The notes under the pieces were generated by a model. That model was not told the origin of the DNA, did no database searches, and saw nothing but the letters and a program-made list of their open reading frames with translations. Of a stretch of 64,000 nt of DNA, positions 1-64,000 are shown one piece after another (the first letter of the stretch is position 1; each line of letters begins with the position of its first letter). A program made the position numbers and the translations under genes. The DNA is from Caldicellulosiruptor saccharolyticus DSM 8903 (lineage in GTDB: Bacteria; Bacillota; Thermoanaerobacteria; Caldicellulosiruptorales; Caldicellulosiruptoraceae). Where the stretch lies: the NCBI RefSeq assembly GCF_000016545.1, contig NC_009437.1:2444501-2508500 (forward strand), read 5' to 3'.

Positions 1-855
1 TTGATAAACCTCTTTTAGCTTGATATTCGCAACCTGAAGATATCTTTGAGTAGTTGAAATATCAGCATGCCCAAGCATCTGTTGGACAGCCCTCACATCT
101 GCTCCATTTTCAATTAGATGTGTTGCAAAAGAATGCCTTAATATGTGTGGAGTTATTTCTTTATTTATACCTGCCACATTAGTATAGAATTTTACAATTT
201 TCCAAAATCCTTGCCTTGTCATCCTTGCCCCATTGAAATTCAAAAAAAGAGCCTCTTCCTCTTTTTTTCTTGCAAGGTACGGTCTTGAGTAGTTCAAGTA
301 TTTCTCTACTGCCTCAATTGCATACGAACCAATTGGAATTATCCTATCTCTTTTTTTATTTCTGCATATAATATAGCCATGTTCAAGATTAATGTCAGAA
401 AGATTAAGACTAATTAGTTCACTTACCCTTATACCTGTTGCGTACAAAAGCTCAAGCATTGCTTTGTCTCTTATACCTTTTATATCATCTTCTCGCGGAC
501 AACTCAAAAGCTTTTCTACCTCATCTTTTGTCAAAATTTGCGGAGGTGTTCTTTCAAGTTTAGGCGGGTCAATCTCTATCTTACCTATGTCTACAATGTT
601 GTGGTCCTTTAGAAATTCATAGAATACCTTTAGCGAAACAATTGCTCTTGCTATTGTGCTGTTTGACCTTCCGCTTTTTTGCATATTGATAATATATGTG
701 ATTATAGTAGCCTGTGACGTATCTTCAATTTTTATTCCTGTGTTATTCAAAAACTCTATGTATTTTTTTATATCTCTCAAATAAGACATAACTGTATTTT
801 GTGAAAATCTCTGTTTTTGGCAAAGATGTTCATAAAAAGCCTCTACTATTTTCAT
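1..855 (-). CDS. xerD: Tyrosine recombinase XerD (3' end cut by window edge)
   Basis: Site-specific tyrosine recombinase, probably the XerD partner that resolves chromosome dimers at dif. I translated 285 codons; the frame is still open at base 1, so about ten C-terminal residues are missing. The N-terminal SAM-like domain (about residues 1-90) precedes the catalytic domain. That domain shows the first active-site Arg in ATGIRVSE, the HILRHSF box (His-x-x-Arg), the GHADISTTQRY box and its nucleophilic Tyr. The ATG at 853-855 has an AGGGG-like RBS at long spacing. spoIIM lies just upstream on the same strand, a pairing also seen in bacilli. XerC or an integrase is possible, but the chromosomal context favours XerD. 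Confidence 0.9.
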   Translation of the reverse strand, partial: MKIVEAFYEHLCQKQRFSQNTVMSYLRDIKKYIEFLNNTGIKIEDTSQATIITYIINMQKSGRSNSTIARAIVSLKVFYEFLKDHNIVDIGKIEIDPPKLERTPPQILTKDEVEKLLSCPREDDIKGIRDKAMLELLYATGIRVSELISLNLSDINLEHGYIICRNKKRDRIIPIGSYAIEAVEKYLNYSRPYLARKKEEEALFLNFNGARMTRQGFWKIVKFYTNVAGINKEITPHILRHSFATHLIENGADVRAVQQMLGHADISTTQRYLQVANIKLKEVYQ

Positions 856-898
856 CTATTTTCAAATCCCCTCTACACATAAATTCCATTTATAGATC

Positions 899-1462
899 TT
901 AAATCAAATTGCATGCAAACCTTGAAACAAAAGCATCTATCACAACTATGCCACATATTAATAATACCACTATTAGACCTACCACAATATTAAATCTTTT
1001 TTCAAATTTGAACAATCTATCCCTAATTAAATAGTTGGTAAATGAGTACAGAATAAGTATAATCAAAAATATTAAAACAATCAATTCTTTTAGTAATATG
1101 TAAGTGAAAAAGAAACCTATAGCATGAAACTTGTAGATAGTGAAAAAGGTAGTCACCGTTAGCCCAAACACAAATCCTTTTAAAGTAATCATGCCTATAT
1201 TTAAGATTTGCAAGTATTTATTTAAATTTGATAGTCCCCATATTGTAAGATACAATAAAACAGCAAATATTGAAAAAAAAATTACCTTATTCCAGTACAA
1301 ATTATCTGCAATTTTCGCACTGTTTATTGAAAGTACTATAAAATTTTTGAGCTCTTCTTTTTGAGCTTGGCCGAGCAAAAAATAGAAATTTATACCAGCA
1401 ATTATGCCTCCTAAGTAAAGTGTTAAAATAGCAAAAAATAGTAATTTTACTTTTCTCCCCAT
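899..1462 (-). CDS. spoIIM: Stage II sporulation protein M (SpoIIM)
   Basis: Integral membrane protein of 187 residues with about five hydrophobic segments, the length and layout of SpoIIM. In Bacillus, SpoIIM scaffolds the SpoIID and SpoIIP peptidoglycan hydrolases that drive forespore engulfment. spoIIP lies two genes upstream on the same strand and xerD lies downstream, which supports the call more than any catalytic motif does, since SpoIIM has none. The ATG start lacks a clear Shine-Dalgarno sequence. spoIID is not in this window. Confidence 0.82.
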   Translation of the reverse strand: MGRKVKLLFFAILTLYLGGIIAGINFYFLLGQAQKEELKNFIVLSINSAKIADNLYWNKVIFFSIFAVLLYLTIWGLSNLNKYLQILNIGMITLKGFVFGLTVTTFFTIYKFHAIGFFFTYILLKELIVLIFLIILILYSFTNYLIRDRLFKFEKRFNIVVGLIVVLLICGIVVIDAFVSRFACNLI

Positions 1463-1515
1463 TTTCTTATTTTTGCTTGTGTTTATTTATAGTAAAATAA
1501 TATGTCAATTACAAG

Positions 1516-1830
1516 TCAGTTATTACCTACTAATGAGAAAACAAATCCTTTAGATTTAAAATAAAAATAGTTTATACTTTTGTAGAAACCATTTATAATC
1601 TTTTTGTCAATCCTTAGTGTTATTTTACCATTATATAACTTCAAAATAGTCTCATCATACTCAAAGAGAACCTTAACCATGTATTTGTCTTCTGGTAAAA
1701 AAAACTGCTTGCGAAACTCAACTGTCAAAAAAAGAATGAGAAAAACCACTAAAAGCAGCAATATACCTGCTCTTGCTGTTCTGACAAAGTACTTATGCTG
1801 AAGGTATCTTTTGTATCTACTTTTTCTCAA
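1516..1830 (-). CDS. Small single-pass membrane protein of unknown function between spoIIP and spoIIM
   Basis: I do not recognise this protein. About 104 residues: a very basic N-terminus (many Arg/Lys), one strong transmembrane helix near residues 20-40, then a roughly 65-residue extracytoplasmic tail. It sits between spoIIP and spoIIM in one run of minus-strand genes. The spoIIP stop overlaps its start region. A GTG at 1839 is possible, but GGAAGGTG makes a proper RBS only for the TTG at 1830, so I chose that start. Context suggests a role in engulfment or co-expression with the SpoIIMP machinery; this is inference only. Confidence 0.6.
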   Translation of the reverse strand: MRKSRYKRYLQHKYFVRTARAGILLLLVVFLILFLTVEFRKQFFLPEDKYMVKVLFEYDETILKLYNGKITLRIDKKIINGFYKSINYFYFKSKGFVFSLVGNN

Positions 1831-1835
1831 AAGTT

Positions 1836-2975
1836 TCACCTTCCCATAATAGTGTCATCAAGAGCTTTCGCAACAATCTGGCAACTTTTTAAAGCTTCAT
1901 TAAGCAGATTGCCGTTACTACCAATTTCAATTATTAATGCATATGGTGATATATGCTGGTTATACCTTGCTGCCGAAATATTTATTGGTCTTGTAATCTG
2001 CGGGCAAACTCTCATAAGATTCTTCTGAAGATGAACTGCAAAAGTGAGATTCTCTCGCCAAAAAGGATGGTAAAGTCCGAGCTTGTCTGTCCCCACAACA
2101 AGCATAACCTTTGCTAACTCCTGCCCAAATGCAACTGTTGAGACTTTTATTTTTTTTGAGCCATCTCCTATTGCGTCCCTGTGCAAATCTATGAAAATCT
2201 CAATATCAGGATGTTCTTTTTTATATTTTTCAATTATTTTCAATGACCTTGCGTAAGAGCCTTTATACTCAGGATAGTCATTTATGTCCTTGCTGTGATA
2301 GACCTTGTAACCATAGTCTTTTTCAAGAATCCTTTTGAGCTCTTCCCCCACTCTTACCACATTATAATTAAAATCTAAGGTTCTATCACTGGTTCCCCGG
2401 GTATAAATAAGATTTTTTGATGGGTTCTCATAGCTTTCAGTTGTATGTGTATGATAAATAAGAATTGAGGGTTTTACTTTGCTATAAATCTTAAATTTTG
2501 TGTTAAGAAACTTAGTTATATCTATTCTATATTCTGTTTGATTCATAACCTCAATGTTGTAAGAAATAGAGCCATTTGGTCGAATATTCTTTAGATATTT
2601 TTGAAACTCTATATTATCATCAGCTTGATTTTTTTCAGATGCTTTAGAATTATCTTGCCTTTCTTGGTCATAATTTATTACAATAGCGTCGTCTTCATAA
2701 AAACTTTGCTCTTCAAATGTTTGAGTTCTCTTGAAAGAAGCAAAAAGTGGATGAGAAAACCTCATCAAATTTTCTATTTTGATTAAATTACTAATATCCA
2801 TTTTGCTTGCAAAAAAAGGTGTGTTAAAAATAATTAGTTGCTTAGAATATTTGAAGCAAAGATCTAATACCTCCCTACTTGAAAAAACAAACTTATTTAC
2901 TAAAAGTTCTATAACCAATAATATGGCAATAAAAACAACATACCAAAATCTTTTCAAATCAATAACCTTCACCAT
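1836..2975 (-). CDS. spoIIP: Stage II sporulation protein P (SpoIIP), peptidoglycan amidase/endopeptidase
   Basis: SpoIIP removes stem peptides from peptidoglycan during engulfment. The protein has an N-terminal membrane anchor (about residues 12-35), a linker, and a C-terminal domain opening with the family motif ILIYHTHTTESY, followed by IDLHRDA and a late EIGSNGN segment that fit the zinc-amidase fold. About 379 residues, the usual size. A TTG at 2993 would extend it by six codons, but the GAGGAGA box is correctly placed (9 nt) for the ATG at 2975. Its stop overlaps the start region of the next small gene, so they are probably co-translated. Confidence 0.9.
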   Translation of the reverse strand: MVKVIDLKRFWYVVFIAILLVIELLVNKFVFSSREVLDLCFKYSKQLIIFNTPFFASKMDISNLIKIENLMRFSHPLFASFKRTQTFEEQSFYEDDAIVINYDQERQDNSKASEKNQADDNIEFQKYLKNIRPNGSISYNIEVMNQTEYRIDITKFLNTKFKIYSKVKPSILIYHTHTTESYENPSKNLIYTRGTSDRTLDFNYNVVRVGEELKRILEKDYGYKVYHSKDINDYPEYKGSYARSLKIIEKYKKEHPDIEIFIDLHRDAIGDGSKKIKVSTVAFGQELAKVMLVVGTDKLGLYHPFWRENLTFAVHLQKNLMRVCPQITRPINISAARYNQHISPYALIIEIGSNGNLLNEALKSCQIVAKALDDTIMGR

Positions 2976-3067
2976 CAATACAAATCTCCTCAAAAGTCTG
3001 ACATAAAAACTTTCTTGTAAAATCTCTATTCAAACAAAAAAGAATTTATTCCTTCTCGGTAAAAGCC

Positions 3068-4051
3068 TCAATTCACATATCTAAATTGGTCATTTTCTTT
3101 CACCTCTGGATGAATTGCTATATTGATACCATCAGCAATTACTGTAGAGATATTTTCAACAATCCTATCTATGTCCTTGGGAGTGACAAATAAATTTCCA
3201 TAATATGGAAATATAACCTCTTTGATTAGATTAAACCTATCTTCATCAGGTATGCCCTCAAGAAGCAAGTACAAAGGCGAAGATCTCTCTGTTTCATTTT
3301 TAAGTCTTTCAAGTAAAAGGTCTATTGCATCATTTGCGATAATTGCAGCGTCAACAACCATAGGAACACCTATAGCAACAACCGGAACACCCACTGTCTG
3401 CTGTGTAATACCTTTTCTTTCATTTCCAATTCCTGAACCAGGAAAAATGCCAGTGTCCGCTATCTGTATAGCTGTTGAGATTCTTTCAAGTCTGCGTGAC
3501 GCCAACGCATCAATGGCAACTATCAAATCAGGATGGACTTTTTGAACAATCCCGTGAATTATCTCGCTTGTTTCAATTCCAGTAATACCCAAAACACCTG
3601 GAGAAATGGCACACACAGAACGAATACGCCTGTCTTGGACTTTTTCAGGTACAAACTCAAATAAATGACGTGTAATTAAAACCTTTGACACAACTTTTGG
3701 TCCCAGTGAATCAGGTGTCACGTTCCAGTTACCAAGCCCCACAACAAGGATTGTACTTTTCTGGGATAATCTCATTAAGCTTTCTAACTCCTCAGCTAAT
3801 ATCTTTGATACCTTTTCTTGTACATCAAAATCCTCATCACGCAAGCCATCTGCTTCAATTGTAATGTAGTTTCCCATGGGCTTTTGTAAAATTGCCTCAC
3901 CTTTGACTGAGTTTATTTTCACTTTGGTTACCTTTATTTTATCATCAAACTCTTTTCTCTCTTCAACTTCAACACCTTCAATTTCTCTCCCCAAACCTTT
4001 TTGAACAATTTCTCTTGTTTCAAGTGCAAGGTCTGTATGAATTTTAAACAT
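3068..4051 (-). CDS. gpr: Germination protease GPR (spore protease)
   Basis: Aspartic-type endopeptidase that degrades small acid-soluble spore proteins (SASPs) at germination. The 327-residue protein begins with the HTDLALE segment typical of the GPR pro-region, where zymogen processing occurs. It continues with the conserved VVGLGNWNVTPDSLGP and IVAIDALASR blocks. The ATG follows AAAGGAGAG with ideal spacing. A GPR substrate (SASP) gene lies about 135 bp upstream on the same strand. Between them is an intrinsic terminator, so gpr probably has its own forespore promoter. Confidence 0.95.
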   Translation of the reverse strand: MFKIHTDLALETREIVQKGLGREIEGVEVEERKEFDDKIKVTKVKINSVKGEAILQKPMGNYITIEADGLRDEDFDVQEKVSKILAEELESLMRLSQKSTILVVGLGNWNVTPDSLGPKVVSKVLITRHLFEFVPEKVQDRRIRSVCAISPGVLGITGIETSEIIHGIVQKVHPDLIVAIDALASRRLERISTAIQIADTGIFPGSGIGNERKGITQQTVGVPVVAIGVPMVVDAAIIANDAIDLLLERLKNETERSSPLYLLLEGIPDEDRFNLIKEVIFPYYGNLFVTPKDIDRIVENISTVIADGINIAIHPEVKENDQFRYVN

Positions 4052-4131
4052 TGATCGCTCTCCTTTACAAAAATTTATTCTGAAATATTATTATCAACAT
4101 TTTTGAAATTATTAAACCTTAAAAACATCTC

Positions 4132-4175
4132 AAAAGGGAACTGCAGCAAAATGTTTTGCCACAGTTCCCCTTTCT
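4132..4175 (-). terminator. Intrinsic terminator between the SASP gene and gpr
   Basis: A long hairpin has arms 4136-4151 and 4154-4169 (GGGAACTG plus GCAAAA with two internal mismatches). Short T-tracts flank it on both strands. It ends the SASP transcript and insulates gpr. Confidence 0.7.
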
Positions 4176-4186
4176 TTAAAAAGGGG

Positions 4187-4360
4187 TTATTGCTTTTCTT
4201 TCAAGGCTCTTTCTGCCATCTCGATAGCTTTTCTGACGATGTTACCACAGTCGCGCGATTTTACCTCTCCCCAACCATACTTTGTGACTACATCGTACAC
4301 TCCAAGTTCTTTTGCTATCTCCATTTTAAGTTCTTCTGACATAACTTTTTGCCTTGCCAA
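4187..4360 (-). CDS. Small acid-soluble spore protein, alpha/beta type
   Basis: I found this 57-residue ORF by reading the minus strand. It contains KMEIAKELGV, with the Glu-Ile-Ala site cut by GPR, and a C-terminal WGEVKSRDCGN...AIEMAE segment corresponding to the second conserved helix of alpha/beta SASPs. These proteins coat and protect spore DNA. The TTG at 4358-4360 is chosen because AAAGGGGG lies 8 nt upstream; an internal ATG at 4342 would give 51 residues. Upstream there is a perfect 7-bp hairpin (4375-4394) and a CATATTA sigma-G-like -10 (4399-4405) with only a poor -35. The gene ends in a strong terminator just before gpr, the protease for its product. Confidence 0.82.
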   Translation of the reverse strand: MARQKVMSEELKMEIAKELGVYDVVTKYGWGEVKSRDCGNIVRKAIEMAERALKEKQ

Positions 4361-4439
4361 GCCAATAACCCCCTTTGCGGTTTTGTCACCGCAATTTTTA
4401 ATATGCCCAAGAAAATATCCTTTTTATTAACACATTTTC

Positions 4440-5840
4440 TTACATTGATAAAATACCATTTGGATCTTTTATTATCTCTAAGATATTTTCTTCCTTACCT
4501 GTAATCGCATTAATATAATCTGCAAAGTACTTTCTATCATATTTTCCCATAAATTCATATGTGAAAACCTCTCTGCCCGACTCAAGTGGAATTATGCTAA
4601 GTGACACACTCTGAATATCAAAGTTCTTGCTCATAAGTTTCCTTGCCTGTGCTTCAGTTATTATTGGTTTTGGAATCTTCCTGTTGGTATGAGACATATA
4701 ATATGCTGCTGCGTCAAAGCCAACCACCTGACCTGTATCAAGTGCTATTCGTACTTTGACCATGTCAGGATATATCTTTACACCATTTTGCTGATAGATA
4801 TAGTTTATAAGTGCTGTGTTGTCCTGTTTAAGATAAAAAGTATCTACCATATTGGTAAATCCTTTGCTCTTTAAAAATCTCAAAGCATTTTCTTTTGCTC
4901 TTGAAACACCAATCTTTGGTGCAGAAGTAGCTCTGTTATCTATCATCCAGATGACTTTGCCACCTTTTTTAGAAACTGCTACTGTAATGGTTCTATCTCT
5001 TGCCATTCTGTCAGGGATTATCTCAAAGTTAAAGGTTTTAATCTTATCACCTGAAAGTCCCAAGTAGCTAATCATGTCAGCTCTTTTGATATTCAAAAAA
5101 TCAAGTGCAATTTTCTTTGCCTCATCCCTATTGATTACACTCTCTGGAAGTCCTCTTGGTACCTGCCTTGCAATGTGGTCAGAAAAAGGTCCATCATATA
5201 TCAGCGTTGGATAGTCTTTAAAACCTGCTTCCACTGCAAGCATACGACTACTTGTGACATTTTGGCTAATCCTTCTAAACCTTGACGTTCCAACTGTTCT
5301 GACCTCACCCCATCTGAGTCTGCCCTGGCTTATTTCAATTGCAAGTTCATTTAAGTTTTTACTAAGCTTATCAGCGTAGCTGCGAAGTTTTGCAAGTTGT
5401 GCTCTTTGTTCTTTAGTTTCCTTTTTGCCGCTCATAAGTTGTTTAGAAAGTGAAAAACTCAAATCACCCACCTGGGTCAGATACTTTGCTGTTCTCTCAA
5501 GTGCAACGTTGTTTTCTATTGGAAGCTGACCAAGGTTTTCCTGGGCAGCAAAGGCGTTTCTCCAAACCTCTGTATATAAAGCTGCTCTTTGTCTGTCATC
5601 GTTTGATACTTCAGCCTTTGACAAAAGTGCTTGGATATTTTGAACATACCCTACCATATCAAAAAAGGCCCTGTGCCACATATTAGTGAGGTAATTGTGA
5701 TAGTTTGCTTTACCTCGATACTGATTTACCCCCCAAAGGGCTACAATCACTAAAACTCCTATTACAACTGCCATAATACTCCAAAGTCTCACACTTTTAA
5801 GTCTTTCTCTTAACTCCTTATATCCACCTAAAATACTCAA
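4440..5840 (-). CDS. ypeB: Germination protein YpeB
   Basis: 466 residues with one N-terminal membrane anchor (about 20-40), an extracellular helical region, and C-terminal PepSY-like repeats (for example RDEAKKIALDFL, ISRAKENALRFLKSKGF and TEAQARKLMS spaced as three modules). YpeB and SleB need each other for stable assembly in the spore cortex of Bacillus. The TTG start has GAGGTGAG 6 nt upstream. sleB lies 55 bp upstream on the same strand, reproducing the conserved sleB-ypeB pair. The SASP gene follows about 80 bp downstream. Confidence 0.93.
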   Translation of the reverse strand: MSILGGYKELRERLKSVRLWSIMAVVIGVLVIVALWGVNQYRGKANYHNYLTNMWHRAFFDMVGYVQNIQALLSKAEVSNDDRQRAALYTEVWRNAFAAQENLGQLPIENNVALERTAKYLTQVGDLSFSLSKQLMSGKKETKEQRAQLAKLRSYADKLSKNLNELAIEISQGRLRWGEVRTVGTSRFRRISQNVTSSRMLAVEAGFKDYPTLIYDGPFSDHIARQVPRGLPESVINRDEAKKIALDFLNIKRADMISYLGLSGDKIKTFNFEIIPDRMARDRTITVAVSKKGGKVIWMIDNRATSAPKIGVSRAKENALRFLKSKGFTNMVDTFYLKQDNTALINYIYQQNGVKIYPDMVKVRIALDTGQVVGFDAAAYYMSHTNRKIPKPIITEAQARKLMSKNFDIQSVSLSIIPLESGREVFTYEFMGKYDRKYFADYINAITGKEENILEIIKDPNGILSM

Positions 5841-5895
5841 ATCAAACTCACCTCTTTAAGTTTTATAAAATTTGAATCTATGGAGTTTAAACCTG

Positions 5896-6453
5896 TTATT
5901 TTGCAAATCTGTGTTTACCAATTACAAGCACAACCTTTCTACTCCATATCCATCTATTTGTAGTCTTTGCAGGATTGTAGTAATAAATGCATCCATTTGT
6001 TGGATCCCAACCATTTAGCGCATCTCTTGCAGCTTTTAGAGCAGTAGGTTCAAGCTTTGCATTAATTTGCCCATCTGTTACAGATGTAAAGGCACCAGGT
6101 TGGTAAATTACACCACTTATTGTCTTTGGAAAACCCGGATGCTTTGTTCTATTGATTATAACCGCTCCAATTGCTACCTGACCAATATATGGCTCACCTC
6201 TTGCCTCACCATTTATAACTCTTGCTAATAAATATAAATCTTTGTTTTGATAATTTGTTGATGCTTGAGTTGCAATGGAATCCTGTCGAACCTCTTTTTC
6301 ACTTTTTTCAAGGGCTTTTTCGAGTCTTTTTTCAATTTTTTCATCATTTGTTCTTTTAATATCATAAATAAACTTTGCTGAGTAGACACTTAAGAGAAAC
6401 CCTATTATCAATAAGATGATGAAAATGGTATACTTTTTTAGTAGCTTGCTCAC
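5896..6453 (-). CDS. sleB: Spore cortex-lytic enzyme SleB (short form)
   Basis: SleB is a lytic transglycosylase that cuts cortex peptidoglycan at germination. The C-terminal hydrolase_2 domain is clear: LLARVINGEARGEPYIGQVAIG, with the catalytic Glu in NGEARGE, and the late GCIYYYNPA and WIWSR blocks. At 185 residues it lacks the N-terminal peptidoglycan-binding domain of longer homologues. In its place are a transmembrane anchor (about 9-28) and a charged coiled segment. The GTG start sits behind a G-rich RBS. It is first in the sleB-ypeB unit. Confidence 0.92.
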   Translation of the reverse strand: MSKLLKKYTIFIILLIIGFLLSVYSAKFIYDIKRTNDEKIEKRLEKALEKSEKEVRQDSIATQASTNYQNKDLYLLARVINGEARGEPYIGQVAIGAVIINRTKHPGFPKTISGVIYQPGAFTSVTDGQINAKLEPTALKAARDALNGWDPTNGCIYYYNPAKTTNRWIWSRKVVLVIGKHRFAK

Positions 6454-6504
6454 CTTTCCAAAACCCCCAAGTCAAAATTCTTTTTAAAATTATTTTTTGT
6501 AAGC

Positions 6505-6533
6505 TTGTGTTTATTATTCAGCTTTGTGATAAA
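6505..6533 (+). promoter_or_regulatory. Putative sigma-A promoter for the UgtP-like gene
   Basis: TTGTGT (-35) and GATAAA (-10) are separated by 17 bp, about 50 bp before the ATG at 6581. Moderate match to consensus. Confidence 0.45.
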
Positions 6534-6580
6534 ATAAATTTAAATTAAGTTTTCGATAAAAAAACGAGGTAAGAGAAAAC

Positions 6581-7693
6581 ATGAACATTTTGATACTGAG
6601 CCTTGATGCCGGTGGTGGACATTTTGCTGCTTCAAACGCATTGAAAACTGCATTTTTGCAAAAAGATCCCCAAGCAAAAGTTGAAATTGTAGACACCCTT
6701 AAGATTATAAGTCCAATATTAGATAAGTTGGCTGTTGGAACATATTTGAAAGCTATTAAAACAGTTCCATTTATATACGGTCTTGTTTATGATTCAACAG
6801 ACAAAGACCCACCTACACGCTTTAGCAAGGCAATTTATGAAAAATTTTATTTTGCATTTTATAAGCTTTACAACATTATTTCTGAACTAAACCCTGATGT
6901 AATAATTGGAACTCATCCGTCACCAATTGATATGGTAAGTCAGCTAAAAAAACGTGGAAACATAAATGTCCCTATAATCAGCATAGTTACAGATTTTACA
7001 ATACACCCTTATTGGATTAACGAATATGCAGACTATATAATTGTCCATCATGAGAATTTGGTTTATGAAGCGGTTAAAAAAGGAGCTCCAGGAAAAAAAG
7101 TAATACCTCTTGGTATCCCCATTAATCCTTCTTTCTCAATAAATTATGAAAAAAAAGAAATCTTATCTGAGTTAAACCTCGAAGATAAGCCAACAATCTT
7201 AATTATGGGTGGAAGTTTAGGGCTTGGAAATATTGAGGATATAGTTGAAATGGTTTGCCACATATGTGACGAGAGTTATCAAATAATTGTTGTTACTGGG
7301 AAAAACAAAACATTAAAGAAGTCATTGGAGGAAAGAAATTTTGGAAGAAAGGTTGTTGTATTTGGTTTTATTAGTTTTATAGACAAGCTCATGGCAATAA
7401 GTGATATCTTGATTACAAAGCCTGGTGGTCTTACCTGTGCTGAAGCACTTTCTTGCAAACTTCCAATGATTTTGATATCACCAATTCCAGGGCAAGAAGA
7501 AAGAAATACTTTTTATCTTATAAACAACGGCGCTGCTGCCTATGTAAAAAATATAGAAAGCTTTGATATAGTTTTTAACCAAATAATAAATAACCCTCAA
7601 AGGCTTGAACACATGAAACTTGCGTGTTCATTTTTAGCAAAGCCAAGTTCATCAAATGACATTGTGGAATTTATAAAGGGAATGGTGCTTTAA
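6581..7693 (+). CDS. MGDG-synthase/UgtP-like glycosyltransferase (MurG-type GT-B fold)
   Basis: 370 residues. The N-terminus reads ILSLDAGGGHFAASNAL, the glycine-rich acceptor motif of the monogalactosyldiacylglycerol synthase/UgtP family. The C-terminal half has the nucleotide-sugar region TKPGGLTCAEALSCKLPMI. Relatives transfer glucose or galactose to diacylglycerol at the inner face of the membrane, making glycolipid or a lipoteichoic acid anchor. The precise sugar and acceptor cannot be read from sequence. It is monocistronic: it has its own promoter, and its terminator overlaps the last codons. Its neighbours (sleB, LytM protein) are divergent or convergent, so they give no functional hint. 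Confidence 0.8.
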   Translation: MNILILSLDAGGGHFAASNALKTAFLQKDPQAKVEIVDTLKIISPILDKLAVGTYLKAIKTVPFIYGLVYDSTDKDPPTRFSKAIYEKFYFAFYKLYNIISELNPDVIIGTHPSPIDMVSQLKKRGNINVPIISIVTDFTIHPYWINEYADYIIVHHENLVYEAVKKGAPGKKVIPLGIPINPSFSINYEKKEILSELNLEDKPTILIMGGSLGLGNIEDIVEMVCHICDESYQIIVVTGKNKTLKKSLEERNFGRKVVVFGFISFIDKLMAISDILITKPGGLTCAEALSCKLPMILISPIPGQEERNTFYLINNGAAAYVKNIESFDIVFNQIINNPQRLEHMKLACSFLAKPSSSNDIVEFIKGMVL

Positions 7694-7712
7694 AAGGCCC
7701 CATTCCCCTTTC
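7678..7712 (+). terminator. Intrinsic terminator overlapping the end of the UgtP-like gene
   Basis: GGGAATGG-T-GC pairs with GC-C-CCATTCCC, followed by CTTTCT. The 5' arm encodes the last residues of the protein. It also faces the convergent LytM gene. Confidence 0.65.
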
Positions 7713-7731
7713 TATAAAAGATTTCTCTTTT

Positions 7732-8649
7732 TTATTGTGGTTGTGGCAAAAATCTTGCTGGGTTTTGGTTCTCACCGTTGTATAAAATCTCAAAGTGTAA
7801 ATGTGGTGGGTCCATATATTCTATATTAGAGCTTGTCCCCACCTCACCAATTTTTTGCCCTTGCCTAACTATATCTCCAACTTGGACATATTTTAAATCT
7901 CTCAAGTTAAAGTATTTTGAAATATATCCATCGCTGTGGTCAACAACAACATATTTGCCATAAAGAGGGTCTTCACCTAAGTCAATTACAGTACCGTCAA
8001 AGCAAGCTTTTACATCGCTACCTTCTTCTGCTTCAATATCAATCCCTGAATGTTCTGTCCATTCATCTAAGGTTTTAGAGTACACAAGTGACTGGTCAGA
8101 AAACTCTCTGATTATCTTGCCAGAAACAGGATAAACAGGCTTGAACACAAGAGGATTTATTACTTCTATTTCGTCTCCTACTAAACTATTTCTCCCCTGA
8201 TTTTTCTCCGCAGTTGTATTGGGTTTTTTCTGTAGATGTTGTTGTTCATTATCATTGTTTGCAGTGTCATTCTTAGTTGTCAAAGTGTTTTCTTTCTTTT
8301 TTGAACTGTAAACTGAGTTTGAACTATAAATACTTTGGGTATTGTCTTCTGATTCCTTTTGAGGTACATTTTCATTTCCTGATTTTTCAGAGGTTACAGG
8401 GTTATTTTTTAATTTATCTTGTTTGGTCACCTCTTGCGCACCAACTTGTGGAATTGCATTAGAGGTATCGCTATTGTTCAGGCTTACATTATTATCTTGC
8501 TTTTCTTCAATCTCATACTTTGTAAAATCAGTAGTTGCAATTGTATAAATTGAAAAACCAATTATAAAAAGACAAACAACTACAATTATATAAAATCCTT
8601 TGGTGTCAAAAAAGTTTATCAATCTTTCTTTCCAATCCTTTTTATTCAT
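7732..8649 (-). CDS. Membrane-anchored M23/LytM-domain protein, SpoIIQ-like
   Basis: 305 residues: a transmembrane helix (about 20-40), a long polar Ser/Asn/Gln/Lys-rich linker (about 50-165), then a LytM domain. The zinc ligands are visible as EHSGIDIEA (His, Asp) and HLHFE. The catalytic His normally found in a YxHL motif is replaced (KYFNL), so hydrolase activity is doubtful. SpoIIQ of Bacillus is likewise a one-pass protein with a degenerate LytM domain that zips to SpoIIIAH, so SpoIIQ is a good guess. A general M23 protein is the alternative. An upstream in-frame start is possible, but GGAAGGAGGTG is placed for the ATG at 8647-8649. Confidence 0.75.
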   Translation of the reverse strand: MNKKDWKERLINFFDTKGFYIIVVVCLFIIGFSIYTIATTDFTKYEIEEKQDNNVSLNNSDTSNAIPQVGAQEVTKQDKLKNNPVTSEKSGNENVPQKESEDNTQSIYSSNSVYSSKKKENTLTTKNDTANNDNEQQHLQKKPNTTAEKNQGRNSLVGDEIEVINPLVFKPVYPVSGKIIREFSDQSLVYSKTLDEWTEHSGIDIEAEEGSDVKACFDGTVIDLGEDPLYGKYVVVDHSDGYISKYFNLRDLKYVQVGDIVRQGQKIGEVGTSSNIEYMDPPHLHFEILYNGENQNPARFLPQPQ

Positions 8650-8740
8650 CTTGACTTTGCACCTCCTTCCATATAAATATTCTTGCCAGCTATTTCTCAA
8701 ACTATACATAAATAACAGCTTAAATATCCATATTTTTTCT

Positions 8741-8769
8741 TTGAATATTAGAAGAGGATTTGATATGAT
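8741..8769 (+). promoter_or_regulatory. Sigma-A type promoter of the 86-residue membrane protein
   Basis: TTGAAT at 8741-8746, a 17-bp spacer, and TATGAT at 8764-8769. It lies about 45 bp before the ATG, and nothing else is nearby on this strand. Confidence 0.75.
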
Positions 8770-8813
8770 TTATTTAAAAATCAGTTATGTCAACTTAGAA
8801 TGAGGTGCAAATA

Positions 8814-9074
8814 ATGGAAAGGCGAAATACAAAGAAAAGACTATTTGGAAATATTTCATCTACTTCAAAAAAGATATTGTTAATCATAGGAACAATTTCT
8901 GTTATAATGCTTTTGCTTGGTATAAAGTTCTATTTTCTGTCTTTGCACTATGTGTCTGATAAGATTGATTTAAAAACTTTGTCACAGGGGCTTTTGCAAA
9001 ATTCACTTTACATATTCATAGAAGGGTTGGCAGCTGCAATCATAATTGACTACCTTGCGAAGACAAAAAATTAA
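8814..9074 (+). CDS. Unknown small membrane protein (two helices)
   Basis: I do not recognise this 86-residue protein. It has a basic N-terminus (ERRNTKKRLF), one strong transmembrane helix (about 20-42), a short polar loop, and a second weaker helix near 60-80. The ATG at 8814 is supported by GAGGTG 6 nt upstream; the GTG at 8805 is itself part of that RBS. It has a near-consensus promoter and its own terminator, so it is a real single-gene transcript. It is flanked by the convergent MinJ-like gene and the divergent LytM gene. Confidence 0.7.
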   Translation: MERRNTKKRLFGNISSTSKKILLIIGTISVIMLLLGIKFYFLSLHYVSDKIDLKTLSQGLLQNSLYIFIEGLAAAIIIDYLAKTKN

Positions 9075-9121
9075 AGGGCAAAGCCATTTTGAAATTCAGC
9101 CTTGCCCTTATTATTTTTTTT
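9074..9121 (+). terminator. Intrinsic terminator after the 86-residue membrane protein gene
   Basis: AAGGGCAA pairs with TTGCCCTT, with further pairs inside, followed by TTATTA and a run of nine T. Good + strand terminator. Confidence 0.78.
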
Positions 9122-9147
9122 TGTAAAGTGTTTTAAAAGTAACTTTT

Positions 9148-10443
9148 TTAGGTTCCTTTATTATTAAACAAAAACCTTTTTATTTTGCTGGCTATACTTT
9201 TAATAAATATAAAATAACCCTCAGTGTCAATTTCATAGTTTGGCATCACATTTTTGGTAATGACTATTATACCAAGGTTTCTTATCCCATTTTCATAATC
9301 CTGATAGTAAAGCTCTTTAATTTTTCCTCTTTTATCCTTTACCTTCACCCACATATAAATCTGTGCATCTGAAAATATCCTCTCAAGTTCGTTTTCTGAT
9401 TGAATTAAAATACCATTTATTGAAATTAATGTGTCACCTGGTCTAATTCCCATCTTTTCAGCAACGCTATTTTCTTCAACATACAACACCTTGATTGTAT
9501 TCTCCTCTGCCTCAAATATTGATTTTCCCTCTTTTTGCTTTTTTTGCTGAAAAAGTATTATGCTCTCATGAGCAATAGGTGCAAATAAAGCTGCAATCCA
9601 TTTAAAAGCATAGATTCTATATGAAAGTGCACTTAAAACAAAAAGTACAATGCTAAATATACTTAAGGTAAAAGCACTCTTTTTGCTAATCACATGTGGC
9701 TCATCAGAAATGGCCAAATCGCCATAACCAAGTGCTGCTACAATAGGTGTCACAAGAAGCAAAGTAGTAGGAGTTACCTGCTGGGGTTTGAACAAAGGCC
9801 ACCATGAAGGTTCAAACAAATTAATCTTTACTGTGGGTGCAGATACCTGAAAGTTAAGCGCAATAATAACCATCGGAATACCCCAAAACCTTTGCATCAG
9901 GTAAGCGCCTGTAATCGAATGGTTATCTAAATACCCGGTAGATTCGTCCTTTTTTCTTCGTTTTATTACAACAGGTATTGCTCCTCTAAAACCGTCTAAA
10001 AATATTAAAAGACTCTCAACAAAATGCAAAATTGCAACAATTAATAGTATCCCAGAAATGTCTACAGCTGGTTTTTTAAATATCAAAGATACTATTGAAA
10101 TAATTCCTGCTGAATATGAAAAACAAAGATACCTTGGATTTATTAGAGCAAGAACCAATGCAATATACCAAAGATAAAGAAAGCTATCTACATCAACCAC
10201 TATTCCAAAAAATAGAACAATTAAGCTCACTATATACCCACCTACAAGCCCTGCAATAGATGATTCAATCACTTTGTAAATTAATGTCCTTCGATTATAG
10301 CCCAACACATTTTGCTCAAATTCTTGCTCTCTTTTGTATAAAAACGCTATTAAAATAATTATTACCCAGAAATTCCAACTAAATAGAAGACTAAATATGT
10401 TAAGCCCTGTTAGTTCAAATATCTGCCAGAAAAACTTAAACAT
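9148..10443 (-). CDS. Polytopic membrane protein with C-terminal PDZ domain, MinJ-like
   Basis: 431 residues with about seven or eight transmembrane helices over the first 300, then a PDZ domain (NSVAEKMGIRPGDTLISING). This layout and its place right after ctpB in an ftsEX cluster match Bacillus MinJ (formerly YvjD), which links DivIVA to MinCD at the division site. No min genes are in this window, so the Min link is inferred from synteny. The ATG at 10441-10443 is chosen because GAGGTG stands 6 nt upstream; a start eight codons earlier would overlap ctpB. It is probably the last gene of the ftsE operon. Confidence 0.72.
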   Translation of the reverse strand: MFKFFWQIFELTGLNIFSLLFSWNFWVIIILIAFLYKREQEFEQNVLGYNRRTLIYKVIESSIAGLVGGYIVSLIVLFFGIVVDVDSFLYLWYIALVLALINPRYLCFSYSAGIISIVSLIFKKPAVDISGILLIVAILHFVESLLIFLDGFRGAIPVVIKRRKKDESTGYLDNHSITGAYLMQRFWGIPMVIIALNFQVSAPTVKINLFEPSWWPLFKPQQVTPTTLLLVTPIVAALGYGDLAISDEPHVISKKSAFTLSIFSIVLFVLSALSYRIYAFKWIAALFAPIAHESIILFQQKKQKEGKSIFEAEENTIKVLYVEENSVAEKMGIRPGDTLISINGILIQSENELERIFSDAQIYMWVKVKDKRGKIKELYYQDYENGIRNLGIIVITKNVMPNYEIDTEGYFIFIKSIASKIKRFLFNNKGT

Positions 10444-10463
10444 AAACTGCACCTCAAATCTTC

Positions 10464-11642
10464 TCAAATGCTACTTTTTAGAATTTCAATTGCCTTTTTA
10501 AGCTGCAAGTCCTTATTCAGTGGCACGTTCATTTTGTCCTGATACTCTTTTGGCTGTAAAACCTGAATGTCAGGTTTTATCCCTTTCTTGTTGATATATG
10601 CACCGCTTGGAAGCAGGTATTGACTAACTGTTATCTTTATTGCTGACCCATCACCAAGTTCAAATACCTGTTGAACTACACCTTTTCCAAAAGTCTTCTC
10701 ACCTACAATTTTAGCTCTTTTTTGGTCCTTTAAACATCCGGCTAAAATCTCTGAAGCAGAGGCTGAATATCTATTTGTCAAGACAATAAGAGGTGTTACA
10801 GTGTCTCCATTTTTATACGATTTAAAATACTGCTTGTTATTATATCTATCCTTAAGATAGACTATAAGCTGTCCTTTTTTGAGAAAGTTGCTTGCAACAT
10901 CAACAACAGACTCTAAAAGTCCACCAGGGTTAAATCTAAGGTCAATAATAAGAGCTCTGCACCCGCTACTTTTGAGTTTATCATATGCAGCCATAAAATC
11001 TTGTGGAGTATTTTCGTCAAAGTTTGTTATCTTTATATACCCTATGGTATTATCAAAGATTTTGCTACTCACTGTCTTTATCTTTATTTCGTCTCTAACT
11101 ATCTTAAAATCTATTGGTTTTGAACTGCCATCGCGAAGAACTGTAACAGTAACAGGTGTGCCTTTGGGTCCTCTCATAAGACTTGCTGCTTTGTCAATAT
11201 CCTTTGCAGTTAGACTAATGCCATTTACCTTTATAATCTTATCACCCGGCTTTATACCTGCCATATATGCAGGCGAGCCCTCAAAAGAGGTTACAACTTC
11301 TATATAATGCTCACCTGGCTCTATTGTAACACCAATTCCAAAGTATGTTCCTTTGCTCTGAATCACAAACTCGTTAAATTCTTTTTTTGTAAAGTATTCG
11401 GTGTAAGGGTCATTCACACTCGCAGCAATCCCATCAATTGCACCATCTATTAATTTTTGGTCGCTAATATCCTTTGGTTCATAATAGTACTTTTTCAAAA
11501 GCCAGATAACCTTAGAGAGCTTGGGATTTGTCACCAAATTGTTGGCATAAAGTGGACTTCCAAAGTAAAGATATGTTGTAAAAATGTATGTTGCCACTGC
11601 AGTTATCAAAATTATTGCTATGGTATTGAGTCTTTTTTTCAT
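10464..11642 (-). CDS. S41 C-terminal processing peptidase (CtpA/CtpB)
   Basis: 392 residues: an N-terminal signal/anchor (about 6-26), a PDZ domain (GSPAYMAGIKPGDKIIKVNG), and the S41 catalytic core. The core contains the nucleophilic Ser in NRYSASASEILAG and the Lys in GEKTFGKG about 25 residues later. CtpB of Bacillus cuts SpoIVFA in the sporulation sigma-K pathway; CtpA-type enzymes process envelope proteins and hydrolases. Gene order ftsE-ftsX-M23-ctp-PDZ favours the CtpB orthologue (with MinJ-like next). The RBS GGGGCGGAAG lies 5 nt before the ATG. Confidence 0.88.
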   Translation of the reverse strand: MKKRLNTIAIILITAVATYIFTTYLYFGSPLYANNLVTNPKLSKVIWLLKKYYYEPKDISDQKLIDGAIDGIAASVNDPYTEYFTKKEFNEFVIQSKGTYFGIGVTIEPGEHYIEVVTSFEGSPAYMAGIKPGDKIIKVNGISLTAKDIDKAASLMRGPKGTPVTVTVLRDGSSKPIDFKIVRDEIKIKTVSSKIFDNTIGYIKITNFDENTPQDFMAAYDKLKSSGCRALIIDLRFNPGGLLESVVDVASNFLKKGQLIVYLKDRYNNKQYFKSYKNGDTVTPLIVLTNRYSASASEILAGCLKDQKRAKIVGEKTFGKGVVQQVFELGDGSAIKITVSQYLLPSGAYINKKGIKPDIQVLQPKEYQDKMNVPLNKDLQLKKAIEILKSSI

Positions 11643-11657
11643 ATTTACTTCCGCCCC

Positions 11658-12797
11658 TTATTTTAGATAATTTAATGGGTCAACAACATCGCCGTTGATT
11701 CTCACTTCAAAATGAAGGTTTGGACCTGTTGAATATCCGGTTGAACCAACATTGCCTATGCATTCCCCTTTCTTTACCTTCTGCCCGACAGAAACATTTA
11801 TTGAAGAAAGATGGGCATAAAGTGTGCTAATGCCACTTCCATTGTCTAAAATAATGGTTTTCCCATATCCAGAAACCCATCCAGCTAAGATCACATCACC
11901 ATCAGCTGCTGCTAAAACCCTTGTACCATAAGGTGCAGCAATGTCAATCCCTGTATGCATCTTGTTCTTTTTCAAAATAGGATGAAATCTCATTCCAAAA
12001 TATGATGATATATCATAGTAACCCTCAATTGGCCATAAAAGCTTTCCACCTGAATATATTCGCTTTGTCTTTTGTCTTGCCAAAATCTCTTTTATCTTTT
12101 TGGAAAGTTCATTCGAAACTCTTTCCAGTTCATCAAGCATATTTTCTAACTTGTCCTGCTCTTTTTCTAAGTCAGACAAAAACTTTTTCTTTTCTTGTTG
12201 CTCAACAATGAGCGAATTTTGATATTTTTCAAGCTCTGCTTTTTTGTTGTTTAAATCTTGTCTTAGTAAAACTAATTCTGTCTTTTTCTTTTTTATATTC
12301 TCAATAGATTTTGCATACTCATTTAGTATTTGCTTATCATATTCAATTATATCGTTAAAAAGATACATTCTTGTAAAAAAGTCAGACAAATTTTTCGAGT
12401 CAAGCAAAATCTCTATGTACGAAACTGAAACATTGTTTATCTCATATATTGCTCTGATTCTGTCTTTGAACTTTTGGTAATATGCCTCCTTTTTTGCCTG
12501 CTCATGTTGAAGTTGCTCTTGGGTATCTTTAATCCTGTTCTCAACAATAAGAATATTGTTTTTTAACAAATCAATTTGGCTTTTTGTTTTGTCAATCTTC
12601 CTGTCAATATCATCTATCTGATCTAAAACCTGTTGCTGTTTATTTTTTATTTCAGTAATCTTTTGCTGAGTCTTCTTTTTGTTTTTCTCAACAGATTTGA
12701 GTTTGTTCTGATAATCTTTCAGTGTATCAGATATAGCACTTTCAAAAAACAAAACAAAAACCAAAAATAAAATTACAATTTTAAGTTTTCTCACCAA
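11658..12797 (-). CDS. Secreted coiled-coil M23 protein, EnvC-like murein hydrolase or activator
   Basis: 379 residues: a signal peptide (about 1-24), a long Lys/Glu/Gln coiled coil (about 25-245), and a C-terminal LytM domain. Zinc ligands are present (HTGIDIA and the His of LHFEV), as is the catalytic His of YAHLS. The first His of the usual HxH is Asn (GPNLHFEV), so full catalysis is uncertain. In this operon position the protein is the natural extracellular partner of FtsEX, which controls such coiled-coil hydrolases through FtsX. TTG at 12797 or the adjacent GTG could start it, behind AAGGAGG. Confidence 0.85.
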   Translation of the reverse strand: MVRKLKIVILFLVFVLFFESAISDTLKDYQNKLKSVEKNKKKTQQKITEIKNKQQQVLDQIDDIDRKIDKTKSQIDLLKNNILIVENRIKDTQEQLQHEQAKKEAYYQKFKDRIRAIYEINNVSVSYIEILLDSKNLSDFFTRMYLFNDIIEYDKQILNEYAKSIENIKKKKTELVLLRQDLNNKKAELEKYQNSLIVEQQEKKKFLSDLEKEQDKLENMLDELERVSNELSKKIKEILARQKTKRIYSGGKLLWPIEGYYDISSYFGMRFHPILKKNKMHTGIDIAAPYGTRVLAAADGDVILAGWVSGYGKTIILDNGSGISTLYAHLSSINVSVGQKVKKGECIGNVGSTGYSTGPNLHFEVRINGDVVDPLNYLK

Positions 12798-12833
12798 AGT
12801 AAAAAACCTCCTTCTCAGAAAAAAGAGGCTATA

Positions 12834-13718
12834 TTAAGCTTTGAGATATCTTCTTAGCGAAATTAGACTTCCTAAAATGCCAACCATACTTCCAGTTAGA
12901 ATAAACAATCCTAATATCTTGTACTTATAAGCAGAGATATTTACAAAATCTACAAAGGTAATTGTTTGTGATAGATATTTTATCGAGTAATGATATATTA
13001 AAAGCACTATAGCATATGCAAAAGTTGCTCCCAATATTCCAATTATAAAGCCTTCAACAACAAAAGGACCGCTTATAAACCGATTTGTTGCACCAATATA
13101 TCTCATTATAGAGATTTCTCTCCTTCTTGCAAAAAGGGTAATCTTTATTGTATTTGCTATTATAAATATTGCTATCATGTACAGACCTAAAATCAAAGCT
13201 ATACCCAAGAGATTTAGTATTTTCATTATCCTCTTTAACCTATCAACCGTTTGAGACGGAAAGTAAACCTGAGCAACTCCTTGCAAATTTTCTAATGCTT
13301 TTGCAAGCTCTTTTGTGTATTCTATTTTTACAGGTCTTACAATAAAATAACCCCGAAGAGGATTGTCTTTTTCAAGTCCCTCCAAAAGAAAAGAATTCTT
13401 CCCAAGCTTTTTTTTGAAATCTTCAAGCGCCATTTCAGGACTCATATAATCATAACTTCGAACCAGGGCATTCTTTCTCAAAAACTCTTCTATCACAGGT
13501 ACTTTATCTTCTTGACCTTTTTGGAGAATTACTCTTATATCAACAGTCTTTTCTATTTGCTCTGAAATATATCCCAAATTCAACGCAATTGCAATGAAAA
13601 CCCCAACCACAGTTAAGGCTGCTACCACTATTGAGATAGAAGCAGCAGCCATGGTCTTATTTAAAAATATATTCTTAAATCCATCTTTGCAAAAGTACTT
13701 GAACGTCTGAAGTCTCAT
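12834..13718 (-). CDS. ftsX: Cell division protein FtsX
   Basis: 294 residues with one N-terminal and three C-terminal transmembrane helices and a large extracytoplasmic loop between the first two, the FtsX pattern. The cytoplasmic KYFCKDGFKNIFLNK start and the RRREISIMRYIGATN block before the last helices are typical. FtsX transmits FtsE ATPase cycles to a peptidoglycan hydrolase. An earlier in-frame start exists at 13772, but AAAGGGG lies 9 nt before the ATG at 13716-13718. Even so the gene overlaps ftsE by 44 bp, so translation is probably coupled. Confidence 0.93.
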   Translation of the reverse strand: MRLQTFKYFCKDGFKNIFLNKTMAAASISIVVAALTVVGVFIAIALNLGYISEQIEKTVDIRVILQKGQEDKVPVIEEFLRKNALVRSYDYMSPEMALEDFKKKLGKNSFLLEGLEKDNPLRGYFIVRPVKIEYTKELAKALENLQGVAQVYFPSQTVDRLKRIMKILNLLGIALILGLYMIAIFIIANTIKITLFARRREISIMRYIGATNRFISGPFVVEGFIIGILGATFAYAIVLLIYHYSIKYLSQTITFVDFVNISAYKYKILGLFILTGSMVGILGSLISLRRYLKA

Positions 13719-14394
13719 AGCTGTAAACCCCTTTAGGTTGGTCTTTGACAATCCTGCCGTTGTCAATTGCAATAACTCTTTTTCTCATACTATCCACAAT
13801 CTCTTTTGCATGTGTTGCAACTAAAACTGTTGTACCCCTTTTATTTATATCCTCTAAAAGTCTCATTATCTCCCACGAGGTATCAGGGTCAAGATTTCCA
13901 GTTGGTTCATCAGCAACTAGCAACGAAGGCTTGTTGACAATTGCTCGCGCCAAGGCAACCCGCTGCTGCTCACCACCTGAAAGTTCGTGCGGGTAACATT
14001 TTGCCTTGTGCGCAAGCCCAACAAGCGACAGTACAAAAGGAACTTGTCTTCTGATAAGCTTTGAAGGTGCCCCTGTTATTTGCATAGCAAACTCAACATT
14101 TTCATACACAGTCTTGTTCGGTAAAAGCCTAAAATCCTGAAATACAATGCCAATCTTTCTTCTGTAATAAGGTATTTCTCTCTTAGAAAGTTTATTTAGA
14201 CTGTACTCGCCAACGATTATCTCACCTTCGGTTGGTTCAATCTCTTTTAAAAGAAGTTTAACCAACGTAGATTTCCCCGCACCACTTGAACCTACTATAA
14301 ATACAAACTCTCCTTTTTCTATTGTCAGGTTTACTGAACTGAGCGCAAGTACCCCATTAGGATACCTTTTGCTCACATTTATAAACTTTACCAT
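13675..14394 (-). CDS. ftsE: Cell division ATP-binding protein FtsE
   Basis: 239-residue ABC ATPase. It has Walker A GSSGAGKST, Q-loop VFQDFRLLPNKTVYENVEF, signature LSGGEQQR, Walker B LLVADEPTGNLD and switch His in VATHAKE. The text IGIVFQDFRLL and the fused neighbour ftsX identify it as FtsE rather than a LolD-type exporter ATPase. It powers FtsX-dependent control of wall hydrolysis during division or elongation. It is the first gene of the ftsEX-M23-ctp-minJ-like set; the CdaR-type gene lies 22 bp upstream and may be co-transcribed. Confidence 0.95.
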   Translation of the reverse strand: MVKFINVSKRYPNGVLALSSVNLTIEKGEFVFIVGSSGAGKSTLVKLLLKEIEPTEGEIIVGEYSLNKLSKREIPYYRRKIGIVFQDFRLLPNKTVYENVEFAMQITGAPSKLIRRQVPFVLSLVGLAHKAKCYPHELSGGEQQRVALARAIVNKPSLLVADEPTGNLDPDTSWEIMRLLEDINKRGTTVLVATHAKEIVDSMRKRVIAIDNGRIVKDQPKGVYSYETSDVQVLLQRWI

Positions 14395-14416
14395 CTAAAT
14401 TCACCTGCAATATTCT

Positions 14417-15511
14417 CTAAAATGTTATATTCCCCTTTGTATATTCAAGATATTGATTCACAAGCATAGCCATCTTAAAGATAATAGCATCCTCAAACTT
14501 TCTCAAATCAAGTCCTATCATTCTTTCAATCTTATCAAGCCTGTATACCAAGGTATTCCTGTGGATATAAAGCTGTCTTGCTGTTTCTGAGACATTTAAG
14601 TTGCACTCAAAGAACATCTCAACAGTCTGTATTAGCTCTGGATCAAAGTCAGAGAGTTTTACGTCCTTGAAGACTTCTTCTAAGAACATCTCACAAAGCT
14701 TTGTTGGCATTTGGTATATGAGCCTTCCAAGCCCAAGTTTGTGATAGCTTACTATATATTTGTCCTTTTCAAATATATAACCAATTTTTAGCGCTGCTTC
14801 AGCTTCTTTGTATGACATTGAAAGCTCTTTGATATCATCAACAACAGAGCCAATTCCGATATACGCTTTTAAAAGAAGTTCAGAGTTAAGAGTATCAAGT
14901 ATAATCCTTGCTACCTTATAGGCATCCTCATCAGTAGAACCAGGCTTTAGCTCTTTTATGAACACAAGTATGTTATTGTCAAGCTGAATAATGAAATCCT
15001 TCGTGCTCTTTGGAAAGATGCTTGTCAAAATCTCTCCAACATTAATATCTTTGATTTCTTTTGCATTTGGAATATATATAGCAAAAACAACCCGTGTCGC
15101 ACCTGTTGCGATATGCAATTCTCTTGCTTTTGTGTAAATTTCACCTGGTAAAATGTTGTCGTACAATAGATTCTTGATAAACAATTTTTTGTCATAAGCA
15201 GAAGCAGGCTCTTTTGCCTTCATCACAACAAGGTTAAGCATGTCCAAAAGCTTTTCAGCATGTGGTTCTGTGTTGTTTATATACAGTACGTATGTGTCTG
15301 TTTGGGTTCTAAAAACCTTATATGTGCGTCCTTCAAAGATTTCAAGATCTGTGTCCGTTTTTATCATGTCAATAGCAACAGTGTTGACTCTATTTTGAGA
15401 AAGTGGGTTTGAACTATAAACAACTCTTCCATCAGCCTCTATATATCCGAATTCATCCTCGATGATATCTTTTGCTTGCTCTAACACATCAATTACCTTT
15501 TGTGTCATCAT
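14417..15511 (-). CDS. CdaR/PucR-family transcriptional regulator
   Basis: About 364 residues. The N-terminal part looks like the sugar-diacid-recognition region of CdaR. The middle holds a GGDEF-like helper domain (VVFAIYIPN...GIGSVVDDIKELSMSYKEAEAALKIG). The C-terminus is the PucR helix-turn-helix (LNVSETARQLYIHRNTLVYRLDKIERMIGLDL). Such proteins activate genes for sugar acids or polyols. The gene sits downstream of an MsmX-type sugar ATPase and just before ftsE, so its target is not obvious. The start is the ATG at 15511 behind GAGGT; an upstream GTG is part of that RBS. Confidence 0.82.
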   Translation of the reverse strand: MMTQKVIDVLEQAKDIIEDEFGYIEADGRVVYSSNPLSQNRVNTVAIDMIKTDTDLEIFEGRTYKVFRTQTDTYVLYINNTEPHAEKLLDMLNLVVMKAKEPASAYDKKLFIKNLLYDNILPGEIYTKARELHIATGATRVVFAIYIPNAKEIKDINVGEILTSIFPKSTKDFIIQLDNNILVFIKELKPGSTDEDAYKVARIILDTLNSELLLKAYIGIGSVVDDIKELSMSYKEAEAALKIGYIFEKDKYIVSYHKLGLGRLIYQMPTKLCEMFLEEVFKDVKLSDFDPELIQTVEMFFECNLNVSETARQLYIHRNTLVYRLDKIERMIGLDLRKFEDAIIFKMAMLVNQYLEYTKGNITF

Positions 15512-15597
15512 AACGTTATACCTCACCCTTTTCTCAATAGTATTTTATACATCTATTATACTTTTTTTCTTTGCGATTGTAAAAGGGATTTTGAAAA

Positions 15598-15640
15598 CAA
15601 AAAGCCCCTGCCACTTTTAAATGTAGGCAAGGGCTTATTC
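15598..15640 (-). terminator. Intrinsic terminator after msmX
   Basis: On the minus strand AAGCCC-TTGCC pairs with GGCAG-GGGCTT, followed by CTTTTTG. It separates msmX from the CdaR-type gene. Confidence 0.78.
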
Positions 15641-15649
15641 TTCTTTTGC

Positions 15650-16762
15650 TTAGTGAACAATTGCCTTCTCTGTTTCTTTGTCAAACAGGTGAATTCTGTT
15701 TGCATCAAATGCAAGTTTAATCTTGTCACCAGCTTTTGTCTTTGACCTTGGGTCAACTCTTGCAATGAGGTTAAGACCATCAACAACTACATACAAAAGT
15801 GTTTCAGAACCAAGCATCTCAACAACATCAACATGGGCATCAACAACAGCATCCTGAGCTGTCTGCAGGAATATCTCTTCATCGTGTAAGTCCTCAGGTC
15901 TGATACCCATTATAACCTCTTTACCAACATAGCCAAGCTCTTCAACCTTCTTAGCTTTTCCTTCTGGAAGTTTTATTGCATTGTTACCAAATACAACGTA
16001 CAAGTTCTTATCCTTTTGCTCAATTCTTGACTCAATGAAGTTCATCTGAGGTGAACCAATAAAGCCAGCAACAAACAAGTTTGCAGGTTGCTCATACAAA
16101 ACTTGTGGAGTGTCTACTTGCTGAATAAATCCATCTTTCATAACAACAATTCTTGTACCCATTGTCATAGCTTCTGTCTGGTCGTGTGTAACGTAGATGA
16201 ATGTTGTTCCAAGTCTCTTATGAAGTTTAGACAGCTCTGTTCTCATCTGGACTCTGAGTTTTGCGTCCAAGTTTGAAAGAGGCTCATCCATCAGGAATAC
16301 CTTTGGCTCTCTGACAATAGCACGACCAAGCGCAACTCTCTGTCTCTGACCACCAGACAGAGCCTTTGGCTTTCTGTCAAGCAAGTGCTCAATGCCCAAA
16401 ATCTTTGCTGCCTCATGAACACGTCTCTTTATCTCATCTTTTGGAAATTTTCTGAGTTTAAGACCAAATGCCATATTCTCAAAAACAGTCATGTGCGGAT
16501 ACAAAGCATAATTCTGGAAAACCATTGCAATATCTCTGTCCTTTGGAGGAACGTCATTTACCAGCTTGTCCCCTATGTAGATTTCGCCCTCTGTGACCTC
16601 TTCAAGTCCAGCAATCATTCTAAGAGTTGTTGTCTTACCACAACCAGATGGTCCAACCAATACTATAAATTCCTTGTCCTCAATGTCAAGGTTAAAATCA
16701 GAAACAGCTGTAACACCACCAGGATATCTCTTATAAACACCTTTTAATCTTACACTTGCCAT
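15650..16762 (-). CDS. msmX: Multi-sugar ABC transporter ATPase MsmX/UgpC type
   Basis: 370 residues. The ABC core has Walker [10 protein letters not shown], signature LSGGQRQR, Walker [15 protein letters not shown] and switch His [10 protein letters not shown]-terminal TOBE regulatory domain follows (MGIRPEDLH...[15 protein letters not shown]). No permease or binding protein is adjacent, as expected for MsmX, one ATPase shared by many oligosaccharide importers. ATG at 16762 has AGGAGGT 9 nt upstream; a longer frame to 16804 lacks support. It is flanked by terminators, so it is probably monocistronic. Confidence 0.9.
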
Positions 16763-16914
16763 TAAACTTTTACCTCCTACATAGTATTGTATATTAATTC
16801 GCAAAAATTTTCTTCTAATATAGACTATACAATTATTTGCGACTAAAAACTATTGATTTTTTAAACAAACTTTTCAAAAACCTTTTAGATAACATGTCTA
16901 AACTATCTTACCAA

Positions 16915-16951
16915 AAACAAAGGCTGATAAGGAGTTGTACCTTATCAGCCA
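16915..16951 (-). terminator. Intrinsic terminator after the GlsB-like gene
   Basis: Perfect 11-bp hairpin, GGCTGATAAGG (16922-16932) with CCTTATCAGCC (16940-16950). On the minus strand it is followed by TTTGTTTTTGG. Confidence 0.85.
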
Positions 16952-16958
16952 ATTGTTA

Positions 16959-17234
16959 CTATTGTTGTGATTTGGTTGCCTCTTCAGCACCTTTTCTAAA
17001 CAGTCCTAACACAAAGATGAATATCGCAGCGCCAAGTATGGTTGGAATAATCGGAATTCCGGCTATAACAGGACCAAGTTTTCTAAAAAATGGGATATAT
17101 GCTCCAATCCATGAACCAACAAGCCCTGCAATCATTGCTCCAATAAAACCACCTGGCATCTTGTACTTTGTTAGTGCATCACCAATATAACCTGCAATTG
17201 CTGCAACAATCAGGGTCATTATAAATCCAAGCAT
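16959..17234 (-). CDS. GlsB/YeaQ/YmgE-family small membrane protein
   Basis: 91 residues, three hydrophobic helices rich in Gly/Ala, with MPGGFIGAMIAGLVGSWIG. This is the signature pattern of the transglycosylase-associated (GlsB/YeaQ/YmgE) family, linked to stress response but with no established biochemical role. It has its own terminator directly after the stop. thiN lies 63 bp upstream on the same strand, so it may be the tail of the polC-thiN transcript. Confidence 0.75.
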   Translation of the reverse strand: MLGFIMTLIVAAIAGYIGDALTKYKMPGGFIGAMIAGLVGSWIGAYIPFFRKLGPVIAGIPIIPTILGAAIFIFVLGLFRKGAEEATKSQQ

Positions 17235-17297
17235 CAGCTTTGACCCCCTTTTTTAAAATAGCACCTCTACTCTTTAGTATGATTACTTTTATCGAAT

Positions 17298-17933
17298 TTA
17301 ATCACTTGATAATATTACCAATAATACCCCATCTTCTACCTCAACAATTGCTTCATCTTCTATAATAACATTTGATACACCATAGGGATTGCCAAATTCC
17401 ATGCTACCATATTTTAGTTGATAATACAAACCTTTAGTTGAGATGCCTTTTACTGTTTTTGTATATGGTAGCAAAGATAGAATATGTCCTTTTTTTCCTT
17501 CTATTTTTATCTTGTCTTTTGTCATTGTAATGATATTATTATTATCAACAATAAGACCTTTTATATTGCGTTCAAGTAGATAATATAAAAGTGTGATGTT
17601 TGCCAGCACATGGTCAATCCTTCTTCCTGTGCAAGAAAGCATCACTATCTCATCAAAACCTCTTTCAACTAAGTACTCAACTGCAATCTGGGTATCAGTT
17701 TTGTCTTTTTCACGTGGAAATTCCATAATTTTTACATTTTTACTCCTAAAATATTCCAAAACATCTTTGTCAACAGAGTCAAAGTCGCCTAATATCAAGT
17801 CTGGCAAAAAACCATAGTTGTATGCAACATTCGCACCACCATCACAACAAACAACAAAATTTGCTGTTTTCAGATACTTTTCATAAAAAGCCTTATTTTC
17901 TACACTGCCGTTTGATATAATAATCGCTCTCAT
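17298..17933 (-). CDS. thiN: Thiamine pyrophosphokinase
   Basis: Makes thiamine diphosphate from thiamine and ATP. About 211 residues. The ATP-binding half shows VVCCDGGANVAYNYGFLPDLILGDFDSVD and EFPREKDKTDTQIAVEY, the conserved Asp-rich motifs. The C-terminal beta-rich domain binds thiamine. The ATG at 17933 has AAAGGG 8 nt upstream; an ATG six codons earlier is weaker. It follows polC by 31 bp and probably shares its transcript. No TPP riboswitch is visible upstream. Confidence 0.92.
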   Translation of the reverse strand: MRAIIISNGSVENKAFYEKYLKTANFVVCCDGGANVAYNYGFLPDLILGDFDSVDKDVLEYFRSKNVKIMEFPREKDKTDTQIAVEYLVERGFDEIVMLSCTGRRIDHVLANITLLYYLLERNIKGLIVDNNNIITMTKDKIKIEGKKGHILSLLPYTKTVKGISTKGLYYQLKYGSMEFGNPYGVSNVIIEDEAIVEVEDGVLLVILSSD

Positions 17934-17964
17934 CTCAATATCCCTTTCCATATTCTTCCAAAAT

Positions 17965-20900
17965 TTAGAAGAAACTTAGCTGGCTTGTCTGAGGTAAATC
18001 CTTTAAAACCTTGTATTGTGTCAATATCTCAATTACCTGTTTATTTAGTTTTGCTCTTCTCTGAAGGTCCTCAATGGACAAAAATTTTCCTTCCTTTCTT
18101 GCCTCAACAATATTTCGTGCAGCAGCAATTCCAACGTTCGGCAAGGCATTAAATGGAATCAAAAGTCCCCCATCTTTTATTATAAACTTTTCTGCATCTG
18201 ATTCGTTCAAATCAACAGGATAAAACTTAAGACCTCTTGCTAACATCTCATTTGCTATCTCAAGCACTGTCAGAAGGTTTTTGTCCTTTTGAGATAGGGA
18301 ATTCATTCTATTCTCCATGTCTCTTATCTTTTGTCTTATGAACTCTCTTCCCTTTAATATGGTTGCATAATCAAAGTCATCTGCTCTGACTGTGAAGTAT
18401 GTGGCATAGAAAGCTTCTTTATAATGAACCTTAAAGTAGGCAATCCTAAATGCCATCATGACATAAGCAGCAGCGTGAGCCTTTGGAAACATGTATGTGA
18501 TTTTCTTACAGCTTTCTATATACCACTCTGGCACACCGTAGCTTCTCAAAAGCTCTTCGTCTTCTGGTTTTAAACCCTTCCCTTTTCGAACATCCTCCAT
18601 TATTCTAAAACTGTCTTTCGGCGGAACACCTTTTTGAATAAGGTATAGCATTATATCGTCACGAGTTGAGATTACCTCTTTTAACGTTGCAATGCCGTTT
18701 CTGACAAGGTCCTGTGCGTTATTTGTCCACACATTTGTTCCATGGGAAAGCCCTGATATTCTAACAAGCTCAGCAAACGACTTTGGTTTTGTCTCTATCA
18801 GCATCTGTCTTACAAATCTTGTACCAAATTCTGGTATGCCAAAAGTTCCAACCTCACAGTCAATATCCTCTGGAGAAACTCCAAGTGCTTCTGTACTTGT
18901 AAAGATTGACAAAGTAGCCTTGTCATCAAGTGGGATTGATCGCGGGTCAACTCCTGTTAAGTCCTGAAGCATTCTTATTACAGTTGGGTCGTCATGTCCA
19001 AGTATATCAAGTTTTAATAATCTTCCAGAGATTGCATGATAGTCAAAGTGGGTTGTAATTACACTTTTGTCCTCGCTATCTGCAGGATGCTGAATTGGCG
19101 TAAAGTCGAAAATCTCTTTGTCTTTTGGAACAATCATAAGCCCACCTGGGTGCTGGCCTGTTGTACGTTTAACACCTGTGCAGCCCTGCGAAAGTCTTAA
19201 AACCTCTGCCGGGTGCAAGCTCAGTCCTTTTTCCTCTGCATACTTTGTAACAAACCCATGTGCAGTCTTTTCAGCAACAGTTGAGATTGTACCTGCTCTG
19301 AAAACATAACCCTGACCAAAAAGATCTTCCGTGAACTTATGAGCAATGGGCTGATATTCACCTGAGAAGTTCAAATCTATATCAGGTTCTTTGTCACCAT
19401 CAAAGCCCAAAAAAGTTTCAAACGGTATATCATGACCATCTTTTTTAAGTTTTGTGCCACACCTTGGACAGTCTTTGTCCTCAAGGTCATAACCACAGCC
19501 AACTGTTCCATCTGTCACAAACTCAGAATACTTACAGTTAGGACAAACATAGTGCGGTGGCAGTGGATTTACCTCTGTAATTCCACACATTGTAGCAACA
19601 AGTGATGAACCAACAGAACCACGTGAACCAACCAAGTATCCATCTGACAACGACTTTGACACAAGCTTTTGTGCAATCAAATACATTACAGCAAACCCAT
19701 TTTTTATAATAGAATTTAGTTCTTTTTCAAGTCTCTGCTTAACAATCTCCGGAAGCGGTTCTCCATATATTTCATGAGCTCTTTTCATTGTCATGTTGTA
19801 AATCTCTTCTTCAGCGCCTTCAATCTTTGGCGGGAATGTCTCATCAGGTATTGGTTTTACATCCTCTATCATATCAGCAATTTTGTTGGTGTTCTCAACA
19901 ACAACCTCATATGCTGCTTCTTTGCCAAGGTATTCAAACTCTTTTAACATCTCATCAGTTGTTCTAAAGTATAAATATGGATCATTTTCTACGTCATCGT
20001 AACCTTGGTTGTGCTTTAGAATTTGCCGCAAGATTCTCTGATGAGGATGGCAATAATGCGCATCAGATGTTGCAACAACCAATTTATTTAGTTTTTTCCC
20101 AAGCTGATATATCTTTTTGTTGATTTGTCTGAGCTGCTCTTCATCTTTTAAATATCCTTCTCTAATTAAAAAAGAGTTATTCTCAACAGGCATAATTTCA
20201 AGAAAATCGTAAAGTGATACTATCTTCTCAAGCTCATCATCGCTTTTTCCTTCCATAATCGCCCTGAAAACCTCTCCTGACTCGCATGCACTTCCCAAAA
20301 TGAGTCCATCTTTCAGCTGTATTAAAACACTTTTAGGAATTCTTGGTCGTTTATAAAAATACTCAAGATGAGAATATGAAACAAGCTTATAAAGGTTCTT
20401 TAGCCCCTGCTGATTTTTTACAAGTATTGTGGCATGGTAGCTATGCGATTTCAAATCTGCTTTTGTATTTGTTTCAATAGTATTAAGTTCCTTTAAATAT
20501 TTATATCCTCGACTTTTTAGCTTTTCAATCAGACTTATAAAAATCTTTGCAGTAGTTTCAGCATCAGAGTCTGCTCTGTGATGATGTTTAAGTTCAATAT
20601 TTAGAAATTCTGCCACTTTGTTTAACTTATGGGAGGACAAATCTGTAAGCACTCTTCTTGAAAGCTCTAATGTATCTATATATGTATAGTCAAAGATAAG
20701 GCCGCACTCTTGATAAGACCTTTTCAAAAATCCAATATCAAACTGTGCATTATGCGCAACCAAAATGGCCCCACTGCAGAACTTCTCAAACTCCAGTATA
20801 GCGTCTGAAAGCTTTGGAGCATTATCTACCATATTCTGGTAAATACCTGTTAGTTCAGATATTCTAATAGGAATCTTTCCTTCCGGGTCCACAAATGTTG

Positions 20901-22173
20901 AAAATCTATCAACAATCTCGCCGTTTTCTATCTTAACAGCTCCAATCTCAATTATCCTGTCTTTTTGGTTGTCAAAACCTGTTGTCTCAATATCAACAAC
21001 TACAAAAGTAGTGTCTAAGCTCTGGTTTTCTTTCGGATTATATACAACAGGTACACCGTCGTCAATTAAATAGCATTCCATTCCATATATGACCTTAAGA
21101 CCTTCGCTTTTACTCACTTCCTGGGCTTCTGGGAATGCTTGTACAACACCATGGTCAGTAATTGCAATTGCCCTGTGCCCCCACTTTGCAGCAGTCTTTA
21201 TAAGTTCTTCTGCTGAACACACAGCATCCATTGTAGACATCTTTGTATGGGCATGAAGTTCTACCCTTTTCACATCAGCTGTGTCAAGCCTTTCAGGTTT
21301 CACAGCTCTGTTTACATTCTTTGCATTTACAACAATTGCCTTTTCGAACTCATCAAACTCAACGTTTCCTTCAACTTTTATATAATCTCCCACAGAAATT
21401 GAAGTTGGGGTATTGTCTTTTTTTGCAACAATTTTGACATAAGTAGATGTGTTGTAGTCTGTTACATACAGTTTGTAAATGAGTATATTCTGGTTTTTTG
21501 TCTCTTTTATCTCAATATTGAAAACTTCACCCTCAATTATACACTTGCTGCCTACCTTTATTAAAGAAATAGGAGTTATTTCTTCTTTTTCGTTAATTCT
21601 TTTGCCAAATATGACATCTGGATCTTGCTGAATATCTTTTTTATTGGCTTCTTTCGCTTCCTTTTCCTTTCTCTTCTCTTCAGACTCTTTCAAATAGCTT
21701 TCAATTTCACTATCAAAGTCAAAGTGAATATAAAAGTCTTTAATCCTAAACTCAACATCACACTTGCAGCCAAACTCTTCACTTAAAATATCCTTGACAA
21801 GCATATCTAACTTTCTTTCAAGCATTATATCTCTAATTCCATTTGGCACTAAAAATACAAGCTTATCACCTTCTAAAGTAATCTCGCACTCTTTTAAAAA
21901 TGCCTTGAGCCCATTGCACTTTTTTGATATCTTATAGACCAAAAACCATTTGTGTTTCTGTAAAAGTTCTTTTATATTCACAACCTTGTTATTCAAAAGT
22001 TTAACCTCTACATCTTCGCAAATATCCAAGGAATTTTTGAATCTACTTTCAAGTTCAATTAAATTTATTTCATCTAACCCCTTAATATCATCAATGTATA
22101 TTTTCAGAAACTTATTCGCTTTGTCAAATTCAACCTTGACAGGTTTGAGTGGTAAATAAGCCACCTCACTCAT
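17965..22173 (-). CDS. polC: DNA polymerase III alpha subunit, Gram-positive type (PolC)
   Basis: The replicative polymerase with built-in proofreading; 1402 residues, normal for PolC. Domains in order: N-terminal region, OB fold (about 225-300), split PHP domain (ELHAHTKMSTMDAV; AIAITDHG), inserted DEDDh exonuclease (FVVVDIETTGFDNQKDRIIEIG...HNAQFDIGFLK...HHRADSDAE), zinc finger (CPNCKYSE...CPRCGTKL), and the polymerase core. The core includes PDIDLNFSGEYQ, with the catalytic acidic residues, and a late helix-hairpin-helix (GIAAARNIVEAR). Start ATG overlaps the GT2 stop by 4 bp (ATGA). Intact throughout. Confidence 0.97.
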   Translation of the reverse strand: MSEVAYLPLKPVKVEFDKANKFLKIYIDDIKGLDEINLIELESRFKNSLDICEDVEVKLLNNKVVNIKELLQKHKWFLVYKISKKCNGLKAFLKECEITLEGDKLVFLVPNGIRDIMLERKLDMLVKDILSEEFGCKCDVEFRIKDFYIHFDFDSEIESYLKESEEKRKEKEAKEANKKDIQQDPDVIFGKRINEKEEITPISLIKVGSKCIIEGEVFNIEIKETKNQNILIYKLYVTDYNTSTYVKIVAKKDNTPTSISVGDYIKVEGNVEFDEFEKAIVVNAKNVNRAVKPERLDTADVKRVELHAHTKMSTMDAVCSAEELIKTAAKWGHRAIAITDHGVVQAFPEAQEVSKSEGLKVIYGMECYLIDDGVPVVYNPKENQSLDTTFVVVDIETTGFDNQKDRIIEIGAVKIENGEIVDRFSTFVDPEGKIPIRISELTGIYQNMVDNAPKLSDAILEFEKFCSGAILVAHNAQFDIGFLKRSYQECGLIFDYTYIDTLELSRRVLTDLSSHKLNKVAEFLNIELKHHHRADSDAETTAKIFISLIEKLKSRGYKYLKELNTIETNTKADLKSHSYHATILVKNQQGLKNLYKLVSYSHLEYFYKRPRIPKSVLIQLKDGLILGSACESGEVFRAIMEGKSDDELEKIVSLYDFLEIMPVENNSFLIREGYLKDEEQLRQINKKIYQLGKKLNKLVVATSDAHYCHPHQRILRQILKHNQGYDDVENDPYLYFRTTDEMLKEFEYLGKEAAYEVVVENTNKIADMIEDVKPIPDETFPPKIEGAEEEIYNMTMKRAHEIYGEPLPEIVKQRLEKELNSIIKNGFAVMYLIAQKLVSKSLSDGYLVGSRGSVGSSLVATMCGITEVNPLPPHYVCPNCKYSEFVTDGTVGCGYDLEDKDCPRCGTKLKKDGHDIPFETFLGFDGDKEPDIDLNFSGEYQPIAHKFTEDLFGQGYVFRAGTISTVAEKTAHGFVTKYAEEKGLSLHPAEVLRLSQGCTGVKRTTGQHPGGLMIVPKDKEIFDFTPIQHPADSEDKSVITTHFDYHAISGRLLKLDILGHDDPTVIRMLQDLTGVDPRSIPLDDKATLSIFTSTEALGVSPEDIDCEVGTFGIPEFGTRFVRQMLIETKPKSFAELVRISGLSHGTNVWTNNAQDLVRNGIATLKEVISTRDDIMLYLIQKGVPPKDSFRIMEDVRKGKGLKPEDEELLRSYGVPEWYIESCKKITYMFPKAHAAAYVMMAFRIAYFKVHYKEAFYATYFTVRADDFDYATILKGREFIRQKIRDMENRMNSLSQKDKNLLTVLEIANEMLARGLKFYPVDLNESDAEKFIIKDGGLLIPFNALPNVGIAAARNIVEARKEGKFLSIEDLQRRAKLNKQVIEILTQYKVLKDLPQTSQLSFF

Positions 22174-22841
22174 GCCTCATCCCTACTTTTTTTGAGATTG
22201 ACGTATCCTTTAATTATTTCTCTATACATCTTCATTCTGTGCTGAGCACCTTTGAAAAATCCCAGCTTTTCCTCTTTCATAATATGGGAAACATGTGGCA
22301 GTTCAACTGTCAAAACTCTTAAGTTCAGTTTTTTTGCATATTCTGTCAAGATAATCTCAATTGCATAGCCCAAATCTTTAATGTCTTTTCTAGATTCTAA
22401 TATTTTATCAAAAACCCATCTTTTTATTGCTCTTTGACCAGACAAAAAGGGTGAAATCTTCTGAGCTAAATCTGTAGAAAATCTACCTTCTGAAAATATC
22501 CCTATTGTCATATCAGCTTTGTCTTCTAAAACAGGCAAAATAAGGTTTTGAACATCTTCAACCTTGAGATTTATAAGGTCTGCATCAAGCATTAAAACTA
22601 TGTCACTTTGAGTATTTTCAACACCGTAGAAGATTGCATAACTTTTGCCCATATTTTGGTAAAGTTTCAAAGTATGTGCGCCCTTTTCTTTTGCAACCTC
22701 TGCTGTCTTGTCCTCAGAGCCATCGTCTATCACATAAATTTCATCAACAAGCGTACACTTTTTCACAACCTCTATAACCGACCCTATCCTTTTTTCCTCA
22801 TTGTACGCAGGAATCAAACAAACCACTTTATTATTCATCAT
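22170..22841 (-). CDS. Family 2 glycosyltransferase (dolichyl-phosphate mannosyltransferase-like)
   Basis: 223 residues with a GT-A fold: VCLIPAYNEEKRIGSVIEV, then YVIDDGSEDKT, then the metal-binding DAD in MLDADL. There is no transmembrane segment at the C-terminus. Relatives move sugar from a nucleotide donor to a polyprenyl phosphate. The place between ispG and polC, in an operon that also makes undecaprenyl precursors (uppS, dxr, ispG), fits a lipid-phosphate acceptor, but that is inference. Stop overlaps the polC start. Confidence 0.82.
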   Translation of the reverse strand: MMNNKVVCLIPAYNEEKRIGSVIEVVKKCTLVDEIYVIDDGSEDKTAEVAKEKGAHTLKLYQNMGKSYAIFYGVENTQSDIVLMLDADLINLKVEDVQNLILPVLEDKADMTIGIFSEGRFSTDLAQKISPFLSGQRAIKRWVFDKILESRKDIKDLGYAIEIILTEYAKKLNLRVLTVELPHVSHIMKEEKLGFFKGAQHRMKMYREIIKGYVNLKKSRDEA

Positions 22842-22847
22842 TTCACC

Positions 22848-23900
22848 TCATGTTTTATAAAGAGAATAAATCTCTCGTATCAGCTCATCAACAAGATCAT
22901 CTTCTTTTACCTTCTTTACAATCTTTCCTTTTTTAAACAAAAGCCCCTCTCCAATGCCGCAGGCAATTCCAATATCAGCTTCTTTTGCCTCACCAGGACC
23001 ATTTACTGCACAGCCCATTATTGCAACGCTAATATCCAAATCCAAATTTCCAATTCTCTTTTCAACCTCATTTGCAATCTTGATTAAATCTACGTTACAC
23101 CTTGCGCATGTTGGACATGAGATTATATTCACACCCTTTTTTAATTTTAACCCCTTTAGAATCTCTTTTGCAACAGTTACCTCTTTTTCAGGATCATCAG
23201 TAAGAGACACCCTTATTGTGTCTCCAATACCTTGAAGAAGCAAATGGCCAATTGCAATACTTGACTTTACACACCCTGCAATAAATGTCCCTGCTTCTGT
23301 AAGTCCAACGTGAAGTGGATAGCTTGTCCTTCTTGACAAAATTTCATAGCTTTTGATAGTTGTCAAAATGTCAGAGGACTTTACTGATATCACAATATTG
23401 TCAAAATCAAAACTTTCCAAAAGTCTTACCTGGTTGAGGGCTGCCTCAACAATTGCTTCAGGCGTTGGTGATTTGTATTTTTCCAATATCTCTTTCGGGA
23501 GAGAACCTGAGTTTGCCCCAACTCTGATAGGAATACCATATCTTTTGGCTTCATCAACTATTTTCTTTACCTTTTCAGGTCCTCCAATATTACCAGGGTT
23601 AATCCTTATCTTATCAGCTCCATTGTAAATAGCCTCAAGCGCAAGTTTATAATCAAAATGAATATCAGCAACAATCGGAATATGAATCTTAGCCTTGATT
23701 TTTTCAATAGCTTTTGCACTTTCCATATCAGGTACTGCAACTCTTATTATCTCGCAACCCAAACTCTCAAGTCTGAGTATCTGCTCAACTGTCTTTTCAA
23801 TATCTTTTGTCTTTGTATTTGTCATTGACTGAATCCTAATTGGCTCACCGCCACCAATATAAAGATTGCCAATCTTTATTTTTTTTGTCAAACATGTCAC
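22848..23900 (-). CDS. ispG: 4-hydroxy-3-methylbut-2-en-1-yl diphosphate synthase (IspG/GcpE)
   Basis: Fe-S enzyme of the MEP isoprenoid pathway, converting MEcPP to HMBPP. 350 residues with a TIM-barrel part opening IRIQSMTNTKTKDIEKTVEQI. The C-terminal cluster-binding part shows CPTCARC and MGCAVNGPGEA, the three Cys ligands plus the conserved Glu. Its start overlaps the rseP stop by 4 bp. It clusters with dxr and uppS, giving three steps from MEP to undecaprenyl diphosphate in one operon. Confidence 0.95.
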   Translation of the reverse strand: MTCLTKKIKIGNLYIGGGEPIRIQSMTNTKTKDIEKTVEQILRLESLGCEIIRVAVPDMESAKAIEKIKAKIHIPIVADIHFDYKLALEAIYNGADKIRINPGNIGGPEKVKKIVDEAKRYGIPIRVGANSGSLPKEILEKYKSPTPEAIVEAALNQVRLLESFDFDNIVISVKSSDILTTIKSYEILSRRTSYPLHVGLTEAGTFIAGCVKSSIAIGHLLLQGIGDTIRVSLTDDPEKEVTVAKEILKGLKLKKGVNIISCPTCARCNVDLIKIANEVEKRIGNLDLDISVAIMGCAVNGPGEAKEADIGIACGIGEGLLFKKGKIVKKVKEDDLVDELIREIYSLYKT

Positions 23901-24949
23901 CTTCCAGGCATTATGATGTTTTTGATATCATTGAAAGTGACAATTACAAGTAGTAAAAGGAGCAGCACAAACCCAATTGTATGAATCAGCGCTTCCTTTT
24001 CCCTGTTAAATGGCTTTCCTACTACTGCTTCGTATAAATAAAACACAAGTCTGCTTCCGTCAAGCGCAGGGAATGGAATGAGGTTTATAACACCAAGGTT
24101 TACTGAAATGAGCTGCATAAGCCACAAAATGTTTAAAAGCCCGCTTATAAAATTTTGCTTAAACCCAGCATTTGCCGCCTGTCCAATTGTTTTTACTATT
24201 CCAACAGGTCCCATTACTTCAGACCCAGATACCTTGCCCGACAATATTAAAACAACTCCATAAATAGTCTCTTTAATCTCCGCGTATGTGGCAAATATGC
24301 TATAATAGACGCTATTCAAAAAATTCTTCTGTGAAATTTTGGGTGATATACCTATTCGCTTTGACTTTGTATTAGGATCATATTTTGGAGTAACAAAGAA
24401 ACTGTATACCTGACCATCTCTTAAAACTTTAACTTCAAGAGGTTTGTCTTTGTAGAGCATATTATGAACTGCTAAATAGAAGCTTACCTGGTCCCATACG
24501 AATACACGATTGCCATCAAGCTCAATTATTTTATCTCCTGGTTTTATTCCTACTTGATATGCAGGCATAGTAGGCTCAACTTTACCAATTGTATTTGTTC
24601 CAAAACCAACAAAATAGCCTATACCCATCATGATGACAATTGCAAGAACAAAATTCATCAATGGACCCATTAACACCATCAAAATTCTCTTATGAACTTT
24701 TGCTTTGTTTAGTGCACGTGGATGGTCTACTTCCTGGTCTTCACCAAGAGGTTTTACATAGCCGCCTATTAAAAAAGCTCTTACAGAATATTCTGTCTCT
24801 TTACCTTTGATGCTAAAAATCTTTGGACCAAACCCAAGGGCAAACTCTTCTACAAGTACTCCTGATAATTTGCAAACAATAAAATGACCAAATTCATGAA
24901 TAAGTATCACAATTGTGAGGACAATTAAAGCTATCAAAAGATTTATCAA
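23897..24949 (-). CDS. rseP: RIP zinc metalloprotease RseP/RasP
   Basis: Site-2 intramembrane protease that cuts anti-sigma factors and leftover signal peptides. 350 residues: the first helix carries HEFGH (zinc ligands), a PDZ domain follows (GIKPGDKIIELDGNRV), and a late helix has NLIPFPALDG with the third ligand Asp. Four transmembrane helices are visible. Overlaps of 4 bp with both dxr and ispG show tight translational coupling, the usual order in Bacillota. Confidence 0.95.
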   Translation of the reverse strand: MINLLIALIVLTIVILIHEFGHFIVCKLSGVLVEEFALGFGPKIFSIKGKETEYSVRAFLIGGYVKPLGEDQEVDHPRALNKAKVHKRILMVLMGPLMNFVLAIVIMMGIGYFVGFGTNTIGKVEPTMPAYQVGIKPGDKIIELDGNRVFVWDQVSFYLAVHNMLYKDKPLEVKVLRDGQVYSFFVTPKYDPNTKSKRIGISPKISQKNFLNSVYYSIFATYAEIKETIYGVVLILSGKVSGSEVMGPVGIVKTIGQAANAGFKQNFISGLLNILWLMQLISVNLGVINLIPFPALDGSRLVFYLYEAVVGKPFNREKEALIHTIGFVLLLLLLVIVTFNDIKNIIMPGR

Positions 24950-26112
24950 GACATCTCACCTTCCACTATTTTTTTGAGTTCCATCCTTGCTATTTTATCA
25001 ACCTCTAAGATGTCCTCAATTGAATTGATTTGTTGTGGCCTGTGGTTCTCAACAACCTTTGCTACATAATTCATCATATCAACAAATGTTATCTTCCCCT
25101 CCAAGAAAATTTTAACTGCTTCTTCGTCAGCCGCGTTTAAAACAACTGGATAACTTTCCCCTTTTTGTGCACAATCGTATGCGAGCTTGAGTAAAAAGAA
25201 TGTCTCAAAATCAGGCTCTTCGAATGTAAGCTGCTTTAATTTGCTAAAGTCAAGAGGCTCTATTAAGCAGATACTCCTTTTGGGATACGTTAAACTGTAT
25301 TCAATTGAAAGTCGCATATCTGGATTTGAAATCTGAGCTTTTATAGAGCCATCAACAAACTCCACCATTGAATGTATAATACTTTGGGGATGTATTACAA
25401 CATCAATCTCATCAGTTTTTTTGTCAAAGAAAAACATTGCTTCAATAACTTCAAAACCTTTGTTAATTAGCGTTGCAGAATCAACTGTTATTTTTTTTCC
25501 CATTCTCCATGTAGGATGCGAAAGCACATCTTCTATTTTGACATTTTTTAGTTGGTCTAATTTTTTACCTCTAAATGGTCCGCCTGAGGCTGTCAATATT
25601 ATTCTTCTGACATCCCTTTTATCCTCACCCACAAGACACTGAAAGATTGCACTGTGCTCCGAGTCAACAGGAATCAAAATGTAGTCTTGGTTTTCATTTG
25701 ATTTGTCCTTGATCATTTGTTTTATAATTTTTCCACCGACAACTAACGTCTCTTTGTTGGCAAGTGCAACCTTTTTACCTGCTTTTATTGCTTCAATGGT
25801 TGGAACTAACCCCGATATTCCCACTAATGCATTTACAATAAGGTCAGCATTTTCATAAGTTGCAAGCTCAATCAGTCCTTTTTGACCTGCTACAACTATT
25901 TTATTAGGAAATTGCTCTTTTAAAATAGAATAATACCTCTCATCACCTATGCAAAGAATCTCAGGGTTCAGATCCTTTGCTTGGGATATGAGCATTCCAA
26001 TATTCTGATATGCAGAAAGTCCTACCACCTTTATTCCTAACCTCTTTGCAACATCTACTGCTTGACATCCAATTGAACCAGTTGACCCTAAGATGCAAAT
26101 TCTTTTTGTCAT
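24946..26112 (-). CDS. dxr: 1-deoxy-D-xylulose 5-phosphate reductoisomerase
   Basis: Second step of the MEP pathway, DXP + NADPH to MEP. 388 residues. NADPH-binding ILGSTGSIGCQAVDV opens the protein; the metal and substrate block is PVDSEHSAIFQCL, and HPTWRMGKKITVDSATLINKGFE follows. The start is ATG behind GAAGGAG. It sits between cdsA and rseP, the standard arrangement. Confidence 0.96.
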   Translation of the reverse strand: MTKRICILGSTGSIGCQAVDVAKRLGIKVVGLSAYQNIGMLISQAKDLNPEILCIGDERYYSILKEQFPNKIVVAGQKGLIELATYENADLIVNALVGISGLVPTIEAIKAGKKVALANKETLVVGGKIIKQMIKDKSNENQDYILIPVDSEHSAIFQCLVGEDKRDVRRIILTASGGPFRGKKLDQLKNVKIEDVLSHPTWRMGKKITVDSATLINKGFEVIEAMFFFDKKTDEIDVVIHPQSIIHSMVEFVDGSIKAQISNPDMRLSIEYSLTYPKRSICLIEPLDFSKLKQLTFEEPDFETFFLLKLAYDCAQKGESYPVVLNAADEEAVKIFLEGKITFVDMMNYVAKVVENHRPQQINSIEDILEVDKIARMELKKIVEGEMS

Positions 26113-26139
26113 ATCCTTCGCTCCTTCTAAAAAGTAATA

Positions 26140-26925
26140 TCAAAATATTCCTATCTTAGCAAGAAGGTATATTACTGGTGCAACCATTATTAAGCTGTCA
26201 AACCTATCTAGAATACCACCATGTCCTGGTAAAATATAGCCAAAGTCTTTTTTGTTCTGCTCTCTTTTTAGCATAGAAGCAAACAAATCACCCGTGTGAG
26301 CAATAACAGAAAGACCTCCACCTGCAATCAAACCAGTTATAAAAACTTTAAAGTCAAACTTCGCGTAGCACAAAATACTTAAATAAAACCAAACGGCAAT
26401 TATACCACCAATCATCCCACCAATAAATCCTTCTAAGCTCTTTTTGGGACTTATACTGCTCCACACTCTTCGTTTGCCAAATGTTATACCAATAAAATAC
26501 GCAAAAGTGTCAGTTGCCCAGCATACAAGATAGGGAAGCCAAATGAGTTTTTTGCCATTTTCAAAATCATAAAGGGATACCAAAAAGAAAATAGGTAATA
26601 ACACATATATAAAGGAAAAAATAGAATATACTATGCTCTTTGCTGCAACCTCATTTTTGAAACTTTCTATAAACGCAAATAAAAACAGAGTAATGAAGAG
26701 TATAAAAGTTTTCTTCGAAAAATCAACTGGAATTATAAAAAAAATAATGCTCGCAAGCATGCTCAGATACATCATGTACTTTTCAATTTTATAAACTGAC
26801 AAAAATTCATAAATCCCAACCACTGCAACAACAATTCCAAAAACTTTGAGTGGAACACCACCTAAGATATTTACTGCAGCAACTAAAGCTACACCCCAAA
26901 TAGCTGTAAATATCCTTTGCTTCAT
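26140..26925 (-). CDS. cdsA: Phosphatidate cytidylyltransferase
   Basis: Makes CDP-diacylglycerol from phosphatidic acid and CTP at the membrane. 261 residues and about seven transmembrane helices. The C-terminal CDS signature is readable: KKSLEGFIGG and then SVIAHTGDLFASMLKREQNKKDFG with GHGGILDRFDS. It lies between uppS and dxr in the phospholipid/isoprenoid block. Confidence 0.95.
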   Translation of the reverse strand: MKQRIFTAIWGVALVAAVNILGGVPLKVFGIVVAVVGIYEFLSVYKIEKYMMYLSMLASIIFFIIPVDFSKKTFILFITLFLFAFIESFKNEVAAKSIVYSIFSFIYVLLPIFFLVSLYDFENGKKLIWLPYLVCWATDTFAYFIGITFGKRRVWSSISPKKSLEGFIGGMIGGIIAVWFYLSILCYAKFDFKVFITGLIAGGGLSVIAHTGDLFASMLKREQNKKDFGYILPGHGGILDRFDSLIMVAPVIYLLAKIGIF

Positions 26926-26942
26926 AACCTTTCCTCCAAAAC

Positions 26943-27689
26943 CTATTTTACACCACCAAATCTTCTTTCTCTTTTCTGATAGTCTTCAATAGCCTTTAAA
27001 AGATGTTCTTTTTTAAAGTCTGGCCAAAGCACATTTGAAAACCAAAACTCGGTATAAGATATTTGCCACAAAAGAAAATTAGAGACCCTCATCTCGCCAC
27101 TTGGTCGAATCAAAAGGTCAGGATCAGGAATATCCTTTGTATAAAGATAGTTCTTAAAAAGCTCTTCATTAATAGCTTCGATATCAATTTTACCACTCTT
27201 GATATCTAAAGCCAAATTTTTTACTGCATTTACAATCTCGCTTCTACCCCCATAGTTCAAAGCTATAACTACACAAAGTCCTGTTTTATCTTTTGTCCTC
27301 TCCTCGGCACTTATAATTCTCTCTTGAATATCCTTATCAAGCTTTGAAATATCTCCTATTACCCTGATTCTTATTTGCGTTTTATTAATGAGATTCTCTA
27401 TCTCTGTGTCAAAAAACTCTCGAAGAAGATTCATAAGATTTTCAACCTCATCCTTCGGCCTTTTCCAATTCTCTGTCGAAAAAGCATACACAGTAATATA
27501 TTTTAAACCAATTTCATCAGCAAACAAGATTATCTCTCTCAACTTTTGCGCACCGAATCTGTGACCAGCTGAACGTGGCAGTCCTCTTTTTTTTGCCCAT
27601 CTACCATTACCATCCATGATAATTGCAATGTGCCTTGGCATTTTTTCTTTGTCAATTGGAATTTTCTTCCTTTTAAAAAAATCAAACAT
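26943..27689 (-). CDS. uppS: Isoprenyl (undecaprenyl) diphosphate synthase
   Basis: cis-Prenyltransferase making the C55 carrier lipid for wall synthesis. The signature HIAIIMDGNGRWAKKRGLPRSAGH (catalytic Asp in MDGNGRW) and the late RPSGEMRVSNFLLWQ are present. About 248 residues from the ATG at 27689. A longer frame (to 27773) runs back through a clear terminator hairpin, so the extra 28 residues are unlikely to be translated. First gene of the third segment of the rpsB-thiN block. Confidence 0.95.
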   Translation of the reverse strand: MFDFFKRKKIPIDKEKMPRHIAIIMDGNGRWAKKRGLPRSAGHRFGAQKLREIILFADEIGLKYITVYAFSTENWKRPKDEVENLMNLLREFFDTEIENLINKTQIRIRVIGDISKLDKDIQERIISAEERTKDKTGLCVVIALNYGGRSEIVNAVKNLALDIKSGKIDIEAINEELFKNYLYTKDIPDPDLLIRPSGEMRVSNFLLWQISYTEFWFSNVLWPDFKKEHLLKAIEDYQKRERRFGGVK

Positions 27690-27735
27690 TTTTACTAAAA
27701 GCCCTCTCTTTCCATTTTTGTAAAACTCTTTTTGA

Positions 27736-27771
27736 TCTAAAAAAATAACGGGGATTTTGAAAAACCCCGCC
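27736..27771 (-). terminator. Intrinsic terminator between frr and uppS
   Basis: CGGGG pairs with CCCCG (27749-27769) with T/A pairs inside. On the minus strand it is followed by TTATTTTTTT. It lies just after the frr stop, inside what looks like one long operon. Confidence 0.85.
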
Positions 27772-27787
27772 AAATATCTTTTTAAAC

Positions 27788-28342
27788 TTATACCTCCATT
27801 ATCTCCTTTTCCTTTGCACTTAAAAGCTTTTCAATTTGTTCTATGTATTTGTCGTGCAGCTTTTGTACATCCTCTTCAGCGTCTTTCAGGTCATCCTCTG
27901 TAATCTCATTGTTTTTCTTCATCTTCTTGTACTCATCAATTGCCTCTCTTCTAATGTTTCTGATTGCAACCTTCGCGTCCTCTGCCATCTTTTTGACCTG
28001 TTTTACAAGTTCTTTTCGTCTCTCTTCAGTAAGTTCAGGGAATATAAGCCTTATAACCTTACCGTCGTTTGCTGGATTTACGCCAAGGTCTGCCTTCTGA
28101 ATTGCCTTTTCAATTTCTTTGAGCATTCTTGCTTCCCACGGCTGGATGACAATCATTCTCGCTTCTGGTACAGTAATGCTCGCAAGCTGAGGAATTGGAG
28201 TTGGAACACCATAGTAGTCTACCATAACCTTGTCCAAGATATGAGGATTTGCTCTTCCTGCCCTGACTGTTGCAAACTCTTCTTTTAAAGTTTCAATTGC
28301 CTTTTTCATTTTTTCTTCAGCAATTTGAATAGGCTCTGGCAT
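27788..28342 (-). CDS. frr: Ribosome recycling factor
   Basis: 184 residues, the standard length. It has the N-terminal helix [26 protein letters not shown] and the C-terminal helix block [20 protein letters not shown] of RRF, which splits post-termination ribosomes with EF-G. RBS AAAGGAGG lies before the ATG. It follows pyrH by 1 bp, the common pairing, and a terminator follows it. Confidence 0.97.
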
Positions 28343-28343
28343 A

Positions 28344-29063
28344 TCACCTTTCCTCCTTTACATTTACTAATGTACCAATGTTCTCACCCATCACAGCCTT
28401 GATAATGTTCCCTTTTGCAAGTTCAAATACCACAATTGGAATTTGATTATCCATGCACATAGATGTAGCTGTTGAGTCCATTACCTCAAGTCGCTGATTG
28501 ATGACATCTAAGTAGGTTATAAAGTCGTACTTTTTAGCATTTGGATTCTTCTTAGGGTCACTATCATAAACACCATCAACTTTTTTAGCAAGAAGTATTG
28601 CCTCAGCATCAATTTCAGCAGCTCTCAGTGCTGCTGCAGTGTCTGTTGAAAAGAAAGGATTACCTGTTCCACATGCAAAAATTACAACCCTGCCCTTTTC
28701 TAAGTGCCTGATTGCACGTCGTCTGATATACGGTTCTGCAATCTGCCTCATCTCGATTGCACTCTGGACCCTTGTAGGTATCCCTCTTTTTTCAAGGATG
28801 CTCTGAAGTGCAAGTGAATTAATAACAGTCGCAAGCATTCCCATGTAGTCAGCTGTTGCCCTGTCAATATGCTCAGCACTTCTTCCCCTGAAGAAGTTGC
28901 CACCACCAACAACTATGGCAACCTCAACACCAAGCTCTCTTACTTTTGATATTTCTTCAGCAATAGATTCAACAACCTCCCAATCAATTCCAAAACCCTT
29001 TTCTCCTCCCAATGCTTCCCCACTTAATTTTAATATTACCCTTTTGTACTTTGGTTCAACCAT
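28344..29063 (-). CDS. pyrH: UMP kinase
   Basis: Phosphorylates UMP to UDP; amino-acid-kinase fold. 239 residues: [13 protein letters not shown] at the N-terminus, [10 protein letters not shown], and [17 protein letters not shown] in the nucleotide site. RBS AGAAGGAGA. A terminator separates it from tsf, so pyrH-frr may be transcribed from its own promoter as well as by read-through. Confidence 0.97.
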
Positions 29064-29133
29064 TTTTTATCTTCTCCTTCTCTATGATAATATTTTACAA
29101 ATAAAAGCACATCTTTATCAAGAGTTTTTGCTC

Positions 29134-29171
29134 AAAAAAAGGGAACACCACTTTAAAAAATAGTGTTCCCT
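29134..29171 (-). terminator. Intrinsic terminator after tsf
   Basis: GGGAACACTA pairs with its near-perfect complement (29141-29150 with 29161-29170). It is followed on the minus strand by CCCTTTTTTTGAG. Confidence 0.87.
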
Positions 29172-29192
29172 TCCCTTGCTATTATTTAAAAT

Positions 29193-29807
29193 TTAACAAG
29201 AAGCAGCCTTCTCAATTCCCTCTCCTCTTTCAAATCTTGCAAATCTTCTTATGACAATGTTCTCTCCAATCTTAGCAATCTTTTCGGTGAGCAAATCCTT
29301 TATTTTCATGTCAGGGTTTTTAATCCAAGGCTGCTCAAGCAAACATACCTCCTCAAAGAACTTTTCAAGTCTTCCTTCAATAATTCTGTCAACAACATTT
29401 TCAGGCTTTCCTTCGTTTAGTGCCTGCTGTCTTAATATAGCTTTTTCTCTTTCGATAACCTCCTGTGGAATTTCCTCTCGTGAAACATACTTAGGATTTG
29501 CAGCTGCAATCTGCATTGCAATATCCTTTGCAAATTGTCTAAATTCTTCATTTCTTGCAACAAAGTCTGTCTCACAGTTGATTTCAACCAATACACCAAT
29601 TCGGCCATTGCCATGGATATAGCTTTCTACAATGCCTTCTGCAGCAACTCTTGAAGCCCTTTTTGCTGCCTTTGCAAGACCTCTCTCTCTCAAAAGCTCA
29701 ATTGCCTTTTCCATATCGCCATTGGCATCTTCTAATGCCTTTTTGCAATCCATCATTCCAGCACCAGTTCTTTCTCTTAGCTCTTTTACCATTTCAGCGC
29801 TAATCAT
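29193..29807 (-). CDS. tsf: Elongation factor Ts
   Basis: Nucleotide exchange factor for EF-Tu. The UBA-like N-terminus [19 protein letters not shown] and the core motif [16 protein letters not shown]-type (here [15 protein letters not shown]) are plain. 204 residues, the short form common in thermophilic Clostridia and Thermotogae, lacking the second core subdomain of E. coli EF-Ts. RBS AGGAGGG. It directly follows rpsB. Confidence 0.97.
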
Positions 29808-29850
29808 ATCAAAAATCCCTCCTAAAAGTTATACTAAAGGAACAAAAAGG

Positions 29851-30627
29851 TTAATCATCTATAACATCATCATTACTATCTTCAACCTCTTGAACCTCTT
29901 GAGTTTTAACCTCTTCCTTTTGCTCTGAAGCAGGTGCAAACTGTTCCCCTTCTTTTCCTTCAATCACAGCATCCGCAATCTTAGAGGTAATGAGCTTTAC
30001 TGCCCTTATTGCATCATCATTTCCAGGAATAACATAGTCAATTTCATCAGGATCACAGTTTGTGTCAACAATAGCAACTATTGGTATCCCAAGTTTTCTT
30101 GCCTCAAGCACTGCATTTCTCTCTTTTCTCGGATCAACAATATACAAGATATCAGGAATTCTTGGCATATTCTGGATTCCACCAAGGTACTTCAAAAGTC
30201 TTTCTTTCTCTTTTCTTAAAAGATTCACTTCTTTCTTTGGTAGAACATCAAATGTGCCATCTTCTTCCATTCTCTGAAGCTCTTTTAGCCTTTCAATTCT
30301 TGTTTTTATTGTCCTAAAGTTTGTTAAAAGTCCACCAAGCCACCTTTGATTGATATAGTACATACCACATCTTTCTGCTTCTTCTTTGATTGTCTCTTGA
30401 GCTTGTTTTTTAGTTCCAACAAAGAGAATAATCTTTCCTTCCTGCACTTGGGATTTTACAAACTCATAAGCCTCGTCCATTTTTTTTACAGTCTTTTGAA
30501 GGTCGATGATATAAATACCATTTCTTTCTGTAAAGATATACTCTGCCATTTTGGGATTCCATCTGCGTGTCTGATGACCAAAGTGAACACCTGCTTCTAA
30601 GAGCTGTTTCATAGTTAAAACTGGCAT
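29851..30627 (-). CDS. rpsB: 30S ribosomal protein S2
   Basis: 258 residues beginning [25 protein letters not shown], with [14 protein letters not shown] and [22 protein letters not shown]. The C-terminus has an acidic Glu/Gln/Val tail. RBS GGGAGG. It heads the rpsB-tsf unit and is preceded by a structured leader that may mediate autoregulation. Confidence 0.98.
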
Positions 30628-30644
30628 CTTTTTTAACCTCCCTC

Positions 30645-30712
30645 AATTCGGTTTTTCTTCGAGTCGGATAGAAAGAAGGCAATCTTGCCTTCCACCGAAG
30701 ATTTCCGACTCT
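30645..30712 (-). promoter_or_regulatory. Structured 5' leader of rpsB with possible pseudoknot, candidate S2 autoregulatory element
   Basis: RNA read from the minus strand: an outer stem GAGUCGGA/UCCGACUC (30711-30704 with 30668-30661) encloses an inner stem GAAGGCAA/UUGCCUUC. The internal-loop sequence UUCGGU (30699-30694) is complementary to ACCGAA (30652-30647), which lies beyond the outer stem and about 6 nt before the GAGGGAGG Shine-Dalgarno. This gives an H-type pseudoknot next to the RBS. Structures of this general kind regulate S2 in other bacteria; use here is inference. Confidence 0.6.
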
Positions 30713-30869
30713 GTTTTTTTTACAAAGCCGACATTATTATAGCATATCATTTTAAATGTAACAAGAAAAATTATTTAATAAGAGACAAATGAATATTAAC
30801 ATGCTTAAAAATTTTTGTTATAATCTTGTTTGCAAAACCCCCCAAATTTTATTTTGAAAGTCTATATCC

Positions 30870-30908
30870 AAAAAAGGGTCTTGGCCATTTTGCCAAGACC
30901 CCATTTTT
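30870..30908. terminator. Terminator downstream of the nucleotide-sugar dehydrogenase gene
   Basis: GGGTCTTGGC (30876-30885) pairs perfectly with GCCAAGACCC (30892-30901). T-tracts follow on both strands (ATTTTTT on +, CCCTTTTTTG on -). Confidence 0.85.
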
Positions 30909-30925
30909 TAGCCATAGCAGCTATT

Positions 30926-32206
30926 CTATATCTTCTCCAGAATAAACCCTTTTTCCTTTGCATCCTGCTGGGTAAATACATCTCTTGTGTCAATTACGAT
31001 GGCTCTTGAAGGGGGAATATATTCAAAAATCTTATCAAATTCTATTCCATGCTGTCGCGCTAAAATAAGAACAACCTCAACATCTTCTAATGCTTCTGTA
31101 AAACTCTTTACTTTAAAATCATATTCTTTTTTCACAGCAGGGTCAAACGCTTTTACCTCAACACCACGTTGTCGTAAAATCTCAATAATTTCAAGTGCAG
31201 GACTGAGCCTATCGTCCGAAGAATAATCTTTCATCGCAATACCAAGCACAGCAACCTTCTTTTTAGCTCCATACTTTTCAATTGTCTTTATCACAAGGTC
31301 AGAGATATAGGCGGGAATTCCTTGGTTGAATAATCTTGCAGTCTTAGATAGCTTGAGTTCCACTCCCATCTCCTCTGCCTTTGCATTCAGATAATAAAAA
31401 GCATTTGGTATACAAAAACCACCTACACCAGGACCTGGATAGAGCAAATTCACCCTTTTGTGTGTATTTGCAACCTTGATGACTTCAAATATATCTAAAT
31501 TCATAGCCTTTGTAAATCTTTCAAATTCGTTCACCATTGCAATGTTTATATCTCTTTGAAGATTTTCGAGTACTTTAGCCGTCTCCACAACCTCAACCGA
31601 AGATGCAACAACAACCTCTTCTTTGCAAATCACTTTTATCAAATCAACAGCTCTTTTTGTGCTGACTTCACAAAAACCAGCAAGAGCTGTGGGCATGTTC
31701 TCAAATTCTTCAAAGGCTCTGCCCTCTGCAATTCTCTCAGACGCATAAGCTAAATAAAAGTCCTTGCCACACTTTAGGCCACTTTCTTCCAATATAGGAA
31801 GAAACACATTTCTGGTTGTACCAGGTACAACAGTTGACCTTAGAACAATAAGTTGATTTTTTCTCAAGTTATTCTTTATCTCTTTTGCACAAGAAATCAA
31901 ATATTCGTAATATGGTTTCCCTCCATAAACTGGGATTGGCACGGTAACTATAATATCATCGCAGGCTTGCATTGCCTCTTTATAATCAAGCATTGGTATA
32001 AAGTTTCCATTTTGTAGGTGATCTTTTAAAATCTCTTGAATTGTCCTTCCTTTATAACTTTCTAAATGATGAGTTTCCCCTCTTTGAAGCTCACTAATTA
32101 ACTCTGGATTGCTGTCAACCCCATAAACTTTATAACCTTTCATTGCAAAAGATAGAGCAAGTGGTAGTCCTACATATCCAAGCCCAATTACACAAACGTT
32201 ATTCAA
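30926..32206 (-). CDS. Nucleotide-sugar dehydrogenase (UDP-glucose/UDP-ManNAc dehydrogenase family)
   Basis: 426 residues. N-terminal Rossmann domain VCVIGLGYVGLPLALSFAMKGYKVYGVD, central helix LENLQRDINIAMVNEF, active-site Cys in GPGVGGFCIPNAFYYL, and a C-terminal UDP-binding domain (VAVLGIAMKDYSSDDRLSPALEIIEIL). It oxidises a UDP-sugar to the uronic acid for surface polysaccharide. The GGFCIPNAF context resembles the WecC/TviB side of the family more than UDP-glucose dehydrogenases, but substrate cannot be fixed. TTG start behind GGGAAGGG; overlaps the neighbouring glycosyltransferase by 8 bp. Confidence 0.85.
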   Translation of the reverse strand: MNNVCVIGLGYVGLPLALSFAMKGYKVYGVDSNPELISELQRGETHHLESYKGRTIQEILKDHLQNGNFIPMLDYKEAMQACDDIIVTVPIPVYGGKPYYEYLISCAKEIKNNLRKNQLIVLRSTVVPGTTRNVFLPILEESGLKCGKDFYLAYASERIAEGRAFEEFENMPTALAGFCEVSTKRAVDLIKVICKEEVVVASSVEVVETAKVLENLQRDINIAMVNEFERFTKAMNLDIFEVIKVANTHKRVNLLYPGPGVGGFCIPNAFYYLNAKAEEMGVELKLSKTARLFNQGIPAYISDLVIKTIEKYGAKKKVAVLGIAMKDYSSDDRLSPALEIIEILRQRGVEVKAFDPAVKKEYDFKVKSFTEALEDVEVVLILARQHGIEFDKIFEYIPPSRAIVIDTRDVFTQQDAKEKGFILEKI

Positions 32207-33365
32207 TATATATCCCTTCCCTCTTTAGTATCTCAATTATTTGGCTTACTCTACTATCCCATGAGGTAAGCCTTGCGTACTCTACTCTTTTTAACATCTT
32301 TTCATTGCTACCGTCTTTGAGCTCTGAAATTGCTTCTTCACACTTTTGCAATACCTCATCATAATCTTTCCCAATATAAACAACATCCGGGAACTCTTCA
32401 ACCTGAGGCATTGAGGTTGAAACAATTGGCTTTCCAGTAGCTAAATACTCATAGAACTTAAGGGGACTTACATTTTCTGATAATTTATTAACCTTAAAAA
32501 GGTTCAAACAAACATCAAATTGCGCAACATACTGGGGCAAGATTTGATGATCTATTCTTCCTAACATATACACATTTTTGTATTTTTTAAGGTTATCTAC
32601 ACTCACGCCTGCACCGACAGGACCAATCAAGACAAACGACCAATCTTTTCTATTGGATGCCAAATACTCTATCAGCTGTGTATCAATCCATGTATGAATG
32701 ACTCCTACAAAGCCAAAGATAGGATGAGGAATATTTTTCATACTCTCTGGCACAGGAGCCTTTGTTGCTGCCTTGTTAAAATGCTCAAACTCTGCTCCAT
32801 TTGGTACAAGGTATGTTTTTGGATTTAGGTTCTTGAGTTTGTTGTAAAGACCTTCTGCTGTTGTAAAAACCACATTGCTTTTTTTAGCAAGCTCATCTTC
32901 CATTTCCTCTACAACCTGTTTGTTAATAAAACCTTGAAACTCTGAATGTTTGTCTATACAGTCATACACTAAAAATCCATAAGGAAGATACTCCAAAAGG
33001 TCAACTGTGTTTGGCATATACGTCCAAATAATGGGTGACTTTAGATCAAAGTTCTGATAAATAACCTCTTTCACAAACCTTGCTATCATTTTTTGATTGA
33101 ATTTATTAATTGACCTTTTTCTGTTGTAAAAAGGCATAATTGGAGGCAAGGCAAAGACGAATAGATTTTCTTTAACTCTCTTGGGAGATTTTCTAAACTT
33201 GGTCAAATACGGCCTCAGGCTTGGGTCTTTTAACGGCCCTATATAAGTTACTGGTGGGTCTAAGTAAAATATTCTACAGCTTTCCGGCATTCTTTTCATT
33301 ATCTGTTGCTTTCGCGTAGGTATCGGATCCCATGGTGTTGTTGAAAAACAAATAATATCAATCAT
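32199..33365 (-). CDS. Glycosyltransferase, GT4-like (GT-B fold)
   Basis: 388 residues, soluble. The N-terminal part carries DIICFSTTPWDPIPTRKQQIMKRMP. The C-terminal nucleotide-sugar region reads FGFVGVIHTWIDTQLIEYLA...LIGPVGAG, followed by LSENVSPLKFYEYLATGKPIVST with the conserved Glu of the ExxxxxxxE-type motif. The family transfers sugars for exopolysaccharide or teichuronic-type polymers. It is co-transcribed with the overlapping UDP-sugar dehydrogenase, so it may use the uronic acid made there. Confidence 0.82.
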   Translation of the reverse strand: MIDIICFSTTPWDPIPTRKQQIMKRMPESCRIFYLDPPVTYIGPLKDPSLRPYLTKFRKSPKRVKENLFVFALPPIMPFYNRKRSINKFNQKMIARFVKEVIYQNFDLKSPIIWTYMPNTVDLLEYLPYGFLVYDCIDKHSEFQGFINKQVVEEMEDELAKKSNVVFTTAEGLYNKLKNLNPKTYLVPNGAEFEHFNKAATKAPVPESMKNIPHPIFGFVGVIHTWIDTQLIEYLASNRKDWSFVLIGPVGAGVSVDNLKKYKNVYMLGRIDHQILPQYVAQFDVCLNLFKVNKLSENVSPLKFYEYLATGKPIVSTSMPQVEEFPDVVYIGKDYDEVLQKCEEAISELKDGSNEKMLKRVEYARLTSWDSRVSQIIEILKREGIYIE

Positions 33366-33426
33366 CTCTTATCATCCTTAAGGCTTATAATAGTATTTTC
33401 ATTACAGATTTTAAGATACAATATTT

Positions 33427-33456
33427 TTGACAAAATAGTCAACAAAAAATTATAAA
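33427..33456 (+). promoter_or_regulatory. Promoter of the DUF4330-ligase operon
   Basis: Perfect TTGACA at 33427-33432 and TATAAA at 33451-33456, spacer 18 bp. About 70 bp before the ATG at 33526. Confidence 0.65.
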
Positions 33457-33525
33457 ATCTCTTGACCAACCAAAATGATTTGTAATACTATGGTTTTGAT
33501 AAATCTAGTGTGGAGGGAGAAAATA

Positions 33526-34044
33526 ATGAAGATTGTAGATCAGAAGGGTAGGCTATTCGGGATTATCAACATTGTAGACCTTATTTTAATTGTGCTAATT
33601 GCAGCTATTGCATGGGTAGGATTTGTCAAAATTTCATCCCATGGAAAAGCATCAGAAAATGCATCACAAGACGAATTTGTAGAAATCAAATATGGCGAAG
33701 CAATTATCAATGTGAAGATTCCTCTTGTTGAGCCAGTCATGGCTGCTTCTTTACACAAAAATGATTTTTTAGTAACTGGAAACACGTTAACAAAATCATA
33801 TATTAAAGATGTCCAGATAAAAGATGGAATATATGAAAGAACATCACAAGAAGGCAAAGTTGTTGTTGCGACTCATCCGTATAAAAAAGATGTATATGTT
33901 ACAATCTATGGGTATGTAACACTTGAAGGGGCTACCATAAAATTAGACAACCAAACAGTGAGAGTTGGTAAAACCTTTTATGTCAAGACAAAAACTACCG
34001 AGCTTGTTGGTGTTGTAACTGGTGTTAAAATTGTAAAAGAATAG
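33526..34044 (+). CDS. DUF4330-type membrane-anchored protein
   Basis: 172 residues: a short conserved cytoplasmic start (MKIVDQKGRLFGIINIVDL), one transmembrane helix (about 15-33), and an extracellular beta-rich domain. The start motif is that of DUF4330, a family without assigned function that often lies in polysaccharide loci. ATG at 33526 is chosen for GGAGGGAG 6 nt upstream; a frame from 33475 has none. It opens a three-gene run with an unknown membrane protein and an O-antigen-ligase-like protein, suggesting a role in export or attachment of a surface glycan. Confidence 0.72.
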   Translation: MKIVDQKGRLFGIINIVDLILIVLIAAIAWVGFVKISSHGKASENASQDEFVEIKYGEAIINVKIPLVEPVMAASLHKNDFLVTGNTLTKSYIKDVQIKDGIYERTSQEGKVVVATHPYKKDVYVTIYGYVTLEGATIKLDNQTVRVGKTFYVKTKTTELVGVVTGVKIVKE

Positions 34045-34053
34045 GGATGTGAA

Positions 34054-34566
34054 ATGATGATAAGAGAAAGTGTTGCTTATAAAATAGTGATATTTCTTTA
34101 TAGATATTTAAAGGAAAGTAGGATTCACGAACTTGTATCTAAACTTTTTTACTTTTCTCGATATTCTATAATATTTGAGCTTGTTAGAAAAGAGCCTGAA
34201 CAAAAAAATATACGCAGCTCTTTATTTCTCAGAGCTGCTAAATATGTCTATGGCTTTTGTATTACAAAAGCTTATAACGGGCTTCAAAAGCTTAAAAGAT
34301 TGTGGTCAAATAGCTTTTTGCTAAAACTACTTAAAAGTCAAATAATTCTTTTTAGAAAAAGCCCTATTTTCGTCTTTACTTTTTACATCTTTGTATTCTA
34401 CCTTGGTTTTTTCACTGGTGAGGCAATCAAAAATAGACTCTCTCTAACCAAACTTGTAATATTATTTGTTTTGCTACTCATAAATTTTCTAAATTTTCAA
34501 CTAAGTAGTAGTAAATATGTACAAAATAGCTTAATCTTGAAGTTCTTTAAAGAAATTTTTTCTTAA
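34054..34566 (+). CDS. Unknown membrane protein in polysaccharide operon
   Basis: I do not recognise this 170-residue protein. The first 100 residues are basic, aromatic and helical (RYLKESRIHELVSKLFYFSRY). Two transmembrane helices lie near 105-125 and 130-148. It begins 9 bp after the DUF4330 gene and ends 28 bp before the ligase-like gene, so all three share one transcript. It could be an accessory subunit of the ligase or polymerase; no motif proves it. Confidence 0.65.
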   Translation: MMIRESVAYKIVIFLYRYLKESRIHELVSKLFYFSRYSIIFELVRKEPEQKNIRSSLFLRAAKYVYGFCITKAYNGLQKLKRLWSNSFLLKLLKSQIILFRKSPIFVFTFYIFVFYLGFFTGEAIKNRLSLTKLVILFVLLLINFLNFQLSSSKYVQNSLILKFFKEIFS

Positions 34567-34594
34567 AAGAAATTTATTGAAAGGTGAAATAAAA

Positions 34595-35983
34595 ATGGTT
34601 GAAAGAAAGAGTCTGTACATTACCACTTTTTTAATATTTTTATTGGGGTTTATAGGAAGTCTAGTATCGTCGAAGATTGCACTATTTGCACTTGCTCTAT
34701 TTTTACTTGTATTAGTTATATTTGAAGACCCATCAAAACTTTTGTATGGTGTTGTATTTTATGCGTTTGTTGATTTTATTTTTAGAAAAGTAGGTGTACT
34801 TGGAAGTTTTGCATCCATATGGGATGAGATGCTTTTTATATTGATTGTGTTTGCGTTCATCCTAAAATCAATTTTGAATAACAATCCTAAACTGAGAGTA
34901 TCGCCATTAGATATATATATCATCGTTTTCTTACTCATTTGCATTTTCCTGCTGTTAAAAAATTCTCCAAATATGAGAATTGCGATTGAAGGATTTAGAG
35001 TATATGCCGAATACGCTCTTTGGTTTTTTGTAGGATTGAATTTACTTAAAAATATTTGCCAGTTTAAAAGATTTATTTCTGTTTACATCTTTATGATGTT
35101 TTTGATATCTTTGTATGGTATTTACCAGTATATAATTGGAGTTGAAATTCCATCGAGTTGGATTGATAGTAGTTTTGAAACGTATATAAGAACACGAGTT
35201 TACTCAATCATAGGAAGCCCAAATGTTTTAGGAAGCTTACTCGCAATGTCTATACCCTTTGTTATTCCTTTTGTGTTATACGAAAAGAGTATTTCAAGAA
35301 GGATTTACTACTTTGTAGTTTTAATTTCAATGATTGTTTGTCTTGGATTTACATTTTCACGAGGCGCATGGCTTGCATTTTTAGTATCCATGATTTTATA
35401 TGGATTTTTTATTGACAAAAGAGTTTTAGCACTGCTGTTTTCAATAATAGTGTTAGTTCCAATTTTTGCTCCTTCAATATTGATGAGAATACTTTATATG
35501 CTAAGCAGCCAGTACGCAAAAAGCAGTGCAAGAGCAGGTAGAATTGCGAGATGGACAAAGGCTTTTGAGATTTTAAAAGAAAACCTCTTGTTTGGTGTTG
35601 GCTTTGGAAGATTTGGAGGAGCTGTTGCAAAGAGAAATATCGCAGATGCATTTTACGTTGACAATTTCTATCTTAAAAGTGCTGTTGAAATGGGAATTAT
35701 TGGAGTTATCATAATGATATTGACATTTGTGATGGGATTGCTTTTAGCAGCAAGAGTGATCAAACATTTAAAGTCAAAAGAACTCAAAAAAATAGGTAGT
35801 GGCATTTTAATTGGCCTTGCAACTGTTTTGATACACAACGTTGTTGAAAATATCTTTGAAGTTCCAATGATGACCACTTATTTTTGGTTGTTTTTGGGAT
35901 TTTTATTTGCTTTAAAATATATTGACTCTGAAAATATTACACATTCTAAAGAAGATTACTTACTTGAAGACGGGGGAAGCTAA
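34595..35983 (+). CDS. O-antigen ligase/Wzy-type polysaccharide polymerase
   Basis: 462 residues and about eleven or twelve transmembrane helices. A long extracytoplasmic loop carries SIIGSPNVLGSLLAMSIP, and a later loop has FGVGFGRFGG. Both are features of the Wzy_C/O-antigen ligase family (PF04932), which joins undecaprenyl-linked glycans to an acceptor or polymerises repeat units. Start ATG at 34595 has AAAGGTG upstream; the TTG at 34577 lies within that RBS region. The paired dehydrogenase and glycosyltransferase genes transcribed away from this operon probably serve the same polymer. Confidence 0.8.
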   Translation: MVERKSLYITTFLIFLLGFIGSLVSSKIALFALALFLLVLVIFEDPSKLLYGVVFYAFVDFIFRKVGVLGSFASIWDEMLFILIVFAFILKSILNNNPKLRVSPLDIYIIVFLLICIFLLLKNSPNMRIAIEGFRVYAEYALWFFVGLNLLKNICQFKRFISVYIFMMFLISLYGIYQYIIGVEIPSSWIDSSFETYIRTRVYSIIGSPNVLGSLLAMSIPFVIPFVLYEKSISRRIYYFVVLISMIVCLGFTFSRGAWLAFLVSMILYGFFIDKRVLALLFSIIVLVPIFAPSILMRILYMLSSQYAKSSARAGRIARWTKAFEILKENLLFGVGFGRFGGAVAKRNIADAFYVDNFYLKSAVEMGIIGVIIMILTFVMGLLLAARVIKHLKSKELKKIGSGILIGLATVLIHNVVENIFEVPMMTTYFWLFLGFLFALKYIDSENITHSKEDYLLEDGGS

Positions 35984-35985
35984 GG

Positions 35986-37743
35986 ATGCCATTTGACGGA
36001 GTTGTTCTTAGTAGACTTAAAAAAGAGCTTACGCTTGAACTTACTGAAGGAAAGGTTGAAAGAATTTATCAACCTAATCAGTTTGAAATAAATCTTTATA
36101 TCTACAAACTGGGCATGACAAAAAAACTCATAATCTCTGCAAATCCGTCGCTTCCAAAAATATATATTACAGAAAAACAAAAGAAAAATCCTGAGGTTGC
36201 ACCAAATTTTTGTATGATTCTTCGCAAAAATCTACTTGGTGCAAAAATTACGAACATCTATCAAGAAGGTTTGGAAAGAATTGTTAAAATAGAATTTGAA
36301 ACCAAAAATGAGCTTGGAGATATCGAGAGAAAATACATTATATTCGAGATGATGGGAAGACATAGCAATATATTCTTAGTGGATTCAAATAACAGAATTA
36401 TTGACGCAATAAAGAGGATGTCTTTTGAAAATTCTCCACGTACTATTTTGCCAGGAGCTAAATATGTATTGCCACCAGTGTTAACAAAGAAAAATCCTCT
36501 TGAAGTTACATTTGAAGAATTCTCTTCATTTTTTGAGAACTCTAACAAATCTTATGAAAACATTCTTATTGACAATTTGTCAGGAATTAGCAAACAGTTT
36601 GTAAACGAGGTCATGTTGCATGCACAAGTTTTTAAAGAAAGTGTTGAAAAAAACAAAGTTATCAAAAGGATTTTTGAATCTTTAAAAGAATTATTATATT
36701 GTATAGTAGAAAAAGGTGAAATTCTACCAACATTGTACACAGATAAAGGAAATGTAGTAGATTTTTATGTAATCGATCTGAAGAGCTATTCAAACTTTTC
36801 AAAAAGGTTTTTTACAAGCCTCAACAGATGTATAGATGAATACTATTCAAAAAAAGAAGAACATACCATTTTCATTGAAAAAAAACAATATCTTCAAAAG
36901 ATAATTGAACAAAATTTAAAGAAGCTAAGTCAGAGGTACGAACAAAACCTGCAAAAAATAGATGAGGCAAAAAATGCTGAGCTTTTCAAGAAGTACGCCG
37001 ACCTAATCTTGGCAAACCTATATCAACTAAAACCCACATCTGAAGACTTCATTGAGGTCATTGACTACTACAGCGAGGATTTGCCGCAAATTAAGATTCC
37101 AATTGAAAAAGACAAAGACCTGAAGCAGAATGCAGAGAGGTATTATAAACTTTATAACAAATTAAAGAAAGCTGAAGAATACGCTAAAGCTGAAATATCA
37201 GAGATTGAAACTGAACTGGAATTTTTGTACAGCTTAGAAGCTTTGCTCGAAAAAAGTGTAGAGATGGAAGACCTTTTGAGTGTTGAAGAGGAGTTGGAAA
37301 AGGAAGGATATATAAAAATCCAGCCAGATGCTAAGAAAAATGAAAAAAAGAAAGATTCCAAAAAACCAAATCCTCATCATTTTGTCAGCTCAGATGGTTT
37401 TGACATCTATGTAGGAAGAAACAATATCCAAAACGATTATCTCACATTAAGATTTGCATCAAGCAATGATATCTGGCTCCATACCCAAAAAATCCCAGGT
37501 TCACATGTCATAATCAGAACAAACAACAGAAGCGTGCCTGATAGAACTTTGCTGGAAGCTGCACATCTTGCTGCGTATTTTAGTAAAGCGAAAAACTCAA
37601 CCAAGGTACCTGTTGACTATACTTATGTAAAGTATGTTAGAAAACCGCCCAAATCAAAACCAGGGTTTGTTATATACGAGAACTTTAAGACTATAATTGT
37701 GGATTCACCTACAGACATAGATGACTTTAAAAAAGTAGAATGA
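35986..37743 (+). CDS. rqcH: Rqc2 homologue RqcH (NFACT protein)
   Basis: 585 residues: NFACT-N domain (MPFDGVVLSRLKKELT...YIIFEMMGRHSNIFLVDS), a helix-hairpin-helix part, coiled coils (about 295-330 and 385-430), and the NFACT-R domain (SSNDIWLHTQKIPGSHVII). RqcH binds stalled 50S-peptidyl-tRNA complexes and adds C-terminal Ala tails that mark the peptide for degradation. Older annotation calls this family fibronectin-binding protein. It starts 2 bp after the ligase stop behind GGGGAAGC, so it may be read through from that operon. Confidence 0.92.
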   Translation: MPFDGVVLSRLKKELTLELTEGKVERIYQPNQFEINLYIYKLGMTKKLIISANPSLPKIYITEKQKKNPEVAPNFCMILRKNLLGAKITNIYQEGLERIVKIEFETKNELGDIERKYIIFEMMGRHSNIFLVDSNNRIIDAIKRMSFENSPRTILPGAKYVLPPVLTKKNPLEVTFEEFSSFFENSNKSYENILIDNLSGISKQFVNEVMLHAQVFKESVEKNKVIKRIFESLKELLYCIVEKGEILPTLYTDKGNVVDFYVIDLKSYSNFSKRFFTSLNRCIDEYYSKKEEHTIFIEKKQYLQKIIEQNLKKLSQRYEQNLQKIDEAKNAELFKKYADLILANLYQLKPTSEDFIEVIDYYSEDLPQIKIPIEKDKDLKQNAERYYKLYNKLKKAEEYAKAEISEIETELEFLYSLEALLEKSVEMEDLLSVEEELEKEGYIKIQPDAKKNEKKKDSKKPNPHHFVSSDGFDIYVGRNNIQNDYLTLRFASSNDIWLHTQKIPGSHVIIRTNNRSVPDRTLLEAAHLAAYFSKAKNSTKVPVDYTYVKYVRKPPKSKPGFVIYENFKTIIVDSPTDIDDFKKVE

Positions 37744-37808
37744 GAAACGGCTTCAATTTTTAACATTAAGATAAACTGAAAATTTAACAAAAGCGGGAGG
37801 GATCTAAA

Positions 37809-39056
37809 ATGCCAAAAGAGGGAAATTGTGTAATAGCGCAATCGGGGGGACCAACTGCTGTTATCAATGCCTCGCTTTTAGGTGTAATTGAAGAAGCGAT
37901 GAAGCAACATCCAATAAGGGCTATTTATGGTGCAAAAAATGGGATAATTGGTCTTATTGATGAGGAACTCTACGACCTCAGAATGGAGGACCCTGAAGAA
38001 TTAAAGCTTTTAAAAACTACACCTTCATCGGCCTTGGGTTCTTGTCGATATCAGCTAAAGCCTTTTGAGCACGATGAAAAAGACTATGTTAAGATTTTTA
38101 ATGTTTTTGAAGCACACAATATAAGGTATTTCTTTTACATTGGTGGAAATGATTCAATGGATACTGCTGACAAGCTTACACGCTATGCAAAAAAGATTGG
38201 TTATGATATATGCATAATAGGAATTCCGAAGACAATTGACAACGACCTTGTCATGACAGACCACTGCCCTGGCTTTGGTAGTGCTGCAAAGTACATTGCA
38301 ACGTCTGTCATGGAAATAGCAAGAGATGCTGTTGTATATCCAACAAATATTGTTACAATAATTGAAGTAATGGGAAGAAATGCCGGGTGGCTTGCTGCTG
38401 CATCAGCCTTGGCTGCGAAAGATATTGGTGCACCTGACCTTATTTACCTACCTGAAGTACCGTTTTCTGTTGACAAGTTCTTAGATGATGTCAGAAATAT
38501 ACACAAGAAGACAGGAAAAATTACAATTGTAGTATCAGAGGGTATCAAGGACAAAGATGGAAAGTACATTGCTGATATGAGCCACAAGTTTGGAATAGAC
38601 GCATTTGGGCATGTACAACTTGGTGGTGCAGCGTTTGTTTTAGAAAACATAATCCGTGAAGAAGTGGAAAAGAGAGTAAAAGCAATCCAGTTCAATGTTC
38701 TGCAGAGAAGTGCAGCTCATATCATGTCAAAGACTGACGTTGAAGAGGCATACATGGTTGGAAGAATGGCTGTAAAGTATGCAGTTGAAGGTGCAAGTGG
38801 ATACATGGTTGCAATTAAGCGTGACAGTGATAGTCCATATTCCAGTTCAACAGAACTTGTAGAACTTTATAAAGTTGCAAACGCAGAGAAATTAGTACCT
38901 CTTGCATGGATTTCTCATGATGGAAACTATGTAAAAGAAGAAATTCTCAATTATATCCAGCCTCTAATCGAAGGCGAGGTTGAAATCAAATTTGAAAAGG
39001 GACTTCCTCGATATGCAAAGCTCAGAAAGATAATGGTGCCAAAAAAGGTTGTCTAA
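37809..39056 (+). CDS. Pyrophosphate-dependent 6-phosphofructokinase
   Basis: 415 residues. The active site reads YIGGNDSMDTADKL and GIPKTIDNDLVMTDHCPGFGSAAKYIA. The Asp in GGNDS (Gly in ATP enzymes, GGDGS) and the Lys in PKTIDND mark the PPi-using class. It phosphorylates fructose 6-phosphate reversibly with PPi in glycolysis, saving ATP. RBS GGGAGGG. Monocistronic, with a strong terminator shared with the convergent clpC. A separate ATP-PFK, if present, is outside the window. Confidence 0.9.
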   Translation: MPKEGNCVIAQSGGPTAVINASLLGVIEEAMKQHPIRAIYGAKNGIIGLIDEELYDLRMEDPEELKLLKTTPSSALGSCRYQLKPFEHDEKDYVKIFNVFEAHNIRYFFYIGGNDSMDTADKLTRYAKKIGYDICIIGIPKTIDNDLVMTDHCPGFGSAAKYIATSVMEIARDAVVYPTNIVTIIEVMGRNAGWLAAASALAAKDIGAPDLIYLPEVPFSVDKFLDDVRNIHKKTGKITIVVSEGIKDKDGKYIADMSHKFGIDAFGHVQLGGAAFVLENIIREEVEKRVKAIQFNVLQRSAAHIMSKTDVEEAYMVGRMAVKYAVEGASGYMVAIKRDSDSPYSSSTELVELYKVANAEKLVPLAWISHDGNYVKEEILNYIQPLIEGEVEIKFEKGLPRYAKLRKIMVPKKVV

Positions 39057-39079
39057 ACTTTGAAAAAGTACTAAATTGA

Positions 39080-39138
39080 AATAAAAAAATAAAAGGGTGC
39101 TACCTTGGGAAATACCACCCAGGTGCACCCATTTTTTT
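39080..39138. terminator. Bidirectional terminator between PPi-PFK and clpC
   Basis: GGGTGC-T-ACCT-T-GGG pairs with CCC-AGGT-GCACCC (39095-39130). ATTTTTTT follows on + and a T-rich tract follows on -. Confidence 0.82.
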
Positions 39139-39149
39139 AATTTAACTCT

Positions 39150-41642
39150 CTACTTTGCTTGTTCTATTTGAGTGGTTTCAGAGCTGCTGCTTTTCTCTTT
39201 TTTGGTTATTACAGTTTTGTCATCTACATAATCAACTATAAACTTATCCCCTTGTTTTATTTGCCCTTCTAAAATAGCTTCTGAAATCTTGTCTTCTACC
39301 ATGGTCTGGATAGCTCTTTTAAGTGGCCTTGCACCAAATAGCGGATCAAACCCTTTTTTAGCTATTGCCTCAACAAGCGCAGGTGTAAATTCTGCATAAT
39401 ACTCGCTTGATTTAATTCTTTCCTTCAAGTTGTTGAGCAAGATTTCAACTATCTTTTTGACATCTTCCTCATCCAATGGATGGAATACTATAATCTCGTC
39501 TATTCTGTTCAAAAACTCTGGTCTGAAAGTTTTCTTCAGCTCACCCATAACACTTTCTTTTATCTGCTCATATGTTCTCTGTTTTTCGTCCTCGGATGTT
39601 GAAAATCCTAACTTTTTAGGATTTGTAATAAGCTGTGCACCAATGTTTGATGTCATAATAATCACTGTGTTTCTAAAGCTTACAGTCCTGCCCTGAGAGT
39701 CGGTAAGTCTACCATCGTCAAGTATCTGCAAAAGGAGGTTAAAAACATCAGGGTGAGCTTTCTCTATTTCGTCAAACAGGACAACCGAGTATGGTCTTCT
39801 TCTAACCTTTTCTGTAAGCTGTCCACCTTCTTCATATCCAACATATCCAGGGGGAGAACCAATTAACTTTGATACATTGAATTTTTCCATATATTCTGAC
39901 ATGTCAATTCGAATAAGAGCATCCTCTGTTCCAAACAATGCTTCAGCAAGCGCACGACAAAGCTCTGTCTTACCAACGCCAGTTGGACCTAAGAATATAA
40001 ACGAACCAATTGGTCTTTTTGGGTCTTTCAGACCAACTCTTCCACGCCTTATCGCTCTTGCAACAGCTCTTACAGCTTCATCCTGCCCAACCACACGTTT
40101 GTGTAAAACCTCTTCTAATTTCAACAGTCTTTCAGATTCATCTTCTGTGAGCTTGTTAACAGGAATACCTGTCCAGCTTGCCACAATATATGCAATATCA
40201 TTTTCAGTCACAATTGGCTGAGCCTTTTGCTGATCGTTAGTCCACGAATTCTTAACCTTTTCAAGTTCTTGGCGAAGTTTTATAATTTCGTCTCTTATCT
40301 TTGCTGCTTTTTCATATTCTTGAAGCCTAATTGCCTCTTCTTTTTCCTTCTCAAGCTTTTCAATCTTCTCTTCATGCTCTTTTACATGAGGCGGAAGTGT
40401 GTACATTTTAAGTCTCACACGCGATGCGGCCTCATCAATAAGGTCTATTGCCTTGTCTGGTAAGTATCTGTCCGTAATATACTTTGTAGAAAGATCAACA
40501 GCAGCTTTTATAGCCTCATCTGTTATCTTCACACCATGATGAGCTTCATATTTGTCGCGAAGTCCTTTTAGTATTTGTACAGTCTCTTCTGGTGTTGGCT
40601 CACCAACCAAGATGGGTTGGAATCTTCTCTCTAAAGCTGCATCTTTTTCTATATGTTTTCTGTACTCGTCAAGCGTTGTTGCACCAATTACTTGAATCTC
40701 ACCACGTGCAAGAGCTGGTTTTAAAATATTTGATGCGTCAATTGCCCCTTCTGCCGCACCAGCACCAATGATAGTATGCATCTCATCAATAAAGAGAATA
40801 ACATTTCCTGCTTTTCTAACCTCTTCCATTGCCTTTTTTAGCCTTTCTTCAAATTCGCCCCTGAACTTTGACCCTGCAACCATTGCAGAAAGATCCAAAG
40901 CAACAACCCTTTTGTTTCTCAAAAGCTCTGGAACATTTCCTTCTACAATCTTTTGTGCAAGCCCTTCAACTATTGCTGTCTTACCAACACCGGGCTCACC
41001 AATTAAACATGGGTTGTTTTTTGTCCTCCTCGACAAAATCTGGATAACTCTTTCTATTTCCTTTTCACGACCAATAACAGGATCAATCTTTCCCTCAAGT
41101 GCAAGCTGTGTCAAATCCCTGCTAAATTGATTCAACGTAGGTGTATTTTGGGTTTGGAAATTTATCTGCTGTTGAGGCGATACTCCTCCCATATTTTTAG
41201 CATCCTCGTTCAAAAGTTTCATGATTTCTTCAAACAATTTTTGTGGGTCGACACCCAAATCCATTAATATTCTCACAGCAACACTTTCGCCCTCGCGCAT
41301 TATGGCAAGTAAAATGTGTTCTGTGCTGATATATGTGCTGCCAAGCCTTCGTGCTTCCATAAACGCAATTTCAAATACCCTCTTTGTCCTGGGTGTAAAT
41401 CCTGTTGGCGGCTGCGGAAGCTGATAATCACCTCTGCCAATTAGCTCTTCTATCTCGTCAATCACCTTTTCTTCAGTAACACCCTGGCTTTGCAAAACTC
41501 TTGCCGCAATACCGCCACCTTCTCTAATCAATCCCAAAAGTAGATGTTCTGTGCCAACGTAGTTATGACCAAGCTCGGCAGCAGATTGCTGCGCAAGCAT
41601 TATCGCCTTTTCTGCTCTTTCTGTAAATCTTCCTTGGAACAT
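39150..41642 (-). CDS. clpC: ATP-dependent Clp protease ATPase ClpC
   Basis: 830-residue Hsp100 unfoldase. Two Clp_N repeats (about 1-145), AAA-1 (Walker [10 protein letters not shown], Walker [11 protein letters not shown]), a UVR/M-domain with [14 protein letters not shown]-2 ([23 protein letters not shown]) and a C-terminal D2-small domain. Works with ClpP and, through McsB, degrades arginine-phosphorylated proteins. Last gene of ctsR-mcsA-mcsB-clpC, 15 bp after mcsB. Confidence 0.97.
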
Positions 41643-41657
41643 TTTTTAAAACCTCCT

Positions 41658-42644
41658 TCAGTCTAAAATTTTTCTTATAAGCTCTGCTCTTTTTATGTCC
41701 CTTTCCTCGGGTGTCATTTCCCTTCCAAAATAGTCTTGTATCATAGCTGGTTGAATCAAGTTAAGAAGCACATCTATCTTATCAATTGTAACCTCTTTTA
41801 TAATACCCATACTGATACCCATTCTCACGTCTGAAATTAATCTTAGTGCCTCATTCGATGAGATATTTCTCGCATATTTCAAAATTCCAAAAGACCTGTA
41901 TACCTTATCTTCGATAAATGCTCTGTTCTCATTCAAAAGTTTTAGTCTTGCTTGACGTTCTTGTTCAATTATCTGGTTTGTGATGGAAATAACATTTGCA
42001 ATAATGTCCTCTTCTGGCTGACCTAATGTAATCTGGTTCGAAATCTGATAAAGATTCCCTACAACCTCACTTCCCTCACCATAAAAGCCTCTTACAGCAA
42101 TACCAAGTTTTGTAATTGTCTCAATGATTTCCTTCATATAACCAAGAAGGGTAAGTGCCGGAAGATGAAGCATGAAAGACGCTCTCAGTCCTGTTCCAAC
42201 ATTGGTGGGACAGGAGGTAAGGTATCCCCATGTTTCGTCATAAGCATATGGAAGGTGCTCTTCTAAAAAGTCATCAATTCTGTTTGCATCCTCCCAGGCC
42301 ATCTGGATGTTTTGCCCTCTGTACAACACCTGGATTCTTAAATGATCTTCTTCATTTATCATGATACTTATATTTTCATTCTGGTCAATTGCAACAGCAC
42401 TTTTTATCTTTGACGAGACCAAAGCAGGTGATATTAAGTGTTTTTCAATCAAAACCTGTCTTTTTAAAAGCGGCAATTTTCTTATTTCATAAAAATCAAA
42501 TTTGTATTGTTTATTTTTTGAAATCACATCTCTTACCCTATCTATTACAAGACCAGCATCATAATCGTTCATTTTTATAGTAAAGGGAACATCTGAAAGA
42601 TTTCTTGCAAGTCGAATTCTACTTGTTACAACAACTTCATCCAT
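41658..42644 (-). CDS. mcsB: Protein-arginine kinase McsB
   Basis: 328 residues; ATP:guanidino phosphotransferase catalytic domain, without the N-terminal domain of creatine kinases. VVTSRIRLARNLSDVPF binds nucleotide. The TSCPTNVGTGLRAS loop has the conserved Cys, and GIAVRGFYGEGSEV the Arg/Glu contacts. McsB phosphorylates arginines on CtsR and on misfolded proteins, tagging them for ClpCP. The ATG at 42644 has GGGAGTG upstream; a GTG start at 42656 is part of that RBS and overlaps the mcsA stop. Confidence 0.95.
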   Translation of the reverse strand: MDEVVVTSRIRLARNLSDVPFTIKMNDYDAGLVIDRVRDVISKNKQYKFDFYEIRKLPLLKRQVLIEKHLISPALVSSKIKSAVAIDQNENISIMINEEDHLRIQVLYRGQNIQMAWEDANRIDDFLEEHLPYAYDETWGYLTSCPTNVGTGLRASFMLHLPALTLLGYMKEIIETITKLGIAVRGFYGEGSEVVGNLYQISNQITLGQPEEDIIANVISITNQIIEQERQARLKLLNENRAFIEDKVYRSFGILKYARNISSNEALRLISDVRMGISMGIIKEVTIDKIDVLLNLIQPAMIQDYFGREMTPEERDIKRAELIRKILD

Positions 42645-42652
42645 TTTACAAA

Positions 42653-43165
42653 TCACTCCCGAGCAAGTTTCTTCTCAAGTTCTCTTATCTTGTCTCTAAT
42701 CTCTGCGGCCTTCTCAAACTCTTCATTTTTTATAGCTATATTTAACTCTATCTTAAGTTTGTCAATTTCTCTTTTGATTGCAATATTTTCCCCCATCTTA
42801 GTGGGAATCTTTCCAACATGCTTTGTATTGCCATGAATTCTTCTGAAAATAGGATAGAGCTTTTCTGAAAAAGAATTGTAGCACATCGCACAGCCAAATC
42901 TACCTGTTCGTTTAAATTCTTCAAAAGTCATCCCACAACCTTTGCATGTAATTTGCATCTCAAAAGAAGGTTTTATTACCTGAGTGCCAAAAGCTGGTTC
43001 TAATATTCCGGCTAAAAAGTTTGTAACCGAAAAAGGCGTATCAAATTCTATTGCACCCTTTTGTTTTGCACACACCTCACAAAGATGCATCTCTGTCTTA
43101 AGACCGTTTATAATCTGCGTATAGTGGACAGTTGCTGGGCGCTTGCCACAATTTTCGCAAAGCAT
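42653..43165 (-). CDS. mcsA: McsA, zinc-binding activator of McsB
   Basis: 170 residues. Two pairs of CxxC motifs: LCENCGKRPA...LCEVCAKQKG and CKGCGMTFEE...CAMCY. The UVR helix EEFEKAAEIRDKIRELEKKL sits at the C-terminus. McsA stimulates McsB and stabilises CtsR-McsB interplay. ATG at 43165 fits GGTGAG 7 nt upstream better than an upstream in-frame start. The stop lies 8 bp before the mcsB ATG (9-base frame shift between them). Confidence 0.95.
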   Translation of the reverse strand: MLCENCGKRPATVHYTQIINGLKTEMHLCEVCAKQKGAIEFDTPFSVTNFLAGILEPAFGTQVIKPSFEMQITCKGCGMTFEEFKRTGRFGCAMCYNSFSEKLYPIFRRIHGNTKHVGKIPTKMGENIAIKREIDKLKIELNIAIKNEEFEKAAEIRDKIRELEKKLARE

Positions 43166-43208
43166 TATAAAACTCACCATCCTTTACGAAAACCTCTACT
43201 TATAAATA

Positions 43209-43667
43209 TTACCCGTTCATAAGCGAAATTATCATAGCTTTTAAAATTAACATTCTTAAAGTATCTTTCAAAGGTTGATTTATGGGTAGAGACTTGTCAT
43301 TCAACGCTGCTTTCATCAAATTTGCTTCTCTCTGAGTTATAGCACCGTTTTCTAACAAGCACTCAATAATTTCGTTTGCTTGATGCTGGGTAACAGGAGA
43401 ATTTATGTTATTTAAGATATTCTCAAGCAGATTTGAACTATTTTCAAACTTTATCTTTACTATACGTATCGAACCGCCACCACCGCGCTTGCTTTCTATA
43501 TAATACCCTCTTTCGATTGTAAAGCGTGTTGAAAGAACATAGTTTATCTGTGACGGTGCACAGTTGAAAAAGTTTGCAAGCTCATTTCTCTGAATCTCAA
43601 CTTCACCATCTTTTTTTTCAATTAGCTGCTTTATAAATTCCTCAATAATATCAGACAGCCTTGGCAT
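43209..43667 (-). CDS. ctsR: Transcriptional repressor CtsR
   Basis: 152 residues. N-terminal winged helix RNELANFFNCAPSQINYVLSTRFT with the Gly-rich wing RGGGGSIRI, the thermosensing loop of CtsR. The C-terminal four-helix domain (about 80-150) is the McsB/ClpC contact region. It represses class III heat-shock genes and its own operon; a consensus CtsR box sits 34 bp upstream. First gene of the operon. Confidence 0.96.
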   Translation of the reverse strand: MPRLSDIIEEFIKQLIEKKDGEVEIQRNELANFFNCAPSQINYVLSTRFTIERGYYIESKRGGGGSIRIVKIKFENSSNLLENILNNINSPVTQHQANEIIECLLENGAITQREANLMKAALNDKSLPINQPLKDTLRMLILKAMIISLMNG

Positions 43668-43700
43668 AAAAACCTCCCCCGTCTTAAGACCCGCGTTGAC

Positions 43701-43717
43701 TTTGACTATCTTTGACC
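43701..43717 (-). promoter_or_regulatory. CtsR operator
   Basis: Read on the minus strand: GGTCAAA-GAT-AGTCAAA. Both heptads match the CtsR box (A/G)GTCAAA-NAN-(A/G)GTCAAA. A third partial GTCAA follows immediately. It lies upstream of ctsR and close to its promoter. Confidence 0.92.
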
Positions 43718-43767
43718 TTGTAATTATATTTTAATATATTTTCTTTTTAAATGCAAGATATTTCTTG

Positions 43768-43796
43768 TTGTTAAAATGTGATAAATATATTATAAT
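43768..43796 (+). promoter_or_regulatory. Sigma-A promoter of the polysaccharide deacetylase gene
   Basis: TTGTTA (43768-43773), 17-bp spacer, consensus TATAAT (43791-43796), about 40 bp before the start codon. Divergent from the ctsR promoter. Confidence 0.75.
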
Positions 43797-43836
43797 GTCT
43801 TGTATAAAATACTAAAAAGAGAGGAACAACAAGCCG

Positions 43837-44805
43837 TTGAAACTCAAAAAAATTTTAGCAGTGATCTTGCTTATTTTACTTGCAATTGCGCTGGTAACAT
43901 CTGTAGCTATAAAAACTGAGCAAATACTCACAAGTGTGATTTTAAAAAGCCATCACAATGCTGAAAAAACTGCCCCTCCATCTTCTCTTGCTCAAAAAAA
44001 TTTTAAGATTCAGCCCTTTAATATTATATCAAAAAATTTAAATGAGGTAAGCAATACAAATAAAAGCAAAGCACAAAAATTTCTAGAGCCAGTAACCAGA
44101 TCAGTTTATGAGACAACTAAACCTTTGAGTCCGGTATTAGATCTACACGATACCTCAAACACTAAAAACATCTCTAAAAAGGTTATATACCTAACAATAG
44201 ATGACGGACCATCATCTGAGACACCTAAGATTCTTGAGATTTTAGAAAAAGAAGGTATAAAAGCTACTTTCTTTGTTGTTGGATACAACTGTGTAAAATA
44301 TCCAAATTTTCTCAAGCAAATTTATCAAAAAGGCCATCTAATTGGCAATCATTCGTACTCGCACAAGTATAAAGTAATTTACAAAAGTTTCAAAAATTTT
44401 GCTGACGACTTTAATAAAGCCCAAGATGTGATATATCAAATTACAGGGATAATGCCAAAATATTATAGATTCCCTGGCGGGTCTTTAAACAAGGTATCAC
44501 CTCAAATAAAAAAGTTTTTTGACAAAAACAAGGTAATATACATTGACTGGAATGCCATAACCGGTGATTCATCAAAGAATCATGAAAAACTTACTTACAA
44601 GGATATAATCAAAATGACTTTTGCAACTATAAATAATAAAAATCAAATAGTGCTTCTTATGCACGACAGTCCTACAAAGAAAAATGTCATTGAAGCTTTG
44701 CCCTATATAATTAAAACCTTAAAATCTAAGGGCTATGTCTTTGAAACAGTAGACAAAATGCCAAAACCTTTGCAATTTAAAACAAAAGCCGCATCATCAC
44801 ACTGA
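43837..44805 (+). CDS. Polysaccharide deacetylase (NodB/PdaA-like, carbohydrate esterase 4)
   Basis: 322 residues: N-terminal membrane anchor or signal (about 5-25), a low-complexity linker to about 105, then a NodB domain. All five motifs are visible: TIDDGP (catalytic Asp), HSYSH (metal His pair), YYRFPGGS, DWNAITGDS and VLLMHDS. It removes N-acetyl groups from peptidoglycan or another surface glycan. TTG start behind GAGAGGA. The last codons form one arm of the terminator hairpin. Peptidoglycan or xylan cannot be separated as substrate from sequence; the membrane anchor favours the wall. Confidence 0.87.
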   Translation: MKLKKILAVILLILLAIALVTSVAIKTEQILTSVILKSHHNAEKTAPPSSLAQKNFKIQPFNIISKNLNEVSNTNKSKAQKFLEPVTRSVYETTKPLSPVLDLHDTSNTKNISKKVIYLTIDDGPSSETPKILEILEKEGIKATFFVVGYNCVKYPNFLKQIYQKGHLIGNHSYSHKYKVIYKSFKNFADDFNKAQDVIYQITGIMPKYYRFPGGSLNKVSPQIKKFFDKNKVIYIDWNAITGDSSKNHEKLTYKDIIKMTFATINNKNQIVLLMHDSPTKKNVIEALPYIIKTLKSKGYVFETVDKMPKPLQFKTKAASSH

Positions 44806-44818
44806 TGCGGCTTATTTA
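44786..44818 (+). terminator. Terminator overlapping the end of the polysaccharide deacetylase gene
   Basis: GCCGCATCA (44788-44796) pairs perfectly with TGATGCGGC (44803-44811), followed by TTATTT. The stop codon lies within the hairpin. Confidence 0.75.
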
Positions 44819-44847
44819 GCCCCATTTTATTTTAACCTGCAGCAATT

Positions 44848-45144
44848 TTACCTTGTTGCTCTTATCTTAGAAAAGCAATCACTGCAGTATATGGGTCTGT
44901 CATTTCTTGGCTTGAACGGAACTTTTGTCTCTTTTCCACATGCGCTGCAAACTGCATCGTAAAGTTCACGTCTTCTTTCTTGTCTACCTTCTCTTCTTTG
45001 CATAGCCTTTCTCTGGTCTCTGCACTCTTTGCATCTTGTTGGTTCGTTCTTGAACCCTTTTTGCGCATAAAATTCTTGTTCACCTGCTGTGAACACAAAC
45101 TCTCTTCCGCAATCCTTGCAAACTAATACCTTGTCTTGATACAT
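44848..45144 (-). CDS. Zinc-ribbon protein with multiple CxxC motifs
   Basis: 98 residues with four CxxC pairs: VCKDCGREF, RCKECRDQ, VCSACGKE and YCSDCFS. A basic, Arg-rich middle (QRREGRQERRRELYD) separates them. The first half matches the probable zinc-ribbon family often called CxxC-x17-CxxC protein. It is likely to bind nucleic acid or a protein partner; no precise function is known. ATG is preceded by a GAGGGGAA RBS. It stands alone between two terminator-like hairpins. Confidence 0.75.
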   Translation of the reverse strand: MYQDKVLVCKDCGREFVFTAGEQEFYAQKGFKNEPTRCKECRDQRKAMQRREGRQERRRELYDAVCSACGKETKVPFKPRNDRPIYCSDCFSKIRATR

Positions 45145-45182
45145 TCTAAAATTCCCCTCACTTCATGGATTTAGATTTTTCT

Positions 45183-45220
45183 GACGTCTATTGTTCACCC
45201 TGAACAACCAACGTCTTTTT
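45183..45220 (+). terminator. Terminator-like hairpin upstream of the zinc-ribbon gene
   Basis: GACGT...TTGTTCA pairs with TGAACAA...ACGTC, three-base loop, followed by CTTTTTAATT on the + strand. No + strand gene ends here. On the minus strand it would be a 5'-UTR hairpin of the zinc-ribbon gene. Confidence 0.4.
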
Positions 45221-45270
45221 AATTATAACCCCATTTTCTCTATTTGTAAATAGCAAATTGAAAAAATTTT

Positions 45271-47355
45271 TTACTCATCTTCCTCCTCGGTCATTTGAGC
45301 TTTTGCTGCCTCAATTACTTTCTGAGCAATGTGGCTTGGCACCTCTTCATATCTTACAAACTCCATTGTAAACCAGCCTCTGCCCTGTGTCATAGACCTC
45401 AAATCTGTGGCATACTTGAACATCTCTGCAAGCGGTACCTCTGCCTCTATCTTTTCCATGTTCTTATCGATAGGCTCCATTCCTAAAACTCTCCCTCTTC
45501 GCCTGTTCAAATCTCCCATTATGTCGCCTGTGTAACTTTCTGGTACAACAACTTTGACATTCATGATAGGCTCAAGAAGCACTGGGTTTGCCTGCGCCAA
45601 GCCTTTCTTGTACGCAAGAGAGGTCGCAACCTTGAAGGCAAGCTCTGAGGAGTCAACTGGATGGTATGAACCATCAACAAGTGTTGCTTTGAGGTTCATG
45701 ACAGGATAACCTGCTAAAACACCCTTTTTAATACATTCTCTCAATCCTTTTTCAACAGCTGGTATATACTGTTTTGGCACGGCTCCACCAAAGATCTTTT
45801 CCTCAAACACTAAATCTTCTACCGGACTTGGCTCAAATTCAATAAATACATGTCCGTACTGACCATGCCCACCTGTTTGTTTTTTGTACTTTCCTTCACT
45901 TTTAACCTTTTTTCTGATGGTCTCTCTATATGGCACTTTTGGCTCAGACAATACAACAGATACACCAAATTTATTTTTTAGCTTATTTACAATCACATCA
46001 ATGTGAAGCTCGCCAATTCCGTATATGATATTCTGGCCTGTTTCGTTGTTTTTTTCTATTTTAAATGTCAAATCTTCCTCCATCAACCTATGAAGCCCAT
46101 TTGAAATCTTCTCTTCATCGCCCTTTGCCTTTGGTTCAATTGCAAGCATAAGCCATGGACGTGGAAATTCAATTGTCTCAACTTGGAGTAACTTGGATGG
46201 GTCACACAAAGTACTATTTGTAAGCGTAGATTGTAGCTTTGTCACAACTCCTATATCACCTGCTTTTAGCTCTGCAGTTGGTATTTGTTTTTTGCCTCTT
46301 ATAATAAAAAGCTGAGAAATCTTTTCTTGTCTGTCTGATGAGGTATTGTAAAGGGTCATATCAGGTCTGAGGGTCCCAGTTAAAACCTTGAGAAATGTAA
46401 TTCTGCCAACAAATGGATCAGCAACTGTTTTAAACACAAATGCGCAAGCTGGCAAACTTGTGTCTGGTTTTAACACAATTTCACTATTGTTTTTTACATC
46501 TTTTACCTTGAATTCTTTTTCTGCTGAAGAAGGAAGAAGTCTCACAATTGCATCTAAAAGCTCTTTAACTCCCAAATTTTTCAAAGCTGAGCCACACATG
46601 ACTGGAAATACTGATCTTGAAAGTACACCCAGCTTCAATCCCTTGAAAATTTCATCTGTTGAAATCTCCTCACCTGAAAAATACTTTTCCATAAGCTCTT
46701 CATCGTTTTCTACAGACGCCTCTATTAAATTATTTCTGAGCTCCTCAACTCTATTAATCAACCCGCTCGGGATTGGAACTTCCTTTGCGGAGTTGTTCTC
46801 ATACACATATGCCTTTTTTGAAATGATGTCTACAAAGCCCACAAATTTTCCATTTTCAATTATTGGATACTGAATTGGAATTGCCTTTAGAGTCAAGACA
46901 TCAGCAATCCTTTTTAGTACCTTTTCAAAATCAGCATTCTCTTCATCCATCTTATTTACAAAAATTAAAACTGGCAACTTTTTGTTTTCTGCAAACTCCC
47001 ATCCTTTTTCTGCACCAACTTGCACACCTGTTTTTGCACCAATTACCAAAACTGCAGACTCTGCAACATGTATAGCTTCACAAACCTCACCCACGAAGTC
47101 AAAATAACCTGGCGTATCAAGCACATTTATTTTGTAATCTCCCCACTCAAGTGGCTCAACTGTCATTGAAATAGAGATTCGTCTTTTTATCTCCTCAGGG
47201 TCAAAGTCAGAAGTGGTTGTACCGTCTTCTGTTCTGCCAATTCGGTCAATACACTTTGCATTAAAAAGCATACTGTCTGTCAGAATTGTCTTTCCATCTC
47301 CGCCGTGTCCAAGTAAAACTACATTTTTAATATACTGCGGAGCATATTCTTTCAT
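45271..47355 (-). CDS. EF-G-like translational GTPase (FusA2/EF-G2 type)
   Basis: 694 residues with the five-domain EF-G layout: G domain (NVVLLGHGGDGKT, NVLDTPGYFDF, FVNKMDEENADF), domain II, and domains III-V (GELHIDVIVNKLKNKFGV; GGHGQYGHVFIEFEP). The P-loop GHGGDGKT and the switch I/effector text RRISISM differ from canonical EF-G (AHIDAGKT and RGITI). This places it in the EF-G-like paralogue group of Thermotogae, Clostridia and others, whose role is not settled. The canonical fusA should lie with the rpsL-rpsG-tuf genes elsewhere. Monocistronic. Confidence 0.88.
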   Translation of the reverse strand: MKEYAPQYIKNVVLLGHGGDGKTILTDSMLFNAKCIDRIGRTEDGTTTSDFDPEEIKRRISISMTVEPLEWGDYKINVLDTPGYFDFVGEVCEAIHVAESAVLVIGAKTGVQVGAEKGWEFAENKKLPVLIFVNKMDEENADFEKVLKRIADVLTLKAIPIQYPIIENGKFVGFVDIISKKAYVYENNSAKEVPIPSGLINRVEELRNNLIEASVENDEELMEKYFSGEEISTDEIFKGLKLGVLSRSVFPVMCGSALKNLGVKELLDAIVRLLPSSAEKEFKVKDVKNNSEIVLKPDTSLPACAFVFKTVADPFVGRITFLKVLTGTLRPDMTLYNTSSDRQEKISQLFIIRGKKQIPTAELKAGDIGVVTKLQSTLTNSTLCDPSKLLQVETIEFPRPWLMLAIEPKAKGDEEKISNGLHRLMEEDLTFKIEKNNETGQNIIYGIGELHIDVIVNKLKNKFGVSVVLSEPKVPYRETIRKKVKSEGKYKKQTGGHGQYGHVFIEFEPSPVEDLVFEEKIFGGAVPKQYIPAVEKGLRECIKKGVLAGYPVMNLKATLVDGSYHPVDSSELAFKVATSLAYKKGLAQANPVLLEPIMNVKVVVPESYTGDIMGDLNRRRGRVLGMEPIDKNMEKIEAEVPLAEMFKYATDLRSMTQGRGWFTMEFVRYEEVPSHIAQKVIEAAKAQMTEEEDE

Positions 47356-47610
47356 ATTACATTCCCCCTTGAATTTTGACTATGAGAAATTTGTAGATAC
47401 TAATAAGATATTCTACATCAAAAACGAAAATCCTTTTTAAACTTGATATTCTCATAGACATTTTTGAAAAAGTTCAATGCTTTAAACGAAACAAATTTTA
47501 AAATACTATACAAAAACACTGTTGATTAAATAAAAGTATTTCTGTAAAATTTTAATTAGAAACATCTTTATTTGCATCAATAAAATACTGAAAAGGAGTA
47601 GTAAATAAAG

Positions 47611-48663
47611 ATGAGAAAAGTCACAATTGATGAATTGCAAGAAGGTATGAAGCTTGCAAGAGATGTGTTTACTGAAAATGGCAAGCTTTTGCTTCCCGAA
47701 GGATTTATCATAAAGCCCTCATTTATTGAAAAACTAAAGGAATACAATATTGACAGTGTTTATGTTGAAGATGAAATAACAAAAAATTACGTAAAGGAAG
47801 AGATTATTTATCATGAAACATTTATTGCAATTCAAGATTTGATGGTCTCAGCAAAGACAGGTGAAATTGTTGACCCCTTTGTTGCTCGTGAGATTGTTAA
47901 TGATATTGTTGCCGAGATAATTCAAGAAGAGGATGTATTTTTGAAGATTGTTGGATTTAGAGATGTTGATAATTATACATATTTTCATTCAGTAGATGTT
48001 AGCATCTTTTCTGCAATAATAGGAAAGCTTTTAGGTTTTGAGAGAAAAAAGATAGAAGATTTAGCCTTAGCAGCTTTGCTACATGATTTTGGTAAGATGA
48101 AGATTCTTCCAGAAATTCTCAATAAACCGGCAAAACTTACAGATGAAGAGTTTGAAGAAATGAAAAAGCACACTATTTATGGATATCAAATGGTCAAAAA
48201 TATGGAAGGGATTTCAGAAGAGATTGCAGAAGTAGCACTTTTACACCACGAAAGGCTTGACGGGTCAGGCTATCCACTAAAATTAAAAGGTGATAAGATT
48301 CCTATTTTTGCAAGAATTATAGCAATTGCAGATGTGTATGATGCTCTTACAGCTGACAGAGTTTACAAGAAAAAGGTGGTGCCCACTAAAGCAGCTGATT
48401 ACCTTTTAAAATATGCAGGAATTCAGTTTGACAAAGAGATTGTACAAAAGTTTTTGAAGATGGTTGTGAAATACCCTGTTGGATGTTTTGTTGTTCTTAA
48501 CACAGGTGAAATTGCAATCGTGTATGAAGAAAATCCATTCAATAAAACAAGGCCTATTGTAAAAGTGGTTGCACGGAAGGAAGGCCCACCAGTACTCACC
48601 CCATACTACATAGACCTTGCCCAGGACCAAAAGAGAGAGATTATTGATGTTATAAATTACTAA
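47611..48663 (+). CDS. HD-GYP domain phosphodiesterase
   Basis: 350 residues. The N-terminal region (1-70) resembles the short regulatory segment found before many HD-GYP domains. The catalytic domain has His126, HDFGK (158-162), the His187 region and HHERLDGSGYP (212-222), so all metal ligands and the GYP motif are intact. These enzymes hydrolyse c-di-GMP to pGpG or GMP. A 70-residue C-terminal extension follows. It has no neighbour in operon, but a diguanylate cyclase and a c-di-GMP riboswitch lie within 12 kb. RBS AAAGGAG. Confidence 0.88.
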   Translation: MRKVTIDELQEGMKLARDVFTENGKLLLPEGFIIKPSFIEKLKEYNIDSVYVEDEITKNYVKEEIIYHETFIAIQDLMVSAKTGEIVDPFVAREIVNDIVAEIIQEEDVFLKIVGFRDVDNYTYFHSVDVSIFSAIIGKLLGFERKKIEDLALAALLHDFGKMKILPEILNKPAKLTDEEFEEMKKHTIYGYQMVKNMEGISEEIAEVALLHHERLDGSGYPLKLKGDKIPIFARIIAIADVYDALTADRVYKKKVVPTKAADYLLKYAGIQFDKEIVQKFLKMVVKYPVGCFVVLNTGEIAIVYEENPFNKTRPIVKVVARKEGPPVLTPYYIDLAQDQKREIIDVINY

Positions 48664-48675
48664 TACAATCTTTTT

Positions 48676-49686
48676 TTATTCCTTTTTGCTAACAAGACTG
48701 ATATAAGGTACTGCATTTGTGCTATAGCTTGAGGTCTGTCCTTTTATCAATTTAAAATACCCTGCAGAGGCTATCATCGCTGCATTGTCTGTACAGTACT
48801 TAAAATCAGGTACGTAAAATTCTATTTGATGCTCACTACATCTTTTTGAAAGTTCTTCCCTGAGTTTTGAGTTAGCAGCAACTCCACCTGCAATTGCAAC
48901 TCTTTTTATGTTTGATTCAAGAGAAAGCTTTATTGTCTTTTCTACCAAAGTGTCAACCACTGCCTTTTGGAATGATGCTGCTACATCCTCTACCTTAAAA
49001 TTCTCTCTACGCTGGTTTAAAGTGTGCACATGGTTTATAACAGCAGATTTTAGCCCACTAAAACTAAAATTGTACCCTTCCACATCAGCTAAAGGGTACT
49101 TATATTTTTCTTCATCTCCATGTCTTGCAACTTTATCTATTGCAGGTCCGCCAGGATACCCCAAACCTAAATACCTTGCGATTTTGTCAAACGCCTCGCC
49201 TGCTGCATCATCTCTTGTCTTTCCAACAACTTCATATCTGTCAAAGTCTTCCAAAATAATCAGATTTGTATGTCCACCTGAAACAACCAAAACTATTAAA
49301 GGCGGTTTGAGCTTGGGATAGGTAATGAAATTTGCGTATATATGTCCTTCTATATGGTTTATAGCAATAAAAGGTATTTTTCTGGCATAGCTTAGTGCCT
49401 TGGCAAACGAAAGTCCAACAAGAAGAGAACCAACAAGTCCAGGCCCATAAGTTGCCGCAACTGCATCTATTTTATCAATATCTATATCTGCCTCTTTTAA
49501 AGCCATGTCAGCTACATACGAAATCTTCTCAACATGTTTTCTTGAAGCTATCTCTGGAACAACTCCACCAAATTGATTGTGAATCTCAATTTGAGAATAC
49601 ACAATGTTTGAAAGAACCTCTCTGCCATCCTTTACAATAGCAGCTGCTGTCTCATCACATGATGTTTCAATACCAAGTACAAGCAT
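48676..49686 (-). CDS. tsaD: tRNA N6-adenosine threonylcarbamoyltransferase TsaD
   Basis: 336 residues. LGIETSCDETAAAIV opens the ASKHA fold; the metal-binding NHIEGHIYA His pair and GGVAANSKLREEL are present. With TsaB, TsaC and TsaE it makes t6A37 in tRNAs reading ANN codons. Old name Gcp, once mistaken for a glycoprotease. No tsaB/tsaE neighbour here. Convergent with the HD-GYP gene, only 12 bp apart. Confidence 0.97.
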   Translation of the reverse strand: MLVLGIETSCDETAAAIVKDGREVLSNIVYSQIEIHNQFGGVVPEIASRKHVEKISYVADMALKEADIDIDKIDAVAATYGPGLVGSLLVGLSFAKALSYARKIPFIAINHIEGHIYANFITYPKLKPPLIVLVVSGGHTNLIILEDFDRYEVVGKTRDDAAGEAFDKIARYLGLGYPGGPAIDKVARHGDEEKYKYPLADVEGYNFSFSGLKSAVINHVHTLNQRRENFKVEDVAASFQKAVVDTLVEKTIKLSLESNIKRVAIAGGVAANSKLREELSKRCSEHQIEFYVPDFKYCTDNAAMIASAGYFKLIKGQTSSYSTNAVPYISLVSKKE

Positions 49687-49781
49687 CTATAATTTGCATC
49701 TCCCTTTCAATGTTCTTTTGAGTAACGTTTTTATTATACCAAATTTTTAATTTGGTTTTAATAAAATATAAGTCGTATTTT

Positions 49782-49790
49782 TGGTATAAT
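49782..49790 (+). promoter_or_regulatory. Extended -10 promoter of uppP
   Basis: TGG followed by TATAAT gives an extended -10 at 49782-49790, with no good -35. About 40 bp before the TTG start. Confidence 0.5.
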
Positions 49791-49825
49791 ATAAGAGTCT
49801 ATTAAAATTTTCAAAGGAGGCATGA

Positions 49826-51566
<1,741 letters not shown>

Positions 51567-51658
51567 AACTTTGTGTTCTCCTACATTCTTTTTCTCAAAT
51601 TAAATGTATTATACTCCTTTATTTAATATGAATACAAACCTACTGGAGGAAAAAGGAA

Positions 51659-52285
51659 ATGGAAGTTCTAAAACAAATCTTTATTTCAATTGCAGAATAT
51701 TTATCACAATTTGGATATTTAGGAATATTTATTGGTATGACTCTTGAGTCTGCATGCATTCCCATTCCTTCTGAGATAATCTTACCACTTGGTGGATATT
51801 TGGTTTATAAAGGTATCGGAAATATATTCTCTATGAGCTTAGTAGCAACACTCGGTGGTTATGCAGGCTCTGTAATTGCATATCTAATTGGATATTATGG
51901 AGGTCGACCCTTTATCCTAAAATATGGGAAGTATTTCTTTATCTCAAAACACGACTTTGAAAGAGCAGAAAAATTCTTTCATAAAAGAGGAGAGATTACA
52001 ATATTCATAAGCCGTCTTTTGCCAGTAATAAGGACGTTTATCTCACTTCCTGCTGGAATTGCAAGGATGAATTTTGTTAAATTTTCTGTGTATACAATCT
52101 TAGGTTCGTTTCCTTGGTCTTTAGTATTTGTGTATCTTGGCAAAAAGCTTGGAGACAACTGGAGAACAATTGAAGAGCATTTAAAAGGCTTAGATTATTT
52201 TATTTTGGCTGTTTTGATAATCGCTATTTTAGGATACGTAATTATCAAGCTGACACGGTCTAAAAAGAGGGTTGATATTGAATAA
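51659..52285 (+). CDS. DedA-family membrane protein
   Basis: 208 residues, SNARE-associated/VTT fold: FIGMTLESACIPIPSEIILPLGGYLVY, then the reentrant FISRLLPVIRTFISLPAGIARMNF with the conserved Arg pair. DedA proteins flip phosphatidylethanolamine or undecaprenyl phosphate across the membrane. With uppP nearby, carrier-lipid recycling is an attractive guess. Start ATG behind GGAGG. Confidence 0.85.
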   Translation: MEVLKQIFISIAEYLSQFGYLGIFIGMTLESACIPIPSEIILPLGGYLVYKGIGNIFSMSLVATLGGYAGSVIAYLIGYYGGRPFILKYGKYFFISKHDFERAEKFFHKRGEITIFISRLLPVIRTFISLPAGIARMNFVKFSVYTILGSFPWSLVFVYLGKKLGDNWRTIEEHLKGLDYFILAVLIIAILGYVIIKLTRSKKRVDIE

Positions 52286-52306
52286 ATATTAATATTGGTG
52301 TATAAT
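52278..52306 (+). promoter_or_regulatory. Sigma-A promoter of argD
   Basis: TTGAAT (52278-52283), 17-bp spacer, TATAAT (52301-52306). The -35 overlaps the last codons of the DedA gene. Confidence 0.7.
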
Positions 52307-52338
52307 TATAAAAAATTTGATTAGTGAGGTAGTAAAAG

Positions 52339-53544
52339 ATGAAAATAGATGAGATTATTTCTTATGATAAACAGCACTATGTAAATGTTTTTGGCGACAG
52401 AATTCCAATTGCATTTGAAAAAGGTGAAGGCTGCATACTTTATGATACAGAAAACAGAGAATATCTTGATTTTATCTCTGGAATTTCAGTGTGCAACTTG
52501 GGCCACAGCCACCCGAAATTTGTTGCAGCTTTAAAAGACCAAATTGAAAAATTAATACACACATCAAGCCTTTTTTATATAGAAAATCAGACCCTTTTGG
52601 CCAAAAAGCTTTGTGAAATTTCACCTTTTGACAAGGTATTCTTCTGCAATTCAGGTGCTGAGGCAAATGAAGCTGCTATAAAGCTTGTAAGAAATTATTT
52701 TTACAAAAAAGGAAGCAATCGATATAAAATTATAACACTTATAAACTCATTTCATGGAAGAACTTTAGCAACGACTGCTGCAACAGGACAAAAGAAGTAT
52801 CAAAAACCATTTGAACCAATGCCAGAAGGATTCTTGAATGTTGAAGCTGATATTGAGAAAATAAGAAGTGCAATAGATGACAAGACAGCAGCTATCATGA
52901 TTGAACTTGTACAAGCAGAAGGTGGAATTAAGGTTCTTGAAAAGAAATTCGTAAATGAAATTTACAAGCTCTGCAAGGAAAACGGAATTTTACTTATAAT
53001 TGATGAAGTTCAAACAGGAATTGGACGATGTGGAAGCCTGTTTTGCTTTGAACAGTATGAAGTCATCCCAGATATAATAACACTTGCAAAGGGACTGGGA
53101 AATGGCATACCAATTGGTGCAATGCTTTGCAAAAAAGAGGTTGCAAGCTTTGAACCTGGTGAGCACGGTTCTACATTTGGCGGGAATTTTTTAGCAACAA
53201 GAGCAGCTTTAGAGGTATTGAAGATAATTGAAGAAGAAAATATAATCGATAATGTAAAGAATATGGGTAGCTATTTAAAACAAAAGCTTTTAGAACTAAA
53301 AGAGCTTTTTAAATCAATTGTAGATGTCCGTGGTTTAGGGCTATTGATTGGAGTGGAATTTTCTTTCCCTGTTAAAGACATGGTGAAAGAGCTTGCATTA
53401 AGTGGGCTTTTGACAAGCAGTTGCGGTGGAGGTAATGTTGTAAGGTTTGCCCCGCCCTTGATTGTTCAAAAAGAACATATTGACAAGGCAATTGAAATCT
53501 TCAAAGAAGTGGTGAAAAGGTATGACAACATGGGAAGAGCTTGA
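52339..53544 (+). CDS. argD: Acetylornithine aminotransferase family protein
   Basis: 401 residues, PLP class III aminotransferase. The PLP Lys lies in ITLAKGLGNGIPIGA; LLIIDEVQTGIGRCG holds the Asp that binds the pyridine nitrogen. VFFCNSGAEANEAAIKLVR is the phosphate loop. NFSIVHG-type omega-transaminase marks are absent, and it best fits ArgD (arginine synthesis), but it stands apart from other arg genes, so a related substrate is possible. Its own promoter overlaps the DedA end. The udg gene begins inside its last 23 bp. Confidence 0.83.
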   Translation: MKIDEIISYDKQHYVNVFGDRIPIAFEKGEGCILYDTENREYLDFISGISVCNLGHSHPKFVAALKDQIEKLIHTSSLFYIENQTLLAKKLCEISPFDKVFFCNSGAEANEAAIKLVRNYFYKKGSNRYKIITLINSFHGRTLATTAATGQKKYQKPFEPMPEGFLNVEADIEKIRSAIDDKTAAIMIELVQAEGGIKVLEKKFVNEIYKLCKENGILLIIDEVQTGIGRCGSLFCFEQYEVIPDIITLAKGLGNGIPIGAMLCKKEVASFEPGEHGSTFGGNFLATRAALEVLKIIEEENIIDNVKNMGSYLKQKLLELKELFKSIVDVRGLGLLIGVEFSFPVKDMVKELALSGLLTSSCGGGNVVRFAPPLIVQKEHIDKAIEIFKEVVKRYDNMGRA

Positions 53545-54085
53545 AAGAAGCTGTCTTTCTTGCACAAAATGCCCAATTTCAAAAGACAGGACAAATGTTG
53601 TAATTGGAGATGGCAACAAAAACGCAAAGCTCATGTTTATTGGCGAAGCACCGGGTGAAGAAGAAGATAAGCAAGGAAAACCTTTTGTCGGAAGAGCAGG
53701 AAAGCTTCTTGATCTTGCGCTGGATGCTCTTGAACTTTCACGTGAAAATGATTTTTATATATGCAACATCCTGAAGTGTCGACCACCCAACAATCGTGTA
53801 CCTACAGAGTACGAAGCCCAAAATTGCTTACCTTATTTGCGGGCACAAGTAAAGCTTGTTCAGCCAAAGATAATAGTCTGTCTTGGTGCAACTGCTATGA
53901 AATATATTCTTGGTAGGAATCTTAAAATCACTCAAGACAGGGGCAAGTGGTTTCAAAAAGGTGAGTTTCACATTATGGCTACATACCATCCAGCAGCACT
54001 TCTTCGCGATCCCAGCAAAAGAGAGGATTTTTACAGGGATCTGAAAAGTGTGAAAGAGAAGTTAAAAGAAATGATTCAATTTTAA
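53522..54085 (+). CDS. Type 4/5 uracil-DNA glycosylase (Fe-S)
   Basis: 187 residues. SCTKCPISKDR and CNILKCRPPNNRVPTEYEAQNC provide the four cluster Cys of family 4 UDG. GEAPGEEEDKQGKPFVGRAGKLL is the catalytic motif A, and ATYHPAALLRDPSKRE is motif B (His). Removes uracil from DNA, important at high temperature. The start overlaps argD by 23 bp, so coupled translation is probable. Confidence 0.9.
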   Translation: MTTWEELERSCLSCTKCPISKDRTNVVIGDGNKNAKLMFIGEAPGEEEDKQGKPFVGRAGKLLDLALDALELSRENDFYICNILKCRPPNNRVPTEYEAQNCLPYLRAQVKLVQPKIIVCLGATAMKYILGRNLKITQDRGKWFQKGEFHIMATYHPAALLRDPSKREDFYRDLKSVKEKLKEMIQF

Positions 54086-54128
54086 AAGGGCTGTAAACAA
54101 CCTATGTATAAGCGTTTACAGCCCTTTC
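54084..54128. terminator. Bidirectional terminator between udg and the SLH gene
   Basis: Perfect 14-bp inverted repeat, AAAGGGCTGTAAAC (54085-54098) with GTTTACAGCCCTTT (54114-54127), flanked by short T-tracts on both strands. Confidence 0.82.
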
Positions 54129-54133
54129 GAATT

Positions 54134-55861
54134 TTATGGAATTTTAACTTTTAAGACATTACCTCCAACTATTCTATCAGTATAAATTGCATAAATTGTT
54201 ATATAGTAGTAATGCCCTCTCTTTATGTCTTTATATTCATTGTTTATTAAATACTTATCCTTTGCTTTTACATTTATTGAGGTAATATTTCTATCAGTTA
54301 TTGTTGCCAGCAAACCATCTTTTATATAGTCAGGTGTTGAATTGTTTTCTGAGATAACTATTTTATATCCTAACAATTTATCATTATCTATTTTGTTCCA
54401 TCTTAGAGATATATATCTTATACCAAAAAATTTTTTTATGGTCTTCGCTTCAAGTTTTGGCCTTAGGTTTGCTATGTCTAAGTTTGAGTAATAAACTGCT
54501 TTTACACTATTGCCCGCAACAAATCTGTCTTGATACTGGGCAGTCACGCTAAAATAATACTCCTCACCATCTCTTAAATACTCACCAAAGTCTCCTCCCT
54601 TATAAGGTATAGTATTGTCAATTGTTATTTGGGTCGTATTCTTATCATTAATAAAAACAAGATAGCCATTATCAGGATATTTTGGTTCCTTATTTTTCTT
54701 AGAAATTACTACATAGTATCCAATTAACCTCGAATCATTTATTGGTTGCCAGCTCAGGACAAATTTATTATCTTTATACTCATACTTCACATAGGGTTTT
54801 TCAAAATAATTAGGTACTACTGGCATTTTCAGTTTTATCGAATTGCCTTTTACATACACATTGTTGTCATAAATAGCAGTCACACTAAAATAATACTCTT
54901 CTCCACTTTTTAGGTAAACTCCAAAATCACCATTATTATATTTTGAGTCCACGCTTATTTCAATGTAAGTATTATCTCTGTTATTGAATATAGTGAGATA
55001 GCCATCCTTAGGATACTCAGGTTCAATATTGTTCTTGGAAATAACAACTGCATATCCTTTTAATCTGGTGTCGTTTATCCTATTCCAAACCAAAACTACT
55101 TTATCGCCTTTTGTGTATCCACTCACGTTGGGTTTTTGATAACCGGGCTGCTGATTATTTTGAGCTCCATTGTTATCGTCATAAGTTATTTTTTCCTCTC
55201 TGGTATTAATAACATTATAAAGAAGCATAGCTGCTTGGGCACGTGTAAGAACACCTTGTGGGTCAAACCTTAACTGATTAGAATTGGTAACTGGGTTACC
55301 TATCATAATGCCTTTTGAAATTGCTATTGCAATATATTTCATTAAATTAGGCGATATTTGGTCTTTGTCAATGTAATTATTTAATATGCTCATATCTACA
55401 TTCTCATTTTGTAAACCTTTTGCTTTAACAAGCGCAACTGCCATATCTTCTCTCACTGCATAATCAGAAGGTTTAAAGTAGTCACCATTTGCAGTTCTAA
55501 ATCCTGTCAAATAATATTTTGCACTTTCAACATATGGATAAGCCCAATGGTCCTTAGGGACATCTTTAAAGGATGGCGTATCTGTTACTTTTATCGGTAG
55601 ATTTAGTGCTACCACCATTATTCTTGCAAATTCCGCACGAGTCACAGGATTGTCAGGTCTGAAAGTATTGTCTGGATAGCCCGTAATAATTCCTCTTTCA
55701 ACCATAAACTTTACAGCATTATAAGCCCAGTGATTTTGCGGTAAATCTGAAAAAATAGGACTTGATGTGTCTTGAGCAAAAGCAATTGCAGAAAAAATTT
55801 GTACAATAGCAAAAACCAACACCACACATATCAGCAATAGACGTTTTTTAAATACTTTCAT
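54134..55861 (-). CDS. S-layer (SLH) surface protein with three novel FN3-like repeats
   Basis: 575 residues: signal peptide ending in AFAQD (about 1-30), then three SLH domains (about 31-90, 92-150, 160-220), with ITGYPDNTFRPDNPVTRAEFARIM in the first. A Gln/Asn linker follows, then three related repeats of about 100 residues (about 245-350, 352-455, 460-575). Each repeat has W-x-x-I-(N/D)-D-x-x-L-x-GY-x-(V/I)-VIS in its first half and YYFSVTA-like text near its end. SLH domains bind wall polymer, so the protein is displayed on the surface; the repeats look like fibronectin type III folds. No catalytic domain is seen. Divergent from the signalling operon. Confidence 0.85.
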   Translation of the reverse strand: MKVFKKRLLLICVVLVFAIVQIFSAIAFAQDTSSPIFSDLPQNHWAYNAVKFMVERGIITGYPDNTFRPDNPVTRAEFARIMVVALNLPIKVTDTPSFKDVPKDHWAYPYVESAKYYLTGFRTANGDYFKPSDYAVREDMAVALVKAKGLQNENVDMSILNNYIDKDQISPNLMKYIAIAISKGIMIGNPVTNSNQLRFDPQGVLTRAQAAMLLYNVINTREEKITYDDNNGAQNNQQPGYQKPNVSGYTKGDKVVLVWNRINDTRLKGYAVVISKNNIEPEYPKDGYLTIFNNRDNTYIEISVDSKYNNGDFGVYLKSGEEYYFSVTAIYDNNVYVKGNSIKLKMPVVPNYFEKPYVKYEYKDNKFVLSWQPINDSRLIGYYVVISKKNKEPKYPDNGYLVFINDKNTTQITIDNTIPYKGGDFGEYLRDGEEYYFSVTAQYQDRFVAGNSVKAVYYSNLDIANLRPKLEAKTIKKFFGIRYISLRWNKIDNDKLLGYKIVISENNSTPDYIKDGLLATITDRNITSINVKAKDKYLINNEYKDIKRGHYYYITIYAIYTDRIVGGNVLKVKIP

Positions 55862-55986
55862 CCTCCTCTGAACCCCTTTCTTAAATTAATTTTGCTTATG
55901 ATACTTCCATTATAACCATAATTTTTATAATTTATATTATCAAATGATTACAAAATTGTGTAATTTATTTCTAACCTTATTTTTGA

Positions 55987-56015
55987 TTGATTTACCAACA
56001 AAATTTTGCGATAAT
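55987..56015 (+). promoter_or_regulatory. Promoter of the GAF/MBL/GGDEF operon
   Basis: TTGATT (55987-55992), 17-bp spacer, GATAAT (56010-56015), about 40 bp before the ATG. Confidence 0.55.
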
Positions 56016-56056
56016 TTTAATATAGCGATTTTCTCAAAAGTGGTGACTTTGACATT

Positions 56057-57205
56057 ATGATAGAACTTTATGACCAAATTTCGAAATTACGAAATATTCT
56101 TGAGAAATTGAGCTCCTATGTATTATATGTCTCAACTGAAAAAAATATAGAGGATATTCTCCTTCAAACCATTGATATATGTTTAGAACTTACAACAAGT
56201 GATGGTGCCACAATTTATCTTAAAGAAATGATTGAAAACGAGGAAAAACTTGTAATCAAAGCTACAAAAAATCAATCAGTCAATTTTGAATTCTACTTGG
56301 GATACTCACTGCCTATAAACTCTATTAGTTTAGCAGGATATGTTGCTTCTAACCGCAAACCTGTGGTTATAAACAACACTTTATCTTTACCTGAAAATCA
56401 TGAATATAGGCAATTCAAATTTTTTGACAGGAGTTTGCATTATATTACAATTAACACTATAACAGTACCAATTTTTGATTACACAAACAGTGTTATAGGA
56501 GTTTTGCAAGTTGTTAATAAGAAGGCAAAACCTCAATTAAAACTTGAAGAAAATAATGCTCATCTATTTACTATTGACTATACTGATAACGATGCAAGAA
56601 TAATATTAGCAATCTCGGCGCTTTTAGGAATTATTTTAGATAGAATTTGGCTTCATCAAAAAAATGAACAACTGATAACAAATACTCAAAAGATGCTAAG
56701 TAATATTTTCGACTCGGTAAAAAAATCAATTTTGACTTTAAATGATATAATGCTGACAGGTCAGCAAAAGTTCATAGAGTATCTTCAAGCTGAGAAAAGA
56801 AAAAAAGTTCTTGAGTTTAAAGAAGGACTTGAACTTTGTAAAAAACAAATTGAACTCTCAAAAGTTACTGAGACAATTATAACTGTATGTTATTTATCAA
56901 TCGAAACTTCAGATAATAAAGTATCAAATATATTCTATGAAGTACTTTCATCAGAAATAAGAATATATGACATTCCTGTAATGGTAAAAGAAAATGAGTA
57001 TGTCCTTCTACTTTACAACGTTGACTTGATAAAAGCTAAAATGATTGCCAAAAGGATAGAAAGAAAAATGATTGAAAAGGCAAATTCACAAAATTATAAC
57101 CTTCCATTCAAAACCAAATGGAGTTTTTATGAAATAAAACCTTCAGAAGAAAAAACTCTCGAGGAAATATTTGAAAGTTTAAAAAGTACTGTTGGAGATC
57201 TTTAA
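56057..57205 (+). CDS. GAF protein with degenerate GGDEF domain (probable c-di-GMP receptor)
   Basis: 382 residues, paralogous to the GAF-GGDEF protein encoded two genes downstream. GAF domain (about 20-200): TSDGATIYLKE, LAGYVASNRKPVVINN and VIGVLQVVNKK. A linker coiled coil comes next, then a shortened GGDEF-like domain. The metal/nucleotide segment is deleted and the signature is KENEY (311-315) instead of GGDEF, so it cannot be a normal diguanylate cyclase. The RxxD inhibitory-site motif, RIYD (302-305), stays exactly five residues before it. Degenerate GGDEF domains with an intact I-site are known to act as c-di-GMP receptors (for example PelD). First gene of the operon. Confidence 0.82.
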   Translation: MIELYDQISKLRNILEKLSSYVLYVSTEKNIEDILLQTIDICLELTTSDGATIYLKEMIENEEKLVIKATKNQSVNFEFYLGYSLPINSISLAGYVASNRKPVVINNTLSLPENHEYRQFKFFDRSLHYITINTITVPIFDYTNSVIGVLQVVNKKAKPQLKLEENNAHLFTIDYTDNDARIILAISALLGIILDRIWLHQKNEQLITNTQKMLSNIFDSVKKSILTLNDIMLTGQQKFIEYLQAEKRKKVLEFKEGLELCKKQIELSKVTETIITVCYLSIETSDNKVSNIFYEVLSSEIRIYDIPVMVKENEYVLLLYNVDLIKAKMIAKRIERKMIEKANSQNYNLPFKTKWSFYEIKPSEEKTLEEIFESLKSTVGDL

Positions 57206-57249
57206 ATTGTTTTTAATTTGTTAATTAAGAAATGGTGGTGAAGAAAAAA

Positions 57250-57981
57250 ATGTCAAAGGAAAACCCTTTAAAATTTCTGGGAATCGGAAGTGCTTTTAAT
57301 CCTAATTATAACAATACCTCTGCTTACTTTGAATTGGAAGATAATCTTTTTTTAATTGACTGTGGTGGAGGTATATTTAACTCCCTTTTGAGTTTGAAAC
57401 TACTTGAAAAATATCTACATTTAAATGTTTTAATAACTCATACACACCCTGACCATATTGCAAGTTTAGGTCAATTAATCTTGTATTGTTATTATCAACT
57501 AAACAAGAAAATAACTCTTATCTTCCCTCAATCTGAAATAATATTAAATTTACTTGACTATATGGGTATCAGAAATGACATATACATTTTGAAAACCCCT
57601 CAGGACTTTGTTAACTATCTCAGTAAACTTACGGTAATATCTTTAGAACAAGTTCATGTAAATGAATTGCCTTGTTTTGGATATCTAATTTACTTGAATA
57701 ACGTAACATTTTATTACAGTGGGGACTCAAAATCAATTCCTCTTTATATCCTAACCAAATTTTTGGAAGGCGAAATAGATTTTTTATTCCAAGATACTTG
57801 TTCAGAAAATCATAACCATCATCCCCATCTTTCCATAAAGGAACTCTCAGAACAAATACCACCCTCAAAAAGAAAACAGGTTTATTGCATGCATATTGAT
57901 GAGAAGTTTGATGTAAATTTAGCTAAAAATTTAGGTTTTAATATACCTCAAGAAATTATAGTTGAGAGGGATGCAAAATGA
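57250..57981 (+). CDS. Metallo-beta-lactamase-fold hydrolase, RNase Z/phosphodiesterase-like
   Basis: 243 residues. The metal motifs of a working MBL enzyme are all present: HTHPDH (64-69), VHVNELPCFGY (third His), YYSGDS (bridging Asp) and a late CMHID. The GIGSAFNPNYNNTSAYFE start and FGYLIYLNNVTFYYSGDS resemble RNase Z, ElaC-like and cyclic-nucleotide phosphodiesterase members, not beta-lactamases. Substrate unknown; a nucleotide or phosphodiester is likely by family. ATG at 57250 is preferred (GGTGGTGA upstream). It is sandwiched between two GAF proteins, and its stop overlaps the next start by 4 bp (ATGA). Confidence 0.78.
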   Translation: MSKENPLKFLGIGSAFNPNYNNTSAYFELEDNLFLIDCGGGIFNSLLSLKLLEKYLHLNVLITHTHPDHIASLGQLILYCYYQLNKKITLIFPQSEIILNLLDYMGIRNDIYILKTPQDFVNYLSKLTVISLEQVHVNELPCFGYLIYLNNVTFYYSGDSKSIPLYILTKFLEGEIDFLFQDTCSENHNHHPHLSIKELSEQIPPSKRKQVYCMHIDEKFDVNLAKNLGFNIPQEIIVERDAK

Positions 57982-59183
57982 TTGAATATGATAATCCCCA
58001 AGATTTAAAAAGATTAATCAAAAGACTCAATAAAATTGGAATTACAATTTCACGGGAGAAAAATGTCGATACCATTTTAGAAATGATCTTAAATGAAAGC
58101 ATTGACATCACAAATAGTGATGGTGGTACCCTCTATATTGTAAAAGAATTCGAAGGACAAAAATATTTAGTCATCACACTTGCCAAAAACTATTCAGTTG
58201 ATTTCAATTACATTGGTTATAAAATACCTATAGATAATCAAAGCATTGTCGGATATGTTGCCCAAAATGGCATTCCTGTTACAATTAACAACATTCAAAA
58301 TATCCAAAATTCTCATATGCAGCAGTTTAAACTTTTCGACCAAGCTTTACATTATAAAACCCTAAATCTTATGGCAATACCTATGACTGATTATCAAGGC
58401 AATGTGATTGGTGTTTTGCAGATAATAAACAAAAAGAAAGACAAGTCCATTAAGCTAACAGAAGACAATATCTGCCAAAATATTGTTGACTTTACAAAAG
58501 AAGATGAAGAAATTATTTTGTCACTTGCATCTCAAGCGTCTTTATTAATTGAACGAATTCATCTTTACCAAAGGATAGAAAAAAATATTGCAAACACCCG
58601 TTATGCTCTAATCAGTTTATTTAATTCTATGAAACAAGTGATTGCAAACTTGAGTGAAGATATTTTAATTGAACAAGAAGAGTTTAAGAAATATGCATCT
58701 TTGGACGATCTGACAGGTCTGTTTACGCGAAATGAAGGAATGATTTATTTAGAAAAGCAGATACAACTCTCCAAAATGAATGAAACGCACTTTGTTGTTT
58801 GCTTTATTGACGTCGATGGATTAAAACAAGTAAATGACACATTTGGCCACCAAATAGGTGATGAACTTTTAAAAAGCTTTGCTCAAATTTTAAAAGAAAG
58901 TATTAGAAGTTACGATATAGCGTTTAGATATGGGGGAGATGAGTTTGTGTTGATACTTTATAAAGCAACAATAAGAGAAGCCAATATTGTTCTTGCAAGA
59001 ATTCAAAATAAAATTGATGAGTTTAACACAAAAATCCAAAAGCCATATAAGATTCAAATAAGCTATGGGTTTGCTGAATATTCCCCAACTTCTAATTTGA
59101 GTATTGAAGACTTGATTAAAATTGCTGATGAGAATATGTACAAGGTCAAGAAAGAAAAGAAAAAAAGTCGACCCTCATATTAA
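57978..59183 (+). CDS. GAF-GGDEF diguanylate cyclase
   Basis: 401 residues: GAF domain (about 25-200), a helical linker, and a GGDEF domain from about residue 235 (LDDLTGLFTRNEGMIYLEKQI). The metal/nucleotide text FIDVDGLKQVNDTFGHQIGDELL and RYGGDEFVLIL (GGDEF at 319-323) are intact. RSYD at 310-313 is a canonical inhibitory I-site five residues before GGDEF, so product feedback by c-di-GMP is expected. No membrane segment, so it acts in the cytoplasm on a small-molecule or redox cue sensed by GAF. Translation is coupled to the MBL gene. Its last codons double as the terminator of the opposite gene. Confidence 0.92.
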   Translation: MIEYDNPQDLKRLIKRLNKIGITISREKNVDTILEMILNESIDITNSDGGTLYIVKEFEGQKYLVITLAKNYSVDFNYIGYKIPIDNQSIVGYVAQNGIPVTINNIQNIQNSHMQQFKLFDQALHYKTLNLMAIPMTDYQGNVIGVLQIINKKKDKSIKLTEDNICQNIVDFTKEDEEIILSLASQASLLIERIHLYQRIEKNIANTRYALISLFNSMKQVIANLSEDILIEQEEFKKYASLDDLTGLFTRNEGMIYLEKQIQLSKMNETHFVVCFIDVDGLKQVNDTFGHQIGDELLKSFAQILKESIRSYDIAFRYGGDEFVLILYKATIREANIVLARIQNKIDEFNTKIQKPYKIQISYGFAEYSPTSNLSIEDLIKIADENMYKVKKEKKKSRPSY

Positions 59184-59195
59184 TTATGAGGGTCG
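59160..59195 (-). terminator. Terminator of the secreted-protein gene, inside the 3' end of the GGDEF gene
   Basis: CGACCCTCATA (59168-59178) pairs with TATGAGGGTCG (59184-59194), 5-base loop. On the minus strand it is followed by ACTTTTTTTC. One arm codes for the last residues of the GGDEF protein. Confidence 0.75.
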
Positions 59196-59245
59196 TTCAA
59201 AATATATAAAGGAGTTCGAGGGGTTATGAGGATAGAGGGATTATC

Positions 59246-59665
59246 TTAGAATAACCATGGAAATCTTGAAAAATGATCTGTTTTTAGTTGTTGTTTCTTA
59301 AGTGTAACGTAAATATTCTTCCCCGCAGACCTATCATAGATGTACCCTTCATATCCTTCACATCTTAGGTGCACATCTTTTTTGAACTTAGCATCTGGTG
59401 AAAATTCAATGTACACAGTTCCATTTTCAGCATATATCTGTGCATAAAAGGTAATTGCATCTATTCCATCAGGTAGCGAGTCTTTCTTAAAATCAATTTC
59501 TACAAAGCCTACCTGGAATTTTCCTCCTTCATTTGTTACAGTAAAACTACCACTAAATTGAATAGGAGTTTCATCTTGTGCAAAAGCAATGCTACTCAAC
59601 CCCAACGATAAAACAAATACCAAAAGTATAGCAATTGACCATTTCTTCAAAACATGAAGCTTCAT
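59246..59665 (-). CDS. Small secreted protein of unknown function under riboswitch control
   Basis: I do not recognise this 139-residue protein. A clear signal peptide (KKWSIAILLVFVLSLGLSS...AFAQD, cleavage near residue 29-30) precedes a roughly 110-residue beta-rich domain (IQFSGSFTVTNEGGKFQVGF; AITFYAQIYAENGTVYIEFS), with a single Cys and many aromatic residues at the C-terminus. The shape suggests an Ig-like or jelly-roll module that binds sugar or protein. AAAGGGGGTG lies before the ATG. A c-di-GMP-I riboswitch, a terminator and a small hairpin occupy its leader, and its own terminator follows. Conserved function is unknown. Confidence 0.75.
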   Translation of the reverse strand: MKLHVLKKWSIAILLVFVLSLGLSSIAFAQDETPIQFSGSFTVTNEGGKFQVGFVEIDFKKDSLPDGIDAITFYAQIYAENGTVYIEFSPDAKFKKDVHLRCEGYEGYIYDRSAGKNIYVTLKKQQLKTDHFSRFPWLF

Positions 59666-59689
59666 AACTTTTTACACCCCCTTTAAGTT

Positions 59690-59709
59690 GAGCAAGCAAA
59701 GCCTTGCTC
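59690..59709 (-). promoter_or_regulatory. Small hairpin directly before the ribosome-binding site of the secreted-protein gene
   Basis: GAGCAAG pairs with CTTGCTC (59690-59696 with 59703-59709), six-base loop, a few bases upstream of the AAAGGGGGTG RBS. It may protect or tune the leader mRNA. Confidence 0.5.
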
Positions 59710-59717
59710 ATTAATAT

Positions 59718-59751
59718 ATCAAAAGGCACCTGACATTTTAGCCAGGTGCCT
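59718..59751 (-). terminator. Terminator of the c-di-GMP riboswitch expression platform
   Basis: AGGCACCTG pairs with CAGGTGCCT (59724-59732 with 59743-59751), followed on the minus strand by TTTTGAT. The 5' arm of the hairpin (GGCACCUGGC in the RNA) can instead pair with GCCAGGCUGCC at the 3' side of the aptamer. Confidence 0.7.
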
Positions 59752-59794
59752 CTCTGCCAAAGGTAAATACTCCTTTTCTCACTTTACCATTGAC

Positions 59795-59900
59795 ATATGT
59801 TTCGGCAGCCTGGCGATCATAGGAAAAGGTAAAAACCCTTTTCCGACAGACCCATGGCTTTGCGCCCCTGCCTTTCGACAGGTTTGCCTTTATCGACATA
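59795..59900 (-). ncRNA. Cyclic-di-GMP-I (GEMM) riboswitch
   Basis: The RNA reads GGCAAACC, a 6-bp stem capped by a GAAA tetraloop (CCTGTC-GAAA-GGCAGG), then GGCGCAAAGCC and GGGTCTG, a second stem (GGAAAAGG/CCTTTTCC), and ATCGCCAGGCTGCCG. These match the conserved core of class I c-di-GMP riboswitches. The ends carry the palindromic ACATATGT, forming an outer stem. It lies about 130 nt before the secreted-protein start on the same strand. Ligand binding would hold GCCAGGCUGCC in the aptamer and free the downstream terminator, so c-di-GMP should switch the gene off; this direction is an inference from complementarity. Confidence 0.93.
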
Positions 59901-59903
59901 TGT

Positions 59904-59933
59904 GTCTTATTTATTTTTAAAAACTCTGTTCAA
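59904..59933 (-). promoter_or_regulatory. Tentative promoter of the riboswitch transcript
   Basis: On the minus strand TTGAAC (59933-59928) and TAAGAC (59909-59904) with an 18-bp spacer. Transcription would start almost at the first base of the aptamer, which fits. Weak -10. Confidence 0.4.
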
Positions 59934-60042
59934 ATTAGCATTCTTTGTGTATAATTTTTATGTGGTTTTCTGAATTATATTATCGCATAAATTTTTAAAT
60001 TTTCAATAGCTTTTTAAAAAAATTTTTGGGTTGTGAAAAACT

Positions 60043-63000
60043 ATGGTTTGTTTCAACTGTGGCAATAAAATTCAATCTCCTAATGCTGAAAAATGTATCT
60101 TTTGTGGAATGAAATTTAAGGGTGTGTGTCCATCTTGCAATTCATTATTACCTACCTACATTAATTTCTGCCCTAATTGTGGGGAATTTGTAAGACAAGG
60201 TGAAACTAATCAACAATCTGTTGACGAACTAAAAAAGGTAGCTGTGCTATTTGCAGATATATCAGGGTTTACTAAGCTTTCCGAAAAAATAAGCCCTGAT
60301 GAGGTTAATAATATAATCAATGAATTTTTTGAATATATTTTAACACCTGTTTACTACTATGAAGGTACCATAGATAAATTCATTGGAGATTGTGTTATGA
60401 TACTATTTGGTGCAAAAAACTCTCACTTGGATGACCCAAAGCGTGCTGTGTTGTGTGCTTTTGAAATGTTAAAACTCTGTAACGAGTTTTCAGTACAAAA
60501 AAGTTTAAAAATATCAATGAGTATCGGTATAAATTATGGTATAGTTGCAATTGGCAAAGTCGGAGGATATTATGAAAAGGATTATACTGTTATTGGGGAC
60601 GTTGTTAATATTGCTCAAAGATTACAAGCAGCAGCACCTGAGAATACTATTTATGTATCAGAGAGTATTTATAGGGAGACTTTTGATTTATTCCTATATT
60701 CAGAGGCAAAAGAAATTTATGTCAAAAATAAAAGCAATCCCATAAGGTGTTATATACCTTTAGAAATTATCAATGAAGCTACAACATTTGATGTAATTTC
60801 TCGTATCCAGGATAGCTATTTATCAAAACTATTTAATATAATCGCATCAAAAGATACAAATAGCGTTCTTTTACTGGGGCCAAACGGTGTTGGAAAAACT
60901 TCTCTTTTAGAAAAATTAACTAATCATTTAGTTGCAAACAATATAAAAACGTATTATATTAGATGTAGTTTTAATAATTATTCGCGTCCTTACTTGTTAA
61001 TTTCGCAAATAATATGTAAAGTATTAAATGTAAGTGTAGACGATGTGCAAACCATAAAGCAACATCGATTAATCTCTTTTCTTGACTTTTTATTTAAAGA
61101 TGACTTAGAAAAAAAAGAAATCTGTTTCAAATTTCTTTCTATCATTCTGCAATTAGATATCGAGGATGATTTTAGAAATCTTGTTTCCTCCATGACCCAA
61201 GAAGATTTGGAATTTGAAATTCGGCAAAATGTACTTCTATTTTTTGATGCTTTTTTGAGCTCAAATTTTTCTATTTTTTTAATAGATGACATCCATTATG
61301 CTGACATTGAATCAATTCAAATCCTGGAATATTTAAAGACAAATTTGTATTGTGATAAAGTAATCTTTATTATAACTTCAGAAAATGAAAGTATCCACCT
61401 TAATGCCGAAAAAACCATTTATGTGCACAAACTGTCACATCAGGAAACAGAGGAATTTCTGAAATCTTTTTTTAATGTTAACACTGTTGATGAAAAACTT
61501 ATTCAGCTAATGGTGGACATATCAGAAGGAAAAATTTCTTATCTTAAAGAGGTTTGTAGATGGCTTTATTTGAATCATCAGTTGTGCATTCAGAACAATA
61601 AGCTGTTTCTTCAAAACACTAATATAAATGCTTCAGAAATATTTTATAAAATTGTTGAACACAGACTTTCTCAACTCGATAAGGAATTAATACAATTTTT
61701 GAAAATAGCTGCTGTTTTTGGACAAAGATTCAATTTACGTATAGTATTAAATGTTCTAAAACCTTCAAAATCTGAAAATGATATCATCTTAACTCTCTCA
61801 AAAAGTAATTTCATTAAATTTGTTGACATAACTTATCAATCTTCAACAGCAGACAAAATCTTCGAATTTGCAAATAATATTATTTTTGAAACAGTCCTGA
61901 GGTCAATACCAAAAAGTACTAAAATAAGTCTTCATCTTAAAATTGCCAAATCTATTGAAAAACTATTCAGAGAAAATATTAGTTATTATTACGAGCTTTT
62001 GATTTATCATTACCGTGAAGCGAACGATATTATAAATTCTTCCAAATATTGTATATTGCTTGCAAATTATTATAAAAAGCAGCTTTTGTACAAGTACGCA
62101 GTAAAATACTTTAAAATTGCAATTGAAATGTTAGAAAATTACAACCAACAAAAAAACAATCTATATACAAGAGCACTTGAAGAATTATCAAGTTTAGAAA
62201 AACAAATGGGTAACTATGTTGAAGCTCTTAAGTACTTAAATATCTTAGATAGTGTAGCAGATGCAGAAAAAAGTCTATTTATAAAATGCGAAATATGTGA
62301 ATGTCTTATCCTTACTGCTGACTTTGCTAAAGCGAAGGAAATACTCATAGGGCTTGAAAAAAATATTGACAGGAATAGTACCTTATATTCAAAATTAGTC
62401 TACCTCAAGAGTCTATTTCAATGTTATACTGGGGCTTCAGACATTAGCCAAATTTTGGAAGAGGCAGAAACTATAATAATGCAAGATAATGAGATCGAGA
62501 ATCTTGTAAAAATCTTTAATGTAGTTGCATATACATTTTATAGAAACTATGGAGATATTAATAAGGCAATAAATTACTTACAAAAAGCTAAATCTGCCGC
62601 AATTAAAACTAATAATATTGGTTTACGTGTTAAACTCACCAGTAATCTTGGTGTTCTTTATTTTCAAACTGGTCAAATTAACAATGCAATACAAAATTTA
62701 ACATCAGCCTTAGAAGAAAGTAAAAAAATCTCTGATAGACACTCACAAATTGGTATTTTAATAAGCTTAGGAATAATTCATGCTAAAAAAGGACTTCTTA
62801 AAAAAGCATACGAGTATCTAAATAAGGCTTATGAAAATGCTAAAAAGTGGAACTTTTTGTATGAAGAGTGTCTTTGTTTACTAAACATTGGTGAAATCTA
62901 CATTGAAAAAGGTTTATTAATACATAGCTATGAATTGTTTTTAGCCTCACTAAATATCAGCGAAACAAAAATGTTTACTGCCGAAAAAGCTTTGAGTTTT

Positions 63001-63504
63001 TTAAATCTCGCAAAAGTTTTGATCCTTATGAAAAATTGGCAAGCTGCTGACGAATTTCTTAACAAAGCAACAAGTTTTATTGAAAATTTAAAAGACATAG
63101 ATATATCTTATGAATATCATCTAACTAAGGCAGAGTTTTTTTTGTTGACGAACAATTTTTTGGATGCAGAGAGAGAAATTGATATTTCATTAAAGTTTGC
63201 AGAAAAAAACATATTCAGACAAATAGAATGTATAAGAAAGAAAGGGGAGATACTTTCTGCTGCTGAAAAGTACAGTGAAGCAATAGAATGCTTCAAAAAT
63301 GCAATAAAACTTAGTGAAACAAGCGGTTCTGCCTTAGAACTTGCAAAGTGCTATTTTCTCTTAGCAAAAACTTATCTAAAAACTTCGCAAAAAGACCAAG
63401 CAAAGTATTATTTTGAAATGTCAGAAAAATGGAGCAAATTAATTGATGATGAGTGCAGTATCAAGACTGAAATAGCTTCATTTAAAAAGTGTTTGATAAG
63501 TTAA
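60043..63504 (+). CDS. Zinc-ribbon / class III adenylate cyclase / AAA ATPase / TPR protein
   Basis: 1153 residues, one continuous frame. Domains: double zinc ribbon (C3, C6, C18, C21, C29, C32, C43, C46); class III cyclase (about 62-235) with metal Asp72 (FADISGFT) and Asp116 (IGDCVMILFG), Lys112 plus Thr182 (YTVIGD, class IIIb adenylate type) and the transition-state Asn189/Arg193. Next is a P-loop AAA/STAND-like ATPase (Walker A GPNGVGKTS 279-287; Walker B FLIDDIHYAD about 409-418), a helical region, and about eight or more TPR units (about 680-1150). No membrane helix. It may make cAMP under control of an ATP-driven TPR sensor. RBS weak (GGGTTGTG), start set by the first zinc Cys. Confidence 0.88.
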   Translation: MVCFNCGNKIQSPNAEKCIFCGMKFKGVCPSCNSLLPTYINFCPNCGEFVRQGETNQQSVDELKKVAVLFADISGFTKLSEKISPDEVNNIINEFFEYILTPVYYYEGTIDKFIGDCVMILFGAKNSHLDDPKRAVLCAFEMLKLCNEFSVQKSLKISMSIGINYGIVAIGKVGGYYEKDYTVIGDVVNIAQRLQAAAPENTIYVSESIYRETFDLFLYSEAKEIYVKNKSNPIRCYIPLEIINEATTFDVISRIQDSYLSKLFNIIASKDTNSVLLLGPNGVGKTSLLEKLTNHLVANNIKTYYIRCSFNNYSRPYLLISQIICKVLNVSVDDVQTIKQHRLISFLDFLFKDDLEKKEICFKFLSIILQLDIEDDFRNLVSSMTQEDLEFEIRQNVLLFFDAFLSSNFSIFLIDDIHYADIESIQILEYLKTNLYCDKVIFIITSENESIHLNAEKTIYVHKLSHQETEEFLKSFFNVNTVDEKLIQLMVDISEGKISYLKEVCRWLYLNHQLCIQNNKLFLQNTNINASEIFYKIVEHRLSQLDKELIQFLKIAAVFGQRFNLRIVLNVLKPSKSENDIILTLSKSNFIKFVDITYQSSTADKIFEFANNIIFETVLRSIPKSTKISLHLKIAKSIEKLFRENISYYYELLIYHYREANDIINSSKYCILLANYYKKQLLYKYAVKYFKIAIEMLENYNQQKNNLYTRALEELSSLEKQMGNYVEALKYLNILDSVADAEKSLFIKCEICECLILTADFAKAKEILIGLEKNIDRNSTLYSKLVYLKSLFQCYTGASDISQILEEAETIIMQDNEIENLVKIFNVVAYTFYRNYGDINKAINYLQKAKSAAIKTNNIGLRVKLTSNLGVLYFQTGQINNAIQNLTSALEESKKISDRHSQIGILISLGIIHAKKGLLKKAYEYLNKAYENAKKWNFLYEECLCLLNIGEIYIEKGLLIHSYELFLASLNISETKMFTAEKALSFLNLAKVLILMKNWQAADEFLNKATSFIENLKDIDISYEYHLTKAEFFLLTNNFLDAEREIDISLKFAEKNIFRQIECIRKKGEILSAAEKYSEAIECFKNAIKLSETSGSALELAKCYFLLAKTYLKTSQKDQAKYYFEMSEKWSKLIDDECSIKTEIASFKKCLIS

Positions 63505-63799
63505 ATCAACTCCATTGTTTGAGCAGAAGGTATTTTACTGATGTAACATTTTCTTAAAAAGCAAAAAATTTACATCATAATTAAGAATGAAATAACAGGA
63601 AAGAAGAGTCTAACTAATCAGAACTTGTATGAATACGTAGGGAAGATGGAAGAACAAAGAAACACTATGAAGACTATAAAGATAAACCTAAAAATAGAAA
63701 TAGGCTACACAAACTAATTTTATGACGAGATTAAATCAAAATTCGTTATAAAAAGAGAGTTATAATCAGAAGTATTTACAGGTATTTAGAACCACAAGA
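63505..63799. other. Intergenic stretch without a recognisable gene
   Basis: I read all frames and saw only short open stretches (below about 40 codons). A peptide-like run on + near 63590-63715 is interrupted by stops and is not recognised. The base composition is as AT-rich as its surroundings. A decayed gene is possible but cannot be shown. Confidence 0.5.
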
Positions 63800-63890
63800 T
63801 AAAAATAAAGCCATAGCTTCGTATACATATTTTGTAAAATTTTATATCACCAATATTACAGTTCGAAGCTATGGCTTTAATAATTTTTAT
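63800..63890. terminator. Long-loop bidirectional terminator or repeat element
   Basis: A perfect 16-bp inverted repeat, TAAAGCCATAGCTTCG at 63806-63821 and its complement at 63864-63879, with a 42-nt loop that can form an inner TGTAA/TTACA stem. T-rich tracts flank both sides. It lies after the CBM3-like gene end on the minus strand and after the cyclase gene on the plus strand. Confidence 0.55.
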
Positions 63891-63952
63891 CCGTTGCATT
63901 TTTAATTTGCAATTAACAATTTTTTGTCATTAAATAATTTTCTATAAACCTA

Positions 63953-64000
63953 TTATTTTGGTTCTTGCCCCCATACCAGCACACCATCTATATACGCTGT
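63953..64000 (-). CDS. C-terminal end of a probable CBM3-containing extracellular enzyme (cut by window edge)
   Basis: Only 15 codons and a stop are inside the window: TAYIDGVLVWGQEPK. The ending DGVLVWGQEP resembles the last beta strand of family 3 cellulose-binding modules, such as those at the end of Caldicellulosiruptor and Clostridium cellulases. The rest of the gene lies to the right, on the minus strand. With so few residues the call is tentative, but a TAA-TAG double stop follows and a strong hairpin lies downstream, so a real gene end is likely. Confidence 0.55.
   Translation of the reverse strand, partial: TAYIDGVLVWGQEPK

Follow-up and report, generated by a model that had tools for sequence, protein, structure and literature searches.

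Does the leader of a small secreted-protein gene in Caldicellulosiruptor saccharolyticus, a heat-loving bacterium that degrades plants, act as a c-di-GMP switch, and in which direction? A preliminary description of the 64,000-nucleotide stretch analysed here (the window) had proposed a GEMM-I riboswitch that turns the gene off when c-di-GMP is bound. We examined the aptamer, the pairings available to the leader, the controlled gene and the conservation of each. The features of the leader are as follows.

59979–60006, minus strand: candidate promoter, TTGAAA-16-GATAAT, TG-extended (consensus scan, weak)
59800–59897, minus strand: c-di-GMP-I aptamer (RF03167, 73.9 bits; RF01051, 77.8 bits)
59804–59814, minus strand: switching strand GCCAGGCUGCC, the 3′ strand of the aptamer or the 5′ strand of the antiterminator
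59762–59788, minus strand: bridging hairpin with a 6-bp core, GGTAAA/TTTACC, the apical stem of the predicted antiterminator
59721–59754, minus strand: intrinsic terminator hairpin, GAGAGGCACCTGGC-TAAAAT-GTCAGGTGCCTTTT, whose 5′ arm (59741–59750) pairs with 59804–59814
59689–59710, minus strand: second leader hairpin, TGAGCAAG-GCTTTG-CTTGCTCA, ahead of the ribosome site
59246–59665, minus strand: controlled gene, encoding a 139-residue secreted protein with a signal peptide and one predicted ZU5-like β-sandwich

The Leader Contains a Class I c-di-GMP Aptamer

When the motifs behind the GEMM-I assignment were re-read, GGCAAACC, the GAAA-capped P2, GCAAAGCC and GCCAGGCTGCC (59814–59804) were all found directly on the minus strand, and every coordinate was correct. 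The covariance search that had been proposed as a check gave a match as well. RF01051 (c-di-GMP-I) aligned over its full length with 77.8 bits against a gathering cut-off of 35. A cmscan of the window placed RF03167 (c-di-GMP-I-GGC), also at full length, at 59800–59897 on the minus strand (73.9 bits, E 1.2e-15), above the cut-off of 59. The element belongs to a well-known riboswitch class. The original class call stands, with the addition that the best label in Rfam is the -GGC subfamily and that the ligand-contact bases are canonical.

In the numbering of Vc2 (PMC3764141; PMC4744006), the pocket bases are G20 (59888), A47 (59861) and C92 (59805), which, as read from the alignment, are the canonical ligand contacts of c-di-GMP-I. 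Because of this pocket, the expected ligand of the window aptamer is c-di-GMP, not a variant.

Aptamer and Predicted Antiterminator Share One Strand

The 5′ arm of the terminator (59750–59741) reads GGCACCTGGC, also written GGCACCUGGC. Its complementarity to the 3′ strand of the aptamer, GCCAGGCUGCC, was confirmed as 10 bp with one bulged C, as previously described. The duplex has an energy of −19.9 kcal/mol; shuffled arms averaged −9.1, and a single shuffle in 300 was equally good. The bridging hairpin (arms GGTAAA, 59788–59783, and TTTACC, 59767–59762) had been suggested to help the antiterminator form; it does fall inside the predicted antiterminator fold, and a counterpart of changed sequence is present in the seven orthologous leaders compared. 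The second leader hairpin likewise has a counterpart in these seven leaders, its sequence being quite different in L011, a more distant ortholog, and the ribosome site itself lies outside it. This comparison of hairpins covers seven of the eleven orthologs, and the remainder were read by eye. The U-tract after the terminator hairpin is short (CCTTTTGATATATT), and this hairpin went unreported in a simple scan for terminators that requires 5 T in 8. The promoter is a weak candidate, because the consensus scan found 3 sites where 2.8 were expected in shuffles.

Comparison across 15 genomes strengthened the original interpretation as a whole, including the exclusion between terminator and antiterminator, which also holds computationally. 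All 10 standard pairs of the antiterminator are present in 26 leaders from 12 congeneric genomes, and 9 of 10 are present in three more distant genomes, where it is weaker; the leaders are related sequences and these counts are not independent. Across the genus, the 5′ arm of the terminator varies at two places only (A/G and C/T). Both changes are of kinds that G-U wobble tolerates and leave pairing with the constant strand of the aptamer intact, and the other arm of the terminator compensates (A-T to G-C, C-G to T-A). L006, L025 and L026 retain TGGC even though it falls within the loop of the terminator and is dispensable for that hairpin. The retention of TGGC, together with the variation of the arm, provides comparative evidence for the antiterminator itself, beyond the terminator. 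Duplex energy, folding and comparison all indicate that the aptamer strand and the terminator arm are mutually exclusive.

Folding Predicts an OFF Switch

Twenty leaders were folded at 37 and 65 °C as truncated transcripts, cut just past the 5′ arm of the terminator. In every one (20/20), the antiterminator was favored over the P3-closed state of the aptamer, by 2.4–12.8 kcal/mol, and the predicted OFF direction holds computationally. When the full leader was folded, the two states were nearly isoenergetic (−76.3 versus −74.4 kcal/mol), in a model that leaves ligand energy and tertiary contacts outside. Because of this near balance, the direction rests on timing and on ligand energy.

We judge, with a probability of about 0.85, that this leader is a true riboswitch of the c-di-GMP-I class, predicted to act as a transcriptional OFF switch. 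The family match of the aptamer, its canonical pocket, the exclusive pairings with their conservation and the conserved tie to the gene are shown here; the identity of the ligand, the co-transcriptional outcome and the direction are parts that we infer. At low c-di-GMP, base pairing between the 3′ strand of the aptamer (59804–59814) and the terminator's 5′ arm (59741–59750) would form the antiterminator, in which the bridging hairpin would be stacked. The terminator would be blocked, transcription would read through and the secreted protein would be made. With c-di-GMP bound, the aptamer would retain its own 3′ strand and leave the 5′ arm free, so that the terminator could form and transcription would end ahead of the gene.

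The Probable Target Is a Small Exported Protein

The signal peptide of the 139-residue protein was read from the sequence by eye. Searches of Pfam and NCBIfam with the protein gave no match, a PDB sequence search gave nothing significant, and a pattern scan of the genome contigs with the alignment of the protein gave no relative. An AlphaFold2 model has a pLDDT of about 90 over the mature domain. The top structural matches in Foldseek were ZU5 domains (probability 1.00, E 9e-3, TM 0.49), and VIA returned a best ZU5 match with Z 8.3 over 87 residues (rmsd 2.6); the ten best-ranked matches were all ZU5. We treat this likeness, which comes from a predicted model, as a similarity in fold of borderline significance from which function is not transferable.

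Orthologs of the protein occur in 11 of the 12 genomes of the genus (with a frame break dividing the gene in G009), in a second genus belonging to the family (G318), in a further member of the class (G330, broken in a draft assembly) and in another class (G070, 48% identity). A c-di-GMP-I aptamer precedes the gene in each of these genomes. Because switch and protein stay together across several lineages, the c-di-GMP signal very probably does target this protein. The earlier proposal of a secreted target holds computationally, and to it can be added the predicted ZU5-like fold and the conserved locus. The protein, a small exported β-sandwich by prediction, probably has a cell-surface or extracellular role.

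The G006 species is without the secreted protein. In its genome, no gene is evident downstream, on the same strand, of a riboswitch with the same platform (L020/L047).

Two conserved neighboring genes lie on either side of the switch and the secreted-protein gene.

57978–59183, plus strand: GAF-GGDEF diguanylate cyclase, convergent neighbor (GGDEF PF00990, 1e-40; synteny)
60043–63504, plus strand: class III nucleotide cyclase-AAA-TPR protein, divergent neighbor (PF00211, 2.3e-27; synteny)

The locus has a conserved order in the genus: an SLH protein, a GAF protein, a metallo-hydrolase, the GAF-GGDEF cyclase, the riboswitch with the secreted gene, and the class III cyclase-AAA-TPR protein. This order is partly kept in other genera, and the GGDEF gene is missing from the locus of G005. 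The GAF-GGDEF cyclase is a likely source of the c-di-GMP ligand, which has been measured in C. saccharolyticus and is low in pure culture (PMC4342205). At 57232–57981, between two GAF proteins and near the class III cyclase, the window also encodes a metallo-β-lactamase-fold protein that weakly resembles the anti-Pycsar protein Apyc1, below the family cut-off; it is possibly a cyclic nucleotide phosphodiesterase.

Alternative Readings of the Leader

The aptamer could in principle bind 3′,3′-cGAMP or another variant cyclic dinucleotide, or some other ligand such as that of the -GGC subfamily, in place of c-di-GMP. That subfamily, reportedly defined by Weinberg in PNAS in 2017, takes the best E-value in Rfam, but it wins by E-value calibration only, and RF01051 has the higher bit score (77.8 versus 73.9). 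Its consensus carries a G for the intercalating A of J2/3 (CGCGAAGCC), whereas the window reads CGCAAAGCC in the cmscan alignment. A47 is kept in all 30 aptamers of the genus and also in L074, L084 and L085. The variant ligand implied by the label was rejected on the presence of this base. The mark of the cGAMP-type GEMM-Ib aptamers, A at position 20, is found in one distant ortholog, L084 (2010–2095; AATAGCAAA), which precedes the same secreted protein and may represent ligand drift. It is absent from the window aptamer, which has G at 59888, and the A20G change converts a cGAMP aptamer to c-di-GMP (PMC6456294). A GGDEF cyclase is supplied by the genome and by the neighbors of the gene. We consider a ligand other than c-di-GMP very unlikely.

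It is also improbable that the switch works in the opposite or in a mixed sense, with c-di-GMP raising expression through some other pairing or with the second leader hairpin giving translational control. ON switches do exist among c-di-GMP-I leaders, as in Bc1, where the T1 terminator unfolds with ligand (PMC11218506), the full-length fold is nearly balanced, and a conserved hairpin lies before the ribosome site. However, no alternative pairing was found by which the bound aptamer would free the gene, the shared strand belongs to the aptamer, and the ribosome site is outside the conserved hairpin. The leader might instead be a non-responsive remnant, or its hairpin might terminate too weakly to have any effect in vivo. 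The short U-tract would fit this, as would copy L020 in G006, with no obvious downstream gene, and the precedent of a locked leader: Bc1 of Bacillus thuringiensis shows that a c-di-GMP-I leader, even when it is conserved and has terminators, need not be responsive in vivo (PMC11218506). Yet both exclusive pairings and the link to the gene are conserved across at least three genera, and we think a remnant or an ineffective terminator very unlikely. A c-di-GMP-responsive OFF switch is the reading that we prefer.

Related Switches Precede Adhesin Genes

The genome of C. saccharolyticus has four c-di-GMP-I aptamers, and 30 matches were found in the 12 genomes of the genus. Across the genus, the same switch also occurs before genes for tapirins, which are cellulose adhesins, and about 540 nt upstream of celA. 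One copy in C. saccharolyticus itself (L010 2502–2591; G000:C1:1202001–1202090) shares the antiterminator design; it is flanked by two tapirin genes and serves as the leader of the second (NF051896, E 5.5e-270). Another (L010 6168–6325) is the riboswitch with terminator upstream of celA. A consensus-like promoter lies before this copy, and in several species it is followed by conserved non-coding TTCTGTAACGCTGAAAAAAGCTATCCCCTAACCCCCTC and then by a GGCTGCC hairpin. Riboswitch control of celA itself is not claimed, because of the distance and because published start sites in C. bescii are nearer the gene; in that map, the 5′ UTRs of carbohydrate operons do not exceed 329 nt (PMC8579813). A further copy (L009 7799–7898) precedes an HD-GYP-type gene (HD_5), followed by genes for CheA, CheW and chemoreceptors. 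This placement is apparently confined to the C. saccharolyticus genome. Positive feedback would result if a c-di-GMP phosphodiesterase were under an OFF switch.

Some copies differ in their platforms. L021 (G003:C1:1934001–1934090) resembles the window locus upstream and the celA-upstream copies in its expression platform, and is possibly a hybrid that arose by recombination between riboswitch copies. L028 and L035 are c-di-GMP-I leaders with no terminator downstream of the aptamer; near-palindromic segments, CTCCTTATATGGAG and CTCCATATAAGGAGG, overlap the ribosome site, which suggests translational control of another small exported protein.

As a rule, c-di-GMP promotes adhesion. We offer only tentatively, as a proposal more likely wrong than right, that the class I riboswitches of Caldicellulosiruptor and its relatives let c-di-GMP repress surface attachment, through the secreted ZU5-like protein, the tapirins and possibly the leader upstream of celA. 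If true, this would reverse the usual rule and bring c-di-GMP into the regulation of the region that holds the tapirin and glucan-degradation genes; in a regulon study, no dedicated transcription factor was found for the glucan degradation locus (PMC8579813). Our literature search found no paper naming both tapirin and riboswitch. The observations firmly connect c-di-GMP with an uncharacterized family of exported proteins, whose conserved locus also carries genes for a diguanylate cyclase and for a class III cyclase. They point to a c-di-GMP regulon that extends through this genus of industrially important thermophiles and takes in cellulose adhesins. What is added to the riboswitch itself is this link, across genera, to the exported protein and to a regulon containing adhesins.

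Comparison with Known Systems

The ZU5 domains of ZO-1, ankyrin and UNC5 resemble the predicted β-sandwich of the target at borderline significance, whereas the window protein is an exported bacterial protein of a single domain, with about 15–20% identity and no Pfam match. Bc1 of B. thuringiensis, like the window leader, joins a class I aptamer to intrinsic termination. Bc1 controls a chemoreceptor and carries two terminators, one of which (T1) unfolds upon ligand binding (PMC11218506), whereas the leader here has a single terminator, predicted to form with ligand, ahead of a secreted-protein gene.

Lineage-specific expression platforms are usual for c-di-GMP-I riboswitches. The window element resembles RF03167 in its best E-value and in scoring above the cut-off, but is without the G that replaces A47 in that subfamily. 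With RF01051 it shares the core sequence, the P1–P3 layout, the GAAA tetraloop and G20/A47/C92; the aptamer does not differ from that family, and only the expression platform is specific to the lineage.
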